From Synoicihabitans lomoniglobus (GTDB lineage: Bacteria > Verrucomicrobiota > Verrucomicrobiia > Opitutales > Opitutaceae): a DNA stretch of 64,000 nt. Location: positions 2,413,501 to 2,477,500 of the forward strand of contig NZ_CP119075.1 of the NCBI RefSeq assembly GCF_029023725.1. Direction: 5' to 3'. The translations under genes were made by a program, and so were the position numbers. This document shows, piece after piece, positions 1-64,000 of this stretch. A model generated the notes under the pieces. It was not told where the DNA came from. It was given only the letters and a program-made list of their open reading frames with translations, and ran no database searches. Numbering within the stretch: position 1 is the stretch's first letter; every line of letters begins with the position of its first letter.

Positions 1-510
1 ACCGGTGCGGGTCGCGATACGGCCGTCAATGGTCACCGCCGTCTTTGCGGCCACCAACGGCTTACCGGTCGAAATCCAGTGATTGAAAATCAGATTCAGA
101 TCGAGGCACTCCCGCTCCAACACTCCTGCCGTCACTTCGACGCCCGCCGTGCGCAACACCTCCAGACCGCGCCCGGCATGATCCGGATTCGCGTCGTTGG
201 CGCCGACCACGACGCGCTTGATCCCCGCAGCGATGATGGCGTCGCAACACGCGCCCGTGCGGCCCGCGGTCGAACACGGCTCCAACGTCACGTAGAGCGT
301 CGCCGTCTTGCCGGGTTTGCGCCCCAGCGCGGTCAAGGCGGCTTTCTCTGCGTGCGGTCCCCCGTCGGAGGCATGGTGACCTTCCGCGACGATCTTGCCG
401 CGCTCCACCAAGACCGCTCCCACCATGGGATTCGGATGCGTTTCGCCCCACGCTTGGCGCGCCAGGTCCAGCGCCCGTGTCATGAATTGTTCGTCGTTAG
501 GGTCGGACAT
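1..510 (-). CDS. ribD: Riboflavin biosynthesis deaminase/reductase RibD, 3' part beyond window
   Basis: Bifunctional RibD deaminates and then reduces the pyrimidine intermediate of riboflavin synthesis in the cytoplasm. The first 170 codons are present and remain open at the left edge. The start is the ATG at 508-510 (MSDPNDEQF). The deaminase zinc site is visible: HAEKAAL about residue 50, then EPCSTAGRTGACCDAI about residue 80, the family pattern for PCxxxGRTxxC. Near the edge, KPLVAAKTAVTIDGRIAT matches the opening strand of the reductase domain. The start overlaps the end of the upstream MBL hydrolase gene by 14 bases, which suggests translational coupling. The call is sure for the deaminase part; the reductase part is inferred from its first residues. 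Confidence 0.93.
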   Translation of the reverse strand, partial: MSDPNDEQFMTRALDLARQAWGETHPNPMVGAVLVERGKIVAEGHHASDGGPHAEKAALTALGRKPGKTATLYVTLEPCSTAGRTGACCDAIIAAGIKRVVVGANDANPDHAGRGLEVLRTAGVEVTAGVLERECLDLNLIFNHWISTGKPLVAAKTAVTIDGRIATRTG

Positions 511-1132
511 AGGGATTGGTGGCTTTTTCCTGCGCTACGGTGGTGGCCGGGCCATGCCCGGGATACAGCGTGGTTTCGTCGTTCAAAGTATAGATGCGAC
601 TGCGAATCGACGCCGCGAGTTCCTCGCTCGATCCCCCCGGCAAATCGGTGCGTCCCACGCTCCCGGCGAAGATCGCGTCGCCCACGAAAGCGGAGCCGAG
701 CGCACTGAATACAAACATGATGTTGCCCGGACAATGTCCCGGCACGTGACGAATTTCCACGGCTTCGCCGAGGGCCTCGACGGTGTCCCCTTCCTCGACC
801 CATTGATCGATGGTGATGCCCTCCAGACCCAGTTTCGCTCCCATGAAATCTTCCATGACTTCCGGTGTTTCGATCATCGTCTTATCAGCGCGATGCCCCA
901 AGGTCTTGGCCCCGGTCTCCCGCACGATCTCGGCTGCCCCTTGAGTGTGATCCCAGTGGCCGTGGGTGATCCACAATTCGGTCAATTTCACGCCATCGCT
1001 CGCTAACTTGGGCGCAATTTTAGCCCAAATGCCTCCGGGCGCGTCGATGAGCACCGCTTCGCCCCGCGCCGGATCGGTCAGCAAATAGGCGTTGGTTTGG
1101 ATCGGTCCCGCAGGGATCACGTGCAAATTCAT
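497..1132 (-). CDS. MBL-fold metallo-hydrolase (glyoxalase II-like)
   Basis: A 211-aa single-domain metallo-beta-lactamase fold protein. The metal signature HGHWDH lies at residues 57-62, with further ligands in HVPGHCPG (about 131), FVGDAIF (about 150) and YPGHGPAT (about 194). Its length and motif spacing fit small glyoxalase-II-like hydrolases that cleave thioesters such as S-lactoylglutathione, but the true substrate cannot be read from sequence. It is co-transcribed with and overlaps ribD. leuB is divergent, with about 107 bp between the starts that should hold both promoters. Confidence 0.85.
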   Translation of the reverse strand: MNLHVIPAGPIQTNAYLLTDPARGEAVLIDAPGGIWAKIAPKLASDGVKLTELWITHGHWDHTQGAAEIVRETGAKTLGHRADKTMIETPEVMEDFMGAKLGLEGITIDQWVEEGDTVEALGEAVEIRHVPGHCPGNIMFVFSALGSAFVGDAIFAGSVGRTDLPGGSSEELAASIRSRIYTLNDETTLYPGHGPATTVAQEKATNPYVRP

Positions 1133-1239
1133 CGTCCGGAGGACATCGGGAAATCCCGGATCGGTGCAACGTCCAATTATGCACTTTCACTGGTGGCTTG
1201 CCTCCGTCGCCCGACTTCCCGAGCTTTTTCCCTTTTCCC

Positions 1240-2343
1240 ATGACGAAGCTCCGTTTTGCCGTTCTCCCTGGTGACTATATTGGCCCCGAGGTCATGTCCG
1301 AGGCCCTCCGTGTTTTGCAAGCCGCCGCCGCGCCCGCCGGGCTCGAACTCGACTACACCACCGCCGATGTCGGTGGCGCCGGGATCGATAACCACGGCAA
1401 GGCCCTGCCCGATTCCACCCTCGCCGTGTGCCGCGACGCCGACGCCATTCTATTCGGCTCCGTCGGCGGCCCCAAGTGGGAAACACTCCCGCCGAAGGAG
1501 CAGCCGGAGCGCGCCGCCCTCCTGCCTTTGCGCAAGGCGTTCTCGCTGTTCGCCAACATTCGCCCCGGCCTGCTCTACGGCGAACTCACCGACGCCTCTC
1601 CGCTCAAAACCGAGCGCATCCCCGACGGCATCGACATCGTGTGCATTCGCGAGCTCACCGGCGGCATTTACTTTGGCCAACCCAAGTCGACCACTGAACT
1701 CGAGAACGGTGAATTCCAAGCGATCGACACCATGGTCTACAAAACCAGCGAAATCGAGCGCATCGCCGAAGTCGCCGCCGTCACGGCCAAATCCCGCGGC
1801 GGTCGCGTCTGTTCCGTCGACAAGGCCAACGTGCTCGAGACCTCCGTGCTCTGGCGCAAGACGGTCACCGCCTACTTCGCGAAAAACCACCCGGACCTCG
1901 CCCTCACCCACATGTATGTCGACAACGCCGCCATGCAGCTCGCGCGTGATCCCAACCAGTTCGACGTGCTCTTCACCGAAAACATGTTTGGCGACATCCT
2001 CTCCGACGAGATGGCCGTCATCTGCGGATCCCTCGGCATGATGTGCAGCGCTTCGCTCGGCACCGCCCACAACAGCCACGGTCAACCCTTCGGCCTCTAC
2101 GAACCCGCCGGCGGCACGGCCCCCGACATCGCCGGCCAAGGCGTGGCCAACCCCTGCGCCCAGATTCTTTCCGCCGCCATGATGCTGCGTTACAGCTTCG
2201 GCCAGGGCGAACTCGCGACCAAGATCGAAGCCGCCGTCCGCAAAACGGTCACCGAAGACGGCCTCCGCACCGGCGACATCGCCTTCGGCCGCACGCCCGT
2301 CGGCACGACCACGATGGCCGACGCCATCATCGCCAATCTCTGA
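1240..2343 (+). CDS. leuB: 3-isopropylmalate dehydrogenase
   Basis: 367 aa, normal for LeuB, which oxidises and decarboxylates 3-isopropylmalate with NAD in leucine synthesis. Seen: LPGDYIGPEV at the N-terminus, GSVGGPKW, RELTGGIYFG, the metal- and substrate-binding MYVDNAAMQL and NMFGDILSDEMA, and EPAGGTAPDIAGQG in the cofactor region. The ATG at 1240 was preferred over the in-frame one at 1198 because the upstream 14 codons are Pro/Phe-rich and LeuB proteins begin just before the first beta strand (KLRFAVLPGD). LPGDYIGPEV has Tyr where most family members have Gly. A CACGAA inverted repeat follows the stop codon. Confidence 0.96.
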   Translation: MTKLRFAVLPGDYIGPEVMSEALRVLQAAAAPAGLELDYTTADVGGAGIDNHGKALPDSTLAVCRDADAILFGSVGGPKWETLPPKEQPERAALLPLRKAFSLFANIRPGLLYGELTDASPLKTERIPDGIDIVCIRELTGGIYFGQPKSTTELENGEFQAIDTMVYKTSEIERIAEVAAVTAKSRGGRVCSVDKANVLETSVLWRKTVTAYFAKNHPDLALTHMYVDNAAMQLARDPNQFDVLFTENMFGDILSDEMAVICGSLGMMCSASLGTAHNSHGQPFGLYEPAGGTAPDIAGQGVANPCAQILSAAMMLRYSFGQGELATKIEAAVRKTVTEDGLRTGDIAFGRTPVGTTTMADAIIANL

Positions 2344-2350
2344 TTTTAGA

Positions 2351-2442
2351 ACCACGAAACACACGAAATACACGAAACTTTCCTCACCGCTGAAGTCTGT
2401 CCTATTACCGACTGCTTTCGTGTGATTCGTGTATTTCGTGGT
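2351..2442. repeat. CACGAA-type inverted repeat between leuB and alaS
   Basis: The left arm 2351-2377 begins ACCACGAAACACACGAA. The right arm 2416-2442 is its near-perfect reverse complement, ending TATTTCGTGGT. The arms are 27 bp each with a 38-bp centre. Each arm is made of short CACGAAA units. The same sequence recurs as an inverted pair at 50826-50959. It could fold as a long hairpin in a leuB-alaS transcript and may attenuate read-through, but no T-tract is present, so it is recorded as a dispersed repeat rather than a terminator. Confidence 0.9.
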
Positions 2443-2457
2443 TAATACTCTGCTCCC

Positions 2458-5250
2458 ATGACTTCCGCTGAGATCCGTCAGTCGTTCCTCGATTTTTTCG
2501 CCTCCAAACAGCACACCATCGTGCCGTCGGCTTCGCTGATGCCCGACTCGCCCGGACTGCTGTTCACCAACGCCGGCATGAACCAGTTCGTGCCCATCTT
2601 TCTCGGTGAACAAGCCCCGGATGTCACGTCATGGGCCGGCGCCATTCCGTCGTCCGATTCCCGCGCGACCGATACGCAGAAATGTATCCGCGCCGGTGGT
2701 AAACACAACGACCTCGAGGACGTGGGCTACGACACCTACCACCACACGCTCTTCGAGATGTTGGGCAACTGGTCCTTCGGCGATTACTTCAAAGAGGAGT
2801 CCATCACCTGGGGTTGGGAATTGCTCACCAAGGTCTGGGGCATTCCGGCCAAGCGCCTGTTCGCCACCGTTTACTCGCCCGACGTCGCCGCCGGTGATCC
2901 CTCGGAATTCGACACCGAAGCGCACGCCATTTGGAAAGCCATCTTTGAAGCCGAAGGCCTCGACCCCGCCGTGCACATCGTCAACGGCAACAAGAAGGAC
3001 AACTTCTGGATGATGGGCGACACCGGCCCCTGCGGTCCGTGCTCCGAGCTCCACTTCAATCTGCGCGAGTCCGACGACGAGGCCGAAGGTCGCTCCCGCG
3101 TCAACGCCGACGATCCCCGCTGCATCGAGATTTGGAATCTCGTCTTCATCCAGTTCAACGCCAACGCCGACGGCACCTTCTCCCCCCTCGCCGCCCAGCA
3201 CGTCGACACCGGCATGGGCTTCGAGCGCGTCGCCGGCATTTACGCCACGACCAACGGCTTCACCGATTTCACCAAAGAGCCGTCCAACTACGCCGCCGAC
3301 GTCTTCGCCCCGCTCTTCGCCAAAGTCACCGAACTCTCCGGCAAAACCTACGGCGAGACCGTGCCGACCAAACGCGAAGGTCTGAGCGAACAGGAAAACA
3401 CCGACATCGCATTCCGCGTGCTGGCCGACCACGCCCGCACCATCAGCTGCGCCATCGCCGACAACATCCTCCCCGGCAACGAAGGCCGCAACTACGTCAT
3501 CCGCCGCATCCTCCGTCGCGGCATTCTCTACGGCAAAAAACTCGGGCTAACCACCGGCTTCTTCGAACAACTCGTCCCCGCCGTCGTCGAGTCCCTCGGC
3601 CCCGTCTTCCCCGAACTCATCGAGAAACAGGTCATCATCCGCAAGGTCATCAAAAGCGAAGAAGAGAGCTTTGGGCGCACGCTGGAGAGAGGACTGCGAC
3701 TTTTTGAGGAAATAGCGGTTACATTGAAAGAGTTTGGAAAAGATGCTGATACCCCAGAGGCCGGAAAATGGAAACACCCATCCGATAGAGAACCATGCAA
3801 AATTATTGCCGGGAAATGGGCTTTCCAACTCTACGACACTTTCGGTTTCCCGCTCGACATGACGCAGCTCCTCGCGACCGAACGTGGACTCACCGTCGAT
3901 GTCGACGGGTTCAACGAGCTCATGGAGCAGCAGCGTGACCGCGCCCGCGCCGCGCAAAAGAAGGAAGTCATCGTCGCCGCCACAGAAGGCGAAACGCAGG
4001 TCAATCACGCCGCCACGGAGTTCACCGGCTACGACTTCGGAAACCTCACCGCCTTCGCTAGCTCCTTGGTCGATGTCGTCGACGCCGAAGATGCCACCTA
4101 TCTCGTGTTCAAGGCCTCGCCCTTCTACGCCGAAATGGGCGGACAGGCGGGCGACGCCGGCACCGCCACCATTGGTGATCTCACGATCGAAATCACCGAC
4201 ACGATCAAAGACAAAGCCGGTCGCTTCCTGCACAAATGTAGGAGCGCGCTGGCGCGCGATGCTTCACTCGCCATCGGTTCCACCGCGACTCTCAACGTCG
4301 ACCTCACGCGGCGCCGCGCCATCTCGCGCCACCACAGCGCGACCCACCTCATTCACTGGGCCCTGCGCAAGGTCTTGGGCGACCACGTACACCAAGCCGG
4401 CACGCACAAGACGCCCGAGCGCCTCCGCTTTGACTTCGCTCATTTCGAGGCCATGACGCCGGACCAGATCGCCGAGGTCGAACGTCTCGTTAACGCGCAG
4501 GTCATCGACAACGCCGTCGTCAAAAACTACGAAACCGAGTTTGATAAAAAGCCCGAAGGCACCCTCGCCTTCTTTGGCGAAAAATACGGTCGCATCGTGC
4601 GCGTCGTCGACATCGGCGGCTACAGCATCGAGCTCTGCGGCGGCACCCACGTGCAGACCGCTGGTGAGATCGGCTTGATCAAAATCGTGGCCGAGTCCGC
4701 CATCGCTGCAGGCACGCGCCGCATCGAAGCCGTCGCGGGAGCGGCGTCCTACGCGTTTGTTACCGAACACGAGACCGCCCTGCGCACCGTCAGCGGCAAG
4801 CTCAACGCCGGTCCCCAGGACGTGAACCAAAAGCTCGACGCCCTGCTCGCCCAAAAGGCGGAGATCGAAAAGAAGCTCAAAGCCTTCGAACAAAAAGCGT
4901 CCGCCAATCAAGCCGACGATCTTATCGCCCAAGCTACCGATCGCGACGGCCTCAAATGGGTGTCCGCCGTCGTCACCGCCGAAAACCCGAACGCCCTGCG
5001 CGCCCTCGGCTCGCAGATGATCGGCAAGCTCGGTGACGGCATTGTGATTCTCGGGGCCGCGTTTGGCGAAAAAGCCTCGGTCGTCGCTTTCTGTTCGCCC
5101 GCCGCCATCGCCGCCGGTCACCAGGCCGGCAAGCTCGTGGCCGAACGCTCCGCCGCTCTCGGCGGCAAAGGCGGCGGCAAACCCGACTTCGCCATGGGCG
5201 GTGGTCGCGAGCCCGCCAAGCTCGCCGACGTTTTGCGTCTCGACGCCTAA
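2458..5250 (+). CDS. alaS: Alanyl-tRNA synthetase with two unusual insertions
   Basis: 930 aa, longer than the roughly 875 aa usual for bacterial AlaRS, which charges tRNA-Ala and edits mischarged Ser/Gly. Seen: a class II catalytic core from residue 1 with AGMNQFVPIFLG, the LYDTFGFPLD helix, the editing-domain zinc motifs HSATH (H626, H630) and CGGTH (C727), and a C-terminal Gly-rich C-Ala domain. Two stretches explain the extra length. Residues about 417-456 are AT-rich and unlike the surrounding coding sequence. Residues 594-602 (CRSALARDA) are encoded by a 23-bp repeat also found in intergenic DNA. The frame stays open through both, so the gene is probably functional. Confidence 0.96.
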   Translation: MTSAEIRQSFLDFFASKQHTIVPSASLMPDSPGLLFTNAGMNQFVPIFLGEQAPDVTSWAGAIPSSDSRATDTQKCIRAGGKHNDLEDVGYDTYHHTLFEMLGNWSFGDYFKEESITWGWELLTKVWGIPAKRLFATVYSPDVAAGDPSEFDTEAHAIWKAIFEAEGLDPAVHIVNGNKKDNFWMMGDTGPCGPCSELHFNLRESDDEAEGRSRVNADDPRCIEIWNLVFIQFNANADGTFSPLAAQHVDTGMGFERVAGIYATTNGFTDFTKEPSNYAADVFAPLFAKVTELSGKTYGETVPTKREGLSEQENTDIAFRVLADHARTISCAIADNILPGNEGRNYVIRRILRRGILYGKKLGLTTGFFEQLVPAVVESLGPVFPELIEKQVIIRKVIKSEEESFGRTLERGLRLFEEIAVTLKEFGKDADTPEAGKWKHPSDREPCKIIAGKWAFQLYDTFGFPLDMTQLLATERGLTVDVDGFNELMEQQRDRARAAQKKEVIVAATEGETQVNHAATEFTGYDFGNLTAFASSLVDVVDAEDATYLVFKASPFYAEMGGQAGDAGTATIGDLTIEITDTIKDKAGRFLHKCRSALARDASLAIGSTATLNVDLTRRRAISRHHSATHLIHWALRKVLGDHVHQAGTHKTPERLRFDFAHFEAMTPDQIAEVERLVNAQVIDNAVVKNYETEFDKKPEGTLAFFGEKYGRIVRVVDIGGYSIELCGGTHVQTAGEIGLIKIVAESAIAAGTRRIEAVAGAASYAFVTEHETALRTVSGKLNAGPQDVNQKLDALLAQKAEIEKKLKAFEQKASANQADDLIAQATDRDGLKWVSAVVTAENPNALRALGSQMIGKLGDGIVILGAAFGEKASVVAFCSPAAIAAGHQAGKLVAERSAALGGKGGGKPDFAMGGGREPAKLADVLRLDA
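4238..4260. repeat. 23-bp palindromic repeat (GTAGGAGCG family) inside alaS
   Basis: The element begins GTAGGAGCG and ends GCGCGCGAT, and reads in frame as part of CRSALARDA in AlaRS. Two other 23-bp copies with the same ends lie at 40606-40628 and 57213-57235 (both inverted), and a shortened one at 57146-57166. The other copies are intergenic, which makes insertion into alaS the simplest reading. Confidence 0.85.
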
Positions 5251-5310
5251 GCCACGATCAAAGATCGACCGGGGCGGCCCGGTGTGCTTGCCTCGCAGGC
5301 ACTCCCACCC

Positions 5311-6303
5311 ATGGCCGCCGATCATTCAGTCGAGACGGAAACCGCCCGGTTCGAACGTTTGTTCGATGCCGCCAACGACTTGCTGTATCGCCACACCTCG
5401 CGGGCGGAAAAAGCGTTTCGTGATCTGCTGGAAACCATCCCGTTCGAGCACAAACTCACCCGGGCCCGCGTGATGGAGCGCCTGTGCATCGCGTTGCGCA
5501 TTCTTGGTCATTATCACGAGGCGATTCAGATCGGCACGGATGCGATGCCGCTGTTTGAATCCGGCAACGACGACGCCGGTCTGGGCCGGGTTTGCGTCGC
5601 ATTGGGGAATGTTTCCTGGAGTCAGGGCGACTTGCTCAAGGCCCTCGCCTACTACGAGTCGGCCCTCGAAATCCGACGCACCTTGAACGATCCCAAAGCG
5701 CTGGCCGGTGCGCTCGGTAGTGTGGCCAACATCCTTTCCGAATTGGACCGTCTGCCCGAGGCCCGCGAACATTACGAAGAGGCCTTGGCGTTGAGCGAAT
5801 CATTCGATGACAAACGCTTTGCCGCTCGCACGCACAATAATCTCGGCGAATGCCTCCTCTTGATGGACGAGTGCCAGGCAGCCATGACCCACTGCGAAGC
5901 TTCCCTGCGCGCCGTGCGAGCCCTGGGCGACCGCGCTGACGAACCCAATGTTTTGATCAACCTGGGGCGCATCCAAACGCGATTGCGTCAGTGGCAGTCG
6001 GCACTCGATCTGCTCGACGAAGCCGCCGCCGCCGCGGTGATCGCGGAGGATCGGCGCACCGAAGCCGAAGCGATGATGCATCGCGCCGTGCTCACCGAAG
6101 ATCGCGGTCGGGAAGACCCCCGCTATCTCGGACAGGCCGAGCTCTTTCGGCAGGAGGCCCTGGCGCTGACCGAAGAGATTGGCGCCGACAATTTAAGCCT
6201 GCTGCTGCACGAACACAGCGCGGTCGCCGCCGATCGTCGGGGCGACAAACTAAAAGCGACGGCGCATTGGGCCTCGGTCAACGCCCTGAAGGCACGCCGC
6301 TGA
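5311..6303 (+). CDS. Tetratricopeptide-repeat protein
   Basis: 330 aa built almost wholly of TPR helices. Recognisable TPR units include ALAYYESALEIRRTLND (about residue 115) and AREHYEEALALSESFDD (about 152), with others along the chain. There is no signal peptide, so it is probably a cytoplasmic scaffold or regulator with an unknown partner. The start is the ATG at 5311; a longer frame from 5284 would run through the palindrome-like TGCTTGCCTCGCAGGCA just upstream, which is not typical coding sequence. It lies between alaS and the alkC-like gene on the same strand and could be co-transcribed with the latter (28-bp gap). Confidence 0.82.
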   Translation: MAADHSVETETARFERLFDAANDLLYRHTSRAEKAFRDLLETIPFEHKLTRARVMERLCIALRILGHYHEAIQIGTDAMPLFESGNDDAGLGRVCVALGNVSWSQGDLLKALAYYESALEIRRTLNDPKALAGALGSVANILSELDRLPEAREHYEEALALSESFDDKRFAARTHNNLGECLLLMDECQAAMTHCEASLRAVRALGDRADEPNVLINLGRIQTRLRQWQSALDLLDEAAAAAVIAEDRRTEAEAMMHRAVLTEDRGREDPRYLGQAELFRQEALALTEEIGADNLSLLLHEHSAVAADRRGDKLKATAHWASVNALKARR

Positions 6304-6331
6304 AACGGCTACCATCGAGCAACACATCGCC

Positions 6332-7447
6332 ATGGCGAAATCCCCACCCGCTCCGGCGAGCACCTTCAGTATGAAGGATTGGTTCAACGCCGACCGCTAC
6401 CACACGATCGCTGATCAACTCACCGCGGTCGATCCCGGCTTCGATCGAAAGCGTTTCCTACAACTCACCCTCGATGGTCTGGAGTCGCGCGAACTCATGG
6501 ACCGCATGCGACAAACCGCGCGGGCCGCCGCACTCACCTTGTCCGGCGCGGTGCGAAAGCAGATCGCGACCTTGCGGAGAATCGCCCCGCAAACGGACCA
6601 TGGTTTCGTCGGTATTTGGTTCGCGGAATTTGTCGCCAATGAAGCGCTGGATCAGCCGGACCTGGCGCTACCCGCATTGCACTTTTTCACCCGCTATGGA
6701 TCTGCCGAATTTGCCATCCGCCGGTTCATCGTGCGCGACCCCGGAGCCACGCTGGCCCGCATGCAACCATGGACGCAGGACGACAACGAGCACGTCCGAC
6801 GACTGGCGAGCGAAGGCGCGCGACCGCGTCTGCCGTGGGGCGTGCGACTCGATGCGTTGATCGCCGATCCCACGCCGACACGACCGATCCTCGAAGCGCT
6901 CAAAGCCGACTCTTCGCTCTACGTGCGAAAGTCCGTGGCCAACCACCTCAATGACATTGCCAAGGATCACGCGGACTACGTCGTCGCGTGGTGTGCGCCC
7001 TGGCAAAGCCTCGGTCCCGACAGTGCGTGGATCGTTCGACATGGCTTGCGCACCCTCATCAAACGCGGCCATCCCGGCGCGTTGAAAATCGTCGGTGCCG
7101 GCGCCGACGCGAAAGTCGACATCACGACCTTCGCCGCCACGCCGACCACCGTGACATTGGGCGGATCATTGCAAATCGACCTTCACCTCGCGTCGCTCGC
7201 TCGCGGCGACCAAACCCTGATCATTGACTACGTCGTCCACTACGTGAAGGCATCCGGCAAGGCCTCCCCCAAAGTATTTAAGTGGAAACAGTTAAGCCTG
7301 AAAGCCAGTGAACGAATCACGCTGCGCAAACACCAGACAATCCGTGATTTCACCACCCGCCGACACCACGCCGGTCACCACCTCGTGGAGCTGCAAATCA
7401 ACGGCCAACGACTCGCCGAGACGCACTTCGAATTGAAGTTGAAGTGA
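6332..7447 (+). CDS. AlkC-type DNA alkylation repair protein (HEAT repeats plus C-terminal Ig-like domain)
   Basis: 371 aa. The N-terminal 240 residues match AlkC/AlkD-family DNA glycosylases: MKDWFNADRYHTIADQL, DRMRQTARAA, then the family hallmarks HVRRLASEGARPRLPW (about 154) and LYVRKSVANHLNDIAKDH (about 190). These are HEAT-like repeats that bind DNA and excise 3-methyl and related alkyl bases. The last about 110 residues (from ITTFAATPTT) look like an all-beta Ig-like domain, as described for AlkC proteins that use it to grip DNA. Two starts are possible (6332 or the Met at 6371); the first was kept. Substrate range cannot be judged. Confidence 0.88.
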   Translation: MAKSPPAPASTFSMKDWFNADRYHTIADQLTAVDPGFDRKRFLQLTLDGLESRELMDRMRQTARAAALTLSGAVRKQIATLRRIAPQTDHGFVGIWFAEFVANEALDQPDLALPALHFFTRYGSAEFAIRRFIVRDPGATLARMQPWTQDDNEHVRRLASEGARPRLPWGVRLDALIADPTPTRPILEALKADSSLYVRKSVANHLNDIAKDHADYVVAWCAPWQSLGPDSAWIVRHGLRTLIKRGHPGALKIVGAGADAKVDITTFAATPTTVTLGGSLQIDLHLASLARGDQTLIIDYVVHYVKASGKASPKVFKWKQLSLKASERITLRKHQTIRDFTTRRHHAGHHLVELQINGQRLAETHFELKLK

Positions 7448-7571
7448 AGCCCCTGTGGGCAAGTTCCCTCCGTTGCGAATCCGCCGCTCTTACCCGCCAA
7501 ACATCAAACCCACGGCAAGGAGAGGCCTGACGTTGACGCTCGTCGTGGTTGGCTGAATCTAGGTCTCCGCC

Positions 7572-8024
7572 ATGATCAATTTCAGCGCTCCCGACCTCAC
7601 CCAGCATCCGCCCCGCAGTCCCCGTGTGAGATTGGGCGGCTTTGTGCATCTGCCGCGCCTCCTCGACAAGGCCCGGGCATTCGTGGCGGGCAAGCACGGG
7701 GCCTACACCTACCCCTGCCCGATGGACGAACGGTTGTTCGCCTTCGTCGGAGTGAGCGCCGACGCCTTTCTCGACGCCGTGCGCAGTGGTAAATCGGATA
7801 CGCAAATGCTGGCGTGGTTGCGCGAGAACATGTCGATCCCCCGCGCCCCGCACGAAATTCTCGCCTGGTCGGAGTGGTTGCAGGACATGGCTCCGGGAGA
7901 TCCCCGCCGCCACGGTAATTTTGCCACCGAGATCGAACGCATGGCCCCTGGTCGCGAGGACATCGTCACGACGTTCGACCGTCTCGAACTCGACGACTTC
8001 ACTTCTTTCGGCGGCCAAGGCTGA
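7572..8024 (+). CDS. DUF5069 domain protein
   Basis: 150 aa. The DUF5069 pattern is visible: APDLTQHPPRSPRVRLGG at the start, then LPRLLDKARAF, YPCPMDERLFAF and DAFLDAV. Members are small cytoplasmic proteins common in Verrucomicrobiota and related phyla; no function is established. There is no signal peptide or membrane segment. It is 37 bp upstream of the ispH-like gene on the same strand, so the two may share a transcript, though no functional link is evident. Confidence 0.8.
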   Translation: MINFSAPDLTQHPPRSPRVRLGGFVHLPRLLDKARAFVAGKHGAYTYPCPMDERLFAFVGVSADAFLDAVRSGKSDTQMLAWLRENMSIPRAPHEILAWSEWLQDMAPGDPRRHGNFATEIERMAPGREDIVTTFDRLELDDFTSFGGQG

Positions 8025-8061
8025 CCACGGCGCGCCACTGGGCCCTATTTTCATTCCCTTC

Positions 8062-9789
8062 ATGTCTTCTGCTCCCGCTCTTACCGCTCTGCTGGCCTTT
8101 GACCGCAACAACCGGCTCGCCGTGCGCGCCCTCGGGTCCAAGGCCGGTCTGGCTTTTTCTGGAATCGACGAGCGCATGGCTGTCGATCGGTTAACCTCCG
8201 CCTACGCCGAACATACGACTCCTCGCTCGTTGCTGGAGATCGAAGCCGGGGGGCGAAACTACCGCGTCTTTGCCACCCAGGTGCAGGGTGAATCGGCGGA
8301 TGCTGAAGTGGTGTGTCGCCCCATGGAGCAATTGACGGGAAATCCGGACACGTTGGCCCCATCGTTGGCGGCGATACTGGAGGCGCTCGAACCGCACTTC
8401 ATCAACCTGCCCTACCTGCACCTCGGCGAAAACGAGTTCATCTACAAATTTCGACCGGAAAAGGAGCGCAACCCCGCGATTTACGCCAGCGATGAAGTTT
8501 CGAGCGGGCTCTACCAGTCCCAACTGTGCGCCGCGATCAAAGCCCTCGCCCGCCGTCACGAGCGCAGCGCCACCAGCCCCGTGACCCTCGATTTCGGCGC
8601 GGTGGAATACATCATTCCCAGCCACTTCGGATTTTGCCTCGGCGTGAAAAACGCCATCGAACGCGCCTACGAAACGCTGGCGGCCAACCCCGGTAAACGC
8701 GTCTTCATGCTCTCCGAGCTGATCCACAATCCGTTTGTGAACGAAGATCTGTGCCGGCGAGGTCTGCGCTATCTGCAAACCGACAAAGGTGTGCCTTTCA
8801 CCATCACCGGCCTACCCGCCACGGCTGCCACCACCGAGCCACTCATTTGGGACACGCTTACGCCGGACGACATCGTCATCATCCCCGCCTTTGGCGCGAC
8901 CAATGAGGACAAGGCGCGTCTGGTTAAAAAAGGTCTCGCAGTCTATCCGCATGACGCCACGTGCATGCTGGTCGAAAAAGTCTGGAAGGCCGCCCGCAGC
9001 TATGGTCGCGAGGGCTACACGGTGGTCATCCACGGCAAAGCGGAGCACGAAGAGACCAAAGCCACGTTTTCCAATACCCGACGGCATGCACCGGCCGTGA
9101 TTGTGCGCAATCTCGCCGAGGTCGAAACGCTGGCCAAAATTATCGAGAGCACCGATCCCGCCGTGCGCGCCTCCTTTTACGAGACCTTCGCGGGTAAGTA
9201 TACCGAGGGTTTCGACGTCGATCGCGATTTGGAACGCGTGGCCGTGGTCAATCAAACCACCCTGCTCATGAACGAAACGCTCGCGATCATCGAGCGTTTG
9301 CGCGGGGCGTTCACAACTCGATTTGGGGACGCGGGAGCGGAGCGCGTCGGAGGCGGCGGTCGACGCGACACGTTGTGCTACGCCACTCAGGTCAACCAGG
9401 ATGCCCTAGGCCGGGCCCTCGCGGAGCCGCTCGACACCGCCTTTGTCATCGGCGGTAAAAACTCCTCCAATACCTATCAGCTTCATCGGCTTTGCGCGGA
9501 TAAATTGGATGCGCAGGCGTTCTTTATTCAGAGCGAACGCAACATCCTCGCCATGGACGCATCCGAACATTTCGTGTTCCCGGCTCACGGCCCCGCCTCG
9601 GGCGGCCATATGGAAACGCGGCCGTTGTGGCATGATCCCGCCGCCCGCAAGCGCGTATTGATCACGGGAGGGGCATCCTGCCCGGACGGGTTGATTCAAC
9701 AGGTCATCACCCGTTTGAACGGCTTTTTCCCTCCCGAACGACTGCGCTCCATCGAGGCCGTGTTACACGACCTCGAGTGCGAAGACTAA
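8062..9789 (+). CDS. ispH: 4-hydroxy-3-methylbut-2-enyl diphosphate reductase (IspH) with N-terminal extension
   Basis: IspH makes IPP and DMAPP in the last step of the MEP isoprenoid pathway using a [4Fe-4S] cluster. The three cluster cysteines are present: C192 (FGFCLGV), C301 (DATCMLV) and C439 (LCYATQ). Active-site motifs LIHNPFVNE, HGKAEHEET, NQTTLLMNET and GGKNSSNT are also present; HGKxxHEET and NQTTxLxxET are the cyanobacterial/plant style rather than the E. coli style. The protein is 575 aa. About 180 residues precede the catalytic domain and do not resemble a domain I know. The start at 8062 was chosen because the frame upstream of it overlaps the DUF5069 gene. Confidence 0.92.
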   Translation: MSSAPALTALLAFDRNNRLAVRALGSKAGLAFSGIDERMAVDRLTSAYAEHTTPRSLLEIEAGGRNYRVFATQVQGESADAEVVCRPMEQLTGNPDTLAPSLAAILEALEPHFINLPYLHLGENEFIYKFRPEKERNPAIYASDEVSSGLYQSQLCAAIKALARRHERSATSPVTLDFGAVEYIIPSHFGFCLGVKNAIERAYETLAANPGKRVFMLSELIHNPFVNEDLCRRGLRYLQTDKGVPFTITGLPATAATTEPLIWDTLTPDDIVIIPAFGATNEDKARLVKKGLAVYPHDATCMLVEKVWKAARSYGREGYTVVIHGKAEHEETKATFSNTRRHAPAVIVRNLAEVETLAKIIESTDPAVRASFYETFAGKYTEGFDVDRDLERVAVVNQTTLLMNETLAIIERLRGAFTTRFGDAGAERVGGGGRRDTLCYATQVNQDALGRALAEPLDTAFVIGGKNSSNTYQLHRLCADKLDAQAFFIQSERNILAMDASEHFVFPAHGPASGGHMETRPLWHDPAARKRVLITGGASCPDGLIQQVITRLNGFFPPERLRSIEAVLHDLECED

Positions 9790-9796
9790 CCCGCGC

Positions 9797-11071
9797 TTAG
9801 AAGCGGGTGATGATGCCGACGCGCACGATGAGATTGTCGCCGAGCATGATCGAGGCCGTGCGGCCACCGACGGTTTGGAAGTAGTCGTCGATCGCCTCAA
9901 ACACCCCACCGACGAACAACGCGGTGCGCGGAGTGATCCAATACTCTGCCGCAATCTCGGCGTAATAGCCCAAGATCATCTCACTGTGCTCACCGGTTTG
10001 AGTGATGGTGATGGGATTGCCCACCTCGTAGGCGCTCATGTCGAGCGTCTCGGTCACGGTGTAATCGGTGCCTACAAACGCGCCCATGAGACCCGCCGAA
10101 GCAACGATGCCGATCTTCTCCGTGAGATGGGTGCGAATCTCCGCGCCCATGCGGATGGAGTAATAGGCTCCTTTGAGTTCCCAGTCACCGTCGACGAACG
10201 CGCCGCCCGCGGTAGTGGTAAAGGTGCGGTTGGGAGTGACTTGCTGCAGGGGAACCGTGGTTTCCAGTCCATCGGCCAGAATGATGTTACCGATGTCATC
10301 GAACAGATTGCCAAACGACGGAGCCTCGTAACGCGCGTCGGGCGCATCACCGTAGAGCTCATACAAGTCGGTCATCGTGATCAGATCCGACATTACCCGG
10401 CCGGCGGTCGCGGCTTTGACGTCGGTCATACCGATCGAAGCCGTAAGGTTGATTTCCGTCTTGGGGCTCAGCTTGAGGAAGCGACGGGAGACGGCCATTT
10501 CCATGCCGAGGTTGGATCCGTCGTGATCAGCCGCCGCGGTCGCTCCGGTGGATTGCGCGGAAAACGCATGCATGGCGATGCCGCCATCCACTTGTTGCGA
10601 GTCGTGGGTGTAAAACCACTGCCGGGTTTGACCGGGCGTATAGGAAAGCAGGCTCTCCCCTTTTTCCGTGGTGTAGCGGCCACCCGGTGTGGAAGTCTGA
10701 TTGCCGTCAGCGTCCTTCTCGCTGCTACGCAGACCATCGAGGGCCACGCCGCCATCGTCGTATCGACGCACGACCACTTCGGTCCGGTCGGCACCGGGCA
10801 GATTTTGAATCGAAGGCACTTCGCCCAACCCACCGAACTGCACCGATGATTTGCCGCTGTTGTAGCGGGCGTTTACGTGGAACGTCCACGGGTTGGCATC
10901 GCGAAAGGCCACTTTGCGCATCCGCGGCGGCAGCACGAACCCGGGAGGCGCTTCCGCCGTCTGTTCTTCCGGAACTTCGACTTCGGTCGTGGCCTGCGCA
11001 TAAGTTGGGCAGGCAGAAATAGCGATCGTGAGACCGAGCGTAAGCAGACGGGCGAGTTTGGAGTTCGTCAT
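9797..11071 (-). CDS. Putative outer-membrane beta-barrel protein
   Basis: 424 aa with a signal peptide (MTNSKLARLLTLGLTIAIS, cleavage likely near TYAQA). Long alternating beta stretches follow (VNARYNSGKSSVQFGG, YTVTETLDMSAYEVG, MILGYYAEIAAEYWI), and the chain ends in VGIITRF, the terminal Phe being the usual outer-membrane assembly signal. No specific family was recognised. The start at 11071 puts the signal peptide at the N-terminus; the in-frame codon 57 bases upstream adds a charged stretch. Convergent with ispH, with a 7-bp gap. Confidence 0.75.
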   Translation of the reverse strand: MTNSKLARLLTLGLTIAISACPTYAQATTEVEVPEEQTAEAPPGFVLPPRMRKVAFRDANPWTFHVNARYNSGKSSVQFGGLGEVPSIQNLPGADRTEVVVRRYDDGGVALDGLRSSEKDADGNQTSTPGGRYTTEKGESLLSYTPGQTRQWFYTHDSQQVDGGIAMHAFSAQSTGATAAADHDGSNLGMEMAVSRRFLKLSPKTEINLTASIGMTDVKAATAGRVMSDLITMTDLYELYGDAPDARYEAPSFGNLFDDIGNIILADGLETTVPLQQVTPNRTFTTTAGGAFVDGDWELKGAYYSIRMGAEIRTHLTEKIGIVASAGLMGAFVGTDYTVTETLDMSAYEVGNPITITQTGEHSEMILGYYAEIAAEYWITPRTALFVGGVFEAIDDYFQTVGGRTASIMLGDNLIVRVGIITRF

Positions 11072-11197
11072 GGAGTATAGGCGATTCAGACGCGTATTAT
11101 CCGGTAAGGTTGCTCGGAAAACGGTCATGGCCAGCCCTTTCTTGGGGTTTCATCCCGGATAAGGGGCGAATCGTCCCTTCGACCAGGCCTCGAAGGG

Positions 11198-11905
11198 CTA
11201 CTGTGTGAACTCGTCAAACTCGGCCGCCTTGGCCTTTTCAGCGGCCAAAGCCGCGGCCGCGGCGGGGTCGATCGCGGCTTCCCGCTCCTTGAGCCGACGT
11301 TCGGCGGCCCGCAGGTCTTCTTCGCGCTGTTCGAGCTCGGTTTCGGTGAGCTGCTGCTCCTGCACCTTATCGAAAAGGCTGGATTCACTTTCCTCCAGAA
11401 AGGCTTCCCGTTCCTTGATCGATGCCCGTTGCTCCTTGAGGGATGCCTCCTGTCGCTCCAGCTCGGCTTTCAGTTTTTCGAGTGCCTCTTTCTCCTCGGC
11501 GGAGAGCGAAGACCGGGCCGGAGCCGCTTTGCGGGCGGCGGCGAGCACATTTTCCCGCGCCTGCAACAGCGCCTCCATCTCGGCAAATTCACGCTGCTGT
11601 TCGAGCAATTTGACCTCCAGCTCTTCGCACGCGCGTTCCCGGTCCTCCAATCGGGCCTCCAACTCGCGCAGCGCTTTTTCGAGCTCGTTCGACTTTTCCG
11701 GAGACATCCGGGTTTCGGATTCTCCCCAGGGGGCCCGGGTGACCGCCACGATTTCGTTGATTTTTTCACGGGCTTCGGCGGCATTTGCCGATTGCTCGAT
11801 CGGCGACCGCACCCGGCGGCGCAAGGACAGGTTTGGTCCGCCGGCCCCGGGCGGGGCACCGGGAAAACGAAGTTTGTTGCCGGGAGGCGGGGGCAAATCA
11901 GGCAT
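11198..11905 (-). CDS. Coiled-coil protein of the ParA cassette
   Basis: 235 aa. The first about 35 residues are Pro/Gly-rich (MPDLPPPPGNKLRFPGAPP), followed by a short basic patch (LRRRVR). From about residue 70 to 210 there is an almost unbroken Glu/Arg/Leu/Ala heptad pattern (LEKALRELEARLEDRERA, LEKLKAELERQEAS), typical of a long coiled coil; the tail ends AAEFDEFTQ. No enzyme motif. It starts 6 bp after the 293-aa gene and is third in the ParA operon, so a structural or tethering role with ParA is inferred, not shown. Confidence 0.8.
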   Translation of the reverse strand: MPDLPPPPGNKLRFPGAPPGAGGPNLSLRRRVRSPIEQSANAAEAREKINEIVAVTRAPWGESETRMSPEKSNELEKALRELEARLEDRERACEELEVKLLEQQREFAEMEALLQARENVLAAARKAAPARSSLSAEEKEALEKLKAELERQEASLKEQRASIKEREAFLEESESSLFDKVQEQQLTETELEQREEDLRAAERRLKEREAAIDPAAAAALAAEKAKAAEFDEFTQ

Positions 11906-11911
11906 GACCGA

Positions 11912-12793
11912 TCATCGACCGAAAAGGCGGCCGAACCAACCCGATTTTTTCTCGGGCACAGCTCCGGCCACATGCGGCTCCAGCAACTTGACGACCAAGG
12001 GCTCGATGGCGGGATCCTGCAGCACCATCACTTCGCGGCTCAAGGCGGTGCCCGCCGCGATGCGGGCCTCGATCTGAGCGAGGTCGGCTTTGAAGTAGGC
12101 CAGGAGCGCCTCCACCCGCGATTCCACCTTGGGGGGCACGGCAGCCCCGCGAGCGGACAAGCCCTGGCGCTGAAGCGCCGACAGGCCCGCGACGGTGGCG
12201 CCCAGCGCTTCGATGAGATGTAGCCCTTTTTGCCCCGGACGAAACGGCAGGAACTTGGCAATGGTCGCTTCGTCCACGTGCGACAGGGCGTTGAGCAGGC
12301 TGCGGAAATCGCCACCCACGATGACACTCTGGGACATGCTTTGCGCAAAAACGGCGAACGCGCCGATGGTCTCCAGGTTTTCCAAGCCGCAAAACTCCAG
12401 CGTGTCGGCGGACAGACTGCTGAACCGGATGGGAAAATCTTCAGGAATCTCCAACTTCTTGAGATTATCTAGAATCGGATTGGACGCCGCGGACGCGGAT
12501 TCGCTGTGCTCGACCATGTCGCCGAACGGGTCGTCAAAGGCCAAGGTTTCCTGCAGAATCGTGATCAGCGTGGTGATGCTGTTCGCCGGATAACCACGCG
12601 ACGCGAGCAATTCGACCGTGTCGTCGTATTCGAGATCGATGTAATCCGCCGGGCAGTCGACTTTGTTCGCGCCGGGCCATTCCGGGCCATCGAGGTTTTC
12701 CGCCAGACTGGAGAGCGCCGTGTCGACCATGATGGACGACGCAAACGCGGTGCGGACTGCATTCCATTGTTGAGCGGAGGATGGATCAGGCAT
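11912..12793 (-). CDS. Unrecognised 293-aa protein between parA-like and coiled-coil genes
   Basis: I do not recognise the family. It is soluble, largely helical by composition and without a signal peptide. The middle region around ADTLEFCGLENLETIGAF and GDFRSLLNALSHVDEATIAK is the most ordered-looking part. The C-terminus, after a Pro-rich spacer, is KKSGWFGRLFGR, a short basic-aromatic tail of the kind that often attaches proteins to the inner membrane. The start at 12793 (MPDPSSAQQ) is 20 bp after the parA-like stop; the open frame extends upstream but only as a shadow of parA. Membrane anchor or cargo adaptor for ParA is a guess from context. Confidence 0.8.
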   Translation of the reverse strand: MPDPSSAQQWNAVRTAFASSIMVDTALSSLAENLDGPEWPGANKVDCPADYIDLEYDDTVELLASRGYPANSITTLITILQETLAFDDPFGDMVEHSESASAASNPILDNLKKLEIPEDFPIRFSSLSADTLEFCGLENLETIGAFAVFAQSMSQSVIVGGDFRSLLNALSHVDEATIAKFLPFRPGQKGLHLIEALGATVAGLSALQRQGLSARGAAVPPKVESRVEALLAYFKADLAQIEARIAAGTALSREVMVLQDPAIEPLVVKLLEPHVAGAVPEKKSGWFGRLFGR

Positions 12794-12813
12794 GGGGAGC
12801 GTAAGAGAAGGGT

Positions 12814-13716
12814 TTAGTCGGTGATGCCGTCGCCGTGACGAATGAGTTCCATGGCGACCTTGCGGTAGTCGTCGACGACGGTCGATTCCCCGCTGCTGTC
12901 GGCGGACGCATTGACCAGGTTGACCGGCAGTCCCAGCGTGACCGCCCGTCGGACCACCATCGCATCGCGCACGTGTTGTTCGAACAATTTGGCCGACGGT
13001 GCTACGCGCTTGGCGCTGCGATATTGGTTCATGCGCAACTGCATCCGCATCCGCGGCACGTCGATGTCGACGCCGGTTTTGATCGAGTTGAAGATAATGC
13101 CCTGCACGCGCGCTGGCACTCCCTGGGAGGATTTGCGAAAGCTGGCGCTCAGTTGGTGAAACTTGCCCAACTTCTCCACCAGCAGCGTGAAGCCGATGAG
13201 GCTCAAGGCGTCCGGGTTGGACGGCACGTAAATTTCGTTGGCACTGAAAATCCCGCACTGCGACGCCCGCAAAATATTCGGCGGACAATCGAACAGGATG
13301 AAATCGTAGTTGCTCTCGATGGCCTCGAGTTGGTCGCGAAAAATCACATACGGCGGTCGGGCCGGATCGCCGCGAAACTCGTTTTCCAAATCCACCAGAT
13401 TGAAGGTCGTCGGCAGAATATCCAACCCCGGCAGCACGACCTCTCCCGTCTTGCTGCGCACCACGTCTTTGACCACCAGATCCGACACCTTGGCTTCGCC
13501 GGGATCGAAGATCGAATACACCGCGCCCTGGCTCGATGTGTTGATTTTGTTCCACCGGTCCAACCGCAACAGCCAGATGGAAGCGTTGGACTGGGTGTCG
13601 AAATCGCAGATGAGGACGCGTTTGCCCAGTTTGGCCAAACAAGCCGCGATGTTCACGAGCAGTGACGTTTTGCCGACGCCGCCCTTGTAGTTGATGAAAG
13701 CAATTTTTCGAGCCAT
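12814..13716 (-). CDS. ParA/MinD-type P-loop ATPase
   Basis: 300 aa. The deviant Walker A motif KGGVGKTSLL sits at residues 10-19, Walker A' is in ICDFDTQSNAS and Walker B is FILFDCPPN, all diagnostic of ParA-type ATPases that dimerise on DNA or membrane to position cargo. No N-terminal DNA-binding extension is present, as in orphan ParA proteins. There is no parB-like gene or cluster of parS-like sites nearby, so chromosome segregation is not supported here. The start (MARKIAFINYKGG) is the second Met; the first, four codons upstream, is possible. It leads a three-gene minus-strand operon. Confidence 0.9.
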   Translation of the reverse strand: MARKIAFINYKGGVGKTSLLVNIAACLAKLGKRVLICDFDTQSNASIWLLRLDRWNKINTSSQGAVYSIFDPGEAKVSDLVVKDVVRSKTGEVVLPGLDILPTTFNLVDLENEFRGDPARPPYVIFRDQLEAIESNYDFILFDCPPNILRASQCGIFSANEIYVPSNPDALSLIGFTLLVEKLGKFHQLSASFRKSSQGVPARVQGIIFNSIKTGVDIDVPRMRMQLRMNQYRSAKRVAPSAKLFEQHVRDAMVVRRAVTLGLPVNLVNASADSSGESTVVDDYRKVAMELIRHGDGITD

Positions 13717-13929
13717 GATACGGATCAATCGATGTCAGGGGTAATGCCCCTGATCACAAGGACTTGACGGTGCGATTTTAACCGCCGACTGCCCAGAACA
13801 AAAGCGGTCTGGCGGGGTTTCACCAAATATTCGCAAAACGGTGAGCAAACGCGATTTGTCACCGATTGGTCGCGCAAACGCCACCCCCCCGCAATGCGGC
13901 CCGGCTAATTTTCCCCGAGCCGTGATTCC

Positions 13930-14325
13930 ATGCCCCCCTACATACTAAGCGTCGACGACGAACCGGATGTGACCGACATCATCGCCTTCAACCTGCGGAA
14001 ACGGGGTTACGAGGTGCAAACCGCCGCCGATGGTCACAGCGCACTCGATCGCATCGCGGAACGACGACCGGATCTCCTGTTGTTGGATCTCATGCTGCCC
14101 GACCTCGACGGGTTTGCCATCTGCGAGATTCTGCGCCGCCGCGCGGATACCGCCACGTTGCCCATCATCATTCTTTCCGCGTGGAGCGAACCCGATTCGC
14201 GCCACCTCGGCCTCGAGCTCGGGGCGATCGACTTCATCAACAAACCCTTCAGCCCCCGGGCGCTGGTCGAACGCGTCGACAATCTGCTGGCTTCACGCCA
14301 CCCCGCCACCGATATCCGCTCTTGA
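13930..14325 (+). CDS. Stand-alone response-regulator receiver domain
   Basis: 131 aa, a single CheY-like receiver with no output domain. Acidic pocket D9/D10 (SVDDEPD), phospho-acceptor D53 (LLLLDLMLPDLDG), S83 (ILSAWS) and K105 (FINKPF) are all present, so it should be phosphorylatable. It is probably an intermediate in a phosphorelay or a protein-protein switch. No kinase is adjacent; its divergent neighbour is the ParA cassette and the next gene downstream is the GreA/B-like factor. Confidence 0.92.
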   Translation: MPPYILSVDDEPDVTDIIAFNLRKRGYEVQTAADGHSALDRIAERRPDLLLLDLMLPDLDGFAICEILRRRADTATLPIIILSAWSEPDSRHLGLELGAIDFINKPFSPRALVERVDNLLASRHPATDIRS

Positions 14326-14340
14326 ACAGCGACCGGGGAC

Positions 14341-14357
14341 GACGGCATAAGGCCGTC
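14341..14357 (+). promoter_or_regulatory. Small hairpin touching the start of the GreA/B-like gene
   Basis: GACGGC and GCCGTC form a 6-bp stem around the loop ATAAG, immediately before the ATG at 14358. The purine-rich AAGG, the only candidate ribosome-binding site, is partly within it. It could limit translation initiation, but such short hairpins also occur by chance. Confidence 0.3.
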
Positions 14358-14840
14358 ATGCCCGACAAAACTCGCCTGATCACCGCTTTGATTGAAAAGC
14401 TCGAGGCCGACCGTGATCTGCAAACCCGGGCCGCCCTGCTCGCGCGCGACGAAGCGACCAACGAAGAAAGCCGCGCGGAAAACAAATATGACACCCGCGG
14501 CCAGGAAGCGGCCTATCTCGCCGAGGGTCAGGCCAAGCTCGCGGCGGAGCTGGCTGACGCCATCCGCCTGTATCGCTCGCTCGAACTACCCGCCACCCCT
14601 CCGCCCGCGGCCCTCAAGATCGGGAGTGTATTCACCATTGAACGACTAGGCGGGCCTCTACACGGCTTGATCGGCCCCCGCGCCGGCGGCACAGATTTCA
14701 CGGTCGACGACACCACCTACACGGTGATCACGCCCAGTTCCCCACTGGGCCGGGCCGTGTTGGGTCGTAAGGCTGGCGACACCGTGTATCTGGTCCAACG
14801 GGGCAAACCGCAGCCGCATCGCATCACGGCCACGGCCTGA
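14358..14840 (+). CDS. GreA/GreB-like transcription factor domain protein
   Basis: 160 aa. The N-terminal half is a helical hairpin with the pattern EATNEESRAENKYDTRGQEA, and the C-terminal half carries YTVITPSSPLGRAVLGRKAGDTV, the FKBP-like fold shared with GreA/GreB. This subgroup is related to elongation factors that enter the RNA polymerase secondary channel, but the N-terminal hairpin tip differs from canonical GreA, so transcript-cleavage activity is not certain. The start at 14358 avoids an upstream extension that overlaps the receiver gene. Confidence 0.75.
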   Translation: MPDKTRLITALIEKLEADRDLQTRAALLARDEATNEESRAENKYDTRGQEAAYLAEGQAKLAAELADAIRLYRSLELPATPPPAALKIGSVFTIERLGGPLHGLIGPRAGGTDFTVDDTTYTVITPSSPLGRAVLGRKAGDTVYLVQRGKPQPHRITATA

Positions 14841-14851
14841 GCGTCGTTTCG

Positions 14852-15520
14852 TTACTCGCCGAGCGAAAATACGATTGGCACACTCATCCGGAACGAGACC
14901 ACTTTGCCATGGCGTTTGCCCGGTTCGAACCGCCACCGCTGCACGGCGCGTTCCGCCGCCGCCGCAAATTCCCGGCGCGCATTCGTCGCCGCCTTGGCTT
15001 CGATCACGCGACCATCCAAGCCAACGATAAACTCCACCACGACGCTCTCCTCAATCCCGGCGCGTCGCATGGTGTCGGGATAACGGGGAGACATGCGAAA
15101 CGTGGCCCGCGGTTCACGGTCGAGCCCGCTCGCGTGAAACACGCCGGCCTCCACTCCCCGCTCAAGCCAACTTCCGCCGTTGCCCGGCCGGGGCGGTTGC
15201 AGCTTTTGCCCGAAAGTCGGAATGACGGTGGGAATGCGTTCGGGCAAAGCGGGCGGCGGCAAATCCGGCGAATTCGTGGGGTCCGGGGCGAATTCACCAG
15301 CGTGAGATGTCCGGTCCGACGCGGCCGGAGCCTCTGCGGCATCAAAGACGTTTTCCGGCTCATCGGGTTCAATAAATTCGATCGGATACACGGTGATGCG
15401 TTCCACCGGCTCCAATGGCAGGGGCATCGATGATGCGACCTTGCGTGAATTAAATCCGAACAGAAACAGCGCGTGGCTGGAGGCGGCGATGATCACCGGT
15501 AGCGTGAAGGATGATTTCAT
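14852..15520 (-). CDS. TonB-family energy-transducing protein
   Basis: 222 aa. It begins with an N-terminal membrane anchor (SFTLPVIIAASSHALFLFGF) followed by an acidic/Pro-rich spacer (residues 40-120) and a TonB C-terminal domain with YPDTMRRAGIEESVVVEFIV and AVQRWRFEPGKR. TonB links the ExbB/ExbD proton-driven motor to outer-membrane transporters. No exbB/exbD or receptor gene is adjacent. It converges on the GreA/B-like gene with an 11-bp gap. Confidence 0.88.
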   Translation of the reverse strand: MKSSFTLPVIIAASSHALFLFGFNSRKVASSMPLPLEPVERITVYPIEFIEPDEPENVFDAAEAPAASDRTSHAGEFAPDPTNSPDLPPPALPERIPTVIPTFGQKLQPPRPGNGGSWLERGVEAGVFHASGLDREPRATFRMSPRYPDTMRRAGIEESVVVEFIVGLDGRVIEAKAATNARREFAAAAERAVQRWRFEPGKRHGKVVSFRMSVPIVFSLGE

Positions 15521-15660
15521 GGGTAACGGGGGTTCAGTCTTATCACGAACTCCGGGGCCGTTTCTTAGAGCTCAAGCCCACCGGTTTGCCCGCGTAAGAT
15601 TCATTCCGCCGCCCCTCCGTATTCACTTTACCCCTGCGCCCCTTCCCGCGCCAATGAGGC

Positions 15661-18468
15661 ATGCGCTTTGACCCCGTTTCGCCGTGCCTTGGGTTGTTCG
15701 TTGTGCTGGTGTCCGGCGTCATCGCGGCACCGCCGCCCCTACCTCTGCCGCTGCGCAAGGTAAACCCCGATCGGATATCGAGTGGCGTCTATGCGACCTT
15801 CGCCGCCGAAGGGCGATTCGGCGACGAAAGCTCCGACATCGTGCCCGTCACCGCCCGCGACGCGCTGCCGGCTCACGCTCCCGCCAAAGGCACTCCCGCC
15901 GACCTGCTGGATCCCTGGGTCGCGAGCAATACCCGACTCGGTGAGGATCCGAGTGAACTGCCGAGCAACCGTCGTCAACAAGCCGAGCCACACGTCTTTC
16001 GCAGTGTGACCTATCCGGAGCGACTACTCGCCACTTTCCAAGAGGGGCGGCGTTCCGACGGCGGCGCAACTTCGTGCGGCTACGCCTACTCGGAAGACGG
16101 CGGCCGCACGTGGACCCGAGCGCTGATTCCCAACCTGACCGAGGTCAGTGGAGGCGCCAACCTTCGAGCCACTGATCCGGTCGCGGCCATTAACCTGAAC
16201 GGCACCCTTTTTCTCAACACCCTGGTGGCGCGCAACGGGGACTTCAGTCTCGGCGATCTCACCATCGTGAGGTCCGAGGATCGCGGAAATACCTGGACCG
16301 ATCCCGCGATCGTTTTCGCCGCCCCCAACGAGCGGTTGTTTCCCGATAAAAATTGGCTGACGGTGAACGATATCGCCGGCTCGGCGACCGTCGGTCGTTT
16401 GGTCGTGACCTTCACGGCCTTCACCAGCGACGCCGACGGCAATTCCACCGGGACCAACCTCCGTTGCACCTATAGTGACGACAATGGCATCACGTGGTCG
16501 GAGGCCAATTTCATCACGCCCGCCGGTAGTCACAACCAGGGCAGCCAGCCGGTGTTTCTGCCCGACGGCTCACTGTTGGTGCCCTACATCACCTTCACCA
16601 ACGCCGAGCTCGATTTCCGCATCGAATGCAAACGCTCCGTCGGCGGCGGCACGATTTGGCCCGCCTCGGCGACCGTCATCGCCGACGTGCCCAACCCCTG
16701 GGATGACCCCGTGGCACGCGATGGGGTTTTTCTTATTTCCGCCCATGCGGCACGGGAGTCCGGGGATGTGTTTGTGACGTGGTCCGTTTCCGATAACGGC
16801 GGCAGCCGAGTCGCGATTTCGCGTTCGAGTGACCGCGGCGCGACGTGGTCGAATCCGACCTACGTCAACGAGCACGCCACCCAACGCTCGGCATTCAATT
16901 CCACCGTGACCTCTTCGTTCGATGGCCAGACCGTCACCGTGTCGTGGATGGATACCCGCAACGCGCCCGACCGCCGCAACTTCGTCGACATGTATGCGTC
17001 CACCAGCACGGACGGCGGGGTGAGCTGGTCGGACGATTTTCGCATCTCGGATCGCACGACCGACGTGCGTCTCTCCCAAAACACCGGCCGCGGTTACATG
17101 CTCGGCGATTACTACGGTCTCGTGGCCGGCCCCACGCCGGCCACGCCCACCGTGGCAGTCTGGGTCGACACCCGCAGCGGTGAAGCTGATCCCGTCGCCA
17201 CCCGTTTCAACCCGGTGCCCAACGCGACCTACGAGGGCTGGCGTCGCGCGCATTTCCTCCCGGCGGGCGATGCGGGCAACGACATGAGCGGTCCGCAGGG
17301 CGACCTCGATCACGATGGGTTTTCCAACGGATTCGAATACCTCTACGGGCTCGATCCCCAGACGCCCGACTACGGCACGGTGTTCGACGTCAACTTCTCC
17401 CCCGGCACCATCATGATCGACGAGCCAAGGTTCGAGAATCGGCCCGATTTCAGCGAAGACATCTGGGAACAATCCCTCGACGGGCAAACCTGGTCCGCCA
17501 TCACGCCGGTCCCCACGGTTGCCGCTTTGCCGCCGGGAACCATGTGGTTCGCGCATCCCATGGGGGATCGCAGCGCCGTGTGGGTGCGTCGCCGCGTATC
17601 TGTGGGAGGCACGCCGCTCGTCAGCACGAAGCCCTTGGTGCTGGGCGGCACCACACGCTTGATCAACCTTTCCTCCCGCGCCGTCGTCGGCACCGGCGAA
17701 TCGCAATTAATTCCCGGCTTCGTCGTCACAGGCGGAGAACTGCGTGCCCTCGTCCGCGGCATCGGACCGACCCTGACGACACTCGGCGTCGCCGGAGCGC
17801 TACCCGACCCCCAACTGCAACTGGACCCCGCTCCTTCAACCGGTGAGTCCTTCAACGACAACTGGGGCGATCCGAGTGGCGTCAATGCCGACGCGTTCAC
17901 CAGCACCGGAGCGTTCGCGTTGGCGGAAGGCAGCCTCGACGCCGCACTGATCGCCGACCTCCCCGTCGGCTCGACCACCGTATTGATTTCCGACTCCGCC
18001 GGCAACCCGGGCGTGGCGCTGGCGGAGTTGTTTGAAATCGCCCCCGTCGACGAGTCCGGTGCGCATTTGGTCAACCTATCGACGCGCGCCCAAGTCGGCA
18101 CGGGCGACGACGTGCTGATTGGCGGATTCATTTTGTCCGGCACGTCTCCGCGACGGTATCTCATTCGCGCGGTCGGGCCGTCCCTCACGTCATTCGACAT
18201 CGACGCCCCACTCGCCGACCCGATGCTGCAACTCTTCCGCGCCGGATCGAGTTTCCCGATCGCCCGCAACGACGACTGGTCGGTCAGTCCGTCTGCAACC
18301 GCCATCCTCCACACCTCCCAACGCGCCGGCGCCTTCGCTCTGGAGCCCAACACGCGCGACGCCGCGCTCATCGTCACCCTCGAACCGGGAGGCTACACCG
18401 CGATGATTTCAGGGGTCGGCAACACGACCGGCGTGGGATTGATCGAAGTCTACACCCTCGACGAGTGA
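15661..18468 (+). CDS. Secreted sialidase-like (Asp-box) protein with two C-terminal beta repeats
   Basis: 935 aa. A signal peptide ([17 protein letters not shown]) is followed by a beta-propeller region with five Asp-boxes: [32 protein letters not shown] and STDGGVSW. This fold is that of exo-sialidases and related glycosidases; the catalytic Arg triad and Tyr were not verified. The C-terminus contains two homologous modules at about 664-797 and 801-935, each opening with [16 protein letters not shown] and containing a GPSL/GPTL turn. These resemble surface-attachment or export modules common in large Verrucomicrobiota exoproteins. Its substrate is unknown. A related single module is encoded at 59216-59764. 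Confidence 0.83.
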
Positions 18469-18501
18469 ACCGGAAACTCGTTCCGCACGCAGCAGCGTGG
18501 A

Positions 18502-18801
18502 TCAGTCCACGTCGTAAACCTGGACCCGGTCCCAGAGGTGTTTGCACGACGCGATGAAGGCGAGGTGGATCGGGTCGATTTGGTAGGCGTTGTGGGCTTC
18601 GACGTCGTCAACAACAACGGTGATGGAAAAATCAAACGTCGTGTCGATGACCGGCCGCGGCGGCACCTCGGCGGGGCTGCCCATGTAAAACCCACCAATG
18701 TTATCAATCGTGCCAAGTTTCGCCAACTCAGTGGCAAACATCGCTCGATCGGCGGCGGAGATGTCGGATTTGAGGTAAAAGAAAACGGTGTGAACGAGCA
18801 T
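18502..18801 (-). CDS. Dabb (stress-responsive alpha/beta barrel) family protein
   Basis: 99 aa with the Dabb/ferredoxin-like pattern: LVHTVFFYLKSDIS at the N-terminus, a His-containing first strand, FDFSITVVVDDVEAHNAYQ in the middle and a terminal strand DRVQVYDVD. Members form dimeric barrels with diverse or unknown roles. The start at 18801 puts LVHTVFF at the N-terminus, where the family expects it. Convergent with the sialidase-like gene. Confidence 0.82.
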   Translation of the reverse strand: MLVHTVFFYLKSDISAADRAMFATELAKLGTIDNIGGFYMGSPAEVPPRPVIDTTFDFSITVVVDDVEAHNAYQIDPIHLAFIASCKHLWDRVQVYDVD

Positions 18802-18896
18802 GAGACGCCCAGAAAACAAGGTCGCGTGCCGGGCGTCCAGCTCACAGCGGTAAATGGTGAGTTGAAACCTGCGCAGCTCCGGCGTTCGCTGCGAAC

Positions 18897-19580
18897 ATGG
18901 TGCCGTCTCTGCTGCGTGTCTTGATTATCTGTTTCGGGCTCTCGACCCTGGTCGCGGGAGCACCGCCACCGGCGTTATGGGAAGCGATTGAAACCTTTCG
19001 CACCGAAGGCCCCAAGGGTTGGGGTTTCACCCAAACCACCTCCTCGGCCGAACGAAACCGCGTGGAAACGTTCGACCCGCTCCGGCCGTCGCACCTGCGC
19101 ATGAGCCTCATCCGGGAAAACGGGGCGGCTCCCACCGAGAAGGAGCTGCAAACCTACCGGGAGCAGCAGACGCGGCGCACCGGCGGGCAAACCGCCCCCA
19201 ACCCGACCAAACAAATGGACCTCGCCACGGCCGAATTGGTGGCCGAGGATGGACCCCGTCAACAATGGCGGTTCCGCCTCAAACCCGGTGCCACCGACGA
19301 CACCTCGGCCGAACACATGCATGTCACGCTGACGTTTCACACGCCGACCGCGACCATCGAACGCGTCGTGCTGGCCAACTTCGAGCCCTTCGCCCCCGTG
19401 TTCACCGTGAAGGTCGAAGAGGCCCGCACCACCATCGACTACTCCCTCCCCACGGATGATCGCCCTTCCCTGCTGCAACAAATCGTCGTCAAGGTCCGCG
19501 GCCGCGCCTTTTATTTCAAATCACTCGATTCCGACATGACCGTGGTGTATTCGGATCATTACTACGCCGGTAAGCACTGA
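18897..19580 (+). CDS. Secreted hypothetical protein, 227 aa
   Basis: A signal peptide is clear (LLRVLIICFGLSTLVAGAP). The mature part has many beta-strand stretches (MHVTLTFHTPTATIERVVL, FTVKVEEARTTIDYSL) and no Cys. I do not recognise the family. It precedes the creatininase-like gene by 22 bp on the same strand and may share its transcript; no functional inference is made from this. Confidence 0.7.
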   Translation: MVPSLLRVLIICFGLSTLVAGAPPPALWEAIETFRTEGPKGWGFTQTTSSAERNRVETFDPLRPSHLRMSLIRENGAAPTEKELQTYREQQTRRTGGQTAPNPTKQMDLATAELVAEDGPRQQWRFRLKPGATDDTSAEHMHVTLTFHTPTATIERVVLANFEPFAPVFTVKVEEARTTIDYSLPTDDRPSLLQQIVVKVRGRAFYFKSLDSDMTVVYSDHYYAGKH

Positions 19581-19602
19581 ATTTCCGTCCCGGGTTCCGC
19601 CC

Positions 19603-21177
19603 ATGCCTTTTCCGCCCTTCGCTCATCCCGCCCTCGCCGATGCCCCGACGGACTCGGCTTGGTCGCACTTTGCCACCACGGCGTTCCCCGGCCCCTCCCG
19701 CGACGCCACCACGCTGGCCATCCTGCCCGTGCACGGATTCGCCGATCACGGTTTGGGTCTGCCGCTCGACATTGAGGAGGTCATCGGTGCCTCCATTCTG
19801 CGCGACGCGATCACTCACTCCGCGGACCGCGTGACCGCGCGCGTGTTGCCTCCGCTCCGCTTCGGATTGACGCCCTACGGTCCGGCTCTGGGCGCACCCG
19901 ATCCCGAGACCCTGCACGCGCTGATTCGTGAGATTGCCCTGGGGGTCAAAACGGCCGGATACTCCAAATTGGTATTCTGGTCCACCAGTCCGTGGAATGC
20001 GGAAATCATCGATGCCGCGTCACGCGATACGCGGATCGAGCTGGGTTTGCAGACCTTCGTGATCGAGTTGGCCGGGATTGGATTGAACCTCCATCCCGCC
20101 AGTGGCGATCGCACCGCGGCGCAATCCCTCGGGGCCGCGTTGCTCGGCGTCGCGCCCGCCGAAGTCTCGAATGATCAACCGGTGGCGCCACAGGATCGGA
20201 GATTCCGTCCGGGAGCATGGCATTCGTCTCCCATCGTCAAATTCGACCCGTCGATCGACCCCGTCGCGATTCGAACCACCGCCGTGACAAGTCTGGCCAA
20301 CCTCCTAGGCGAGGTCGATGCCCGCGCCCCCCTCGGATCGAGTGAGCACGGCCAATTTGCTCCCGTGGAATTTGCGCACATGTCCTTACCGCCGGCGGTG
20401 CCCTGGCCGCAGGGCGTGCGGTCGCGCTATTTGCCGGCGTTGACCCCGGCGGATTTGCAGGCGATCTCCGACAAAGCCGCGGCACTGGTGGTGATTCCCG
20501 TCGGTGCGATTGAGCAGCACGGTCCCCATCTCCCCGTGGGCGTCGACGCCATCATCGGAGCGGGTGCCGTGGCCGGACTCGTCCAACGCCTGCCCGTGGA
20601 CGCGCCGATATGGATCGGCCCCTCCGTGACCTACGGCAAAAGCAACGAACACATCGACTATCCCGGCACGGTATCCATTTCCGCCCGGTCGCTGCGTCGG
20701 TTGCTGCGCGTGCTGGTGCACGACCTGCACGGTCACGGTTTCCGGCAGTTCGCGTTTCTCAACACGCACGGCGGCAACAGCGCGGTATTGGTCTACACGC
20801 TTCGTGAACTGCAAACGGAATTCGGCGTGAGAGCCGGCATGCTCCGCGTGGCATCGAGTCCGGAACTTTCCGCCCAAGAAAGCACCTGGGGATTCCACGC
20901 CGGCGAATGGGAGACTTCCATCATGCTCACACTGACGCCCGACCTGGTGGATATGGACAAGGCTATCTGTCACTACCCGGCCCACCTGGGCGACGCCGGT
21001 CAATTGCGCCCCGAAAGCGCCCCCGCCATCTACTCTTGGATGACCCGAGACATCGCCTCCGCCGGCGTCATGGGCGATGCCACCGCCGCCAGCCCGGAAA
21101 AAGGCCAGCGCTGGTTTGCCCAAGCCATGGACCAACTCGCCGCCCAGGTCATGGGATTAACGACCCCGTCGCAATAA
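19603..21177 (+). CDS. Creatininase-family amidohydrolase with a degenerate N-terminal copy
   Basis: 524 aa, about twice the usual 250. The C-terminal half (about 285-515) has the creatininase metal site: GAIEQHGPHLPVGVD, NTHGGNSA and FHAGEWETS. The family covers creatininase, mycofactocin maturase MftE-like proteins and FAPy deformylases, so the substrate cannot be named. The N-terminal half aligns with it by pattern (LPVHGFADHGLGLPLDIEE against IPVGAIEQHGPHLPVGVDA) but has lost the Glu, the second His and the Asp, and has WSTSPWN in place of NTHGGN. The N-terminal copy is therefore probably catalytically dead and may serve dimerisation or gating. Confidence 0.85.
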   Translation: MPFPPFAHPALADAPTDSAWSHFATTAFPGPSRDATTLAILPVHGFADHGLGLPLDIEEVIGASILRDAITHSADRVTARVLPPLRFGLTPYGPALGAPDPETLHALIREIALGVKTAGYSKLVFWSTSPWNAEIIDAASRDTRIELGLQTFVIELAGIGLNLHPASGDRTAAQSLGAALLGVAPAEVSNDQPVAPQDRRFRPGAWHSSPIVKFDPSIDPVAIRTTAVTSLANLLGEVDARAPLGSSEHGQFAPVEFAHMSLPPAVPWPQGVRSRYLPALTPADLQAISDKAAALVVIPVGAIEQHGPHLPVGVDAIIGAGAVAGLVQRLPVDAPIWIGPSVTYGKSNEHIDYPGTVSISARSLRRLLRVLVHDLHGHGFRQFAFLNTHGGNSAVLVYTLRELQTEFGVRAGMLRVASSPELSAQESTWGFHAGEWETSIMLTLTPDLVDMDKAICHYPAHLGDAGQLRPESAPAIYSWMTRDIASAGVMGDATAASPEKGQRWFAQAMDQLAAQVMGLTTPSQ

Positions 21178-21226
21178 CAACAAACCACCGTCGCCATCCA
21201 TCGACGTTTCCAAGGATTGAATGGCC

Positions 21227-21339
21227 AAGGTAGGGCGTGCTTGTCGCGCGCGTCGTTCCATCGGATCTGCCGCGGCCCGCGTCTGCGCCCGCGTCCGTCA
21301 CAACCGCGTCCGGCGGTTTCGGCGAACCCGCCCTACCTC
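21227..21339. repeat. GGTAGGGCG palindromic repeat, copy 1
   Basis: The element opens AAGGTAGGGCGTGCT and closes GCGAACCCGCCCTACCT, with GC-rich inner palindromes. It sits in the gap between two convergent genes (creatininase and binding protein). The same ends are found at 40448-40553, 40727-40841 and 44943-45014. Confidence 0.8.
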
Positions 21340-21352
21340 TTTTGACACGAGC

Positions 21353-22963
21353 CTAGCGAGACGCACGTGCGATCTCGGCGGCACGCGCATATTGGATGCG
21401 GAAATGGGCCCCGAGTTCCTTGGCCAACTCGAGCTCCAACACTTTATCGCGCGAGCCCAGCGTGGCTTTGATCTTACTCAACGCCGTCTCGTAATCGACC
21501 GCCGACATATCCTGTAGCACGGCCATGGCTTCGGGCGGTCGCCCGGCGGCCACGATATCCGCCCACGCGGCGGTGAGCTCGGGATGCGTATCGAATCCCA
21601 TGATACGGATGACCAACGACATTTCGCGAAACAGCGCTCCGGTCCAATTCGCCCGATAAATCAGCTGCTCCTTGGCTTCATAGGGCGCGTCCTCGGGGTC
21701 CGACCGCATCGGCTTGAAATCATCGACGTAAAAGTCGCGACGCACCGGGAGGCGACGCAACGCAAAGTGTTCGGGTCCGTCCGCCGTGCCGGGTTCAAAG
21801 TTCCAGAGCTTTTGGCCGGTCATCGACATGACGAACTCGATGAACAATTCGGCGACTTCTTCATGGCGCGCACCGCGCAGCAAACCGAGGGGGTCGACCG
21901 AACTCACACTGCCGCCAACCGGGGAAACGTAGTCCACCCGCACGCTGTCGCCGCGACGGCGCACCGCTTCGGCCTGTTGGCGACCGTAGAAATCGATGCA
22001 CATGCCCACCGCGCAATTGCCCGTGGCGACGTCGATGGGCGGCTTCTGCGAGGTGTCGGTAAAGTAGCGCGCATTGGCCGCCGCAATCTGCAGCAATTGC
22101 AGTCCATCGATCCAGCCTTCGCGGACGGCTTGAGCTTCCCTGGCTGCCGCGTCGTGGTCCGTCGCCGTGGCTTCCAAGGCGTAGAGCCGACGTTGCATCT
22201 GCTGCTGAATCACATTTTCAAACGCTTTGGCGATCGATCCGCTCTTGGTCGGGTCGGTCAGCGCGATCGCTCCCCTCAAACGGGGATCGCGCAGGTCGTC
22301 CCATTGGGCGGGCGGTTCACTCAAACCGCGATGAGCCAGCGCATCACGGTTGTAGATCAATCCGTAGCTGCTCAACACCGTGCCCATCCAGCGATGCTCC
22401 TGGTCCCAATACTCCTCGCCGGCAAACTCCTGCGGAATGATTTCCGGCGCGAACCATTCCGGATGCGTCGTGAAAATACGCGACGGCACGAGTCGGCCCG
22501 CCCGGGCTTGGCGAATGAAGTCGTAGGTTCCGCCGCCAAAAAACAGGTCGATGCCGCAGCCCACGTTGGAGTCGAGAAAAGCGGCCCGCGCCTCTTTTTC
22601 TTCCGGAGAGGCATCCGTTGGCAGCCGACCATCGTGAAAAGCCCCCTGCACCGTGTTGCTCCACGACCGCCCCAGCGTATTGGTCCAGTGATTACGAAAT
22701 GAGGCTACATATTCGCCTTCGAGAAAGCGGGCGATCTCGCTGGTGCCGCCGATGACCCGCCAGTCAACCGCCACACTGCGACCGGTGCGCGCCTCATACC
22801 ACTTCGCAAAAGCCAGTCCGAATTCGTGCCGGATCGCTTCGTTGTGCGGCGTAATGATCACCAGCGTATCGTCGGCCGCCCCGAGCGACTGCTGCGGGGG
22901 CCGCAGGAGAAACGGCACCGCAATCGTGAGCGCGAGCGCCAGCAGTATCACCACACGTTTCAT
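21353..22963 (-). CDS. ABC transporter extracellular solute-binding protein
   Basis: 536 aa. Signal-anchor segment VVILLALALTIAVPFLL, then TLVIITPHNEAIRHEFG, the typical opening of Fe(III)/polyamine-class periplasmic binding proteins, with VAVDWRVIGGTSEIARFLE following. It is longer than the usual 350 aa; the extra length is mainly a helical C-terminal region after about residue 400. The gene begins 18 bp after the ABC ATPase gene on the same strand. No permease gene follows, which is unusual (see findings). Ligand unknown; an oxyanion-coordinated metal is plausible for the class. Confidence 0.85.
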   Translation of the reverse strand: MKRVVILLALALTIAVPFLLRPPQQSLGAADDTLVIITPHNEAIRHEFGLAFAKWYEARTGRSVAVDWRVIGGTSEIARFLEGEYVASFRNHWTNTLGRSWSNTVQGAFHDGRLPTDASPEEKEARAAFLDSNVGCGIDLFFGGGTYDFIRQARAGRLVPSRIFTTHPEWFAPEIIPQEFAGEEYWDQEHRWMGTVLSSYGLIYNRDALAHRGLSEPPAQWDDLRDPRLRGAIALTDPTKSGSIAKAFENVIQQQMQRRLYALEATATDHDAAAREAQAVREGWIDGLQLLQIAAANARYFTDTSQKPPIDVATGNCAVGMCIDFYGRQQAEAVRRRGDSVRVDYVSPVGGSVSSVDPLGLLRGARHEEVAELFIEFVMSMTGQKLWNFEPGTADGPEHFALRRLPVRRDFYVDDFKPMRSDPEDAPYEAKEQLIYRANWTGALFREMSLVIRIMGFDTHPELTAAWADIVAAGRPPEAMAVLQDMSAVDYETALSKIKATLGSRDKVLELELAKELGAHFRIQYARAAEIARASR

Positions 22964-22981
22964 GACAACACGGGAGCGGAA

Positions 22982-24052
22982 TCAGCCGCTCAAGACCACC
23001 ACGTCGCGCGGCTCGACCCGGGCATGCAGGGGACCGTCACCACTGCCAGCCAAGTGGCGGGGATTGAGCTCGTAAACTTTGAGGGTCTGCGGACCGGCGA
23101 CGAAATCGTATTGGGCGACTTCGCCGAGATAGACGGAATCACCGATGCGCCCCGGCACCGAGTTAACATCCGCCGCCGTCTCGCGTAGCGTCCAGCATTC
23201 CGGACGGATGGACAAGGTCACGGCGGAGCCGATCGCGGGCTGCTCGGTCGGGTCGCCCAGGATGCCGTGAAAACGACCAATGGCGGTATCCACCACCGCG
23301 CTTTCGCCCTCGAGAGCCGCGAGTTTTCCTTCGATCAAATCGGTCTCACCGATGAAGTGCGCCACCGTCTTCCGGCGAGGTCGGCGATACACTTCTTGCG
23401 GCGCACCGACCTGCAGAATGTGGCCGTTCTCCAAAATCGCCATGCGATCGGAAATGGAGAGCGCCTCCTTTTGGTCGTGAGTCACGTAGACGGTGGTGAG
23501 CTTGAACTCTTTGCACACGCGCCGGATTTCGGTGCGCATCTCCAACCGCAGCTTCGCATCGAGATTGGACAACGGTTCATCAAGCAGCAGACAGCGCGGG
23601 CGAATGACCAAAGCACGGGCCAGCGCGACGCGTTGTTGTTGACCGCCGGAAAGTTGATTGGGGGAGCGATCCGCATAGGTGCTCATACGCACCGACTCCA
23701 ATGCCTCGCCCACCCGACGTTTGATCTCGGGTTTGGCCACCTTGCGCTCCTCGAGTCCAAAAGCGACATTCTGAGCGACGGTCATGTGCGGCCACAGCGC
23801 ATAACTCTGGAACATCATGCCCGTGTTGCGCTTATGCGGCTCGAGCCGCGTGACGTCTTCGTCGCCAAACCGGATCATCCCCTCCTCTGGAATGTAAAAG
23901 CCCGCGAGGCTGCGTAGCAGCGTGGTTTTCCCACAGCCACTGGGGCCGAGGAGGAAAAACAACTCACCGGGATCGATCCGCAAATCCAACTGGTGGAGGG
24001 CCACCGTGGAACCGAACCGCTTGGTCAACTGGTCAACTTGGATTGAAATCAT
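22982..24052 (-). CDS. ABC transporter ATP-binding protein (Fe3+/polyamine class)
   Basis: 356 aa. Walker [14 protein letters not shown] (about 35), signature [15 protein letters not shown] (about 135) and Walker [17 protein letters not shown] (about 158) are intact. The C-terminal about 120 residues fit a TOBE-type regulatory domain ([22 protein letters not shown]). This combination belongs to the PotA/FbpC class that energises uptake of iron, polyamines or sugars with a binding protein and permease. It is upstream of the binding-protein gene. The hpt gene is divergent. Confidence 0.92.
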
Positions 24053-24171
24053 GCCGCGCGGAGCTGGGTCGCAGGCAAGATTCGCCCCTCAACCTAGTCA
24101 AAGTAAATTACCGCCCGATTCACCGCTCTGCCCTTGCGCCCCGCGTTTCGTTGCTGCTCCATCGACCGCCA

Positions 24172-24750
24172 ATGGCCAGCCCGCAGAAACTTCACCCTGC
24201 CCACGCCGACTTGGAGTCGATTCTCGTCACCGAATCAGCGATCAAACGTCGGATTAAGCGCCTTGGCGCCGAAATCGCCGAAACCTACCCGAATGAGGAA
24301 ATTACGGTAATTTCGATCATCAACGGGGCGATTCTCTTCACCGCCGACTTGTTGCGCGCGATTTCGAACCCCGTGCGGCTCGATTGCATCCGCGTTTCGA
24401 GCTACCGCAACAAGACCAAATCGGTCGGCAAACCGCAGCTCCTGCACAGCCTCACCCTCGACATCACCAACCGCCACGTGCTGCTCATCGACGATATTCT
24501 CGATACCGGCAAGACGCTCGCGATGGTCACGGGCATGATTGAGAAACAAAACCCCGCCAGCCTCAAAACCTGCGTGCTGCTCGATAAAAAGGGCCGCCGC
24601 GAGGTGCCGTTCGACGCGGAATTCGTGGGATTTGAGATTCCGGACAAATTTGCGGTCGGTTACGGCCTCGATTTTGCCGAGCGCTACCGTAATCTGCCTT
24701 GCATCGGCGTCCTCCGCTCCGATCTGCAAAACCCGCCCGAATGGGCGTAG
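24172..24750 (+). CDS. hpt: Hypoxanthine phosphoribosyltransferase
   Basis: 192 aa. The PRPP-binding loop [14 protein letters not shown] is present, together with an [18 protein letters not shown] strand-helix and the substrate-hood [23 protein letters not shown] that is specific to hypoxanthine/guanine PRTases. It recycles hypoxanthine (and often guanine) to IMP/GMP. The start at 24172 ([11 protein letters not shown]) was chosen over an open frame that extends back into the opposite-strand ABC gene region. Confidence 0.93.
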
Positions 24751-24795
24751 TCCGATAGCGGCATCGGGCGATTCATCCTTAAACGGCTCCACCCC

Positions 24796-25110
24796 ATGAA
24801 ACGTTCGCTTCGTCCCCTCGCCCTTTTCACCGCCGCCCTTACCTGCGCCGAATTATTCACCGGCTGCGCTTCCGTCCGTCGTGACGACAAAACGAAAGAC
24901 ACTCGCAGCTACGAACTCGTCGAGGTCGTCGGCAGTCGCATCCGCCAGAAAGTTTACGCCGGTGAAGCTCCGCCTCCGACCATGGCACCGGTCGGCATGA
25001 CCGGCCCCCACTCCGGAGCCGTGACGACCAACCAGAACCAAAGTGCCGCCATCGGCGTCAAACCCGGCGCAGGTTCGGCGTCCTACGTCGGCGCCCGCGG
25101 CGGCGGATAA
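24796..25110 (+). CDS. Small predicted lipoprotein
   Basis: 104 aa. The N-terminus MKRSLRPLALFTAALTCAE leads to a lipobox LFTGC, so Cys24 should be lipidated after signal peptidase II cleavage. The mature part has one ordered-looking stretch (YELVEVVGSRIRQKVYAG) and a Gly/Asn-rich, probably disordered tail. No family recognised. It lies 45 bp after hpt and 48 bp before the crystallin-DUF4214 gene. Confidence 0.75.
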   Translation: MKRSLRPLALFTAALTCAELFTGCASVRRDDKTKDTRSYELVEVVGSRIRQKVYAGEAPPPTMAPVGMTGPHSGAVTTNQNQSAAIGVKPGAGSASYVGARGGG

Positions 25111-25158
25111 GTTTCAAGTTTGGTGAATATCCGACCGCGACTGCTCGTCCCAAGGAAC

Positions 25159-26103
25159 ATGAAACCGCCACGCTTCTCCCTTTTGCCGCTCATCCTGGGC
25201 ATCATCGCGCCCGTCGTCGGCTCACTCTCCCTCTCGGCCCAACCCGATCGATCCGGCCCCGCCGTAGTCCTCTTTTCCCAACCCAACTTTCAAGGCGAAC
25301 GTATCGAACTGGAAGCCGGTGAAAGCATCGACGACTTCAATTACCAACGCTTCCCCAGCGGGCGCAACGCCAACAACCGCGTTTCCTCCATTCGCATCCG
25401 CGGGGACGTCGAAGTCGCCATTTTCGACTACCGCAATTTCCGGGGCGAGAATCTGACCCTGCGCGACAGCGTCCGCAATCTCGGTCGCATTGAGACCGCC
25501 AACGGCGCGGGCAATTGGAACGACGAACTTTCCTCCATCACGGTGCGCGAACGTTCCAGTCGTCACCGGGGACCAGACTACGGCGGACGCGGTGATGACC
25601 GCCGGGATGACCGCGGCCACGACGACTCTCGCGGAGATCGCCGCGACGATGGTCGCGACGATCATCGTGATTCCCGCCGCGACCGCGACCACCACCGTGA
25701 GGTCGTGCAAGTGGTGCAGCGCGCCTATCTGGACATTCTGGGCCGCAAAGCCGACGCCGAGGGCCTGCGCAATTACGTAGGGATCGTGGAGGACCGGGAC
25801 TGGAGCGAAGAACGTCTGCGCAATGAACTGCGCCGCAGCACCGAGTATCGCACCGTGGTCGTGCCCCGTTTGGTCACCACCGCTTACATTGAGGTGCTCG
25901 ACCGCAAGCCCGATGCCGCCGGATTGCGCTTCTACACCAGCCGGATGCGGGACCGGCAATGGACCGAGACGCGCGTGCGAGAAGCGCTCCGCAGCAGCCC
26001 CGAGTATCGCGCTCTGCAAGCTTCGCCGCGCCAGCGGGCCACACCGGTCCAGGCCCATCCGGGCAACGACCACGGTCCTCGCCAAGACAAACCTCGCGTT
26101 TGA
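25159..26103 (+). CDS. Secreted beta/gamma-crystallin domain - DUF4214 fusion protein
   Basis: 314 aa. A signal peptide (LLPLILGIIAPVVGSLSLSA) is followed by a beta/gamma-crystallin module at about 30-130 with two Greek-key signatures (VVLFSQPNFQGERIEL and VAIFDYRNFRGENLTL). Then comes a roughly 45-residue Asp/Arg/His-rich linker, and two DUF4214-like helical units (VVQRAYLDILGRKADAEG and LVTTAYIEVLDRKPDAAG). Crystallin modules of this kind bind calcium; DUF4214 units are found in secreted and S-layer-linked proteins. An AAGGA ribosome-binding site precedes the ATG at 25159. Probably an extracellular calcium-responsive structural protein, which is inference. Confidence 0.85.
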   Translation: MKPPRFSLLPLILGIIAPVVGSLSLSAQPDRSGPAVVLFSQPNFQGERIELEAGESIDDFNYQRFPSGRNANNRVSSIRIRGDVEVAIFDYRNFRGENLTLRDSVRNLGRIETANGAGNWNDELSSITVRERSSRHRGPDYGGRGDDRRDDRGHDDSRGDRRDDGRDDHRDSRRDRDHHREVVQVVQRAYLDILGRKADAEGLRNYVGIVEDRDWSEERLRNELRRSTEYRTVVVPRLVTTAYIEVLDRKPDAAGLRFYTSRMRDRQWTETRVREALRSSPEYRALQASPRQRATPVQAHPGNDHGPRQDKPRV

Positions 26104-26137
26104 GTCCGCACCGGGCGCTTCGCCACGCGCCCAAAAC

Positions 26138-26168
26138 AAAGCCGCTCCCGTTTCGCGGGAGCGGCTTT
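26138..26168. terminator. Bidirectional intrinsic terminator
   Basis: A perfect 13-bp stem (AAAGCCGCTCCCG paired with CGGGAGCGGCTTT) encloses a five-base loop between the convergent crystallin-DUF4214 and clpC genes. The A/T ends of the stem supply weak T-tracts in both directions. Confidence 0.85.
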
Positions 26169-26203
26169 GTTATGGTGGTTGAAGGGTCGCGGTATCCGCA
26201 GTC

Positions 26204-28735
26204 TCAGGACGTGACTTCCGCATCGGCGTCGGCCGATGAAGTCGGTTCGCTGGGTTCGATTTGCTCGAACGTCAGCTTGTCTCCATCGCGAACCACGCGG
26301 ATGGGCTCACCGTCCTTGACCGTGCCCCGGATGATGGCTTCGGCCAGCGGATCCTCGAGGTAGTGCTCGACCGCGCGGCGCAACGGGCGGGCGCCGTATT
26401 TTTCGTCGTAGCCCTTGTCGATGAGCAGTGTCTTCGACTCGTCCGTGAACTCGAGGGTGATCTTCCGATCGGTAAGACGTTCGGCGAATTTGCGCACTTC
26501 GATTTCGACGATCTTGATGAGATCGTTCTTTTCGAGCGGACGGAAAAAGATGATGTCCGAGATCCGGTTAAGAAACTCCGGTTTGAAGACCTTTTTCGAT
26601 TCTTCGAGCACCTTCTCCCGCATCAGCTCCATGTCACTGAAGCTGCCCGTCGCGGCGGTGAAGCCCATCGAAGTCTGACGCTGCAAGAGCGACGCTCCGA
26701 CGTTCGACGTCATGATGATGATCGTATTGCGGAAATCGACCTGCCGCCCGAGCGAATCGGTGAGACGGCCGTCTTCCAGGATCTGGAGGAGGAGTTGCAG
26801 CACGTCCGGGTGGGCCTTTTCGACTTCGTCGAACAGGATGACCGAGTAAGGCGTGCGACGCACGGCCTCGGTCAGCTGACCACCCTCCTCGTAACCGACG
26901 TAGCCGGGAGGCGATCCGACGAGGCGGGACACGGCAAATTTTTCCATGTATTCGCTCATGTCGATCTGCACCAAGGCGTCCTGATTGCCGAACATCTGGG
27001 CGGCGAGTTGCTTGGCGGTTTCAGTCTTACCAACACCGGTCGGTCCGACGAACATGAAGGAGCCGATCGGACGACGGGGATCCTTCAAGTCGGCCCGGGA
27101 ACGACGCAGGGCACGGGCGATGGCGATCGCGGCGACCTCTTGGCCGACGACAACTTTTTGAATTTCGTTTTCGAGGTTGAGGAGGCGTTCGGTCTCCTTC
27201 TTCTCCATGCGATTGAGCGGGATGCCGGTCCAGTCGGCGACGACCTTCATCATCATCTCATCGTCGATGGTGATCTTGTTTTCTTCGCGCTCTTTTTTCC
27301 ACGTCTCAATGATCTCCTCCTGCTTGGCGCGGAGTTGTTTCTCGTTATCGCGGAATTGGGCGGCTTCCTCGAAATGTTGGCCGGCGATGGCCTCCTCTTT
27401 CTTGGCGCAAACCTCGTCGATTTCCTTGGCCAGATCTTCGATTTCGGGCGGACGATTGAGGGAGGAAATACGGGCGCGCGCACCGGCTTCGTCCATCACA
27501 TCGATGGCCTTGTCGGGCAGAAAACGACCCGTGATATAGCGGTCGGATAGCTTGGCGGCCGTCTCGAGGGAGAGGTCGGTGAAGATCGCTTTGTGGTGAT
27601 CCTCATACTTGTGGCGAATGCCCTTGAGAATCGTGACCGTGTCTTCGACGGACGGCGGTTCGACTTTGACCGATTGGAAACGACGATCGAGCGCGCCGTC
27701 CTTCTCGATGTATTTGCGATACTCGTTGAGGGTCGTGGCGCCGATGCACTGCAACTCCCCGCGGGACAGGGCGGGCTTGAAAATATTGGACGCGTCCATG
27801 GCTCCCTCCGCCGCGCCGGCCCCCACGATGGTGTGGAGCTCGTCGATGAAGAGAATGATGTTCTTGGCGCGTTTGATTTCGTCCATGACCGCCTTGATGC
27901 GCTCTTCGAACTGACCGCGGTATTTGGTGCCGGCGACCATGAGGGCGAGATCAAGAGTGATGACCTTTTTGTCACAGAGGATTTCCGGCACGATGCCGCT
28001 GGAGATTTCCTGGGCGAGGCCTTCGACGATGGCGGTTTTACCGACACCGGCTTCACCGATCAGCACCGGGTTGTTCTTGGTGCGGCGGCAGAGAATCTGC
28101 ACGACCCGGCGAATCTCATGTTTGCGACCGACCACCGGGTCGAGTTCACCCTTACGGGCGAGTTCGGTGAGGTCACGGCCGAAAGCTTTGAGCGCGGGCG
28201 TCTTGGTTTCCTTCTTGTCGTCGCCGCCGCCGCGTCCGGACGGGGTGCCCGCCTCTTCGGCGCCGGGTTCGTTTTCGCCTCCCGAGAACTGCGGATCGAG
28301 TTCGCGCAGGATCTCATTGCGGGTGCGTTCGATGTCGATGTCGAGGGACTTGAGCACGCGAGCCGCCACGCCTTCGCCTTCGCGGAGGAGACCGAGGAGA
28401 ATGTGTTCGGTGCCGACGTAGGAGTGGTTGAGCGCCTTGGCTTCCTTGCCGGCCAGAGCGAGCACCTTCTTCACGCGGGGCGTGTAGGGAATGCTGCCCT
28501 GGGTTTTCGATTCGGTGCCGGTGCCGACTTGTTTTTCGACCGCGCCGCGCACCGTTTCCAAATCAAGGCCCATCTTCTGCAGGACACTGACGGCCACGCC
28601 CTGACCCAGCTTGATCAAGCCGAGCAGGATATGCTCAGTCCCCACGTAGTTGTGGTTGAATCGATCAGCTTCCTTTCTCGCCAAAGCGAGGACTTGTTGG
28701 GCGCGCGGTGTGAAATTGTTCATGGGTTCAGACAT
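26204..28735 (-). CDS. clpC: ATP-dependent Clp protease ATPase subunit ClpC
   Basis: 843 aa. Two N-terminal Clp-N repeats ([17 protein letters not shown] and [17 protein letters not shown]), AAA1 with Walker [15 protein letters not shown], a middle domain carrying a UVR-like segment ([20 protein letters not shown]) and AAA2 with Walker [15 protein letters not shown]. The short middle domain and the UVR segment identify ClpC rather than ClpB. ClpC unfolds substrates for ClpP; in Bacillus it recognises phospho-arginine through the N-domain. Third gene after mcsA and mcsB, 17 bp after mcsB. Starts at 28735 or 28723 are equally possible. Confidence 0.95.
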
Positions 28736-28752
28736 GTAGTGGTTTTAGAAAT

Positions 28753-29850
28753 TCAGTTTTCCCCAACAGCAGAGGCATAGCCGGGAGTGGTAAAATTGGC
28801 AAACTCCTCCCGCAAGTGGGTCGCGCGCAGTTCGTCGCGCTGTTCGGAATTGAGATTTTTTTGGCCGGAACGGTGAGAGATGTGGCCGGGCTGCGCCTCG
28901 ATGAACAGGCGGTCAATGCCGGTGCGCAGTTCGTCCGGGAAATAACCCAGATCGACGCCCAGGCGCACCAGCGAGAGCAGATTCATCGCTTCGGAGGAGC
29001 TGATGATGTGACCGTGTTTAAGGACGCCGTAGGCGCGGCCGATCTTGTCGGGCAGCTTGGCGGGATTGGTTTCCAGCAGTTTGGCCCGCGCGTTCATCTC
29101 GTGATCCACGATGGATTGCAGGACGTTTTGCAGCCGCTTGACGATATCGACCTCCGATTCGCCCAGCGTGGTCTGATTCGAGATTTGGAACATGCTGCCG
29201 CTGGCATCCGACCCTTCGCCGAAGAGCCCGCGCACGACCATGCCTAGTTGGTTGACGGCGCGAACTACCTTTTCCATCTGACCGGCAATCACCAGCGCGG
29301 GCAGGTGCATCATGGCGGAGCCCCGCATGCCGGTGCCGACATTGGTCGGACAGGCCGTGATGTAGCCGAGGCGGGGGGAAAACGCATAATCCAGCGTGCC
29401 TTCGAGCGCCGTATCCAGTGTGTCGATCGCATTCCAAGCCCGCTTCAACTGCAGACCGTTGCGCAAAACTTGAATACGCAGGTGGTCCTCCTCGTTGATC
29501 ATGACCGAGACGCTTTGGTCCTTGTTGATGATGGCGCCCGCCCCTTCCGAAGAGTTGCTCAACTCGCGACTGATGAGGTGACGCTCGACCAAAACCTGCC
29601 GATGCAACGGCTCCAGTTCGTTGACCGCCATGCTGACCCCGCGCTTCAACGCCTTCGTCGCCATGACCGCCTCGCGACATTGCGCGAAGACTTCGCGGCG
29701 CTCGACGGCCTGGGCTCGACCCGGAAAATTGTGCGAGGCGAGATTACGCGCCAGACGTATCCGCGTCATCAACACCACCGGGCACTTGGTGCTGCTGTTG
29801 TCGGTCAACTCCGCCCGTGCGGAGATAAGATTGTCGATGCTGAGTGGCAT
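28753..29850 (-). CDS. mcsB: Protein-arginine kinase McsB
   Basis: 365 aa, normal length. Phosphagen-kinase fold: CPVVLMTRIRLARNL opens the N-domain, NEEDHLRIQ is the catalytic-glutamate region and ACPTNVGTGMRGSAM the catalytic-cysteine loop. The C-terminal RDELRA (in SEQRDELRATHLREE) matches the RDxxRA allosteric phospho-arginine site known from Bacillus McsB. It phosphorylates arginines on aberrant proteins, marking them for ClpCP. Its start codon overlaps the mcsA stop by one base (TAATG), a coupling signal. Confidence 0.93.
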   Translation of the reverse strand: MPLSIDNLISARAELTDNSSTKCPVVLMTRIRLARNLASHNFPGRAQAVERREVFAQCREAVMATKALKRGVSMAVNELEPLHRQVLVERHLISRELSNSSEGAGAIINKDQSVSVMINEEDHLRIQVLRNGLQLKRAWNAIDTLDTALEGTLDYAFSPRLGYITACPTNVGTGMRGSAMMHLPALVIAGQMEKVVRAVNQLGMVVRGLFGEGSDASGSMFQISNQTTLGESEVDIVKRLQNVLQSIVDHEMNARAKLLETNPAKLPDKIGRAYGVLKHGHIISSSEAMNLLSLVRLGVDLGYFPDELRTGIDRLFIEAQPGHISHRSGQKNLNSEQRDELRATHLREEFANFTTPGYASAVGEN

Positions 29851-30365
29851 TAGGAGGTGGGCGTGGGAGCGAGTCCGGCTTCCTCGCGGACTTGGACGAT
29901 CTCATCGCGGAACTTGGCGGCGTCCTCGTAGCGTTCGGACTTGATCGCCTCGCTGAGTGACGTCTCCAAATTATGCAGGCGATCGTGGAGCTGTTTGCGC
30001 AGGAGCGCACGTTCGGGGACTTTTCCCACGTGCACGGTGCCTTTGTGCATGTTGTCGAGCATCGGCGATACGATGTCGGTGAAAGTCTCGTAACATTGCG
30101 GACAGCCGAAACGACCGGTCTTTTTGAATTCCTCCGGGGTGAAACCGCACTGTTCACAGCGCAAACCGGTCACGGTGTCTGGTTCCGGATTGAGCGATGC
30201 TTTGAGCAAAAGATCCGCGAGGGAAAACCCACTCGGGTCCGTGACTCCCTTGGCTTGGGCGCATGATTCACAGAGATCCACTTTGTGAACCTTGTGATTC
30301 ACGATTTGAGTGAGATGCACCGTAGCGGAGTTATCGCAGAGATCGCATTTGAGCGGGCTGGCCAT
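29850..30365 (-). CDS. mcsA: McsA-like zinc-finger/UVR-motif activator of McsB
   Basis: 171 aa. Four CxxC pairs (CDLCDN, CESCAQ, CEQCGF, CPQCYE) in the first 90 residues form two zinc fingers, and a C-terminal UVR motif (LSEAIKSERYEDAAKFRDE) completes the McsA layout. In Firmicutes McsA activates the McsB kinase. The gene leads a minus-strand operon mcsA-mcsB-clpC. No ctsR-like repressor gene is next to it, unlike the Firmicutes operon. Confidence 0.92.
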   Translation of the reverse strand: MASPLKCDLCDNSATVHLTQIVNHKVHKVDLCESCAQAKGVTDPSGFSLADLLLKASLNPEPDTVTGLRCEQCGFTPEEFKKTGRFGCPQCYETFTDIVSPMLDNMHKGTVHVGKVPERALLRKQLHDRLHNLETSLSEAIKSERYEDAAKFRDEIVQVREEAGLAPTPTS

Positions 30366-30448
30366 TTTATTGTCGGGAGGGATTGAGAAAAATATTGAAG
30401 AACGACGGGCCTACACACCGGTCACGGTCGCTCCCACGAACTGCATTC

Positions 30449-30476
30449 ATCATGCCACTATCGACACATGTTGCAA
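30449..30476 (-). promoter_or_regulatory. Possible promoter of mcsA-mcsB-clpC
   Basis: On the minus strand TTGCAA (30471-30476) and CATGAT (30449-30454) are 16 bp apart, about 85 bp upstream of mcsA. Matches to the sigma-70 boxes are moderate. A palindrome GTCACACTGTGAC lies further upstream (30552-30564) and could be an operator or part of the end of the ilvE transcript. Confidence 0.25.
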
Positions 30477-30597
30477 GGCCCTGAAACGACTTAAAACGAC
30501 CCCTGATGTGTGCCAACGCGTCCACCACGCGTCACTGAGCAGCGTCACGTTGTCACACTGTGACGAGACCCGAGCCGTCTCGCCTCGCCACTCTGGC

Positions 30598-31464
30598 TCA
30601 GAGGCGGGTGCCTTCTTGGCGAACGCGAATCCGGAACGCCTCAAGCACCTGCTTGAAAATGGGGCCGGGCTGGCCGGAACCGATTTCCCGGCCATCCAAT
30701 TTGACCACGGGAATCACCTCGGCACCGGTGCCGGTGAGGAAACATTCGTCGGCGTTCCAGATGTCGTAACGCGTGAGATCGTGCTCCGCGATCGGCAAAC
30801 CGAGGTCCGCCGCGATGTCGAAAATGGTGTCCCGGGTGATGCCTTTGAGCGCCCCTTGCTGAGCGGAAGGGGTGTAAATCTTGCCCTTGTGCACGATGAA
30901 CACGTTGTCGCCGGTGCACTCCGCCACCATGCCCTGGTCATTGAGCATGATCGCTTCGAGCGCGCCAAACTGCTGGGCCTCAATCTTCGCGAGAATGTTG
31001 TTCAAGTAGTTCAACGACTTGATCGCCGGGCTGAGCGCCGCGGGGTTCATTCGCCGCGTCGGCACGGTCACAATGGCCAGCCCCTTCTCGTAGTGTTCCG
31101 GCGGGTAGAGTTTGATCTTGTCTGCGATGACGATGAGCGACGGCACCGGGCACAGCCACGGCGAGAGGCCGAGGTCGCCCTTGCCGCGCGTCGCGACCAG
31201 ACGGATATAACCGTCCTTCAGGCCATTCGCACGACAGGTGGCGCAGACCGCCTCACTGATTTCTTCACGCGTCCACGGCATCTTGAGCAGGATCGCCTTG
31301 GCCGAATATTCGAAACGCTCCAGATGCTCGTCCAAACGGAAAATATTGCTGTCGTAGATTCGGATGCCCTCAAAAATGCCGTCACCATACAGCAAACCGT
31401 GATCGAGCACGGAAATCTTGGCGTCAGCTTCTTCGACCAGTTGGCCATCGAGATATACTTTCAT
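30598..31464 (-). CDS. ilvE: Branched-chain amino-acid aminotransferase (class IV)
   Basis: 288 aa. Class IV aminotransferase pattern: MKVYLDGQLVEEADAKIS, VLDHGLLYGDGIFEGIRIY, the PLP-lysine region PAIKSLNYLNNILAK and the phosphate loop GTGAEVIPVVKLDGR. YGDGIFEGIR favours branched-chain aminotransferase over D-amino-acid aminotransferase or aminodeoxychorismate lyase, which share the fold. The start at 31464 was chosen because homologues begin at the MxVYLDG strand; the longer frame reads through an untranslated-looking leader. Divergent from the pseudopilin gene. Confidence 0.85.
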   Translation of the reverse strand: MKVYLDGQLVEEADAKISVLDHGLLYGDGIFEGIRIYDSNIFRLDEHLERFEYSAKAILLKMPWTREEISEAVCATCRANGLKDGYIRLVATRGKGDLGLSPWLCPVPSLIVIADKIKLYPPEHYEKGLAIVTVPTRRMNPAALSPAIKSLNYLNNILAKIEAQQFGALEAIMLNDQGMVAECTGDNVFIVHKGKIYTPSAQQGALKGITRDTIFDIAADLGLPIAEHDLTRYDIWNADECFLTGTGAEVIPVVKLDGREIGSGQPGPIFKQVLEAFRIRVRQEGTRL

Positions 31465-31568
31465 AAGTCGGCGGACGCTACGGAGAGCGTAGCGTAATTG
31501 TCGAGCCCGGGCCGGAGTTTCTTCTTGTGTTACGACGCTCCGAAAGAGGCACTGTTTATGCGTCACCC

Positions 31569-32354
31569 ATGCCGATGAAGACATTCAATCGATCTCCCGC
31601 GGGCTTCACGCTCATCGAGCTTCTCACCGTCATAGCCATTCTGGGGATTCTGGCTGCCATCATCATCCCCACCGTGGGCAAGGCTCGAGAAACCGCCCAA
31701 CGCGCCGTCGATGCCAACAATCTCCGCGAGCTCAGCAAAGCCGCCATGATCTACGCCGCCGACAACCGCGACGTTCTCCCCAATCCGCAACAAACCAGCC
31801 GCACCATCGCCGGCACCAACGAACGCTACTGGCAGTGGTTTGGTCAACTCGCCCGTTACGGTGGGTTCAACGACCCCACCCTGCTGATTTCCAAACTCGA
31901 TGCCGCCGTGGATCAGACCGCCCTGCCCCCGACGGTTCTGGATCCCACCATTTCCACCCCGCCCACCTTGGAATCGGCGTTCACCGGTCTCGGCACCACC
32001 TCCTTCAACGTGGTCGCCGGGCTTCGCGTCAACGACGCCTCCACCACCCCGCTGGCATTCACCCGGGGTCTGCGATCGGATGGCACATGGTCGGGCGACG
32101 GTGCCTCCGAGGACGATGTCAACCGGGGCGTCTACGCCGAAACCGGCGGGCACATCGTTTTCCTCGGCGGCAATGTCGAATTCTTCTCCGCCGTCGAGGG
32201 CACGCTCATCAGCAACACCGGCCGAACGACCTCCAACCTGCGCCAGGCCGTGCCCAACCGCACCAACGGCACCACTGCGGTGCAGATCCTCGGTCAGGAT
32301 TCGGGCAACGGCATTGTCAGCGCCAATGGCACCGGCGCCCTGCAGGGTCCGTAA
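31569..32354 (+). CDS. Stand-alone type II pseudopilin-like protein
   Basis: 261 aa. Prepilin signal: SPAG followed by FTLIELLTVIAILGILAAII, with cleavage after Gly and the usual Glu5. The rest of the protein has the soluble layout of Verrucomicrobia-type pseudopilins: an alpha spine (ARETAQRAVDANNLRELS) followed by variable beta and Thr/Asn-rich segments. No other secretion gene is next to it, although a full pseudopilin operon lies 13 kb away. Either of two ATGs (31569, 31575) may be used. Confidence 0.88.
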   Translation: MPMKTFNRSPAGFTLIELLTVIAILGILAAIIIPTVGKARETAQRAVDANNLRELSKAAMIYAADNRDVLPNPQQTSRTIAGTNERYWQWFGQLARYGGFNDPTLLISKLDAAVDQTALPPTVLDPTISTPPTLESAFTGLGTTSFNVVAGLRVNDASTTPLAFTRGLRSDGTWSGDGASEDDVNRGVYAETGGHIVFLGGNVEFFSAVEGTLISNTGRTTSNLRQAVPNRTNGTTAVQILGQDSGNGIVSANGTGALQGP

Positions 32355-32380
32355 TCCTCCCTACAGTCCGAACTTATTTC

Positions 32381-32408
32381 AGCCCGGTCGCACCGACCGG
32401 GCTTTCTT
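32381..32408 (+). terminator. Intrinsic terminator after the pseudopilin gene
   Basis: A 10-bp stem AGCCCGGTCG / CGACCGGGCT with loop CAC, followed by TTCTT, 27 bp after the stop codon. Confidence 0.8.
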
Positions 32409-32471
32409 GTGGGCCAAATTACCGTTTACTGCGACTGAGCGCCCTCTCACGCTTTTCGTTCAACACCGTTC

Positions 32472-34211
32472 ATGACCGCTGCTCCCAACGCGCCCCACAC
32501 CTACATTATCGGCCATCGCAATCCCGACGCCGACGCTGTTTGTTCCGCCATCGCCTACGCCGCTCTCAAGCAGGCTCAGGGTAAAACCGGCTACATCGCC
32601 GCCCGCTGCGGTAACACCAATGCCCGCATCGATACGATCCTTACCCGGTTCCATCAGCCGGCCCCGGTCTACCTGACCGATGTCACGCCGCGAGTCCGCG
32701 ATGTCATGATCAAGGACGTCGTATCGGTCACCGAAAACGCCACGTGTGCCGAAGCGCTCGAACTCGTCGACCAACACGATGTGCGCGTGCTGCCCGTCAT
32801 TTCGGATGAACGCTACGTCAAGGGCCAGCTCACCATCTTCGATCTGGGGGGATTTTTCGTGCCCAAGGTCAGCGCTCCGCGCGAGATGCGCAAAGTCATC
32901 ACCAGCCTCGATCAAGTCGCCCGCGCACTCAAAGCCCGCGTGCTCAACCCGGTGCGCAACGAGGAAATCGGCGAACTGTTCGTGCGCATCGGCGCCATGG
33001 ATGTGCGATCGTTTTGGAAGGTGTCGTCCGACGAAAATATTCCGGCGGATCGCTCGATGGTCATCGTCGGAGACCGTTGGGACATTCAACAACGCTCCAT
33101 CCAAAACGGTGTCCGCGCCCTCATCATCACCGGCAATCTTCCCGTCGAAGATGAAGTCGTGGCGCAGGCCGCGGCCGCCGGCGTCGCGATTCTGGTCAGC
33201 CCGCACGACACGGCGACCACCGCTTGGGCGATTCGCACCGCCTCCAGCATCAAGGCACTCATCCAGCCGAAATTCTCCTCGCTCAGCCCCGACTCCAGAC
33301 TGAGCGACCTGCGCAAGAAACTCGCCGTTTCCTCCGCGCCCGCGTTCATGGTGCTCAACGACGACGGACGCCTCGCCGGCATCCTCACCAAGACCGACGT
33401 GCTGCGCCCCGTTAAGCGCAAACTCATCCTCGTTGATCACAACGAAATGACCCAGGCCGTGCCCGGGGCCGATCAGGTGGAGATCTCCGAAATCATCGAT
33501 CATCACCGCCTCGGTTCGCTCAACACCGCGCAACCGATCCTTTTCATCAATGAGCCCGTCGGCTCGACCTGCACGATCGTCGCCGACCTTTACCGCCGCA
33601 GCGACCTGCAGCCTTCTGCCGACATCGCCGGCATCATGATGAGCGGTATCATCTCCGACACGCTCCATCTGAACAGCCCGACCTCCACCGAAAAGGACGC
33701 GGAGATTTTGCAATGGCTCAGCGGCATTGCCGGTGTCGATTCCAAGAAACTTGCCGACGAAATTTTCGCCTCGGGTTCGATCATCCTCTCCAGCAAACCC
33801 GAAGCCGTCATCCGCTCGGACCACAAGATTTACGAGGAAGACGGCGTGCGTTTTGCCGTCTCCCAGGTCGAGGAACTCGGCTTCGGCAACTTCTGGTCCC
33901 ACCATCGGCCGCTGGCCAAGGCCCTCGAGGCCGTTTGCCAGGACGAAAAGCTCACCTTCGCCTGCCTGCTCGTCACCGACATCAACACGCAGAACTCGCT
34001 GCTGTTGGTCAAAGGCGATGCCGAGGTCATTTCGCACATCAACTACCCCCACGTGGAAAAGGATGAGATCTTCGACATGCCCGGCATCGTGAGCCGCAAA
34101 AAACAGCTCATCCCCTTCCTCGGCAGCGTCCTCAAAGAAATGCAGGTCGACGGCACCATGCCCTCCGCCCGCGGCCGGACCGAAGCCCCTTTCAACTCGG
34201 CGTCAGCCTGA
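32472..34211 (+). CDS. Manganese-dependent inorganic pyrophosphatase with CBS and DRTGG inserts
   Basis: 579 aa. The DHH catalytic core is split: GHRNPDADAVCSAIAY near the N-terminus and SEIIDHHRLG after residue 330, with a C-terminal DHHA2-type domain. Between them lie a CBS motif pair (VRDVMIKDVVSVTENATCAEAL and APAFMVLNDDGRLAGILTK flank it) and a DRTGG-like segment (about 190-270). In Clostridium such CBS-PPases are inhibited by AMP/ADP and activated by ATP or Ap4A, so similar nucleotide control of pyrophosphate hydrolysis is likely here. Opposite-strand open frames over this gene are shadows. Confidence 0.9.
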   Translation: MTAAPNAPHTYIIGHRNPDADAVCSAIAYAALKQAQGKTGYIAARCGNTNARIDTILTRFHQPAPVYLTDVTPRVRDVMIKDVVSVTENATCAEALELVDQHDVRVLPVISDERYVKGQLTIFDLGGFFVPKVSAPREMRKVITSLDQVARALKARVLNPVRNEEIGELFVRIGAMDVRSFWKVSSDENIPADRSMVIVGDRWDIQQRSIQNGVRALIITGNLPVEDEVVAQAAAAGVAILVSPHDTATTAWAIRTASSIKALIQPKFSSLSPDSRLSDLRKKLAVSSAPAFMVLNDDGRLAGILTKTDVLRPVKRKLILVDHNEMTQAVPGADQVEISEIIDHHRLGSLNTAQPILFINEPVGSTCTIVADLYRRSDLQPSADIAGIMMSGIISDTLHLNSPTSTEKDAEILQWLSGIAGVDSKKLADEIFASGSIILSSKPEAVIRSDHKIYEEDGVRFAVSQVEELGFGNFWSHHRPLAKALEAVCQDEKLTFACLLVTDINTQNSLLLVKGDAEVISHINYPHVEKDEIFDMPGIVSRKKQLIPFLGSVLKEMQVDGTMPSARGRTEAPFNSASA

Positions 34212-34298
34212 GCAGCCTCCCCGCCTCCTCCCCCTTCCACACTCACTTGAACGAGTGGGGGCCGTCCCGGCCGCTCGCTCCTCCGTCTCCCTTTTGCC

Positions 34299-36083
34299 AT
34301 GAGCGACCCTCATTCTGAAACGCCGCCCGCCGCCACGCCTTCCGACTTCATTCGCGACATCATCGCCGCCGATATCGCCGCCGGTCGCACGCCGCAAATC
34401 GTCACGCGTTTCCCGCCCGAGCCCAACGGCTACCTGCATCTCGGGCACGCCAAATCAATCTGCCTCAACTTCGGCATCGCCGTCGAAAACCACGGCCGTT
34501 GCAACCTGCGCTTCGACGACACCAATCCCGTCAAAGAGGACACCGAGTATGTGGATTCCATCACCACCGACATCCGCTGGCTCATCAGCGGCTGGGCCGA
34601 CGGTGTTCTCGGCGAAAAACCGCGCGGCGCCCCCCCCTCCGCTCACGACATCAACGGCACGACCGATTTCATCGCCGAACCCGCCCCCGCTGGAACGACC
34701 GACATTGAACCGTTTTTCACCAGCGACTACTTCGAACAACTCTACACCTACGCCGAGAAGCTGATCATGGCCGGCAAGGCCTTCGTCTGCGACCTCACGC
34801 CCGAAGAGACCGAGGCCTATCGGGGCACGCCGACCGAGCCCGGCCGCAACAGCCCGCACCGCGACCGCTCGATCGAAGAAAACCTCGACCTCTTCCGCCG
34901 CATGCGGGCTGGCGAATTCCCCGACAGCGCCCGCACCCTGCGCGCCAAGATCGACATGGCCTCCCCCAACGTGTGGCTGCGCGATCCGTTGATTTACCGC
35001 ATCCGCCACATCGCGCATCACCACGCCGGGGCCGGCTGGTGCATCTACCCGCTCTACGATTTCGCGCACTGCCTCAGCGACTATCTCGAAGGCATTACGC
35101 ACTCGTTGTGCACGCTCGAGTTCGAGGTGCACCGTCCACTCTACGATTGGATTCTTAAATCACTGGAACTGCCGCGCACCAGCCCGCGCCAAATCGAGTT
35201 CGCGAAGCTCAACCTCGCCTACACCTTGTTCAGCAAACGCCGTCTCATGCGCCTCGTGCAGGAGGGACACGTCGACGGTTGGGACGATCCGCGCCTGCCC
35301 ACGCTCGCCGGACTGCGTCGTCGCGGCGTGCCGGCCGCGGCCGTGCGCAACTTCGCCTACCGCATCGGCATCACGAAATTCGACAGTGTCACCGAAGCCG
35401 CCGTCTACGAGGGCGTCGTGCGCGACGAACTCAATGCCGCCGCCGAACGCCGCATGGGTGTGCTCGCGCCCCTCAAACTCGTGCTCACCAACCTCGCCCC
35501 CGACGAGGTCTACGCATGCGAAGCCGGCAATCATCCGCAGGACGAGTCACTCGGTTCGCGTCCCTTGCGCCTCACCCGCGAGGTCTACATTGAATCCGAC
35601 GACTTCGCCGAAATCCCTCCGCCCAAATTTCGCCGCCTCAAACCCGGTGGCAGCGTGCGGCTGAAATACGGCTGCATCATCACGTGTGACGAAGTCATCA
35701 AAGACGCCGAGGGCCACGTGACGGAAGTCCACTGCACCGCCGATCTCACCACGCGTCGGGGACAGCCCAATTCCAATCAAAAGGTAAAGGGCACCATTCA
35801 CTGGGTCAGCGCGACCGACGCCGTGGATGCCACCGTGCGCCTCTACGATCGTCTCTTCACCGTGGCCGAGCCGGGGGCCGAGGATGATTTCACCACCGTG
35901 CTCAACCCTGAATCCCTCGTCACCGTGGCGGCCAAAATCGAGCCCGCCCTCGCCCAGGCTCCCGCCGGGGTCGCCTACCAATTCGAACGCCTCGGCTACT
36001 TCACCGCCGATGCGATCGAGAGCACAGCCGACCGCCCCGTCTTCAATCGCACAATTACGCTGCGCGATACGTGGTCCAAATAA
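34299..36083 (+). CDS. glnS: Glutaminyl-tRNA synthetase
   Basis: 594 aa, class I. HIGH-type motif HLGHAKSICLNFG (about residue 46) follows PPEPNGYL, and the KMSKS equivalent is FSKRRLMRL (about 310). The region after residue 380 is the two-barrel anticodon domain. PPEPNGYLH and DDTNP are GlnRS markers rather than GluRS. Direct charging of tRNA-Gln is therefore available. The receiver gene starts 36 bp downstream on the same strand. Confidence 0.96.
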   Translation: MSDPHSETPPAATPSDFIRDIIAADIAAGRTPQIVTRFPPEPNGYLHLGHAKSICLNFGIAVENHGRCNLRFDDTNPVKEDTEYVDSITTDIRWLISGWADGVLGEKPRGAPPSAHDINGTTDFIAEPAPAGTTDIEPFFTSDYFEQLYTYAEKLIMAGKAFVCDLTPEETEAYRGTPTEPGRNSPHRDRSIEENLDLFRRMRAGEFPDSARTLRAKIDMASPNVWLRDPLIYRIRHIAHHHAGAGWCIYPLYDFAHCLSDYLEGITHSLCTLEFEVHRPLYDWILKSLELPRTSPRQIEFAKLNLAYTLFSKRRLMRLVQEGHVDGWDDPRLPTLAGLRRRGVPAAAVRNFAYRIGITKFDSVTEAAVYEGVVRDELNAAAERRMGVLAPLKLVLTNLAPDEVYACEAGNHPQDESLGSRPLRLTREVYIESDDFAEIPPPKFRRLKPGGSVRLKYGCIITCDEVIKDAEGHVTEVHCTADLTTRRGQPNSNQKVKGTIHWVSATDAVDATVRLYDRLFTVAEPGAEDDFTTVLNPESLVTVAAKIEPALAQAPAGVAYQFERLGYFTADAIESTADRPVFNRTITLRDTWSK

Positions 36084-36119
36084 ACTCTCCGCGCGGCTCT
36101 CTCGAACGCCTTTCCTCTC

Positions 36120-36503
36120 ATGGCCCGAATTCTCATTGCGGACGACAACCCCGACTTGCTCGAAATCACGACCGCGACCCTCGAAGACCGGGGACACGAG
36201 GTCATTTCCGTGGTGAATGGTGCGGAGGTCATTGAGCAATTGGAACTGCAGCCGATTGACCTGCTCGTCACCGATGTGCTCATGCCCGACAAGGAAGGCA
36301 TTGAGACGATTTTGGAAATCCGCCGCACCAATCCCATCCTGCCCATCATCGCCATTTCCGGCGGCGGCCATGTGGGGCCGGTCGACTACCTCACCATGGC
36401 CCGGGCCGCCGGCGCCAACGCTGCGCTCACCAAACCCGTCGCTCCCTCCAAACTGGCATCCGCCATCGAGGAGCTGCTGGGGAATCCGCCAGCCCCCGCT
36501 TGA
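36120..36503 (+). CDS. Stand-alone response-regulator receiver domain
   Basis: 127 aa, receiver only. D8/D9 (IADDNPD), phospho-acceptor D52 (LLVTDVLMPDKEG), S79 (AISGGG) and K105 (ALTKPV) are present. AISGGG after beta-4 is a common variant in single-domain regulators of this phylum. No output domain and no adjacent kinase. It follows glnS in the same direction and converges on the MBL gene. Confidence 0.92.
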   Translation: MARILIADDNPDLLEITTATLEDRGHEVISVVNGAEVIEQLELQPIDLLVTDVLMPDKEGIETILEIRRTNPILPIIAISGGGHVGPVDYLTMARAAGANAALTKPVAPSKLASAIEELLGNPPAPA

Positions 36504-36524
36504 ACTTCGCCGAGGGCGGAGAAG

Positions 36525-37382
36525 CTACTCCGTATCGTTGAAAATCGTCTGGATCCAACGTTCGGTCGTGATCCATCCCTCGCCCCACGATGCCCACGGC
36601 TCCATCGCACCGCTGCGCAGAATGTCGCCGATGTTTTGACCGTCCGCTTGGGCGGCCCGCACCAGTGCCACGGTGTTTCGGATCATATTGCGGTAGTTGA
36701 GCAAAGCTTCGCGATCCGCCAACGCCCCGTGTCCCGGGATGATCTTGGTGTCCGCATCCACCACCGCCGCCACCGCCGTGACGGCGGCAAGATAACCATC
36801 GATTGATCCCCCGCTGTTCAGGTCCACGTAAGGAAAGCGCCCGTTAAAAAACAGATCACCCATGTGGACCACGTTGGCCCGATCGAAACGAATCACCGCA
36901 TCGCCATCCGTGTGCCCCGGGCCGTGATGCAACAGCGTGATGTGCTCGCCACCGAAATACACCGAGGCGGCATGATCGAAAGTAATGACCGGCAACGCCG
37001 CTGCCGGCTTGCCCGCGCTCGCCGCCAAGCGACTCCGCACATTCTCGTGCGCCACGATGGTGGCCGATTGGCCGAAGTGTTCGTTGCTGCCGGTGTGGTC
37101 GCCATGATGGTGCGTGTTCAGCAGGTAAATCACTTGGCCGTCGGACACCTCACGGATCGCCGCCTCGATTTTATCGGCCAGGGGCAAAAATTCGTCGTCG
37201 ACCATCAGCACGCCTTCATCGGTCACCAAAACACCGATGTTTCCGCCGCGCCCTTCCAACATGTGCACGCCCCCCGCCAACGGCGTGAGCTTCATCTCCA
37301 CTGCCTCCCAGTCCTCCTGTGCCACTCCGCTGACCGCACCCCAACTGATAGCCAATAATGTCCCGAGTAGCATGGATTTCAT
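36525..37382 (-). CDS. Secreted MBL-fold metallo-hydrolase
   Basis: 285 aa. Signal peptide MKSMLLGTLLAISWGAVSG, then LLNTHHHGDHTGSNEHF (about 98-114), GPGHTDGDAVI (about 154) and PGHGALAD (about 220). The THHHGDH pattern is that of class-B lactamase-like or quinoprotein-relay-associated MBL proteins, which act in the periplasm. Substrate unknown. The C-terminal helix is rich in Ala/Asn/Trp (MEPWASWGEGWITTERWI). Confidence 0.85.
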   Translation of the reverse strand: MKSMLLGTLLAISWGAVSGVAQEDWEAVEMKLTPLAGGVHMLEGRGGNIGVLVTDEGVLMVDDEFLPLADKIEAAIREVSDGQVIYLLNTHHHGDHTGSNEHFGQSATIVAHENVRSRLAASAGKPAAALPVITFDHAASVYFGGEHITLLHHGPGHTDGDAVIRFDRANVVHMGDLFFNGRFPYVDLNSGGSIDGYLAAVTAVAAVVDADTKIIPGHGALADREALLNYRNMIRNTVALVRAAQADGQNIGDILRSGAMEPWASWGEGWITTERWIQTIFNDTE

Positions 37383-37504
37383 GGCCGCACCGTGTCCTAA
37401 AATCCCCTCTTCACCCAGTCCAACCGGTTTGATCGTTCAACGCGCCCTCCTCGGACCCATGACAACCACCCCCGGCGTGACTCGGTTCAGTGCCGTATCA
37501 TAGC

Positions 37505-37535
37505 AAAAAGCCGCGCCCGGCGAACCGGACGCGGC
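37505..37535 (-). terminator. Intrinsic terminator downstream of the 277-aa barrel gene
   Basis: Reading the minus strand, GCCGCGTCCGG and CCGGGCGCGGC pair around TTCG with one mismatch and are followed by TTTTTG, 34 bp after the stop of the gene at 37569. Confidence 0.75.
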
Positions 37536-37568
37536 GAGACGCGCGGACTCCCATCGAGTCGGGTCGTT

Positions 37569-38402
37569 CTAGAACTTGAACGAGAACGAAGCCCCCGCGC
37601 CGTAATCGGCGCTGGCATCGGTAAAGCCTTTCATGGCGTAGACCGTGGTCGACCAGTTCGAGCTGAGTTGCGTGTGGTAGAATGCACTCGCTTCGGTGGC
37701 GTCATCACCGCCGGCCACGATGGCTTCGCGCCAGTTGAGCGCACCGCCGATGCTCGAGGCATCCGCGATCGGCACGACCACGCCGCCGGAAGCGTAGAAA
37801 CCGTCTTTGAGCTGATAAATACCGTCGCCGAGCACCCGGTAACCGCCGTTGAAAAACGGGGTGAACGACGCGTAGGTGCGGTAAAAATCAACCTGTCCGT
37901 AATAGTCGAATTCCCCCGTGCCCAGGCCCCGATCTTCGTCGCCGGTGGGCAACTTGACCTTGGCGGAGAGATCCGTGCGCCAGCCCGCGGGCGGCGCCGC
38001 GAGCGCGTAGGTCGCGGTGAGCATCGAATCGCCCAGTCCCGACGTGGAGCTGCCGTTCGGCCGCACCGGGCCGCCAGCGGTGCCCCCACCGTCGGCGACC
38101 ACTGCCGCCGGACCGGTGAGATGCAACCACGGCAACGTGGCGCGAAACTTCCAGGGACCGGTTTCGTTCACATAATTAAACGGCACGACCAGCACCTCGG
38201 TATCGGTGGCGAGGCCATAGTCGCCCCGGCTGTAGCTGACGCCCGTTTCGAGCTTCTGCACCACCGCCGGAGACGTGGCCGACGCCGAGGCACCACCGGA
38301 TTGAGCCCGGGCCATGCCGGCGACAAAGGCGAGGGCCGCCAGGCCGCCGCACCAGGTGACCGGACTGAGCCGGCGAATAAGAGGAACGCGATAAGTTTGC
38401 AT
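37569..38402 (-). CDS. Putative outer-membrane barrel protein, 277 aa
   Basis: A signal peptide (TWCGGLAALAFVAGMARAQ) and a chain of short amphipathic strands (KLETGVSYSRGDYGLATDT, FRATLPWLHLTG, LSAKVKLPTGDEDRGLGTG, YYGQVDFYRTYASFTPFF) ending in AGASFSFKF. The terminal Phe and the KLPTGDE strand are typical of transporter/alpha-amylase-inducer-like small barrels in this phylum. The export substrate is unknown. It directly follows the Ala-rich secreted protein gene (127-bp gap), same strand. Confidence 0.75.
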   Translation of the reverse strand: MQTYRVPLIRRLSPVTWCGGLAALAFVAGMARAQSGGASASATSPAVVQKLETGVSYSRGDYGLATDTEVLVVPFNYVNETGPWKFRATLPWLHLTGPAAVVADGGGTAGGPVRPNGSSTSGLGDSMLTATYALAAPPAGWRTDLSAKVKLPTGDEDRGLGTGEFDYYGQVDFYRTYASFTPFFNGGYRVLGDGIYQLKDGFYASGGVVVPIADASSIGGALNWREAIVAGGDDATEASAFYHTQLSSNWSTTVYAMKGFTDASADYGAGASFSFKF

Positions 38403-38529
38403 GATAAATTTAAGACTGTGGAGCGGTAACCTGAAACGCCGGCGGAGAGGCGGGAGGGTTCAATTCTCCGCGCATCCGCCGGCGGTGAGTTACCAGGCTG
38501 AGTGAATCAATCGAGGTGACGCGGGGGAA

Positions 38530-39498
38530 TTAGCCATCCACGTTGCCGGAACGGACGTTGGCGGTCGCACGAGCTTCGAGTTCGGCACTCGCCTCCGCAT
38601 AGGTCTTCAAGCTCGAAGCCAGTTCCTCACGCGCATCGTCAAACTCGTTGCGCGCGGCGACACGCGCTTCATTGATGTCCGCCTTCACCTCGGCGTGGGC
38701 CTCGCGATAGGTGGCCACGGCTTCGAGAAAGCGCTCCTGCGCTTCGCCTCGCATGGTGCGAGCTTCGGCGCGGACACTCTGCATCGCAGCCGCGCTGTTT
38801 TCGACTCGGGCGTCGATATCAGCGAGCACCGCGTCACGCGTTTCAAAGGAAACCGTGTTGACCTGATTCACCGTGGTCGCGGAGTCAAAAGACGCTTCGA
38901 ACGCTGGCGCAGCCGTCTGGGACGTGGTCACTCCCGCACCCTGAGCGGCGGTATTGACATCAATCTGACCATCGACGCGTCCCGTCACGTTCTGGTTGGC
39001 CATCGAGGCACGCACCGACGGGGTTACCTCGCCCGTGGCGCTGACGGCCAGAGCGGCGCGGTCGGTCACGGCGGAGGTGCGAGCCGCGCTCGAGTGGGCG
39101 GCATTCACCCCCACCTCAGTCTGCGCGGCGGCGGCGGCGGCTTGATTGGCGGCCGCGTTCACTGATCCGGAAACTTGAGTCGCGGCATTCGAGGCGGCAT
39201 TGGCAGACGCGTTGGCGGCGTTGGTGGCCGCTGCGCCGGCCGTTTGGGCGGCTTGCGCGGCCGCTTGTTGCGACGCCGCCGTGGCGTTGAGCGAAGCATT
39301 CGTCGCCGCGTTGGCGGCTTGCGATGCATTGACCGAAGCTTGGGTCGCGGCGTCGGCCGAGGCCTGCGTGGCCGCCGTCGCGGCCGTGGTCGCATTAACC
39401 GTGGCGTCGATCGCGCCCGAAACCTGACCGAAAGCGAACGGAGTGATGGCGGAGGCGATCAGACCGATCGCGAGAGTGCGGGATTTGGTATTTTTCAT
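38530..39498 (-). CDS. Alanine-rich secreted helical protein
   Basis: 322 aa with a signal peptide (TLAIGLIASAITPFAFG). From residue 30 to about 150 the protein is a low-complexity run of Ala with Thr, Asn, Gln and Ser, forming repeated AATNA/AANAS-like units that would make one long helix or coiled coil. After a central segment (EVTPSVRASMANQNVTG) it ends in a more charged coiled-coil region (MRGEAQERFLEAVATYREAH, RNEFDDAREELASSL). An AGGAG ribosome-binding site lies 9 bp before the ATG. The function is unknown. Confidence 0.75.
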   Translation of the reverse strand: MKNTKSRTLAIGLIASAITPFAFGQVSGAIDATVNATTAATAATQASADAATQASVNASQAANAATNASLNATAASQQAAAQAAQTAGAAATNAANASANAASNAATQVSGSVNAAANQAAAAAAQTEVGVNAAHSSAARTSAVTDRAALAVSATGEVTPSVRASMANQNVTGRVDGQIDVNTAAQGAGVTTSQTAAPAFEASFDSATTVNQVNTVSFETRDAVLADIDARVENSAAAMQSVRAEARTMRGEAQERFLEAVATYREAHAEVKADINEARVAARNEFDDAREELASSLKTYAEASAELEARATANVRSGNVDG

Positions 39499-39817
39499 GG
39501 TAATTTTCTCCTGGGTTGAGGATTGGATTCGCCATTCGCCTCAACCGTGCCAACCCAGCGCCGGCCCCCGGTGATTTTTATTTATCACGTTACCTGTCAG
39601 TATTTTAGTAATCTCTCGCCCAAAATCTCCACGGCCCCGTGACGACATCAAATGTTTCAATTTGCAATCCCTCGACGCGTTATCATCGCGCAGGTTGCAG
39701 GAGGCGGTGGCGCTTACAGAAGGACCCGTGGCCGCCCGGTCTTCCCGGCTGGCGAAACCATCTCCGATCGCATTTCTTGTCGCGAATCATCAATGTCCGT
39801 AAACCTCCCCCAAGAAG
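39499..39817. other. Intergenic region, 319 bp
   Basis: Divergent region between the Ala-rich gene (minus) and the lysE-like gene (plus). It holds the ribosome-binding site AGGAG of the minus gene and an AT-rich stretch around 39570-39610 that may contain its promoter. I see no RNA gene or repeat in it, and the open frames through it have no coding character. Confidence 0.5.
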
Positions 39818-40435
39818 ATGCCACCTCTCGCGCTACTGACGTTTTTCGCCCTCATGGTAAGCTTGGCCGCGCTCCCCAGCGCAAGCGTGGCGCTCGTGGT
39901 CACACGTTCAGCCACCTTGGGCTTCAGGAATGGCGCAGCAGTCGCGGCGGGCATCGTCGCGGCCGATCTGATCTTCGCCAGTTTGGCGATATTTGGCATG
40001 GTCTCGTTGGCCCAAACGTTCGGCGGCGTCTTTGCCCTCATGCGCTACGCCGCCGGAGCCTACCTCATCTGGATCGGCATCGGATTGATACGTGCGGGCC
40101 AGACGACACCCGCCACGCCCGCCGCCACCGGAGCAGCCACCCTCGCGAAGAGCTTTCTGGCCGGACTGTTTCTGACCTTCGGCGACCTCAAAGCCATTTT
40201 GTTTTACGCCAGCCTGTTCCCGACGCTCTTCGACCTCACCCGCTTCGGACGGACGGATTACCTGCTGATCCTGGCGATCACAACAATCACGGTGGGCGGC
40301 GTAAAACTGGGATACGCCCTCCTGGCCCGCACGCTGGTCGAGCGCTGGAAGTCCACCCGCGTCACTCGCCCCGTCAAAACCATTGCGGGAAGTGTGCTAA
40401 TTGGCACCGGCGGCTACGTCATTCTCAAATCGTAG
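39818..40435 (+). CDS. LysE/RhtB-family amino-acid exporter
   Basis: 205 aa, six predicted membrane segments. It starts in ALLTFFALMVSLAALPSASVAL and has the family pattern VTRSATLGFRNGAAVAAGIVAAD, followed by FLAGLFLTFGDLKAILFY, in which GxLxPKA is replaced by GDLKA. This class exports amino acids or homoserine lactones through the inner membrane. The ATG at 39818 is preceded by AAGAAG. Substrate unknown. Confidence 0.85.
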   Translation: MPPLALLTFFALMVSLAALPSASVALVVTRSATLGFRNGAAVAAGIVAADLIFASLAIFGMVSLAQTFGGVFALMRYAAGAYLIWIGIGLIRAGQTTPATPAATGAATLAKSFLAGLFLTFGDLKAILFYASLFPTLFDLTRFGRTDYLLILAITTITVGGVKLGYALLARTLVERWKSTRVTRPVKTIAGSVLIGTGGYVILKS

Positions 40436-40447
40436 TTCAACCACCGG

Positions 40448-40553
40448 CCTCACGACCCAATGGTAGGGCGTGCTCGCCGAAGCGGAGCACCGGGGTCCGA
40501 GTTCGTTTTCCAAGCTGAACGTGTTCGGCGGTTTACGGCGAAACCGCCCTACC
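40448..40553. repeat. GGTAGGGCG palindromic repeat, copy 2
   Basis: Begins CCTCACGACCCAATGGTAGGG and ends CGAAACCGCCCTACC. The last part contains GGCGGTTTACGGCGAAACCGCC, a palindrome. Copy 3 (40727-40841) is nearly identical apart from a 9-bp insertion after GCTCGCCGA. Located after the lysE-like gene. Confidence 0.85.
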
Positions 40554-40605
40554 CTGAAGATGACAGCCCCCGAATGAGGCACGCCTGCACTACGAGGCAG
40601 GTCCA

Positions 40606-40628
40606 ATCGCGAGCAAGCTCGCTCCTAC
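40606..40628. repeat. 23-bp GTAGGAGCG-family repeat, intergenic copy
   Basis: Reverse orientation: ATCGCGAGC at one end and GCTCCTAC at the other. The same 23-bp unit is found in alaS (4238-4260) and upstream of the cysI stop (57213-57235). Confidence 0.85.
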
Positions 40629-40726
40629 CCTGACGCAGATTCGGCCTGAAAGCCCCAGCAACGAGCAACACCTCCTCTTTCGCCTTTCTCTTTCTTCGTT
40701 ATCGATCTCCCCACCGACCGCGCCCC

Positions 40727-40841
40727 CCTCACGACCCAACGGTAGGGCGTGCTCGCCGAGCGCGCCGAAGCGGAGCACCGGGGTCCGAGTTCGTTTTCCG
40801 AGCTAAACGTGTTCGGCGGTTTACGGCGAAACCGCCCTACC
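40727..40841. repeat. GGTAGGGCG palindromic repeat, copy 3
   Basis: Direct repeat of copy 2, with the same flanking CCTCACGACCCAA and the same palindromic end, but carrying a 9-bp GAGCGCGCC-type insertion. The two are 174 bp apart, which suggests a duplicated or twice-targeted site rather than a single mobile element. Confidence 0.85.
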
Positions 40842-40921
40842 TCCACGCAGTCCGGCCAAATACTAACCAGCCTCTTTTGGTTCCTCTCGCTATTTGCCCC
40901 CCATACTTATGGTTTGGACCC

Positions 40922-40987
40922 GAAAATCCTAAATCCATCGAGTCATCCCGCCGTGCGGGATGTAAGTGGTGGCAAGGGCGGGATTTG
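40922..40987. repeat. Partial duplication of the tRNA-Met 3' end and its flank, copy 1
   Basis: This 66-bp unit matches 41035-41100 with four mismatches. Its last 21 bases (40967-40987) equal the 3' end of the tRNA-Met gene, including CCA, on the minus strand. The spacing between the copies is 113 bp. Each copy contains CATCCCG/CGGGATG palindromic arms. Confidence 0.85.
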
Positions 40988-41034
40988 TTCTTCGGGCGCT
41001 GCCCGATTGCCAGACACCCGCGAACCCAGCGGGT

Positions 41035-41079
41035 GAAAATCCCAAATCCAACGGGTCATCCCGCCGCGCGGGATGTAAG

Positions 41080-41100
<21 letters not shown>
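41035..41100. repeat. tRNA-Met 3' end and flank, copy 2 (native)
   Basis: The 3' end of the functional tRNA with its downstream sequence. CATCCCG and CGGGATG can pair as a hairpin just downstream of the tRNA and may serve as its terminator. See 40922-40987 for the second copy. Confidence 0.8.
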
Positions 41101-41154
<54 letters not shown>

Positions 41155-41420
41155 GGTCAGATGGAGGGCGGAGCGAAATTTTCCCTGCCCACTTTGTCAA
41201 GCGCCGCGCCCGGAGAAATTGATCAGCGCGTTCCGCCTCTCCTGCCTCCAAGCAGCGGGATTCGCATTCCTCCGGCACAGACGAGCGCGCGAAGAATCTA
41301 ACTCTGCGGCCGCAGGAGAGGCATCATAGTATGAAATCCCTTTTTTTCCGGCCATTGCCCCCAAATCTCAATGCCAGACCCCTTTTCTGGCCCTAAGATT
41401 CACGCACCAAGCTCGTCAGG

Positions 41421-41825
41421 TCACTCCAGCCAGTTTTCGACTTTGAGTCCTTTCACCCGTTCGAATTCGCGTTGGTTGGCGGTGACGAGGGTGAGTCCGA
41501 GTGCGAGGCAGTGGGCGGCGATCAGCAGGTCGTTGGGACCAATGGATTCTCCCTTTACTTCCAAATCATTTCGAATCCGAGCGTAGCACTCGTCCGCCGG
41601 CGATTCCCAGGGGAGCACGGTCAGCGCTTCGATAATCGCATTCGCTTGCCGCGTAAGTTTAGCCGAGTCCCGCTTCCGGCAACCGAAACGAATTTCTGCC
41701 GCCACAATCACAGATATCGCCACCGTCGACTCCTCGCGATCCACGATCATGTCTCTAATTTTACCCTGAGGGTTTCGGATCAGGTCGGACACGATATTGG
41801 TGTCCAACAGGTAGCGGGCAGACAT
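41421..41825 (-). CDS. vapC: VapC-type PIN-domain toxin ribonuclease
   Basis: 134 aa. PIN acidic residues are in place: D8 (YLLDTN), a Glu in AAEIRFG, an Asp in GPNDLLIAAH and TANQREFERV at the C-terminal strand. VapC toxins cleave tRNA or rRNA and are neutralised by VapB. The gene starts 7 bp after vapB on the minus strand, the usual order. ORF length is normal and no inactivating change is visible. Confidence 0.93.
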   Translation of the reverse strand: MSARYLLDTNIVSDLIRNPQGKIRDMIVDREESTVAISVIVAAEIRFGCRKRDSAKLTRQANAIIEALTVLPWESPADECYARIRNDLEVKGESIGPNDLLIAAHCLALGLTLVTANQREFERVKGLKVENWLE

Positions 41826-41832
41826 CGAAATC

Positions 41833-42096
41833 TCAGAGGGTTACGTCCTGCAAAGGAGGCAGTCCCTCATCCACATCAGGGAAGGTCACATCCAATGGTT
41901 TCAGTTCCGCCAAGACCGCTTGCAGCGAACGCTTGGTGGGAACGGGTTCGATTACCAGATGCGTGGCCTCTTGCCGAATAATCACATCTTTCCCCGGCAA
42001 CTCAAATTCCCGAGGAATCCGCACAGCTTGGTTACGTCCGTTACGAAAAAGCGATGCCCGCTTGGACGGATTATCTGAGGAGGTGTGACTTGGCAT
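41833..42096 (-). CDS. vapB: VapB-type antitoxin
   Basis: 87 aa from the ATG at 42096. The AbrB/SpoVT-like DNA-binding part RNGRNQAVRIPREFELPG followed by VIIRQEATHLVIEP is clear, and the C-terminal half (KPLDVTFPDVDEGLP) should block VapC. The Met at 42096 was chosen over those at 42114 and 42123 because it falls inside a 23-bp operator-like palindrome just after a plausible promoter, which would give a leaderless message. Confidence 0.88.
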   Translation of the reverse strand: MPSHTSSDNPSKRASLFRNGRNQAVRIPREFELPGKDVIIRQEATHLVIEPVPTKRSLQAVLAELKPLDVTFPDVDEGLPPLQDVTL

Positions 42097-42113
42097 ATGC
42101 TTTGCATATGCCA
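42091..42113 (-). promoter_or_regulatory. vapBC operator palindrome
   Basis: TGGCATATGC and GCATATGCCA are perfect 10-bp arms separated by three bases. The ATG of vapB (42096) lies within the palindrome. VapB-type antitoxins bind such palindromes and repress their own operon, so this is very likely the autoregulatory operator. Confidence 0.7.
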
Positions 42114-42130
42114 TTTGCCCCACCCGTCAA
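42103..42130 (-). promoter_or_regulatory. Candidate vapBC promoter
   Basis: On the minus strand TTGACG (42125-42130) and TATGCA (42103-42108) are separated by 16 bp. The predicted start of transcription is at or next to the A of the vapB ATG, consistent with a leaderless mRNA. The -10 box is weak and lies inside the operator. Confidence 0.35.
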
Positions 42131-42173
42131 TCCATATCCGTCCCATACCACTCCGACGACGACTCAGGCCAGA

Positions 42174-43043
42174 TCACCGATCCCGGGTGACGCTGACGTC
42201 GACTTTCAATTTTGAACTCACGTTATCGTCGTCCGCGGCGAACGATCCTGATACGGGCGGAAACGACTCCGGATTGCGCCCCACCGCCACGGCGATGTGG
42301 TTGGTGCCGGTCACCGTGCCGCTGGTGCTGTCGAAACCTTTCCATCCGGCGCCCGGCAGAAAGACTTCCGTCCAGGCGTGGGTGGCTCCCATCGCCGCGG
42401 GAATATCCTCGGTCGAGGCGTAACCGCTCACAAAGCGCGCCGGCAAGCCGAGGTGGCGACAGGCTTCGATCATGAGCGTCGCAAAGTCGCGGCAAGAGCC
42501 GGAGCGTTTCTCCAAGGTCTCGCCCGGGCGTTGCACGCCGGGTTCCTCGCGGGCCCGATACGTGAAGGTCGTGGCGATCGCGCGGTTAATCAGGTCGAGC
42601 AGCACATAGGTCTCGATCGTATTGCCGGGCGTGAGAAATTCTTCCACCCAGGTGCCCACGGTGGTTTGGTCGGCATTGAACACCGGCACGAGATACGGCG
42701 ACAACTCCACCCGTTCGGCGGCGGTAAACACGAAAGGATACATCACGGCGCGGTCCTCCACCAGGAAGTCGAGCGGCTTGTCGTCGTAGTGCTCCACGTG
42801 CACCTGGCTTTCAATGCGGAGTTCCGTGGCCAGTTCCGGGCCGAAGGTCACATAGGCCACCGAGTTGCTGTCCACGTCGCGCGCCCACGTGATTTTGGTC
42901 GGCTGAGGCGAGATGGTGAGACTGGAGCTGTTGATACGAATGTCGTGCCCCACCCGCGGTCGCAGCAGCAAGCGGTGTCGTCCGAGCGCAACGGGGCTCG
43001 AATAGGCGTAATGCGTGGTGTGGCGGATGAGGAGTGGTGTCAT
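42174..43043 (-). CDS. Transglutaminase-like family protein
   Basis: 289 aa. The C-terminal transglutaminase core has the Cys-His-Asp triad: RSGSCRDFATLMIEA, GATHAWTEVFLPG and WKGFDSTSG. The N-terminal half is the beta-sandwich typical of bacterial transglutaminase-like peptidases (IRHTTHYAYSSPVALGR, HRLLLRPRVGHDIRI). The role is unknown; members act on proteins or peptides in the cytoplasm. No signal peptide. Confidence 0.92.
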   Translation of the reverse strand: MTPLLIRHTTHYAYSSPVALGRHRLLLRPRVGHDIRINSSSLTISPQPTKITWARDVDSNSVAYVTFGPELATELRIESQVHVEHYDDKPLDFLVEDRAVMYPFVFTAAERVELSPYLVPVFNADQTTVGTWVEEFLTPGNTIETYVLLDLINRAIATTFTYRAREEPGVQRPGETLEKRSGSCRDFATLMIEACRHLGLPARFVSGYASTEDIPAAMGATHAWTEVFLPGAGWKGFDSTSGTVTGTNHIAVAVGRNPESFPPVSGSFAADDDNVSSKLKVDVSVTRDR

Positions 43044-43215
43044 GGCGTTTAACCGGGATGCGAGCTAAGCATATCGAGCGGCGCAGCGCGCAACTTAATT
43101 CATCCTGAACCGCGGACCCGACTCGCAGACCGGAAACAGGCGCGGACCGCTGACGGAGGGACCGGTTCCACCCGGTCCGCAAAGGCATGGCCCGGTGAAA
43201 CCGCGGCCGATCACC

Positions 43216-44217
43216 CTAAAAACTCAACCCGATGCTTTTCCGCAATTTCGCCAACAGCGCGGCCTGGGCGAGACTGTTGGCCCACGTCATCTTGGGCGCC
43301 TGTCGGGCGGCCAGGTGTTGCTCGACTTCGAGCGCTTCGCGCGCGAACAACGCGAGACCATCGCCTGCCGTGAGCGTTTCCTCGTCGTCTCCGCACACCA
43401 CGCGCACGGTGGCGGCGCTGGCATCGGGGTGCCAGGGTTTGGGCACTTCGATAAATCCTTTGTCCCCGTAGATGGCGGCCAGCGTCGGTTCGCCGACCCT
43501 TGTGGCGGTGTGGAAAGTCGCCACGACCCCGTTCGCAAATTTGAGCGTCCCGGCGGCCCATTCATCCACTTCACTTTCAGCTCCGATGTGCCCCACGGCA
43601 TGCGCATCGACCGGCTCGGTGCCCACGAGCTGGCGCATGCAGGACAAACAGTAGCACCCCACATCCATGAGCCCGCCGCCCGCCGCCTCGCGCGACTGGC
43701 GAATGTTCTCCAAGTTGACGCCCATGTTGTAGGAAAACGACGTGTGCAACGAACGCACCTCGCCGATCCGCCCGTCGGCGATGAGCTGATGGACCAGATC
43801 CCACTGCGGATGGAAACGATACATGAAGCCTTCCATGAAAAACACATCGGCGGCGCGCACCGCCGTCAGCACGGTTTCGAGTTCCGCCGCATCCAGAGCC
43901 ACCGGCTTTTCGCACAGGATGTGTTTGCCCGCCTGCGCACACTTGATGCTCCACTCCGCGTGCAGTTGGTTGGGCAGGGATATGTAAACGACGTCGACCT
44001 CCGGATCGGCCAGCAAGGCCTCATAGGAACCGTGGGACCGGGCGATGTTTTTAGCGGCGGTAAATTCAGCAGCTTTCGCGGCGGAGCGACTCGCGGCCGC
44101 CACGATATTCAAATCGTGCGCCTGCAATTGATCGACAAACTGGCCGGCAATGTTGCCCGTGCCGAGCACGCCCCAGCGGAGCTTTGCGGATGGGTAGGAT
44201 GAAGTGGAAGCGGACAT
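43216..44217 (-). CDS. Gfo/Idh/MocA-family NAD(P)-dependent oxidoreductase
   Basis: 333 aa. Rossmann opening RWGVLGTGNIAGQF (about 14-27), the EKP motif HILCEKPVALDA (about 99) and the GGGLMDVGCYCLS active-site helix with the family D/H positions (about 180-192). These enzymes oxidise or reduce sugar derivatives; the substrate is unknown. It ends a run of minus-strand genes and is 10 bp downstream of the 268-aa secreted protein of the pseudopilin operon, so it may belong to that transcript. Confidence 0.9.
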   Translation of the reverse strand: MSASTSSYPSAKLRWGVLGTGNIAGQFVDQLQAHDLNIVAAASRSAAKAAEFTAAKNIARSHGSYEALLADPEVDVVYISLPNQLHAEWSIKCAQAGKHILCEKPVALDAAELETVLTAVRAADVFFMEGFMYRFHPQWDLVHQLIADGRIGEVRSLHTSFSYNMGVNLENIRQSREAAGGGLMDVGCYCLSCMRQLVGTEPVDAHAVGHIGAESEVDEWAAGTLKFANGVVATFHTATRVGEPTLAAIYGDKGFIEVPKPWHPDASAATVRVVCGDDEETLTAGDGLALFAREALEVEQHLAARQAPKMTWANSLAQAALLAKLRKSIGLSF

Positions 44218-44227
44218 GTTGGGAAGA

Positions 44228-45034
44228 TTAAGGGGTTTCGGGCAAAGGCACGCGGACCTGATCTCTCACCACCCGCGTGCGCAGATCCGCACCATCACGA
44301 AAGGGAGCCAGAAAGACGAGCAACAGCCGCTCATTTTCGCTCACCGATAACGACTGGTCGAAAACCGCCACCGGCCGGCTCTGGCGTTGATAAGCCACGC
44401 CGACCCGAACACTGCCGCCCAGCCGTCGCGGGGCACTAGCGCGCGGCGCAGGTGGAAGTTCAAAACGATAGTCATCCAATGTGCCGCTGACAGGTAACCC
44501 CGACAGATTCAGCAAACGCGCGTGTCCCGCTGGAAACGCGGACTTGCCGTCGTCGATTGCTAGCAAACCAAACGCGCCCTCCTCCGCTGGCACCAGTATA
44601 ACGAGAGTGCGTTCGGTCGAGGCTGGTCCCGTCATCGACGCGACCACGCGATCGACCGCCAACGCCTCGCCCTTCCCTCTCGTGGTTACAAATCGCAACG
44701 GCGGCGGGCCTTCGTAGTGATAAAGACTGCTGCGCCCTTGGGAGTTGACTCGCAGTGGGATGATATCGAAATCCGCCGCCGTGGGTCGGGGTTTGGCGCG
44801 AGCTTCGGGCTTGAGCTGCACGTAGGCCACATAGCGCAATCGATCGGTTGCCATCACGGTGAAGTCGAACTTGAGCAACGGCGCGCGCGTCTCCTGCGCC
44901 ACGAGATTTGCGGTCCACAGTAGCGAGCACAGCAGGACAATCAGGTAGGGTCGGATCACCGAGCCGTCCGCGTCCGCTACGCGCTGCGGCGCGCTCGGCG
45001 AGCACGCCCTACCTTGAGTTGCCTTGTTTTTCAT
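44228..45034 (-). CDS. Secreted partner gene of the pseudopilin operon; N-terminus extended by a repeat
   Basis: 268 aa. The N-terminus is a signal peptide (IRPYLIVLLCSLLWTANLVAQ) preceded by about 25 residues encoded by a GGTAGGGCG repeat (residues 7-31). The mature part is beta-rich (LLKFDFTVMATDRLRYVAYVQL, GGSVRVGVAYQRQSRPVAV) without Cys. Its ATG overlaps the K-like stop codon (ATGA, 45031-45034), so it is translationally coupled and is the last gene of the operon. No family is recognised; a periplasmic or surface partner of the pseudopilus is inferred from context only. Confidence 0.75.
   Translation of the reverse strand: MKNKATQGRACSPSAPQRVADADGSVIRPYLIVLLCSLLWTANLVAQETRAPLLKFDFTVMATDRLRYVAYVQLKPEARAKPRPTAADFDIIPLRVNSQGRSSLYHYEGPPPLRFVTTRGKGEALAVDRVVASMTGPASTERTLVILVPAEEGAFGLLAIDDGKSAFPAGHARLLNLSGLPVSGTLDDYRFELPPAPRASAPRRLGGSVRVGVAYQRQSRPVAVFDQSLSVSENERLLLVFLAPFRDGADLRTRVVRDQVRVPLPETP
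44943..45014. repeat. GGTAGGGCG palindromic repeat inside the signal-peptide region, copy 4
   Basis: Reading the minus strand, AAGGTAGGGCGTGCTCGCCG opens and CCGACCCTACC closes the element. Copies 2 and 3 share the GGTAGGGCGTGCTCGCCG start. It is in frame and adds about 25 codons before the signal peptide of the 268-aa gene. Confidence 0.85.
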
Positions 45035-47934
45035 AATTCGTCCTCGTTTAACCAGCGAACGGACAGCACCCGGCAACGTCGACCCCACTTGGGATCAGCG
45101 ATCATTTGCGTCCAGGGAGACGTTTCGCCGCTCGTGAAATCATCGGTATCCACACCATCCGGAAAACGCTGCACGACGGCTTCCAACCAGGCGCGCGCGA
45201 CCGGTGTGGATGACGCGAAGTCGGCGACGGTGGTCGGAGTCACCACTTCACCGTAAGTCCGCACCACAAACGTATCGGAACGCACGTTCACCATCGGAGC
45301 CAACGCCGTCATCACATCCGCGGACGTGACAAATGCAGGGGCCGCCGCATCGATTTTCATCGGCGTATCCGGGAAATACTGATCCCAATTAATTCGCCCG
45401 GACTCCGGCACGGACGCATCGTATTGTTCGATTGAATACTCAATCAGGTTGAGTCCACCGAACAACGCCGCGCCAGGTGCCAGAAACTCCTCGACGCTGC
45501 GAAACGGTCCCGCCGTCAGGCCGCGTCGTTGCACATTGCTCGCGATTTCCGCGGCAAGCCCCCTCACCTGCGCCACCGAAAGCGCCCGGGCACCCCGCCG
45601 ATATTGCCGCAACGGCGCCTGAAAGTTCTCCGGATGCACCGAGACGTCCCACATTTCTCCCACCGACTGGGAGAAGCGCCCCACGGGACGTCGCATCGTT
45701 TGGTCGTCCACCCCTGCAATCGCTCCCGTTGCATGGTCATGCGTGGTGAAATCGAATCGGTAGTCGAGCCCCCCGCTGGCCAGCCCCAACAGCACCGCCG
45801 TCCATGCTGCGGCGTTCGTGCTGTTCAGATTGAACTGATCTCGTGCCCACCAACCGGCGGCGGTGACATCGGCGACCGGCGCCCTCACGATCGGCTCCAA
45901 GTGCGACGGCGGCGTATCGGAACTCAGCGGCAATTCGCCGGAGAACAGAAAACGATCAAACCAGTCGTTGTGCTCACTCCAACTGTTGCCGACGTTGTAG
46001 GTTGGGCCGGAAGTGAAGGCCAGGTGCTGCAGACTCCCCACCGATTGCCACGGTTGGCGCGGCAGTTCGTAGAGCGCGACATCGCTATTATAACTCGGCT
46101 GATAGTAGCTCAGATAGTCTCGATCCACCGGATCACGATTGAACAACTGGCGCGCTTCTACCGCCGAGTTGGGGCCACTGAAAGCGGTGTTGTAGGAGGC
46201 GGATTCCGGGTCGTTTGTGGTCCAATACGTTTCATCAAAATCCCGCCGCCGTAAGTCGCCCGGCAAGCCCTGCACGATCCACGACGATGCTCCTTCGTCA
46301 TCCTGATTGCCGCTGCGGTCGACCAATTGCGCCAGCATGCCAAAGTCCGGAATTGTGGAATTCGCATCCAACCACGCGGTATCGACAGCGTAAAACAATG
46401 GCAGCGTGTGCGTGGCCAGGATCGCGCCGTTTTGACGCTGCAATTCCAGGCGAATCTCCCAATCATCTGCACCAGTGAACCGGAGTTCACTGTTCAAAGG
46501 CGATCCCGAATGCAGCGCGTCGGGACCATCCAGCGCCACGCCGGGGCGCTCTTCCCAGTAACTGGTGCGCGTGCTCGCATCGAACACGAGTTCCCGGTTG
46601 GCCGCTTCTCCGCGCGTATCACCCGACTGGTTACGCCACGTGATCACGCGCCCCGGGGCCCACGTGGGTTCATCAAAGGGCAAATCGAACTCAATCGCAG
46701 GCGAACCGTCACTCGCGGTATGAAGCGCATACAGATCCTCCAGGTTGATCGTCGCGCCGCCGTGGTTTTCGGTCGTGCCACGGGTTTGAGACTCGATGCC
46801 GATATTCCCCGGCAAACCCGACACGACCAGCAGCAAAGGCTCCGCCTCCAAGGCCGAACTGAACGGGTTGGCCAACTCAACGAAAAATCGCAGTCGTGTC
46901 TCCAGCGTGCGGGACGTGGCACTGATGGTGTGCACGCTAAACTGGAGCCCGACTTGCGTGATGATGGGCGCGATCACGTCGGTGAGCGCCCCACCCGTCA
47001 GCGATCCGGCACGAATGGGATACACCGGGCTCAACGCATTCCGACGCGTCTCGGTCATCAAATCCGTGAATGCATTCAGTCCGGGAATGGCCGTCGCTCC
47101 GTCGGTCGATAGATCGGACTTCAGCCGTCCCCGCGGCGAATCCACCAAAACCCCGCGACTTCCGGCGGTGTAATCATGCCCATGCGCGCGCCCGGCGGCG
47201 GCGTCGATGGCTTCGCTCAAGCTCACAAACTGATTGGCAGTCTCCACCGTCGCCAACGCGGACTGCACCGCCGAGGCCGTGACATCAAAGCCGACTACAT
47301 CGTCAAAACCGACGGCATACGTTCCTCCCATCAATGGCGCGCGTTGCGACACCGGGGAATCGGGATCGTAGCCAGGGGCACGATTCGCACTCAGCGTCGC
47401 TTTGACGCCTTCATCCGATACGAAATATCCGAAAGCGCCGGTTACCCGCTCTCCCGCATAACCCAGGACATTGGTGTCGGTGAGCAATTCCACCGGAACC
47501 GTCACGGCTCCGTTCTCCCCCGCTGCCGTCGTAAAAGCTCCCACCAGCAAAGTTTCCCGCCGATCGCCCGTGGGAGCCGACGCCGGATCGGCCCCGCCCC
47601 CACTGACCAACCAGCCCTCCGGAATATTTCCGGCGAAATCCGTCCGCCAAACGCCTGTCCAATGCGGGTTGCCGGTCGCACCGAGCAGTTGGGCCGTTCC
47701 CGTCACGCGTTGATCCGGACCGACGAGCATCTGCAATCGGCCGACCGCCACATCCAGTGCCAAGAGCGCGTTTTGGCGGGCCTGGGCGCGGGCAGTCACC
47801 GTCGAACTGATCTGAGTTTCCACGCGGGTCAGGACGGCCAGGCTCACCACAAGTAGAGTCACCAGCGCGAGCAATGAGACCACCAGGAGCAGTGCCATCC
47901 CCCGTTCGGTATCTCGATTACCTCGGTTCACCAT
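45031..47934 (-). CDS. Large GspK/PilX-like minor pseudopilin (Verru_Chthon cassette protein A-like)
   Basis: 967 aa. The N-terminus DTERGMALLLVVSLLALVTL is the hydrophobic segment of GspK/PilX-type minor pseudopilins, with the positively charged residues before it. The long soluble part is beta-rich and repeated in composition, with frequent Ala, Val and Asn, as in the verrucomicrobial cassette-A proteins. The frame begins at a TTG 24 bases upstream, but the ATG at 47934 (MVNRGNRDTERG) is the likely start. It overlaps the J-like gene by 7 bases. Probably tip-like minor component of the pseudopilus. Confidence 0.8.
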   Translation of the reverse strand: MVNRGNRDTERGMALLLVVSLLALVTLLVVSLAVLTRVETQISSTVTARAQARQNALLALDVAVGRLQMLVGPDQRVTGTAQLLGATGNPHWTGVWRTDFAGNIPEGWLVSGGGADPASAPTGDRRETLLVGAFTTAAGENGAVTVPVELLTDTNVLGYAGERVTGAFGYFVSDEGVKATLSANRAPGYDPDSPVSQRAPLMGGTYAVGFDDVVGFDVTASAVQSALATVETANQFVSLSEAIDAAAGRAHGHDYTAGSRGVLVDSPRGRLKSDLSTDGATAIPGLNAFTDLMTETRRNALSPVYPIRAGSLTGGALTDVIAPIITQVGLQFSVHTISATSRTLETRLRFFVELANPFSSALEAEPLLLVVSGLPGNIGIESQTRGTTENHGGATINLEDLYALHTASDGSPAIEFDLPFDEPTWAPGRVITWRNQSGDTRGEAANRELVFDASTRTSYWEERPGVALDGPDALHSGSPLNSELRFTGADDWEIRLELQRQNGAILATHTLPLFYAVDTAWLDANSTIPDFGMLAQLVDRSGNQDDEGASSWIVQGLPGDLRRRDFDETYWTTNDPESASYNTAFSGPNSAVEARQLFNRDPVDRDYLSYYQPSYNSDVALYELPRQPWQSVGSLQHLAFTSGPTYNVGNSWSEHNDWFDRFLFSGELPLSSDTPPSHLEPIVRAPVADVTAAGWWARDQFNLNSTNAAAWTAVLLGLASGGLDYRFDFTTHDHATGAIAGVDDQTMRRPVGRFSQSVGEMWDVSVHPENFQAPLRQYRRGARALSVAQVRGLAAEIASNVQRRGLTAGPFRSVEEFLAPGAALFGGLNLIEYSIEQYDASVPESGRINWDQYFPDTPMKIDAAAPAFVTSADVMTALAPMVNVRSDTFVVRTYGEVVTPTTVADFASSTPVARAWLEAVVQRFPDGVDTDDFTSGETSPWTQMIADPKWGRRCRVLSVRWLNEDEL

Positions 47935-48632
47935 GGCCTCCCCGGAAAGTTCACCCAACGGGTGTAGGTTTGGGTGGTGTCTCGTTGGATGTCGTCGATT
48001 GGTTCCGCGGAGTCTCCGTTTGCCACCGCGGCCAGTCTTTGGGCCCCGAGCTCACTGATCAATGTGACGGAAATTTTGGTCAGCGCGGGCCAATTGGCGG
48101 GCGTGGGCGTGTCGATGACCACGCCGTCTTCGTCAAACCACTCCAGCGTGAGCTCCATGAGGCCTTCCGTAATCAAAAACTCGATACTGGTCACAGCGAC
48201 GGGATCGGAAAAGGCATAGCCGCTGGTCAGCGCGGCGCTCGCCGTTCCTTCCCAACGGTAGAGTTTGCGTCCGTCAGCGCCGCTCGAAGTCACGTAAACC
48301 ACTTCACGAATCGTGTGAGGCTCAGCGGCATCGCCGGAGGTCGTCCGCGTGTTGGTAAATAGCCGCAACTCCGTCACCGCGTGGTTGGTCCCTTCCCACC
48401 GAATCCACTCGCCGCCGTCGCGGCGCACCACCGCACTTTCCCAATCGACGACGAGGCGATCCATCACGAGCTGGGCGCGATTTTCCATCGTGAGCGCACT
48501 GGCCGATTTTTCCCAAATGCCGAGCGTATGGGTCACGATCGTCAGTGACAGCGCGGCCAATACGGCCGTGATACCCACCGCCACAACAATTTCCACCAGC
48601 GTGAAGGCGGCGTGGCGCAGGCATCGTTTCAT
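47928..48632 (-). CDS. GspJ-like minor pseudopilin (cassette protein C-like)
   Basis: 234 aa. The prepilin signal AAFTLVEIVVAVGITAVLAAL has the A-F junction rather than G-F for cleavage, and Glu5 is present. The rest has the minor-pseudopilin spine (ALTMENRAQLVMDRLVVDWES) and a GspJ-like beta domain. The stop overlaps the K-like start, and the start overlaps the I-like stop by 4 bases (ATGA), so the operon is translationally coupled. Confidence 0.82.
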   Translation of the reverse strand: MKRCLRHAAFTLVEIVVAVGITAVLAALSLTIVTHTLGIWEKSASALTMENRAQLVMDRLVVDWESAVVRRDGGEWIRWEGTNHAVTELRLFTNTRTTSGDAAEPHTIREVVYVTSSGADGRKLYRWEGTASAALTSGYAFSDPVAVTSIEFLITEGLMELTLEWFDEDGVVIDTPTPANWPALTKISVTLISELGAQRLAAVANGDSAEPIDDIQRDTTQTYTRWVNFPGRPW

Positions 48633-49102
48633 CGCCGCACCGCCGTGTTGAAGGTGAGCATTTCACGGTTGGCGAGCGGGACAAGATCACCTTCGGTCTG
48701 GCGCACCGGCCAGGTCAGTGTGAGTCGCATGGCCAAAAACCCCGCGGTGTCGTCGTTCGCGACCGGCGAAAGGTCGGTATTGCGGGACAGCGTGAGCTCG
48801 AAAAACGCGTCGGCCAAATCCACGGGGTCCCGCCATCCGATGTGGTCACCCGAACGTGTCGCGTAGATGACAGGGGGATCGTTTTCCGCCAGCCATGCTT
48901 GCGCCTGCGTCCAACTCAGGGTGCGCAGGATGGCGGTGGCTGACTCCCCCACCCGGGTCGCCGCCATCGCTTGGCGGGTCGCACCGGCCGATTCGGTGGT
49001 GGTGGACAAGAGCGCGATTGCGCCCACCACCCCGGCGACGAAAACCCCGACTGCGACCACGACTTCGACGAGCGAAAATCCCGCTCCGCGCACGTGGTTC
49101 AT
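48629..49102 (-). CDS. GspI-like minor pseudopilin (cassette protein B-like)
   Basis: 157 aa. Prepilin signal AGFSLVEVVVAVGVFVAGVV with Glu5, and a short GspI-type C-terminal domain (TLSWTQAQAWLAEND, FFELTLSRNTD). The start at 49102 (MNHVRGAGFS) gives a normal short leader; the frame upstream of it is a shadow of the H-like gene. Overlap ATGA with the H-like gene. Confidence 0.85.
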   Translation of the reverse strand: MNHVRGAGFSLVEVVVAVGVFVAGVVGAIALLSTTTESAGATRQAMAATRVGESATAILRTLSWTQAQAWLAENDPPVIYATRSGDHIGWRDPVDLADAFFELTLSRNTDLSPVANDDTAGFLAMRLTLTWPVRQTEGDLVPLANREMLTFNTAVRR

Positions 49103-49698
49103 TCGTTCGCGTCCCCTTCCTCGAATGCCACCACCGCACCGTAGCGACTGATGGCCAAACCCACGGCGGGTGCCTCGGGCGGGAAGATCACACCGTCCGC
49201 CCGACGTTGGGCCACCGCCAACCAAATTTCACCGCCCCCTGCTCCGGTGAGTCCGCCGTGGGGATCAAACGAGACCAAATAACACGGGATGGCCACGGCG
49301 CCGGGATCCACCGCCACGAGCTGCGGACCAGCCAGCAACGTGCTGCCATCGCCGGGTTCGCGCACGCGCACCTCACCGGGCAGATTGGCGCCATCATGCA
49401 GCACGGTAAATGTCCCACTGGCGTCCACCACTGCCACGGCGACATGGCGCAGGTAGCGATCCGGATCGTCGGTATCGGCGACGATAACGACCGCACCGGG
49501 ATAACCGCGCAGCGCGGCTTGAGACCGTGCAGCCGTGAGTTGCGCCTGCATGATTTCGCGAGCGGACGTGAGAGCGGCACCCTCGCTGCCCCCGCTGAGA
49601 CCCACGCCCACGATGCTGGCGATGACGGCAATCACACCAATAACCACCAACAGCTCGATGAGAGTAAACCCAGTCCGTGATCGCGACGATGGCAGCAT
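49099..49698 (-). CDS. GspH-like pseudopilin (cassette protein D-like)
   Basis: 199 aa. Prepilin signal TGFTLIELLVVIGVIAVIAS (cleavage after Gly). A GspH-like helical spine (SAREIMQAQLTAARSQAALR) and a beta domain rich in Val and Gly follow. Fourth gene of the operon; a short gap follows the second G-like gene. Confidence 0.82.
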   Translation of the reverse strand: MLPSSRSRTGFTLIELLVVIGVIAVIASIVGVGLSGGSEGAALTSAREIMQAQLTAARSQAALRGYPGAVVIVADTDDPDRYLRHVAVAVVDASGTFTVLHDGANLPGEVRVREPGDGSTLLAGPQLVAVDPGAVAIPCYLVSFDPHGGLTGAGGGEIWLAVAQRRADGVIFPPEAPAVGLAISRYGAVVAFEEGDANE

Positions 49699-49702
49699 GG
49701 GA

Positions 49703-50299
49703 TCAGCGCCAGCTCAGCACGAGGTCGTTGGCATCGCGGCCTTGTCCGGCAGAGTAAAAAACGACGCGCGCACGCACGCCGCTGGTTGGAATCGCTTCGT
49801 CGGCCGCCATGGGACTGAAAACGCCGTCGGCCCCGACGACACTCACCCAACTGCCGGTGTCGCTCGCGTTGATGATACCGTCGCGGTTGGTGTCGATACG
49901 CACACCAATGTCGGAGTTGCCAAAGGCGTCGACCAGGTGCGTGCCGTCGACATCGAGGTCGTCGGCGGAAAGGGCATAAAAACTGAGACCCTTGCGATTC
50001 GCCGTGCTCCCGGTCACCGCGGCTCCCGTCAACGAACGCCCGGTCAACTCCGACGCGAAACGGTCGGGATCGACTTTGCCCGCGACGGCAATGTCGGGAT
50101 AAAACCCATACTCCTGCCGAAACAATTCCATCGCGGCGGCCCATTGACTGAACTGCGCTTTGGTCTTGGCCCGATGGGCCGCGTTGCGGGCGCTGCTCAC
50201 TGTCGGAATAATAATCGCGGCGAGGATGCCCAGAATCGCGATCACCGTAAGCAACTCAATCAGCGTGAAGGCGGCAGACGGAGAACGGCGAAAACGCAT
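49703..50299 (-). CDS. GspG-like major pseudopilin, second copy
   Basis: 198 aa. Prepilin signal AAFTLIELLTVIAILGILAAI, an alanine rather than glycine before Phe. After the helix AQFSQWAAAMELFRQEYGFYPD the layout resembles GspG pilins. Leader MRFRRSPSAA is short and basic, as expected. Separated from the H-like gene by only 4 bp. Confidence 0.85.
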   Translation of the reverse strand: MRFRRSPSAAFTLIELLTVIAILGILAAIIIPTVSSARNAAHRAKTKAQFSQWAAAMELFRQEYGFYPDIAVAGKVDPDRFASELTGRSLTGAAVTGSTANRKGLSFYALSADDLDVDGTHLVDAFGNSDIGVRIDTNRDGIINASDTGSWVSVVGADGVFSPMAADEAIPTSGVRARVVFYSAGQGRDANDLVLSWR

Positions 50300-50318
50300 G
50301 ACGGAAGTGCGGGGACGG

Positions 50319-50873
50319 TTAGCGGTGGGCGTAGACGTTATCCAGGTTGGCGGCGGCGTCGTAGTCGATCATGCCTGTGCTGGTCGGCGGATGGTCGTTT
50401 CCGTCCGGGCCGACGGAATAAAGGCGAAAACCGCGACGCGGGCCAGCGAGGTAAGGCGAATAAACATAAGGCTGATTCCACGGGTCGAGCAGCACGTTGC
50501 CCGCCAAAAATGGATTATGATTCTCCAAGGTAAACCCTTCGAGGGCGACCAGTGGTGCACGTTGCAGTGGGCTTCCCGTCGGGCCGGCGCGTCCCGCCAG
50601 GGCGGCCAGCAGCACCGCGCCGCCCGCTTGCTGCGGGTAGTCATGAAACACGCGCCGATATTCCTCCAGCGCGGTGGACAACACCGCGAGTTCGGCGCGA
50701 GCGCGATCCGTTGCCGCGCGTTCGCTCGCCCCGCGGGATATACCGAGCGTGATCGCCGCCAGCACCGCAATGATGGTGATGACGACGAGCAGCTCAATCA
50801 GCGTGAAACCTGAACGGAGAGATGAACCACGAAATACACGAACGACACGAAAAGGATGAGGCGGGAGAATCAT
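50319..50873 (-). CDS. GspG-like pseudopilin, first gene, with leader peptide encoded by a repeat
   Basis: 184 aa. Prepilin signal RSGFTLIELLVVITIIAVLAAI with a G-F cleavage site and a GspG spine (ATDRARAELAVLSTALEEYR). The leader (22 residues) is unusual: codons 8-17 (FRVVRVFRGS) come from the CACGAA repeat arm at 50826-50852. The ATG at 50873 is the only in-frame start before the pilin signal. It opens the operon and lies 95 bp downstream of the acs stop. Confidence 0.85.
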   Translation of the reverse strand: MILPPHPFRVVRVFRGSSLRSGFTLIELLVVITIIAVLAAITLGISRGASERAATDRARAELAVLSTALEEYRRVFHDYPQQAGGAVLLAALAGRAGPTGSPLQRAPLVALEGFTLENHNPFLAGNVLLDPWNQPYVYSPYLAGPRRGFRLYSVGPDGNDHPPTSTGMIDYDAAANLDNVYAHR

Positions 50874-50959
50874 CGAGTTCCGTTTGCGTCGTGCGGATAA
50901 TACTACACGACAGGCCGAACACGGCCGGACCGTGAATTCATTTTCGTGTATTTCGTGGT
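50826..50959. repeat. CACGAA-type inverted repeat across the start of the pseudopilin operon
   Basis: The left arm ACCACGAAATACACGAA (50826-50842) is repeated inverted at 50943-50959. It matches the repeat at 2351-2442. The centre of about 100 bp includes the ATG (50873) and the likely 5' leader of the first pseudopilin gene, so the repeat supplies leader codons and probably the ribosome-binding context. Confidence 0.85.
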
Positions 50960-50968
50960 CTCCAACGA

Positions 50969-52918
50969 TCAGTCCTCGGCTTGGAGCGCGGCGACGACGG
51001 AGAAGTCTTCCAGCGTCGTGGTATCGCCTTTGACCAGTTGACCGGCGGCGATCTGCTTGAGGATGCGGCGCATGATCTTACCCGAGCGGGTCTTGGGCAA
51101 CGCGGCGGCGAAGCGCACCTCGTCGGGCTTGGCGATCGCGCCAATCTCCTTGCCCACGTGGTTGCGCAGTTCGGCCTTCAATTCGTCCGAAACTTCGATG
51201 CCGGATTTGACCGTGACGAAGACCACCAGGGATTGCCCCTTGAGATCGTCGGGACGACCGACCGCGGCGGCTTCGGCGACCTTGGGGTGCGCGACGAGGG
51301 CGCTCTCCACTTCGGCGGTGCCGAGCCGGTGACCGGAGATGTTGAGCACATCGTCGATGCGGCCGACGATCCAGAAGTAGCCATCTTCGTCACGCCGCGC
51401 GCCATCGCCCGTGAAGTAGATGCCCGGGAAGTCGCTGAAGTAGGTTTCCTTGAAGCGTTTGTCGTCGCCCCAGAGGGTGCGCAGCATGGACGGCCATGGT
51501 TGGGCAATGATGAGTTTGCCGGCCGAGCCGAGCGGCACCTCATGACCGAGATCGTCGACGACCTTGGGTTGAACACCGAAAAACGGGAACGTGGCCGAGC
51601 CCGGTTTACACTCGGTCACGCCGGGCAATGGCGTGATCATGATCGAGCCGGTTTCGGTCTGCCACCACGTGTCGACAATGGGGCACTTCTTTTTGCCGAT
51701 GTTTTTGTGATACCACATCCAGGCCTCGGGATTGATCGGTTCCCCGACGGAACCGAGCAAACGGAGCGATTTGAGGCTGTGTTTTTTGACGTGCTCATCA
51801 CCCCACTTCATGAACGCCCGAATGGCGGTCGGAGCGGTGTAGAAGATGGTCACGCCGTGGCGGTCGATCATGTCCCAGAAGCGATCGGGGCCGGGTTGGT
51901 TGGGCGCGCCTTCATACATGAAGACCGTGGCACCATTGGAAAGCAGGCCGTAGACGACGTAGCTGTGGCCCGTGATCCAGCCGATATCGGCGGTGCAGAA
52001 GTAGCGATCGTTCTCCTTGAGATCGAAAACGTATTTCGAGGAGAGCTTGGAGCCGAGCAGGTAACCCGCGCTGGTGTGCAGCACGCCCTTCGGTTTGCCA
52101 GTGCTGCCCGACGTATAGAGAATGAAGAGCGGATGTTCGGAGGTGAACGCCTTGGCCTTGTGCGTGTTGGCCACCTCGGCGGTCGCTTCGTGCCACCAGA
52201 TGTCGCGCTTCGCCCGCATGGGGACCTCGTTGCCGCAGCGTTGATGCACGAGCACGTGCTCGACGCACTTGGCCTTGGCGACGGCTTCGTCGACGGTGGG
52301 CTTGAGCGGAAAGACTTTGCCCCGACGCCAGCCGCCATCGGCGGTGATGACGAGTTTGGCCCCGCAATCGATGATGCGGTCCTTGAGCGACTCGGCGCTG
52401 AACCCACCAAAAACAACCGTGTGAATCGCTCCGACTCGCGCGCAGGCCAACATGGCGAACACCGCTTCGGGCACCATGGGCATGTAGATCGCCACGCGGT
52501 CGCCCTTGCCCACGCCCAAGTCGGTGAAGACATTGGCGAGACGCGAGACCTCGAAATACAGTTGCCGGTAAGTGATCGTGCGGACATCGCCCGGTTCACC
52601 TTCAAAAATCAGCGCGGCTTTGTTTTCGCGCTCCGTCCCGAGATGGCGGTCGATGCAGTTCTCCGCTACGTTGAGGGTGCCACCTCCAAACCACTTCGCA
52701 TGCGGTGCCTTCCACTTAAGGACATCCGTATATGGCTTGCGCCAAACGAGTAAGTCCTTCGCTTGGCGGTCCCAGAACTTTTCTGGGGAGTTGACAGACT
52801 CTCGGTAGAGTCTCTTATAGGCGGCCATGCTGCCAAGATTCGCTTGGCGCTGAAACTCGGCCGAAGGTCCGAAAACCCGCTTCTCACGGGAAACTGAGGT
52901 AATTGTTTGGTCCGTCAC
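50969..52918 (-). CDS. acs: Acetyl-CoA synthetase (acetate-CoA ligase)
   Basis: 649 aa from the GTG at 52918, close to E. coli Acs (652). Activates acetate to acetyl-CoA through acetyl-AMP. Seen: ANL-family loop [38 protein letters not shown] and [11 protein letters not shown] with the acetylatable Lys. The open frame extends to a TTG at 53008, but that TTG is the -35 box of a good promoter and the 30 extra codons do not match the family. No pta/ackA is seen. It precedes the pseudopilin operon on the same strand. Confidence 0.92.
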
Positions 52919-52979
52919 GTTTGGATCGTTGTGGTTTTGGGGATTAACTAAAGCCACGGCTCTCTGGCCGGGACCGCGA

Positions 52980-53008
52980 TTTATCAAGTTGCTCGTCACA
53001 AGCGTCAA
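52980..53008 (-). promoter_or_regulatory. Likely sigma-70-type promoter of acs
   Basis: On the minus strand TTGACG (53003-53008) is followed 17 bp later by GATAAA (52980-52985), or with 16 bp by TGATAA. Transcription would start near 52973, about 55 bases before the GTG at 52918. Confidence 0.55.
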
Positions 53009-53059
53009 GCGTGCGCCCCGCTCGTAGGATCTTCATGGCCACCCACCCCCTTTTCCCAC

Positions 53060-54259
53060 ATGGCAAAATCCACCGAAAACGCCGCTGAGGCACCGCCCGA
53101 GTCGAACGACAATCCACCTGCAACCGAAGCTCCCGAGAAGGATTCCAATCTCGTGGAAGTGTCGGGCATTCTCGACATCGACAAACAAAAGGGCGGCAAC
53201 GGCGTCCTCCTCGACCTCGCCCGCTACGGCAAACGCCGTCCGTCGGATGTTTTCGTGCCGAAGGAGCTGATCCGTCGCTTCAAGCTGCGCCAAGGTAGTG
53301 AAATCAAAGGCACGGCGTTTCCGGCCGAGGGGCGCTTCCCCAATCCGAAGATGAAGTTCATCGATTCGGTCGACGGCATGTCGATCGAGGAGCGCAAAGC
53401 CCAGTGGGACTTCCTCAACTTCACCACGCTCTCCCCCGAGGAACGCCTCAAACTCGAGACCAAGGACGGTCGCATGACCACCCGGGCGGTCGACTTGTTT
53501 TGCCCCATCGGCAAAGGCACCCGCGGCCTCATCGTCGCCCCGCCCCGCACCGGCAAGACGACCATCCTGCGCGACATGGCCCTCGGCGTGATCGAAAACC
53601 ACCCGGAGTGTCACGTCATGATCCTGCTCGTTGACGAGCGCCCCGAGGAAGTCACCGATTTCAAACGCAGTGTGGATGCCGAAGTCTGGGCCTCCTCCAA
53701 TGACGAACAGGTGCAAAACCACATCCGCATCGCCGACATGGCGATCGAGCGGGCCAAACGTCTCGTCGAATGCGGCAAGGATGTCGTGCTGTTGCTCGAC
53801 TCGCTCACCCGCCTTTCCCGCGCTCACAACACCCAGCGCAACTCCGGTCGCACGGGCTCCGGCGGTCTGGACGTGCGGGCATTGGAAAAACCCCGCCAAC
53901 TCTTCGCCTCGGCCCGCAATACCGAGGAAGCCGGCTCGCTCACCATCGTGGCCTCCATCCTCGTGGAAACCGGCAGCCGCATGGACGACGTGATTTTCCA
54001 GGAATTCAAAGGCACCGGCAACAGCGACCTCGTGCTCGACCGCAAATGCGCCGAAATGCGCATCTGGCCCGCGATCAACATTCAGGCGTCCGGCACCCGT
54101 AAGGAAGAGCTGTTGATGACGCCCGAGGAGCTCGATTGCATCCATTTCTTCCGTCGTGCCCTCGTGCAACAGAAGATCGAGGAAGCGACCGAGACCATGA
54201 CCTCCCGCCTCTCCAAAACCAAGACCAACGCGGAATTCCTCAAGCTGATCGCCCGTTGA
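53060..54259 (+). CDS. rho: Transcription termination factor Rho
   Basis: 399 aa, slightly short of E. coli Rho (419). The RNA-binding OSB-like region NLVEVSGILDIDKQKGG starts the folded part after a Pro/Asn-rich head of about 30 residues; the ATPase P-loop is VAPPRTGKTTILRDMA (about 156) and the Walker B region DVVLLLDSLTRLSRA. Rho stops untranslated transcripts. It is followed by a perfect intrinsic terminator and is divergent from acs. Confidence 0.97.
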   Translation: MAKSTENAAEAPPESNDNPPATEAPEKDSNLVEVSGILDIDKQKGGNGVLLDLARYGKRRPSDVFVPKELIRRFKLRQGSEIKGTAFPAEGRFPNPKMKFIDSVDGMSIEERKAQWDFLNFTTLSPEERLKLETKDGRMTTRAVDLFCPIGKGTRGLIVAPPRTGKTTILRDMALGVIENHPECHVMILLVDERPEEVTDFKRSVDAEVWASSNDEQVQNHIRIADMAIERAKRLVECGKDVVLLLDSLTRLSRAHNTQRNSGRTGSGGLDVRALEKPRQLFASARNTEEAGSLTIVASILVETGSRMDDVIFQEFKGTGNSDLVLDRKCAEMRIWPAINIQASGTRKEELLMTPEELDCIHFFRRALVQQKIEEATETMTSRLSKTKTNAEFLKLIAR

Positions 54260-54291
54260 TCAGGAAATCCTCGCACCAACCTGTTTTTTCG

Positions 54292-54322
54292 AACGCCGGA
54301 CTGCACGTCCGGCGTTTTTTTT
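54292..54322 (+). terminator. Intrinsic terminator after rho
   Basis: AACGCCGGA and TCCGGCGTT form a 9-bp stem with a CTGCACG loop, followed by a run of eight T at 54315-54322. Confidence 0.9.
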
Positions 54323-54439
54323 GCCGGGCTGACACAAGCAGGTCTTTTACCTCTTGCGCAGTCCTCCAAAACCCTGTCTTAACTTTCTTTCCGCCCGTCG
54401 CCGGCGCGCCGCGCGGACCCACGCCGTAACCCGTTCCGT

Positions 54440-56197
54440 ATGCACAGTTTTTCCGAGCAATGCCTCGATATGGCCCGTTCCATTTTGGGCCACAATCTAG
54501 AATCAATTCAGCCCGATGGCACCCTGCGTCCCGTCGATGGCGAATCTTCCCGCGCCGACGAGCCGGGCCATGTCGCTTTGGCGTTGGGAGAGTTTTACCG
54601 CGCCACCGGTGAATCCACCCTCGATGGACACGATATCATCGACTTGGCGGCCCGCACCATCACGGCCCAGATTTTCACGGAGCCCGCCGCCGAAAACGGT
54701 TTGGCCTATGCCGCCCTCGGCTTGCTGTGCTTTGGTCCGTCCAAAGAGCGCAATCCCGTCTGGGAGCGCCTCGTGCCCGAGACCCAGGAGCGCATCGACA
54801 AAGCCCTGCTCCACCGCTCGGACTACGACAATCACTGGCAGGCATTCAACATCGGCAAAGCCGTCGCCCGCTTCTCCTTTGGTTTGTCCAAAAAAGACGA
54901 GACCTCGCGCTTGATCGAGCGCTTCGTCGACCGCGTCAACTCCACCAGCTCGAACGGCTTCGTCGACGACGCGACCGACGGCATTGGCGGCAACTTCAAT
55001 CTCTACGGCGTGATGTCCCTCGTGTTCATCCGCTCCTCGCTGCAACTCCACGCCAACAGCGGCGTGCGGGATCGCAAGCTGCCGACGCTCCGCACCTACG
55101 CGGAAAAATACCTCAAGATGATGCCCGATCTCGTCCGCTCGGACGGCTTGGGTTGGGCCTTCGGTCGCGCGGCCGGCGCCTACGGTCAGATGCACTGCAT
55201 CAGCCTCATCCTCCAAGGGCTCCGCGACGGTTGGATCGGCGACGATCAAAAGGCCAAATACTACGACGTGCTGCGTCGTTTGTTCCTCTTCTTCTACCAG
55301 ACGTATCTCGATCAAGAGCACGGTTTTCTCGACGTCCGCGACGCCGAGCGCACCGCCTACTCCTCCCACACCACGCGTCTCGCCAATTTCGACGCCGCCC
55401 GCTATCTCTGCCAATGGTCGCGTCTGGCCAAGACTGTCCACATGCCGACGGGACAGGCCAAGATCGACCCGCCCAAGACGACCGGTCGCTTCGTGATCTT
55501 CGACAAGTCCAGCCGCAAGGAACAAGGCGTCTTCCTCTACCGTGATGCCGGCAGCGGCCTCCATGCGCAGATTCCCTTGATCGCAGCCGGTGGCAAAACC
55601 ACCGCCGACTCGCTGCCTTTCCCGCATTGCCCGGGTATCTTCGACTGGCCCAACAACGTCTACGCGCCGATCATGATCCCCGAACTCACGTTCGGCGACA
55701 AGGTCACCATCCCCGCGTTTTACGGCAAAAACTGCGTCACCGGTCTCGGCCTGCGTCGCAGCTTTTTCTTCCGCTACGACCAACCCGAGCTGATCACGAC
55801 CGAACAGGAGATCCTCAAGGGACTCGGTTCGGTCAAGGTGCAGTGGAACTTCTCCGGCCCGCAGATCAGCGCCGAATTTGCCTACCAGGTGAAGCAACAG
55901 GTCTCGCTCGACCGATTCCGTTTCATGCTGGCCATTGCGGCGCCCCACTCGGTTTACCACGTCGGCGGTTCACTCGCCCTCGGTGCCGAAGGCCACCGCT
56001 GCAGCGTCACCAAGGACGACTTCCAAGCCGTCTGGCAGGAAACCGAAGTCGTGACCAGCGACGCGACTTACCGGACCAATTACGGCAAGGTGCACTACCT
56101 GCAGACGCTTGAACGCGACCATCCGCTCATCATGCGTCCGGGCAACACCTACCGCCTCGCGGTCAGCTTCGAACCCGACGTCACGGAAATCGAATAA
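54440..56197 (+). CDS. Unrecognised 585-aa protein, probably alpha/alpha-barrel plus beta domain
   Basis: No known family is certain. The first about 350 residues are helical with repeated (alpha/alpha) style features (FIRSSLQLHANSGVRDRK, GRAAGAYGQMHCISLILQGL); the remainder is beta-rich (FVIFDKSSRKEQGVFLY, FYGKNCVTGLGLRRSFFFRY). The pattern recalls DUF2264/heparinase-like (alpha/alpha)6 proteins acting on polysaccharides, but no catalytic residues can be assigned. No signal peptide is visible, so it is probably cytoplasmic. It stands alone between rho and hisF. Confidence 0.6.
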   Translation: MHSFSEQCLDMARSILGHNLESIQPDGTLRPVDGESSRADEPGHVALALGEFYRATGESTLDGHDIIDLAARTITAQIFTEPAAENGLAYAALGLLCFGPSKERNPVWERLVPETQERIDKALLHRSDYDNHWQAFNIGKAVARFSFGLSKKDETSRLIERFVDRVNSTSSNGFVDDATDGIGGNFNLYGVMSLVFIRSSLQLHANSGVRDRKLPTLRTYAEKYLKMMPDLVRSDGLGWAFGRAAGAYGQMHCISLILQGLRDGWIGDDQKAKYYDVLRRLFLFFYQTYLDQEHGFLDVRDAERTAYSSHTTRLANFDAARYLCQWSRLAKTVHMPTGQAKIDPPKTTGRFVIFDKSSRKEQGVFLYRDAGSGLHAQIPLIAAGGKTTADSLPFPHCPGIFDWPNNVYAPIMIPELTFGDKVTIPAFYGKNCVTGLGLRRSFFFRYDQPELITTEQEILKGLGSVKVQWNFSGPQISAEFAYQVKQQVSLDRFRFMLAIAAPHSVYHVGGSLALGAEGHRCSVTKDDFQAVWQETEVVTSDATYRTNYGKVHYLQTLERDHPLIMRPGNTYRLAVSFEPDVTEIE

Positions 56198-56200
56198 GGA

Positions 56201-56272
56201 CGAAGTCAGAAGTATGAAGTAAACAGCTCACCTGCGGGTCCTTCTTACTTCTCTCTTCAAACTTCCTACTTA
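56201..56272. repeat. GAAGT-type inverted repeat upstream of hisF
   Basis: Purine-rich arm 56201-56223 (CGAAGTCAGAAGTATGAAGT) and pyrimidine-rich arm 56240-56272 (TTCTTACTTCTCTCTTCAAAC) are imperfect inverse complements built of AGTAAGAAGT-like units. It sits immediately before the hisF ATG at 56277. Confidence 0.7.
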
Positions 56273-56276
56273 ATCC

Positions 56277-57038
56277 ATGCTCGCCCGTCGGATCATCCCT
56301 TGTCTCGACGTGACCAATGGTCGCGTCGTCAAGGGCGTTAAATTCCAGGAACTGCGCGACGCCGGCGATCCCGTCGAGTGCGCCAAAGCTTACGACGCCC
56401 AAGGGGCCGACGAACTCGTGTTCCTCGACATCACGGCCTCCAGCGACGGGCGTTCGATCATGCACGACGTTGTGGCCGCCACGGCCGAACAGTGTTTCAT
56501 GCCGCTGACCGTCGGTGGCGGTCTGCGCACGGTCGCCGACATCGAAGCCATGTTAAAGTCAGGGGCCGACAAGGTTTCGCTCAACACCGCGGCAATCAAA
56601 AACCCCGACCTCATTCGCGCCGCCTCCGAACGATTCGGCGCCCAATGCATCGTGGTCGCGATCGACGCCAAGCGCGAACCCGACGGCAAATCGTGGCGGG
56701 TCTACACCCACGGCGGTCGCAACCCGACCGAGCTTGATGCGGTCGCCTGGGCCCAGCGGGCCGTGGAATTGGGTGCCGGTGAAATTCTCCTCACCAGCAT
56801 GGATTGCGACGGCATGAAATCCGGCTACGACGTGCCGCTCACGCGCGCGATCAGTGATGCCGTGACCGTGCCGGTCATCGCCAGCGGCGGAGCAGGCAGC
56901 CTCCCCCACTTTGCCGAAGCCCTCGAAGCCGGCGGTGCCAGCGCCGCGCTGGCGGCCAGCCTGTTCCACTTTGGCGAACTGACCGTGCCGCAAGTCAAAG
57001 ACTACCTCGCTGCGCACCACGTGCCGGTGCGGCGATAA
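56277..57038 (+). CDS. hisF: Imidazole glycerol phosphate synthase, cyclase subunit HisF
   Basis: 253 aa. A (beta/alpha)8 barrel opening [19 protein letters not shown] with the catalytic Asp in [16 protein letters not shown] on strand 2 and the second catalytic Asp in VAIDAKREP (about 130). It converts PRFAR plus ammonia to imidazole glycerol phosphate for histidine. The hisH partner is not in the window. HisF here is a single gene, not in a his operon. Confidence 0.96.
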
Positions 57039-57145
57039 ATTTTCCCAGAAGGCAACGGACCACGCCTCTGCTGTTGGTTTAACCACCCGAAGCCGCAGCT
57101 GACCGGACAATTCCGCCGGGGGTTTCATTGTTTCATTTCGAATAC

Positions 57146-57235
57146 GGAGGAGCGTGCTCGCGCGATCACACCTGCCTCTCTCCGCGCCAGCGCACCCAGT
57201 TGAGCGGGATTCATCGCGCGCAAGCACGCTCCTAC
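57146..57235. repeat. Inverted pair of GTAGGAGCG-family repeats
   Basis: One shortened unit at 57146-57166 (GGAGGAGCGTGCT start) and one complete inverted unit at 57213-57235 (ends GCTCCTAC), 46 bp apart, in the gap between hisF and the cysI stop codon. They could form a hairpin at the end of both convergent transcripts. Confidence 0.8.
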
Positions 57236-57319
57236 GTTCAGACCAAGCCGAGAAAAAGCCGACTTCAGCCAGCTTTGTTTTCTTCGTTCCCTTCCGTAAA
57301 ACGAGCGCGCTGACGGTCG

Positions 57320-59038
57320 TTACGCCGTCGCTTCGACGGTGCCCACGCTATGGAACGTGGCGTCGGCCGGCAGAATCACGCGTTCGCAGAAGTCGCCGAA
57401 TTCTTCCCCTTCACTCCGCTCCTTGGCGTAGCGGTTGATGATGGGCGTAAGCATTTCGAGCGCTTCGTCGATGGTGCACTTCGGCGAAATCATACGGTTC
57501 AGACGCGAGCCGTTGTATTTCGCCCCGATGTAGAGCGCATACTTGCCCGGGGCCTTGCCCACGAAACCGATCTCGGCGAGATACGGGCGAGCGCAGCCAT
57601 TGGGGCAACCCGTCATCCGCAGACTGATGGCGTCGTCGGACAAACCGGCCGACTCCAACACCGCTTCGAAACGTTCGATCACTTCGGGCAACACGCGTTC
57701 ACTCTCCGCGAGAGCGAGGCCGCAGGTCGGCAATGCCACGCACGACATCGCATTCAAACGCAGGGGGCTGCGCTCGTTTTCCTTGTCCAAGCCATACTTG
57801 GCCAGGATCGCCTCGATGGCGGCTTTACCTTCGGCCGTGACGCCGGAAATGGTCACGTTTTGGGTCGGCGTAAGGCGGAAATCGCCGGTGTGAATCTCGG
57901 CCACTTCGCGCAGCGCGGTCTTCATGAGCCAACCGTCGCGATCTTTGATGCGACCGCTGAGAATGTGCAAACCATAGAACCACGTGCCATCGGCACACTC
58001 GTGCCAGCCGTGCGGATCTTGAATGGTGGTAAAGGCGAACTCGCGGGCGGGGCCAAACGTGACGCCCGAACGCTTTTCCACCTCGGCTTTGAACCAGTCG
58101 ATGCCGCGATCTTCGATGGTGTATTTGAGACGGGCATGCTTGCGATTGGTGCGATCCCCGTAATCACGCTGGGTGGCGATGACGGCGGCACCGACCGCGT
58201 TGACTTGGTCGCAAGTAATGAAACCGACCAAATCCGCGAGGCGCGGGTGCGTTTGCTCGTTGCCATGGCTCATGCCCAGACCGCCCCCCATGGTGACGTT
58301 GTAACCGACGAGTTGGCCGTTTTCGACGATGCCGATGTAGCCGAGATCCTGCGAGTAGACGTCGACGTCGTTGGACGGCGGGATGGCGAAGCCGACTTTA
58401 AACTTACGCGGCAGATACGTGGGACCGTAGAGCGGCTCGACCTCGGGCTCGCCCCCGGCGACGAGTTCATCATCGAGCCAGATTTCGTGATAGGCGCGGG
58501 TCTTGGGCAGCGCGTAATCCGACAAATTCTTGGCGTGGTCATACATCGCCGCATGCGCCGGACTGCGCTCGGGATTGGCCGGAGCCATGATGTTGCGATT
58601 CACGTCGCCGCAGGCCGCGATGGAATCGAGCAACGTCGCGTGCATGCCCTTGATGAGAGGCTTCAGGTTGCCCTTCAGGATGCCGTGAAATTGGAATGTT
58701 TGGCGCGTGGTGAGACGCAGCGAGCCATTGGCTTGCTCATCGGCAAGCTTGTCGAGCACCAGCCATTGCGCGGCCGAGCAACGCCCACCGGGCAGACGGA
58801 CGCGCAGCATGAAGGAAAACGCCTTCTCCAACTTGGCGCGGCGGCGCTCGATCCGCACATCGCGATCATCCTGGAGATAGAGACCGTGAAACTTCGTAAG
58901 TTGTTGATTATCTTCGGAAATCGCGCCCGTAGAGGTGTCTTTCAACTCCTCGGCAATCGTGCCGCGAAGGAAATTCGAGGCGGTTTTGATGCCTTCGTTG
59001 GCAGCTAGGGGCTTCGGTGCGTCGGTGTCAGTGCTCAT
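57320..59038 (-). CDS. cysI: Assimilatory sulfite reductase hemoprotein subunit
   Basis: 572 aa. Duplicated ferredoxin/sulfite-reductase layout: the first half includes TTRQTFQFHGI, the second half carries the four siroheme-[4Fe-4S] cysteines in SCVALPTCGLALAE and GCPNGCARPYLAE. TTRQTFQFHGI and GGGLGMSHGNE identify CysI rather than nitrite reductase. Reduces sulfite to sulfide in cysteine synthesis; the electron donor (CysJ or ferredoxin) is not in the window. The start at 59038 (MSTDTDAPKP) follows a presumed untranslated leader. Confidence 0.92.
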   Translation of the reverse strand: MSTDTDAPKPLAANEGIKTASNFLRGTIAEELKDTSTGAISEDNQQLTKFHGLYLQDDRDVRIERRRAKLEKAFSFMLRVRLPGGRCSAAQWLVLDKLADEQANGSLRLTTRQTFQFHGILKGNLKPLIKGMHATLLDSIAACGDVNRNIMAPANPERSPAHAAMYDHAKNLSDYALPKTRAYHEIWLDDELVAGGEPEVEPLYGPTYLPRKFKVGFAIPPSNDVDVYSQDLGYIGIVENGQLVGYNVTMGGGLGMSHGNEQTHPRLADLVGFITCDQVNAVGAAVIATQRDYGDRTNRKHARLKYTIEDRGIDWFKAEVEKRSGVTFGPAREFAFTTIQDPHGWHECADGTWFYGLHILSGRIKDRDGWLMKTALREVAEIHTGDFRLTPTQNVTISGVTAEGKAAIEAILAKYGLDKENERSPLRLNAMSCVALPTCGLALAESERVLPEVIERFEAVLESAGLSDDAISLRMTGCPNGCARPYLAEIGFVGKAPGKYALYIGAKYNGSRLNRMISPKCTIDEALEMLTPIINRYAKERSEGEEFGDFCERVILPADATFHSVGTVEATA

Positions 59039-59215
59039 GAGCGAACGGTAAACTTGCGTCGCCAGCGGCCACGCTTCAAGCAAGATTTAGTAATTAAGGT
59101 AAGTTAGTAAGGATACCGCAGTAAAAGGACCAAAAAGGACCGCCTCCGCCACCGTCGAGGACGAACGTCCAGCGGGCTTGTGATTTTGGAATCACCAGCC
59201 ACCGTCAGTGGGTCC

Positions 59216-59764
59216 ATGAAAAGCGCGCTGATGGCCCTTCCTTTCCTCGTGACGACATTCGTCGCCGCGCAGGAAGCAGAAAATCCGCCAGTCGATGAAA
59301 CGCCCGGTTTTACCGATGAGCTCATGACTGAATCATCGGAACAAGGTCATTATTTAAATTTCGCCATGCGAGTTGAACTGGGTTCCGAGGAAGAAACCGC
59401 CGCTGTTGGTTTCGTTGTCGAAGAAGACACCGCTTCGCTCATCCGCATCGTCGGGCCATCGCTGAGCATTATGAGCGTCGAGCGTCCGGCCGCGCTGCAC
59501 CCGCGCGCGACTTTGCACTACCAAGGCAACAATCTGGGGACGATTAAGGCATGGCGCGAACAGACCGGTTTGGTGAAAACGTCTCTCGCTACAATCATGG
59601 CGAAAGTAGGCGCATTCCCGCTTTCAGAAAACTCTGACGATTTGGTCATACTGTGGTCAGGACCCAAAGGAATCCATACCTTGGAAATTGCCGCGAGCGG
59701 AGAAGGCGGCACAGTGCTCGTGGAGGTTTACCGAGTCTCCGCCGACATTTTAAACGGAAACTGA
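59216..59764 (+). CDS. Small secreted protein homologous to the C-terminal repeats of the sialidase-like protein
   Basis: 182 aa, signal peptide ALMALPFLVTTFVAAQE. Its core HYLNFAMRVELGSEEETAAV and LIRIVGPSLS match the [20 protein letters not shown] and [10 protein letters not shown] units in the protein at 15661-18468. A single free-standing module of this type suggests a surface or secretion-linked domain that can also act alone. Start at the ATG 59216; the open frame upstream is not protein-like. Convergent with ahcY. Confidence 0.75.
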   Translation: MKSALMALPFLVTTFVAAQEAENPPVDETPGFTDELMTESSEQGHYLNFAMRVELGSEEETAAVGFVVEEDTASLIRIVGPSLSIMSVERPAALHPRATLHYQGNNLGTIKAWREQTGLVKTSLATIMAKVGAFPLSENSDDLVILWSGPKGIHTLEIAASGEGGTVLVEVYRVSADILNGN

Positions 59765-59836
59765 GCCCCCAAAAACTCGTATGCGGCGAACGCGCCGGTC
59801 GCTCTTCGTTGGCCATGGTCCACCGCCATATCCGAA

Positions 59837-59864
59837 AACAAAAAGCGCCCCGAATGGGGCGCTT
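59837..59864 (-). terminator. Intrinsic terminator after ahcY
   Basis: On the minus strand AAGCGCCCC and GGGGCGCTT form a 9-bp stem with an ATTC loop, followed by TTTTTTG, 30 bp downstream of the ahcY stop codon. Confidence 0.85.
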
Positions 59865-59893
59865 CGAAATACTGATCGAGCTGAGCGGTTGGC

Positions 59894-61303
59894 TTAGTAG
59901 CGGTAGTGGTCAGGCTTGTAGGGTCCTTCGACCGGCACACCGATGTAGGCGGCTTGTTCGGCGGAGAGCGTGGAGAGCTTCGCGCCAATGCGGTCGAGGT
60001 GCAAACGCGCCACCTCTTCGTCGAGGTGCTTCGGCAAGCGCATCACGGTCGGCGTGTAGGTGTCGCGGTTGGCCCACAGATCGAGCTGGGCCAACACCTG
60101 GTTGGTGAAGGAAGCCGACATCACGAATGACGGGTGACCGGTGGCGCAGCCGAGGTTCACGAGACGACCTTCGGCGAGCATGTAGATGCAGTGGCCGTCG
60201 GCGAAGGTGAACTTGTCGTATTGCGGCTTGATCGTGTCGCGGACGACGCCCGGCTCCTTGTAGAGCTGGCTGACCTGGATCTCGTTGTCGAAGTGACCGA
60301 TGTTACACACGATGGCCTGGTCCTTCATCCCCTTCATGTGATCGAGGGTTATGATGTCCTTATTGCCGGTGGTCGTGACGTAGATGTCGGCGACGCCGAG
60401 CGTGCTCTCGATCGTGTTGACCTCGTAGCCTTCCATGGCGGCCTGCAATGCGTTGATCGGATCGATCTCGGTGACGATGACGCGAGCGCCAAAGGCCTTG
60501 AGCGAATGAGCGCAGCCCTTGCCGACATCACCGTAACCGCAGACGCAGGCGACCTTGCCGGCAATCATGACGTCGGTGGCACGCTTGAGACCGTCCGCGA
60601 GGGATTCGCGGCAGCCGTAGAGATTGTCGAACTTGGACTTCGTGACGGAGTCATTGACGTTGATGGACGGAACCAGGAGCTGGTTCTTCTCGGCCAATTC
60701 GTAGAGACGGTGCACGCCGGTAGTGGTCTCTTCGGAAACACCCTTCCACTCCTTGGCAATGTCGTGGAAGATGGTCGGCGTCTCGGCGTGGACCTTTTTG
60801 AGGAGCGCCTTGATGACACCCTCTTCTTCGGAAGCGGCGGGCGTATTGACCCAGTCACTACCGTTCTCGAGCTCGTAGCCCTTGTGGATGAGCAGGGTCA
60901 CGTCGCCGCCGTCATCGACGACCATTTGCGGGCCGAGACCATCGGGACCGACGAGGGCCTTCCAGGTGCAATCCCAGTATTCTTCGAGCGTCTCACCCTT
61001 CCAGGCGAAAACCGGCACTCCACCGTCGGCGATCGCGGCGGCGGCATGATCCTGGGTCGAGAAGATGTTGCAGGAAGCCCAACGCACGGTGGCACCCAGA
61101 TCGACGAGCGTCTCGATGAGCACGGCGGTCTGGATCGTCATGTGCAGCGAGCCCATGATGCGGACGCCGGCCAGCGGCTTGTTGGGGAATTTTTTGCGAA
61201 CCGACATCAATCCGGGCATTTCGTGCTCGGAGATGGCGATCTCTTTGTGGCCCCACTCGGCGAGGCTGATGTCTTTGACGTGGTAGTCGGTAAATTCGGA
61301 CAT
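59894..61303 (-). CDS. ahcY: Adenosylhomocysteinase
   Basis: 469 aa. NAD-dependent hydrolysis of S-adenosylhomocysteine to adenosine and homocysteine. Rossmann site [20 protein letters not shown] (about 254), substrate-side motifs [20 protein letters not shown] and [15 protein letters not shown], and the C-terminal PDHYRY tail that enters the neighbouring subunit's active site. It follows metK by 33 bp on the minus strand, so the pair makes and recycles the SAM/SAH pool from one transcript. Confidence 0.97.
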
Positions 61304-61336
61304 GATGGATTGGTTCAGTTGGTTGTGTTAAATCGC

Positions 61337-62539
61337 TTACTTGGACAGGCGCTTGGCGGCGGCCTGCAGGGCTTTGACCTTGTTGGTCTGCTCCCACGGC
61401 AAGGTGCTCTTGCCGAAGTGACCGTAGTTGGTCGTCTCGCGGTAGATCGGACGCAGCAGTTTGAGCTGCTTGACGATGGCGGCGGGCTTGAAGCTGAAGA
61501 CCTCCCGCACCGCTTCCGAAATCACGGAGTCGGGAATGGTGCCGGTGTCGAACGTGTCGACGAAGACCGAAACAGGCTCCGGGTGACCGATGGCGTAGGC
61601 CAGTTGCAGCTCGGCAATCGGCGCGAGACCGGCCGCGACGATGTTCTTGGCCACCCAACGCGCCATGTAGGCGGCGGAACGGTCGACCTTCGACGGATCC
61701 TTGCCGGAAAATGCACCACCGCCGTGACGGCCCCAGCCACCGTAGGTATCCACGATGATCTTACGTCCAGTCAGGCCCGTGTCACCCTGCGGACCGCCGA
61801 TGATGAACTTGCCGGTCGGATTGATGAGAAACTCGGTGTTCTTCGAGAGAAGCTTCTTGGGGATGACCTTTTTGATCACCTTGTTGATGAGAAATTTCTC
61901 GATCTCAGCGTGCTTCACGTCCGCGGAGTGTTGCGTGGAAATGACGACGTTTACGACTTCGGTCGGCTTGCCGTCGACGTAGCGCACGGAGACCTGCGAC
62001 TTCGCGTCCGGCCGGAGCCACTTGGCCTTGCCGGATTTGCGCACGGCGGAAAGTTCACGACCCAACAGATGCGCGAGCATGATCGGGGTCGGCATGAGCT
62101 CGGGCGTCTCAGTGCAGGCGTAACCAAACATGATGCCTTGGTCGCCCGCGCCCTGCTCGGCATGCTTCTTGCCTTCCGCTTCACGAGCGTCGACGCCTTG
62201 ACCGATGTCGGCGGACTGGCTGGTGAGAATGTCTTGAATGAACACCTTGTCGGCATGGAAAACGTCGTCGTCGTTGACGTAGCCGATTTCACGAATCGCC
62301 TCGCGCACGATGTTCGCGAGATTGATGGCGGACTCGAGCGATTTGCCCTTGAGATTCGGCACGGTGATTTCACCGGCGAGCACCACGACGTTGGATTTAA
62401 CCAGCGTCTCGCAAGCCACGCGACTGTTCTTGTCGATCGTCAAGCAGGCATCCAACACGCTGTCGGAGATGAAGTCGGACACCTTGTCGGGGTGGCCTTC
62501 GCCTACGGACTCGGAAGAGAAAACAAATGTATTAGCCAT
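61337..62539 (-). CDS. metK: S-adenosylmethionine synthetase
   Basis: 400 aa. Signature [14 protein letters not shown] at the N-terminus, [16 protein letters not shown] (about 125) and [19 protein letters not shown] (about 270) with the catalytic residues. Makes SAM from methionine and ATP. Start at the ATG 62539 ([11 protein letters not shown]); the frame upstream is not protein-like. Operon with ahcY. I looked for a SAM riboswitch in the 5' region and could not identify one. Confidence 0.97.
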
Positions 62540-62598
62540 AGTTAAGGACCTCGCACGCAAGACGTCCCGCCCAGGATTCTCAAGATTAATATCATCAT

Positions 62599-62627
62599 AT
62601 TCTAATTCATTGATACGTTCTCGTTAA
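62599..62627 (-). promoter_or_regulatory. Candidate promoter of metK-ahcY
   Basis: On the minus strand TTAACG (62622-62627) and TAGAAT (62599-62604) are 17 bp apart, in an AT-rich stretch (62580-62610). This leaves a leader of about 55 bases before the metK ATG. Confidence 0.45.
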
Positions 62628-62732
62628 ACGCGCCGGAGCTCAGCGGGTTCCGGCGACAAAAAAACTCGCCGAAGGAGCTCGGAACTCCAACCTACGTGCA
62701 CCCCTTTTCATTTTTGCCTCTCCGACCGCCTC

Positions 62733-63083
62733 ATGTCCACCGACCAGATCATCGACCAAGAAGCTATTGAAAATCTCCGCGCCCTTGATGATGGCGACGG
62801 TGAAGACTCTTTCCTCAAGGAAGTTATAGAGATCTTTGTCAGCGATACGCCTGAGCGGATAAACGAGTTACGCACCTCTTTCGCGGCTGACGACCAAGTG
62901 ACGTTCACCCGCGCTGCGCACAGTATCAAGGGGAGTTCATCCAACGTCGGCGCGATCATTCTCGGACGACTGGCCAAGGATCTCGAAGCGGATTCTCGTG
63001 AATCCATCCGTGGTTTGGGCCCTCGGATTGACGCCCTCGACGCCGCGTTTCTCGAAGCCAAACGAGTGCTTCAGGCGCTTTGA
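62733..63083 (+). CDS. Histidine-containing phosphotransfer (Hpt) domain protein
   Basis: 116 aa, a single Hpt helical bundle. The phosphorylatable His lies in AAHSIKGSSSNVGA, followed by LGRLAKDLEADSRE. Hpt proteins pass phosphate between a hybrid histidine kinase and a receiver. Two single-domain receivers in this window (13930, 36120) are possible partners but are not linked to it by position. The start at 62733 follows a short pyrimidine-rich leader. Confidence 0.92.
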   Translation: MSTDQIIDQEAIENLRALDDGDGEDSFLKEVIEIFVSDTPERINELRTSFAADDQVTFTRAAHSIKGSSSNVGAIILGRLAKDLEADSRESIRGLGPRIDALDAAFLEAKRVLQAL

Positions 63084-63106
63084 CCCGGCCAAAACGACGG
63101 ACCGGG

Positions 63107-63793
63107 CTATCCCGCGCGGCGAGCGGCTTGAAAGGCTCGCCAACCGTTGCTCGCGATAAAGAGCACCAATATTCCGAGCCACCAACTGCCCTGTAAAAAC
63201 GCCCAAAATCCGAGCGCGGCGGCACCGACCAGCCCAAAACCACTGGCCCACAGCAGGCTCTTGCGGGGACCCACGCCAAACCAAAGCAGCGAGCGCACAA
63301 TCTGACCGCCATCAAGCGGGTAAACCGGCAGCAAATTGAAACACAGCAGAATGATGTTAATCCACTGCACCGTGCTGAACCAGTCCCAGAAATCCGGAGA
63401 CGTGGGTGCCACGCCCGACAGAATCAACAGTCTGGCGCTGAAATAGAAAATCGGGATCAGAGCCACATTGACCAAAGGTCCGGCCGCGATACTCCATAAC
63501 TGCGCCCCGGGACGAAACGGCGGCGACACATAAGCGACCCCGCCCATCGGCCACATGACGATTTGATCCGCCTGCCCTCCCACCTGACGACAAGCCAGCG
63601 AATGGCCAAATTCATGCATCAACACGATCGCAAACAAGGTGAGATACTCCGCCACGTTCCACGCCAACGAGGAATAGTAATTTTGACGACTTTGCAGCAC
63701 GAAGATGGCCACGAGCAGCCACGACCAATGCAGCCACACGGTGATGCCAAGAAAACGAAAGAGGCGGAACGAACCGTTCTGAGTGGGCAGCAT
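63107..63793 (-). CDS. Membrane-embedded M50-family metalloprotease
   Basis: 228 aa with five or six membrane segments. The zinc motif HEFGHSLACRQVGG (about 60) and the second metal-side motif NLLPVYPLDGGQIVRS (about 158) are the intramembrane site-2-protease/FtsH-like pair. SREBP-cleaving and sporulation-type S2P enzymes cut membrane-spanning substrates in stress signalling. No PDZ domain is present, so it is the short type. Ends at 63793 next to the truncated membrane gene on the same strand. Confidence 0.9.
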   Translation of the reverse strand: MLPTQNGSFRLFRFLGITVWLHWSWLLVAIFVLQSRQNYYSSLAWNVAEYLTLFAIVLMHEFGHSLACRQVGGQADQIVMWPMGGVAYVSPPFRPGAQLWSIAAGPLVNVALIPIFYFSARLLILSGVAPTSPDFWDWFSTVQWINIILLCFNLLPVYPLDGGQIVRSLLWFGVGPRKSLLWASGFGLVGAAALGFWAFLQGSWWLGILVLFIASNGWRAFQAARRAG

Positions 63794-63861
63794 GAGAGAG
63801 CGCTAGCGACAGCAGACGGCAGTCGTCAAAGACCGAATGCGCCGCGCCCGCGCCGGACCGT

Positions 63862-64000
63862 TTACCCCGCGGACTCTGTCGCCGCCTCGACCAGTACCGG
63901 CGCGTCGGGTCGCAATGCCACCGGCAAGGCCATCACCGCGCCGGCGAGCACCCCGGCGCACCCGATCCAACACCACCAGATCGGGCCCAGTTGCCCGTAA
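63862..64000 (-). CDS. C-terminus of a membrane protein (partial)
   Basis: The last 45 codons before the TAA at 63862-63864 encode YGQLGPIWWCWIGCAGVLAG and a further hydrophobic stretch, then an acidic tail (LVEAATESAG). This is the final membrane segment of an integral membrane protein, such as an MFS or transporter subunit; the rest is outside the window, so the family cannot be named. Stop codon is 68 bp upstream of the M50 protease ATG, same strand. Confidence 0.5.
   Translation of the reverse strand, partial: YGQLGPIWWCWIGCAGVLAGAVMALPVALRPDAPVLVEAATESAG

Follow-up and report, generated by a model that had tools for sequence, protein, structure and literature searches.

Which proteins does a ParA-family ATPase work with when no ParB is encoded beside it, and what does it place? 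Bacteria use ParA/MinD ATPases, with partners of extreme diversity, to place many large objects, and an ATPase without a known partner is called an 'orphan' (in a passage of PMC10241942). The question is raised by a locus in the 64,000-nucleotide stretch of DNA analysed here (hereafter, the window), in which a gene for such an ATPase is followed on the same strand by two further genes, encoding what we call the middle protein and the coil protein. The features of the locus are:

12814..13716, minus strand: ParA-family ATPase, 300 aa, with a deviant Walker A motif (KGGVGKTS) and without a C-terminal membrane tail
11912..12793, minus strand: middle protein, 293 aa, of a new, predicted all-alpha family, putative membrane-tethered adaptor, ending in KKSGWFGRLFGR
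11915..11950, minus strand: codons of the middle-protein C-terminal tail KKSGWFGRLFGR, residues 282-293, a MinD-like putative membrane-targeting sequence
11198..11905, minus strand: coiled-coil protein, 235 aa, putative PomX-like ATPase-activating scaffold
11771..11905, minus strand: basic, Pro-rich N-terminal stretch of the coil protein, approximately residues 1-45, with an L-x-L-R-R core
11261..11710, minus strand: heptad coiled-coil region of the coil protein, residues 66-215
9797..11128, minus strand: 443-aa outer-membrane-protein-like gene, 69 bp downstream of the coil gene and on the same strand

A first-pass annotation of this DNA had described three minus-strand genes separated by gaps of 20 bp (ParA/middle) and 6 bp (middle/coil), and the open reading frames confirmed this layout. 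The absence of a ParB partner, also claimed there, held when the neighbouring genes were searched: they match no ParB family, and the sole ParB-family match in the genome (at G000:C1:2144700) is located about 0.28 Mb away. The same genome contains six further AAA_31 matches.

Conservation and gene neighbourhood

The middle protein was found in 25 of the 57 genomes of a first draw, its own genome included. In the 24 others, ParA is located directly upstream of the middle gene in every case (24/24) and a coil lies downstream in 23, with a weak match (E 0.006) in one of them; L049 is the locus without a coil match. A scan with one genome per species yielded 157 relatives of the middle protein. 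The best 80 of them, chosen for the middle protein and overlapping in part with the 24-locus set in the genomes covered, bear titles from Opitutaceae, Opitutae and other Verrucomicrobia, with one labelled Akkermansia muciniphila. tblastn analysis of these 80 loci shows that ParA precedes the middle gene in 79 and that the coil follows it in 77. The single missing ParA (L113) is due to a contig that ends inside the middle gene, and one missing coil (L091) to a contig end; in L058 and L062, the coil gave no match even at E 10. Median gaps are 24 nt and 6 nt in the 63 loci from which all three frames were extracted. That the three genes occur together elsewhere, without which the reading of the first-pass annotation would have been refuted, is hence borne out, in the same order, by most of the public loci as well as by the loci of relatives.

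For the alignments, A2 left out L027, whose coil frame breaks off after 85 aa, and L049, which gave no coil match, while A3 left out L035 (ParA frame broken) and L037 (contig end) and kept L032, in which ParA starts in a shifted frame. A4 comprises the 79 middle proteins that the 80 loci yielded (that of L091 is cut by the contig end) plus the window's own, and A5 comprises 61 of 68 extracted ParAs plus the window's, that is, 62 sequences. Counts of tails and N-termini refer to 80 middle proteins, 75 coils and 69 ParAs, the window's own included. Mean column identity is 69% for ParA vs 49% and 47% for the two putative partners.

When 288 genomes drawn from the phylum were searched, the middle protein appeared in 29, every one of them belonging to the window's order (Opitutales, which includes Opitutaceae); within the order, it is present in 33 of 95 genomes. 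It was detected by tblastn in 0 of 72,556 plasmid and 0 of 50,697 phage records. A defence or phage origin of the trio was rejected on the basis of this result and of the PADLOC matches, which correspond to the ATPase core or to coiled coils.

Thirty-four further loci (L159-L192), mostly from other families, contain the middle protein in 33 cases, ParA in 32 and the two together in 31; a profile detects a coil in 22. Among them, L163 is cut by a contig end, and the short coil of L165 escapes the profile. The profile detects no coil in the loci of family f11, where ParA and the middle protein remain, and none was found in L190, which likewise keeps both. In L180, a middle protein with its tail has no ParA within 19.5 kb, and a ParA-middle pair is present elsewhere in the same genome (L181); L192 corresponds to a remote relative without ParA. 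The conserved unit thus consists of ParA and the middle protein, usually accompanied by a coil. Of the earlier description of the locus as self-contained, what stands is a ParA-type unit conserved together; what has to be qualified is its constancy, as the coil is missing in some lineages and the middle protein of L180 has no ParA nearby. Taken together, the trio is a real, conserved unit of the ParA/MinD kind with partners of its own, and its sequences and models suggest that it would serve in positioning.

The 443-aa neighbour, which matches no Pfam family, is presumably an outer-membrane protein with a signal peptide. A homologue was found by tblastn in 45 of the best 80 loci, and it is possible that this gene is a fourth operon member in Opitutaceae. 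Other genes detected by tblastn in the same 80 loci are those which, from reading their sequences, we take to be Gre-like (56 loci), ispH (45) and TonB-like (28). Clustering of neighbours (greedy gene choice, 44 of 59 loci used) gave clusters of ispH, outer-membrane-like and TonB-like genes that include no loci from L159-L185 (other families). A different neighbour, a 240-aa protein without a Pfam family, is present in 12 of the 95 genomes of the order. Each of these 12 also encodes the middle protein, and no copy is more than about 2.2 kb from a middle gene. Loci of family f11 carry it in a row of genes on one strand, the others being those for a Ser/Thr kinase, a membrane-like protein and a tail-less middle-protein paralogue. 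A search of the window's genome gave no match to the 240-aa protein.

Sequence features of the ATPase and its two putative partners

The window's ATPase matches Pfam AAA_31 at 2e-36; among the NCBIfam matches listed (best 25 of 28), none reaches the cut-off. It contains the deviant Walker A motif (KGGVGKT/S), the second Asp motif and the Walker B motif of ParA/MinD ATPases, and the Walker motifs (K11-S18, D38, D40 and D143-P146) are invariant over 62 ParAs, with a mean column identity of 82%. The predicted structure (pTM 0.89) adopts the ParA/MinD fold, with 344 PDB matches at E <= 0.001; when ranked by E-value, the nearest solved folds are Soj/ParA first, McdA at rank 12, FlhG at 14 and MinD at 23. 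In the C-terminal part, 13 positions are Lys/Arg in at least 97% of the 62 sequences, and the C-terminus of the window's ATPase is acidic-neutral. As described in a passage of PMC10241942, nucleoid-riding ParA/MinD members bear basic C-terminal residues. The conserved Lys/Arg residues, together with the absence of a membrane tail, are in line with a ParA that may ride on the nucleoid by binding DNA.

The middle protein had been described as belonging to no recognised family, and searches of Pfam and NCBIfam (E up to 1) and of PADLOC and PHROGs (E up to 0.01) agree, as none gave a family. Neither was an unrelated enzyme family matched in Pfam, NCBIfam or the PDB fold search. An AlphaFold2 model based on 80 sequences (mean pLDDT 90.6, pTM 0.67) is essentially all helical. 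Foldseek, run against the PDB and viral libraries, returned no match for it at E <= 0.001, and the best VIA-align match (Z 4.7) is to a designed protein; a new fold would not follow from these absent matches alone, the compared libraries being the PDB and viral ones. Homology to T2SSF (type II secretion/PilC cytoplasmic domain) was considered and rejected: 8 of 80 members match weakly, the best at 5.5e-4, below the Pfam cut-off, and the five matches among 10 middle proteins scanned score 13.5-18.5 bits, where the cut-off is 25.2, and align with part of the model. The A4 profile also gave Armadillo-repeat matches (E 4.5e-4), which were discarded as they represent a sum over designed repeats, with no single repeat significant in the two alignments listed. 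Two of the 80 middle proteins match baeRF_family10, the best at 3.9e-4.

The middle protein ends, behind a variable linker, in a basic-aromatic tail. We defined a tail rule that asks for one or more Phe/Trp and three or more Lys/Arg among the last 15 residues, with no more than one acidic residue. It is passed by 79 of 80 middle proteins vs 2.4% of internal sequence windows; of the other two proteins, 1 of 69 ParAs and none of the 75 coils end in such a tail. Sample endings from the family are KKTGWLGRLFGR, KKGGLFGKLFGR and KKTGFLGKLFGR. The tail of the window's protein, KKSGWFGRLFGR, resembles the membrane-targeting peptide of E. coli MinD, KGFLKRLFGG (given in a passage of PMC5471200). Among the further loci with the middle protein, 26 of 33 pass the rule. 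Of the seven that fail it, L175, L179, L181 and L185 form one tail-less paralogous group, L174 has the tail preceded by two acidic residues, the middle gene of L191 is divided between two frames and L192 represents the remote relative mentioned above; L159, L162 and L171 pass on composition without an RLFG-type motif. The mean hydrophobic moment of the tails is 0.44, compared with 0.30 for internal sequence windows, 18% of which are as high as the tails, and 0.49 for ParA tails; AlphaFold predicts the tail helix at low confidence (pLDDT approximately 58-65). As this moment exceeds the internal value only modestly and ParA tails are higher, the case for the tail is built on composition and conservation. 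The membrane-binding tail proposed by the first-pass annotation is thus upheld as the most constant chain end of the family and as one that resembles a membrane-targeting sequence. With regard to binding itself, the tail probably holds the protein on the membrane, as judged from its sequence.

For the window's coil protein, Pfam, NCBIfam, PADLOC and PHROGs gave generic coiled-coil matches alone, all of them below cut-off. Its heptad-rich character, noted earlier, was verified by the periodicity of LIVMF residues, whose power near period 3.5 (peak 3.52) is reached by 0 of 500 shuffles; with Ala added, 136 of 500 shuffles reach it. The first 40 residues have a median net charge of +4 and 7 prolines (75 coils). 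A motif of the form [LIVM]x[LIVM]x0-2[RK][RK] is found at the N-terminus in 67 of the 75 coils (Opitutaceae-type set) and, outside Opitutaceae, in 4 of 17, where the N-termini look basic and are arranged differently (e.g., RRKLSLP or KKRVLSLRP). Partners of ParA/MinD ATPases use basic N-termini, and PomX has a coiled coil in addition (passages of PMC7993993 and PMC10241942). As a basic, Pro-rich N-terminus plus a coiled coil is the architecture of an ATPase-activating partner, the coil protein may be the activator and the middle protein a membrane-side adaptor. The adaptor or anchor role that the annotation had given to the middle protein is thereby retained, and the coil, to which no role had been given, receives a candidate one: by analogy with PomX, it probably switches on the ParA ATPase.

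A proposed positioning mechanism

Taking into account the co-conservation, gene order, sequence features and predicted folds, all of which are observed, we favour on balance, and with some reserve, a chromosomal positioning system of the ParA/MinD type with two partner proteins. The ATP-bound ParA dimer would ride on the nucleoid, as in the ParA/Soj/McdA type. The coil protein would self-assemble into a scaffold, and its basic, probably disordered N-terminus would stimulate the ParA ATPase, in the manner of PomX acting on PomZ. The middle protein, a new all-helical domain, would bind ParA or the scaffold, and its C-terminal basic-aromatic tail would keep it on the inner membrane. ATP hydrolysis at the complex would then generate a ParA gradient, by which a membrane-associated assembly, the cargo, would be moved or centred relative to the nucleoid.

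The parallel with Pom is one of architecture, not homology. The PomX/PomY/PomZ system of Myxococcus xanthus likewise has three proteins, an ATPase better conserved than its partners (the Pom side as given in a paper passage) and one partner with a basic, Pro-rich N-terminus and a coiled coil; it differs in that here the middle protein belongs to an all-helical family whose MinD-like tail is conserved, no such tail being mentioned for Pom proteins in the passages concerned. With MinCDE the trio shares a C-terminal sequence like the E. coli MinD peptide, as quoted above, but this tail is on the partner and not on the ATPase, and MinC has no match in the order (see below). McdA/McdB also combines a ParA-type ATPase with a separate partner, and McdA is among the nearer folds, whereas the window's genome has no microcompartment genes and the partner here is set apart by family searches, in which it matches no family. 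ParABS shares the ParA fold and motifs, Soj being the nearest solved fold, but has the ParB partner that is absent from this operon. Among the matches listed from the literature searched, which was that outside subscription papers and preprints, we met no description of the trio. Two likely partners of a ParA ATPase, conserved and testable, are thus pointed out here. If the membrane tail works, a nucleoid-riding ATPase would be combined with a membrane-tethered partner in an order in which the MinC search found nothing.

A wider claim can be put forward tentatively, namely that the trio represents a new class of ParA system linking nucleoid and inner membrane, in which the ATPase would read the nucleoid and an adaptor with a new fold and a MinD-type tail would read the membrane. 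In bacteria without a detectable MinC, the pair would place an envelope machine (type IV pilus or divisome), and the system would be modular, the tail-less paralogues being tied to a Ser/Thr kinase and the private 240-aa protein.

The coil may also be less central than we propose. In a two-protein ParA-adaptor system, the middle protein alone would be both activating partner and cargo adaptor, and the coil an accessory scaffold or part of the cargo. It is favoured by L174, L178 and L190, which have ParA and the middle protein but no detectable coil, by the tail-less paralogues L175, L179, L181 and L185, where the same holds, and by the presence of ParA in 79 of the 80 loci chosen for the middle protein. 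As no coil was found in the f11 loci, L190, L058 or L062, activation cannot depend on this coil everywhere. Nevertheless, the coil follows in 77 of the 80 loci and has an activator-type basic N-terminus, whereas the middle proteins show by eye no basic, Pro-rich N-terminal stretch, their N-terminus being predicted helical with a pLDDT near 90. We judge the two-protein system possible, if rather doubtful.

Candidate cargoes

If the trio places something, the division site is one candidate: the trio could replace an absent Min system and place FtsZ as PomXYZ does in Myxococcus, with which it shares the plan of a ParA and a basic-N-terminus/coiled-coil protein. MinC_C indeed gave a match in 0 of the 95 genomes of the order, the same search being positive in 6 of 14 control genomes. 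However, 62 of these 95 genomes have neither the middle protein nor a MinC match, so that the trio is not a general solution for division placement, and no division gene is present among the few flanking genes identified. Placement of the division site is therefore an unlikely function.

Cargoes already known for ParA proteins (flagellum, chemoreceptor array or bacterial microcompartment) were evaluated by presence/absence counts in the same 95 genomes, 33 with and 62 without the middle protein. BMC genes are found in 28/33 vs 15/62 and MCP in 16/33 vs 11/62, correlations that speak for such a cargo, but 17 of the 33 carriers have no MCP over the cut-off, and FliF over the cut-off shows no association (10/33 vs 17/62, p 0.81). 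The window's own genome has no FliF match and no BMC match (PF00936), so the flagellum and the microcompartment cannot be its cargo, and it has a single MCP, which makes a chemoreceptor array unlikely. These counts rule out the three structures in a general role, as distinct from a role in single lineages, and we consider a known cargo very improbable. A second partition system for a chromosome or another element, with a partner that binds DNA and not the membrane, deserves hardly any credence: PHROG 164 (ParA-like partition protein) does match the window's ParA at 5.6e-39, but there is no ParB-like partner in the operon, ParB being elsewhere in the genome, the middle protein is absent from the plasmid and phage records searched, and its tail does not suggest DNA binding, though basic charge alone would be compatible with it.

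For the positioning system with two partners, we infer that an envelope machine is the most likely cargo, with the type IV pilus apparatus as first candidate and the divisome as second. PilT correlates best with the middle protein: it is found over the cut-off in 33/33 genomes with the middle protein vs 40/62 without it, and at least two strong PilT matches are present, among the matches listed, in 28/33 vs 9/62. The correlation has a p value of 1.6e-11 overall and of 5.7e-05 in genomes of at least 2.5 Mb, and is confounded by phylogeny and genome size. As PilT tracks both of these, and as BMC genes correlate with the middle protein though absent here, the type IV pilus is to be taken as a lead only. 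In G333, a PilT pair is located approximately 6 kb from the middle gene, and in G388 the distance is 11 kb; elsewhere, PilT lies on other contigs or far off.

Genes flanking the trio

The genes lying on either side of the ParA, middle-protein and coiled-coil genes in the window are the following:

9797-11128, minus strand: protein of 443 aa that resembles an outer-membrane protein and probably has a signal peptide
13930-14325, plus strand: response regulator, named by reading the sequence
14181-14840, plus strand: Gre-factor-like protein, likewise named by reading

The gene encoding the 443-aa protein, which matched no Pfam family, is located 69 bp downstream of the trio and on the same strand. 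A homologue of this protein was found in 45 of the 80 best public loci. On the other side, transcription of the response regulator and Gre-like genes runs away from ParA; the Gre-like gene is present at 56 of these 80 loci.

Divergent and kinase-linked relatives

The most divergent relative is locus L049 (genome G038), with identities of 42% for ParA and 24% for the middle protein. The membrane tail is absent from this middle protein, and the gene directly following it encodes a protein whose N-terminus seems to form a transmembrane helix; this might substitute for the missing tail.

In five further loci, a tail-less or divergent paralogue of the middle protein accompanied by ParA lies downstream of genes for a Ser/Thr kinase and a private protein of 240 aa:

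L175, L179, L181, L185 and L182, roughly 1.9-4.3 kb upstream of the middle gene: kinase and 240-aa protein group

The first four of these, which belong to family f11, add a membrane-protein-like gene to the group. In all 12 of the 12 genomes that carry it, the 240-aa protein turned up next to a middle gene and nowhere else.

Middle proteins and ParA or ParB genes located elsewhere

At one locus, ParA is absent from the 19.5 kb searched despite the presence of a tailed middle protein:

L180, 9910-10863: middle protein with tail

The same genome carries a ParA-middle pair at another place (L181), and the L180 protein may be a partner sharing a distant ParA.

With respect to ParB, genome G128, which has the middle protein, gave no ParB-family match over the cut-off (best E 5.7e-4). 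In the window's own genome, a ParB match was obtained at G000:C1:2144700, about 57 kb from the best match to AAA_31, the Pfam family that the trio's ParA matches. This latter match, at G000:C1:2202297, is perhaps the chromosomal ParA.
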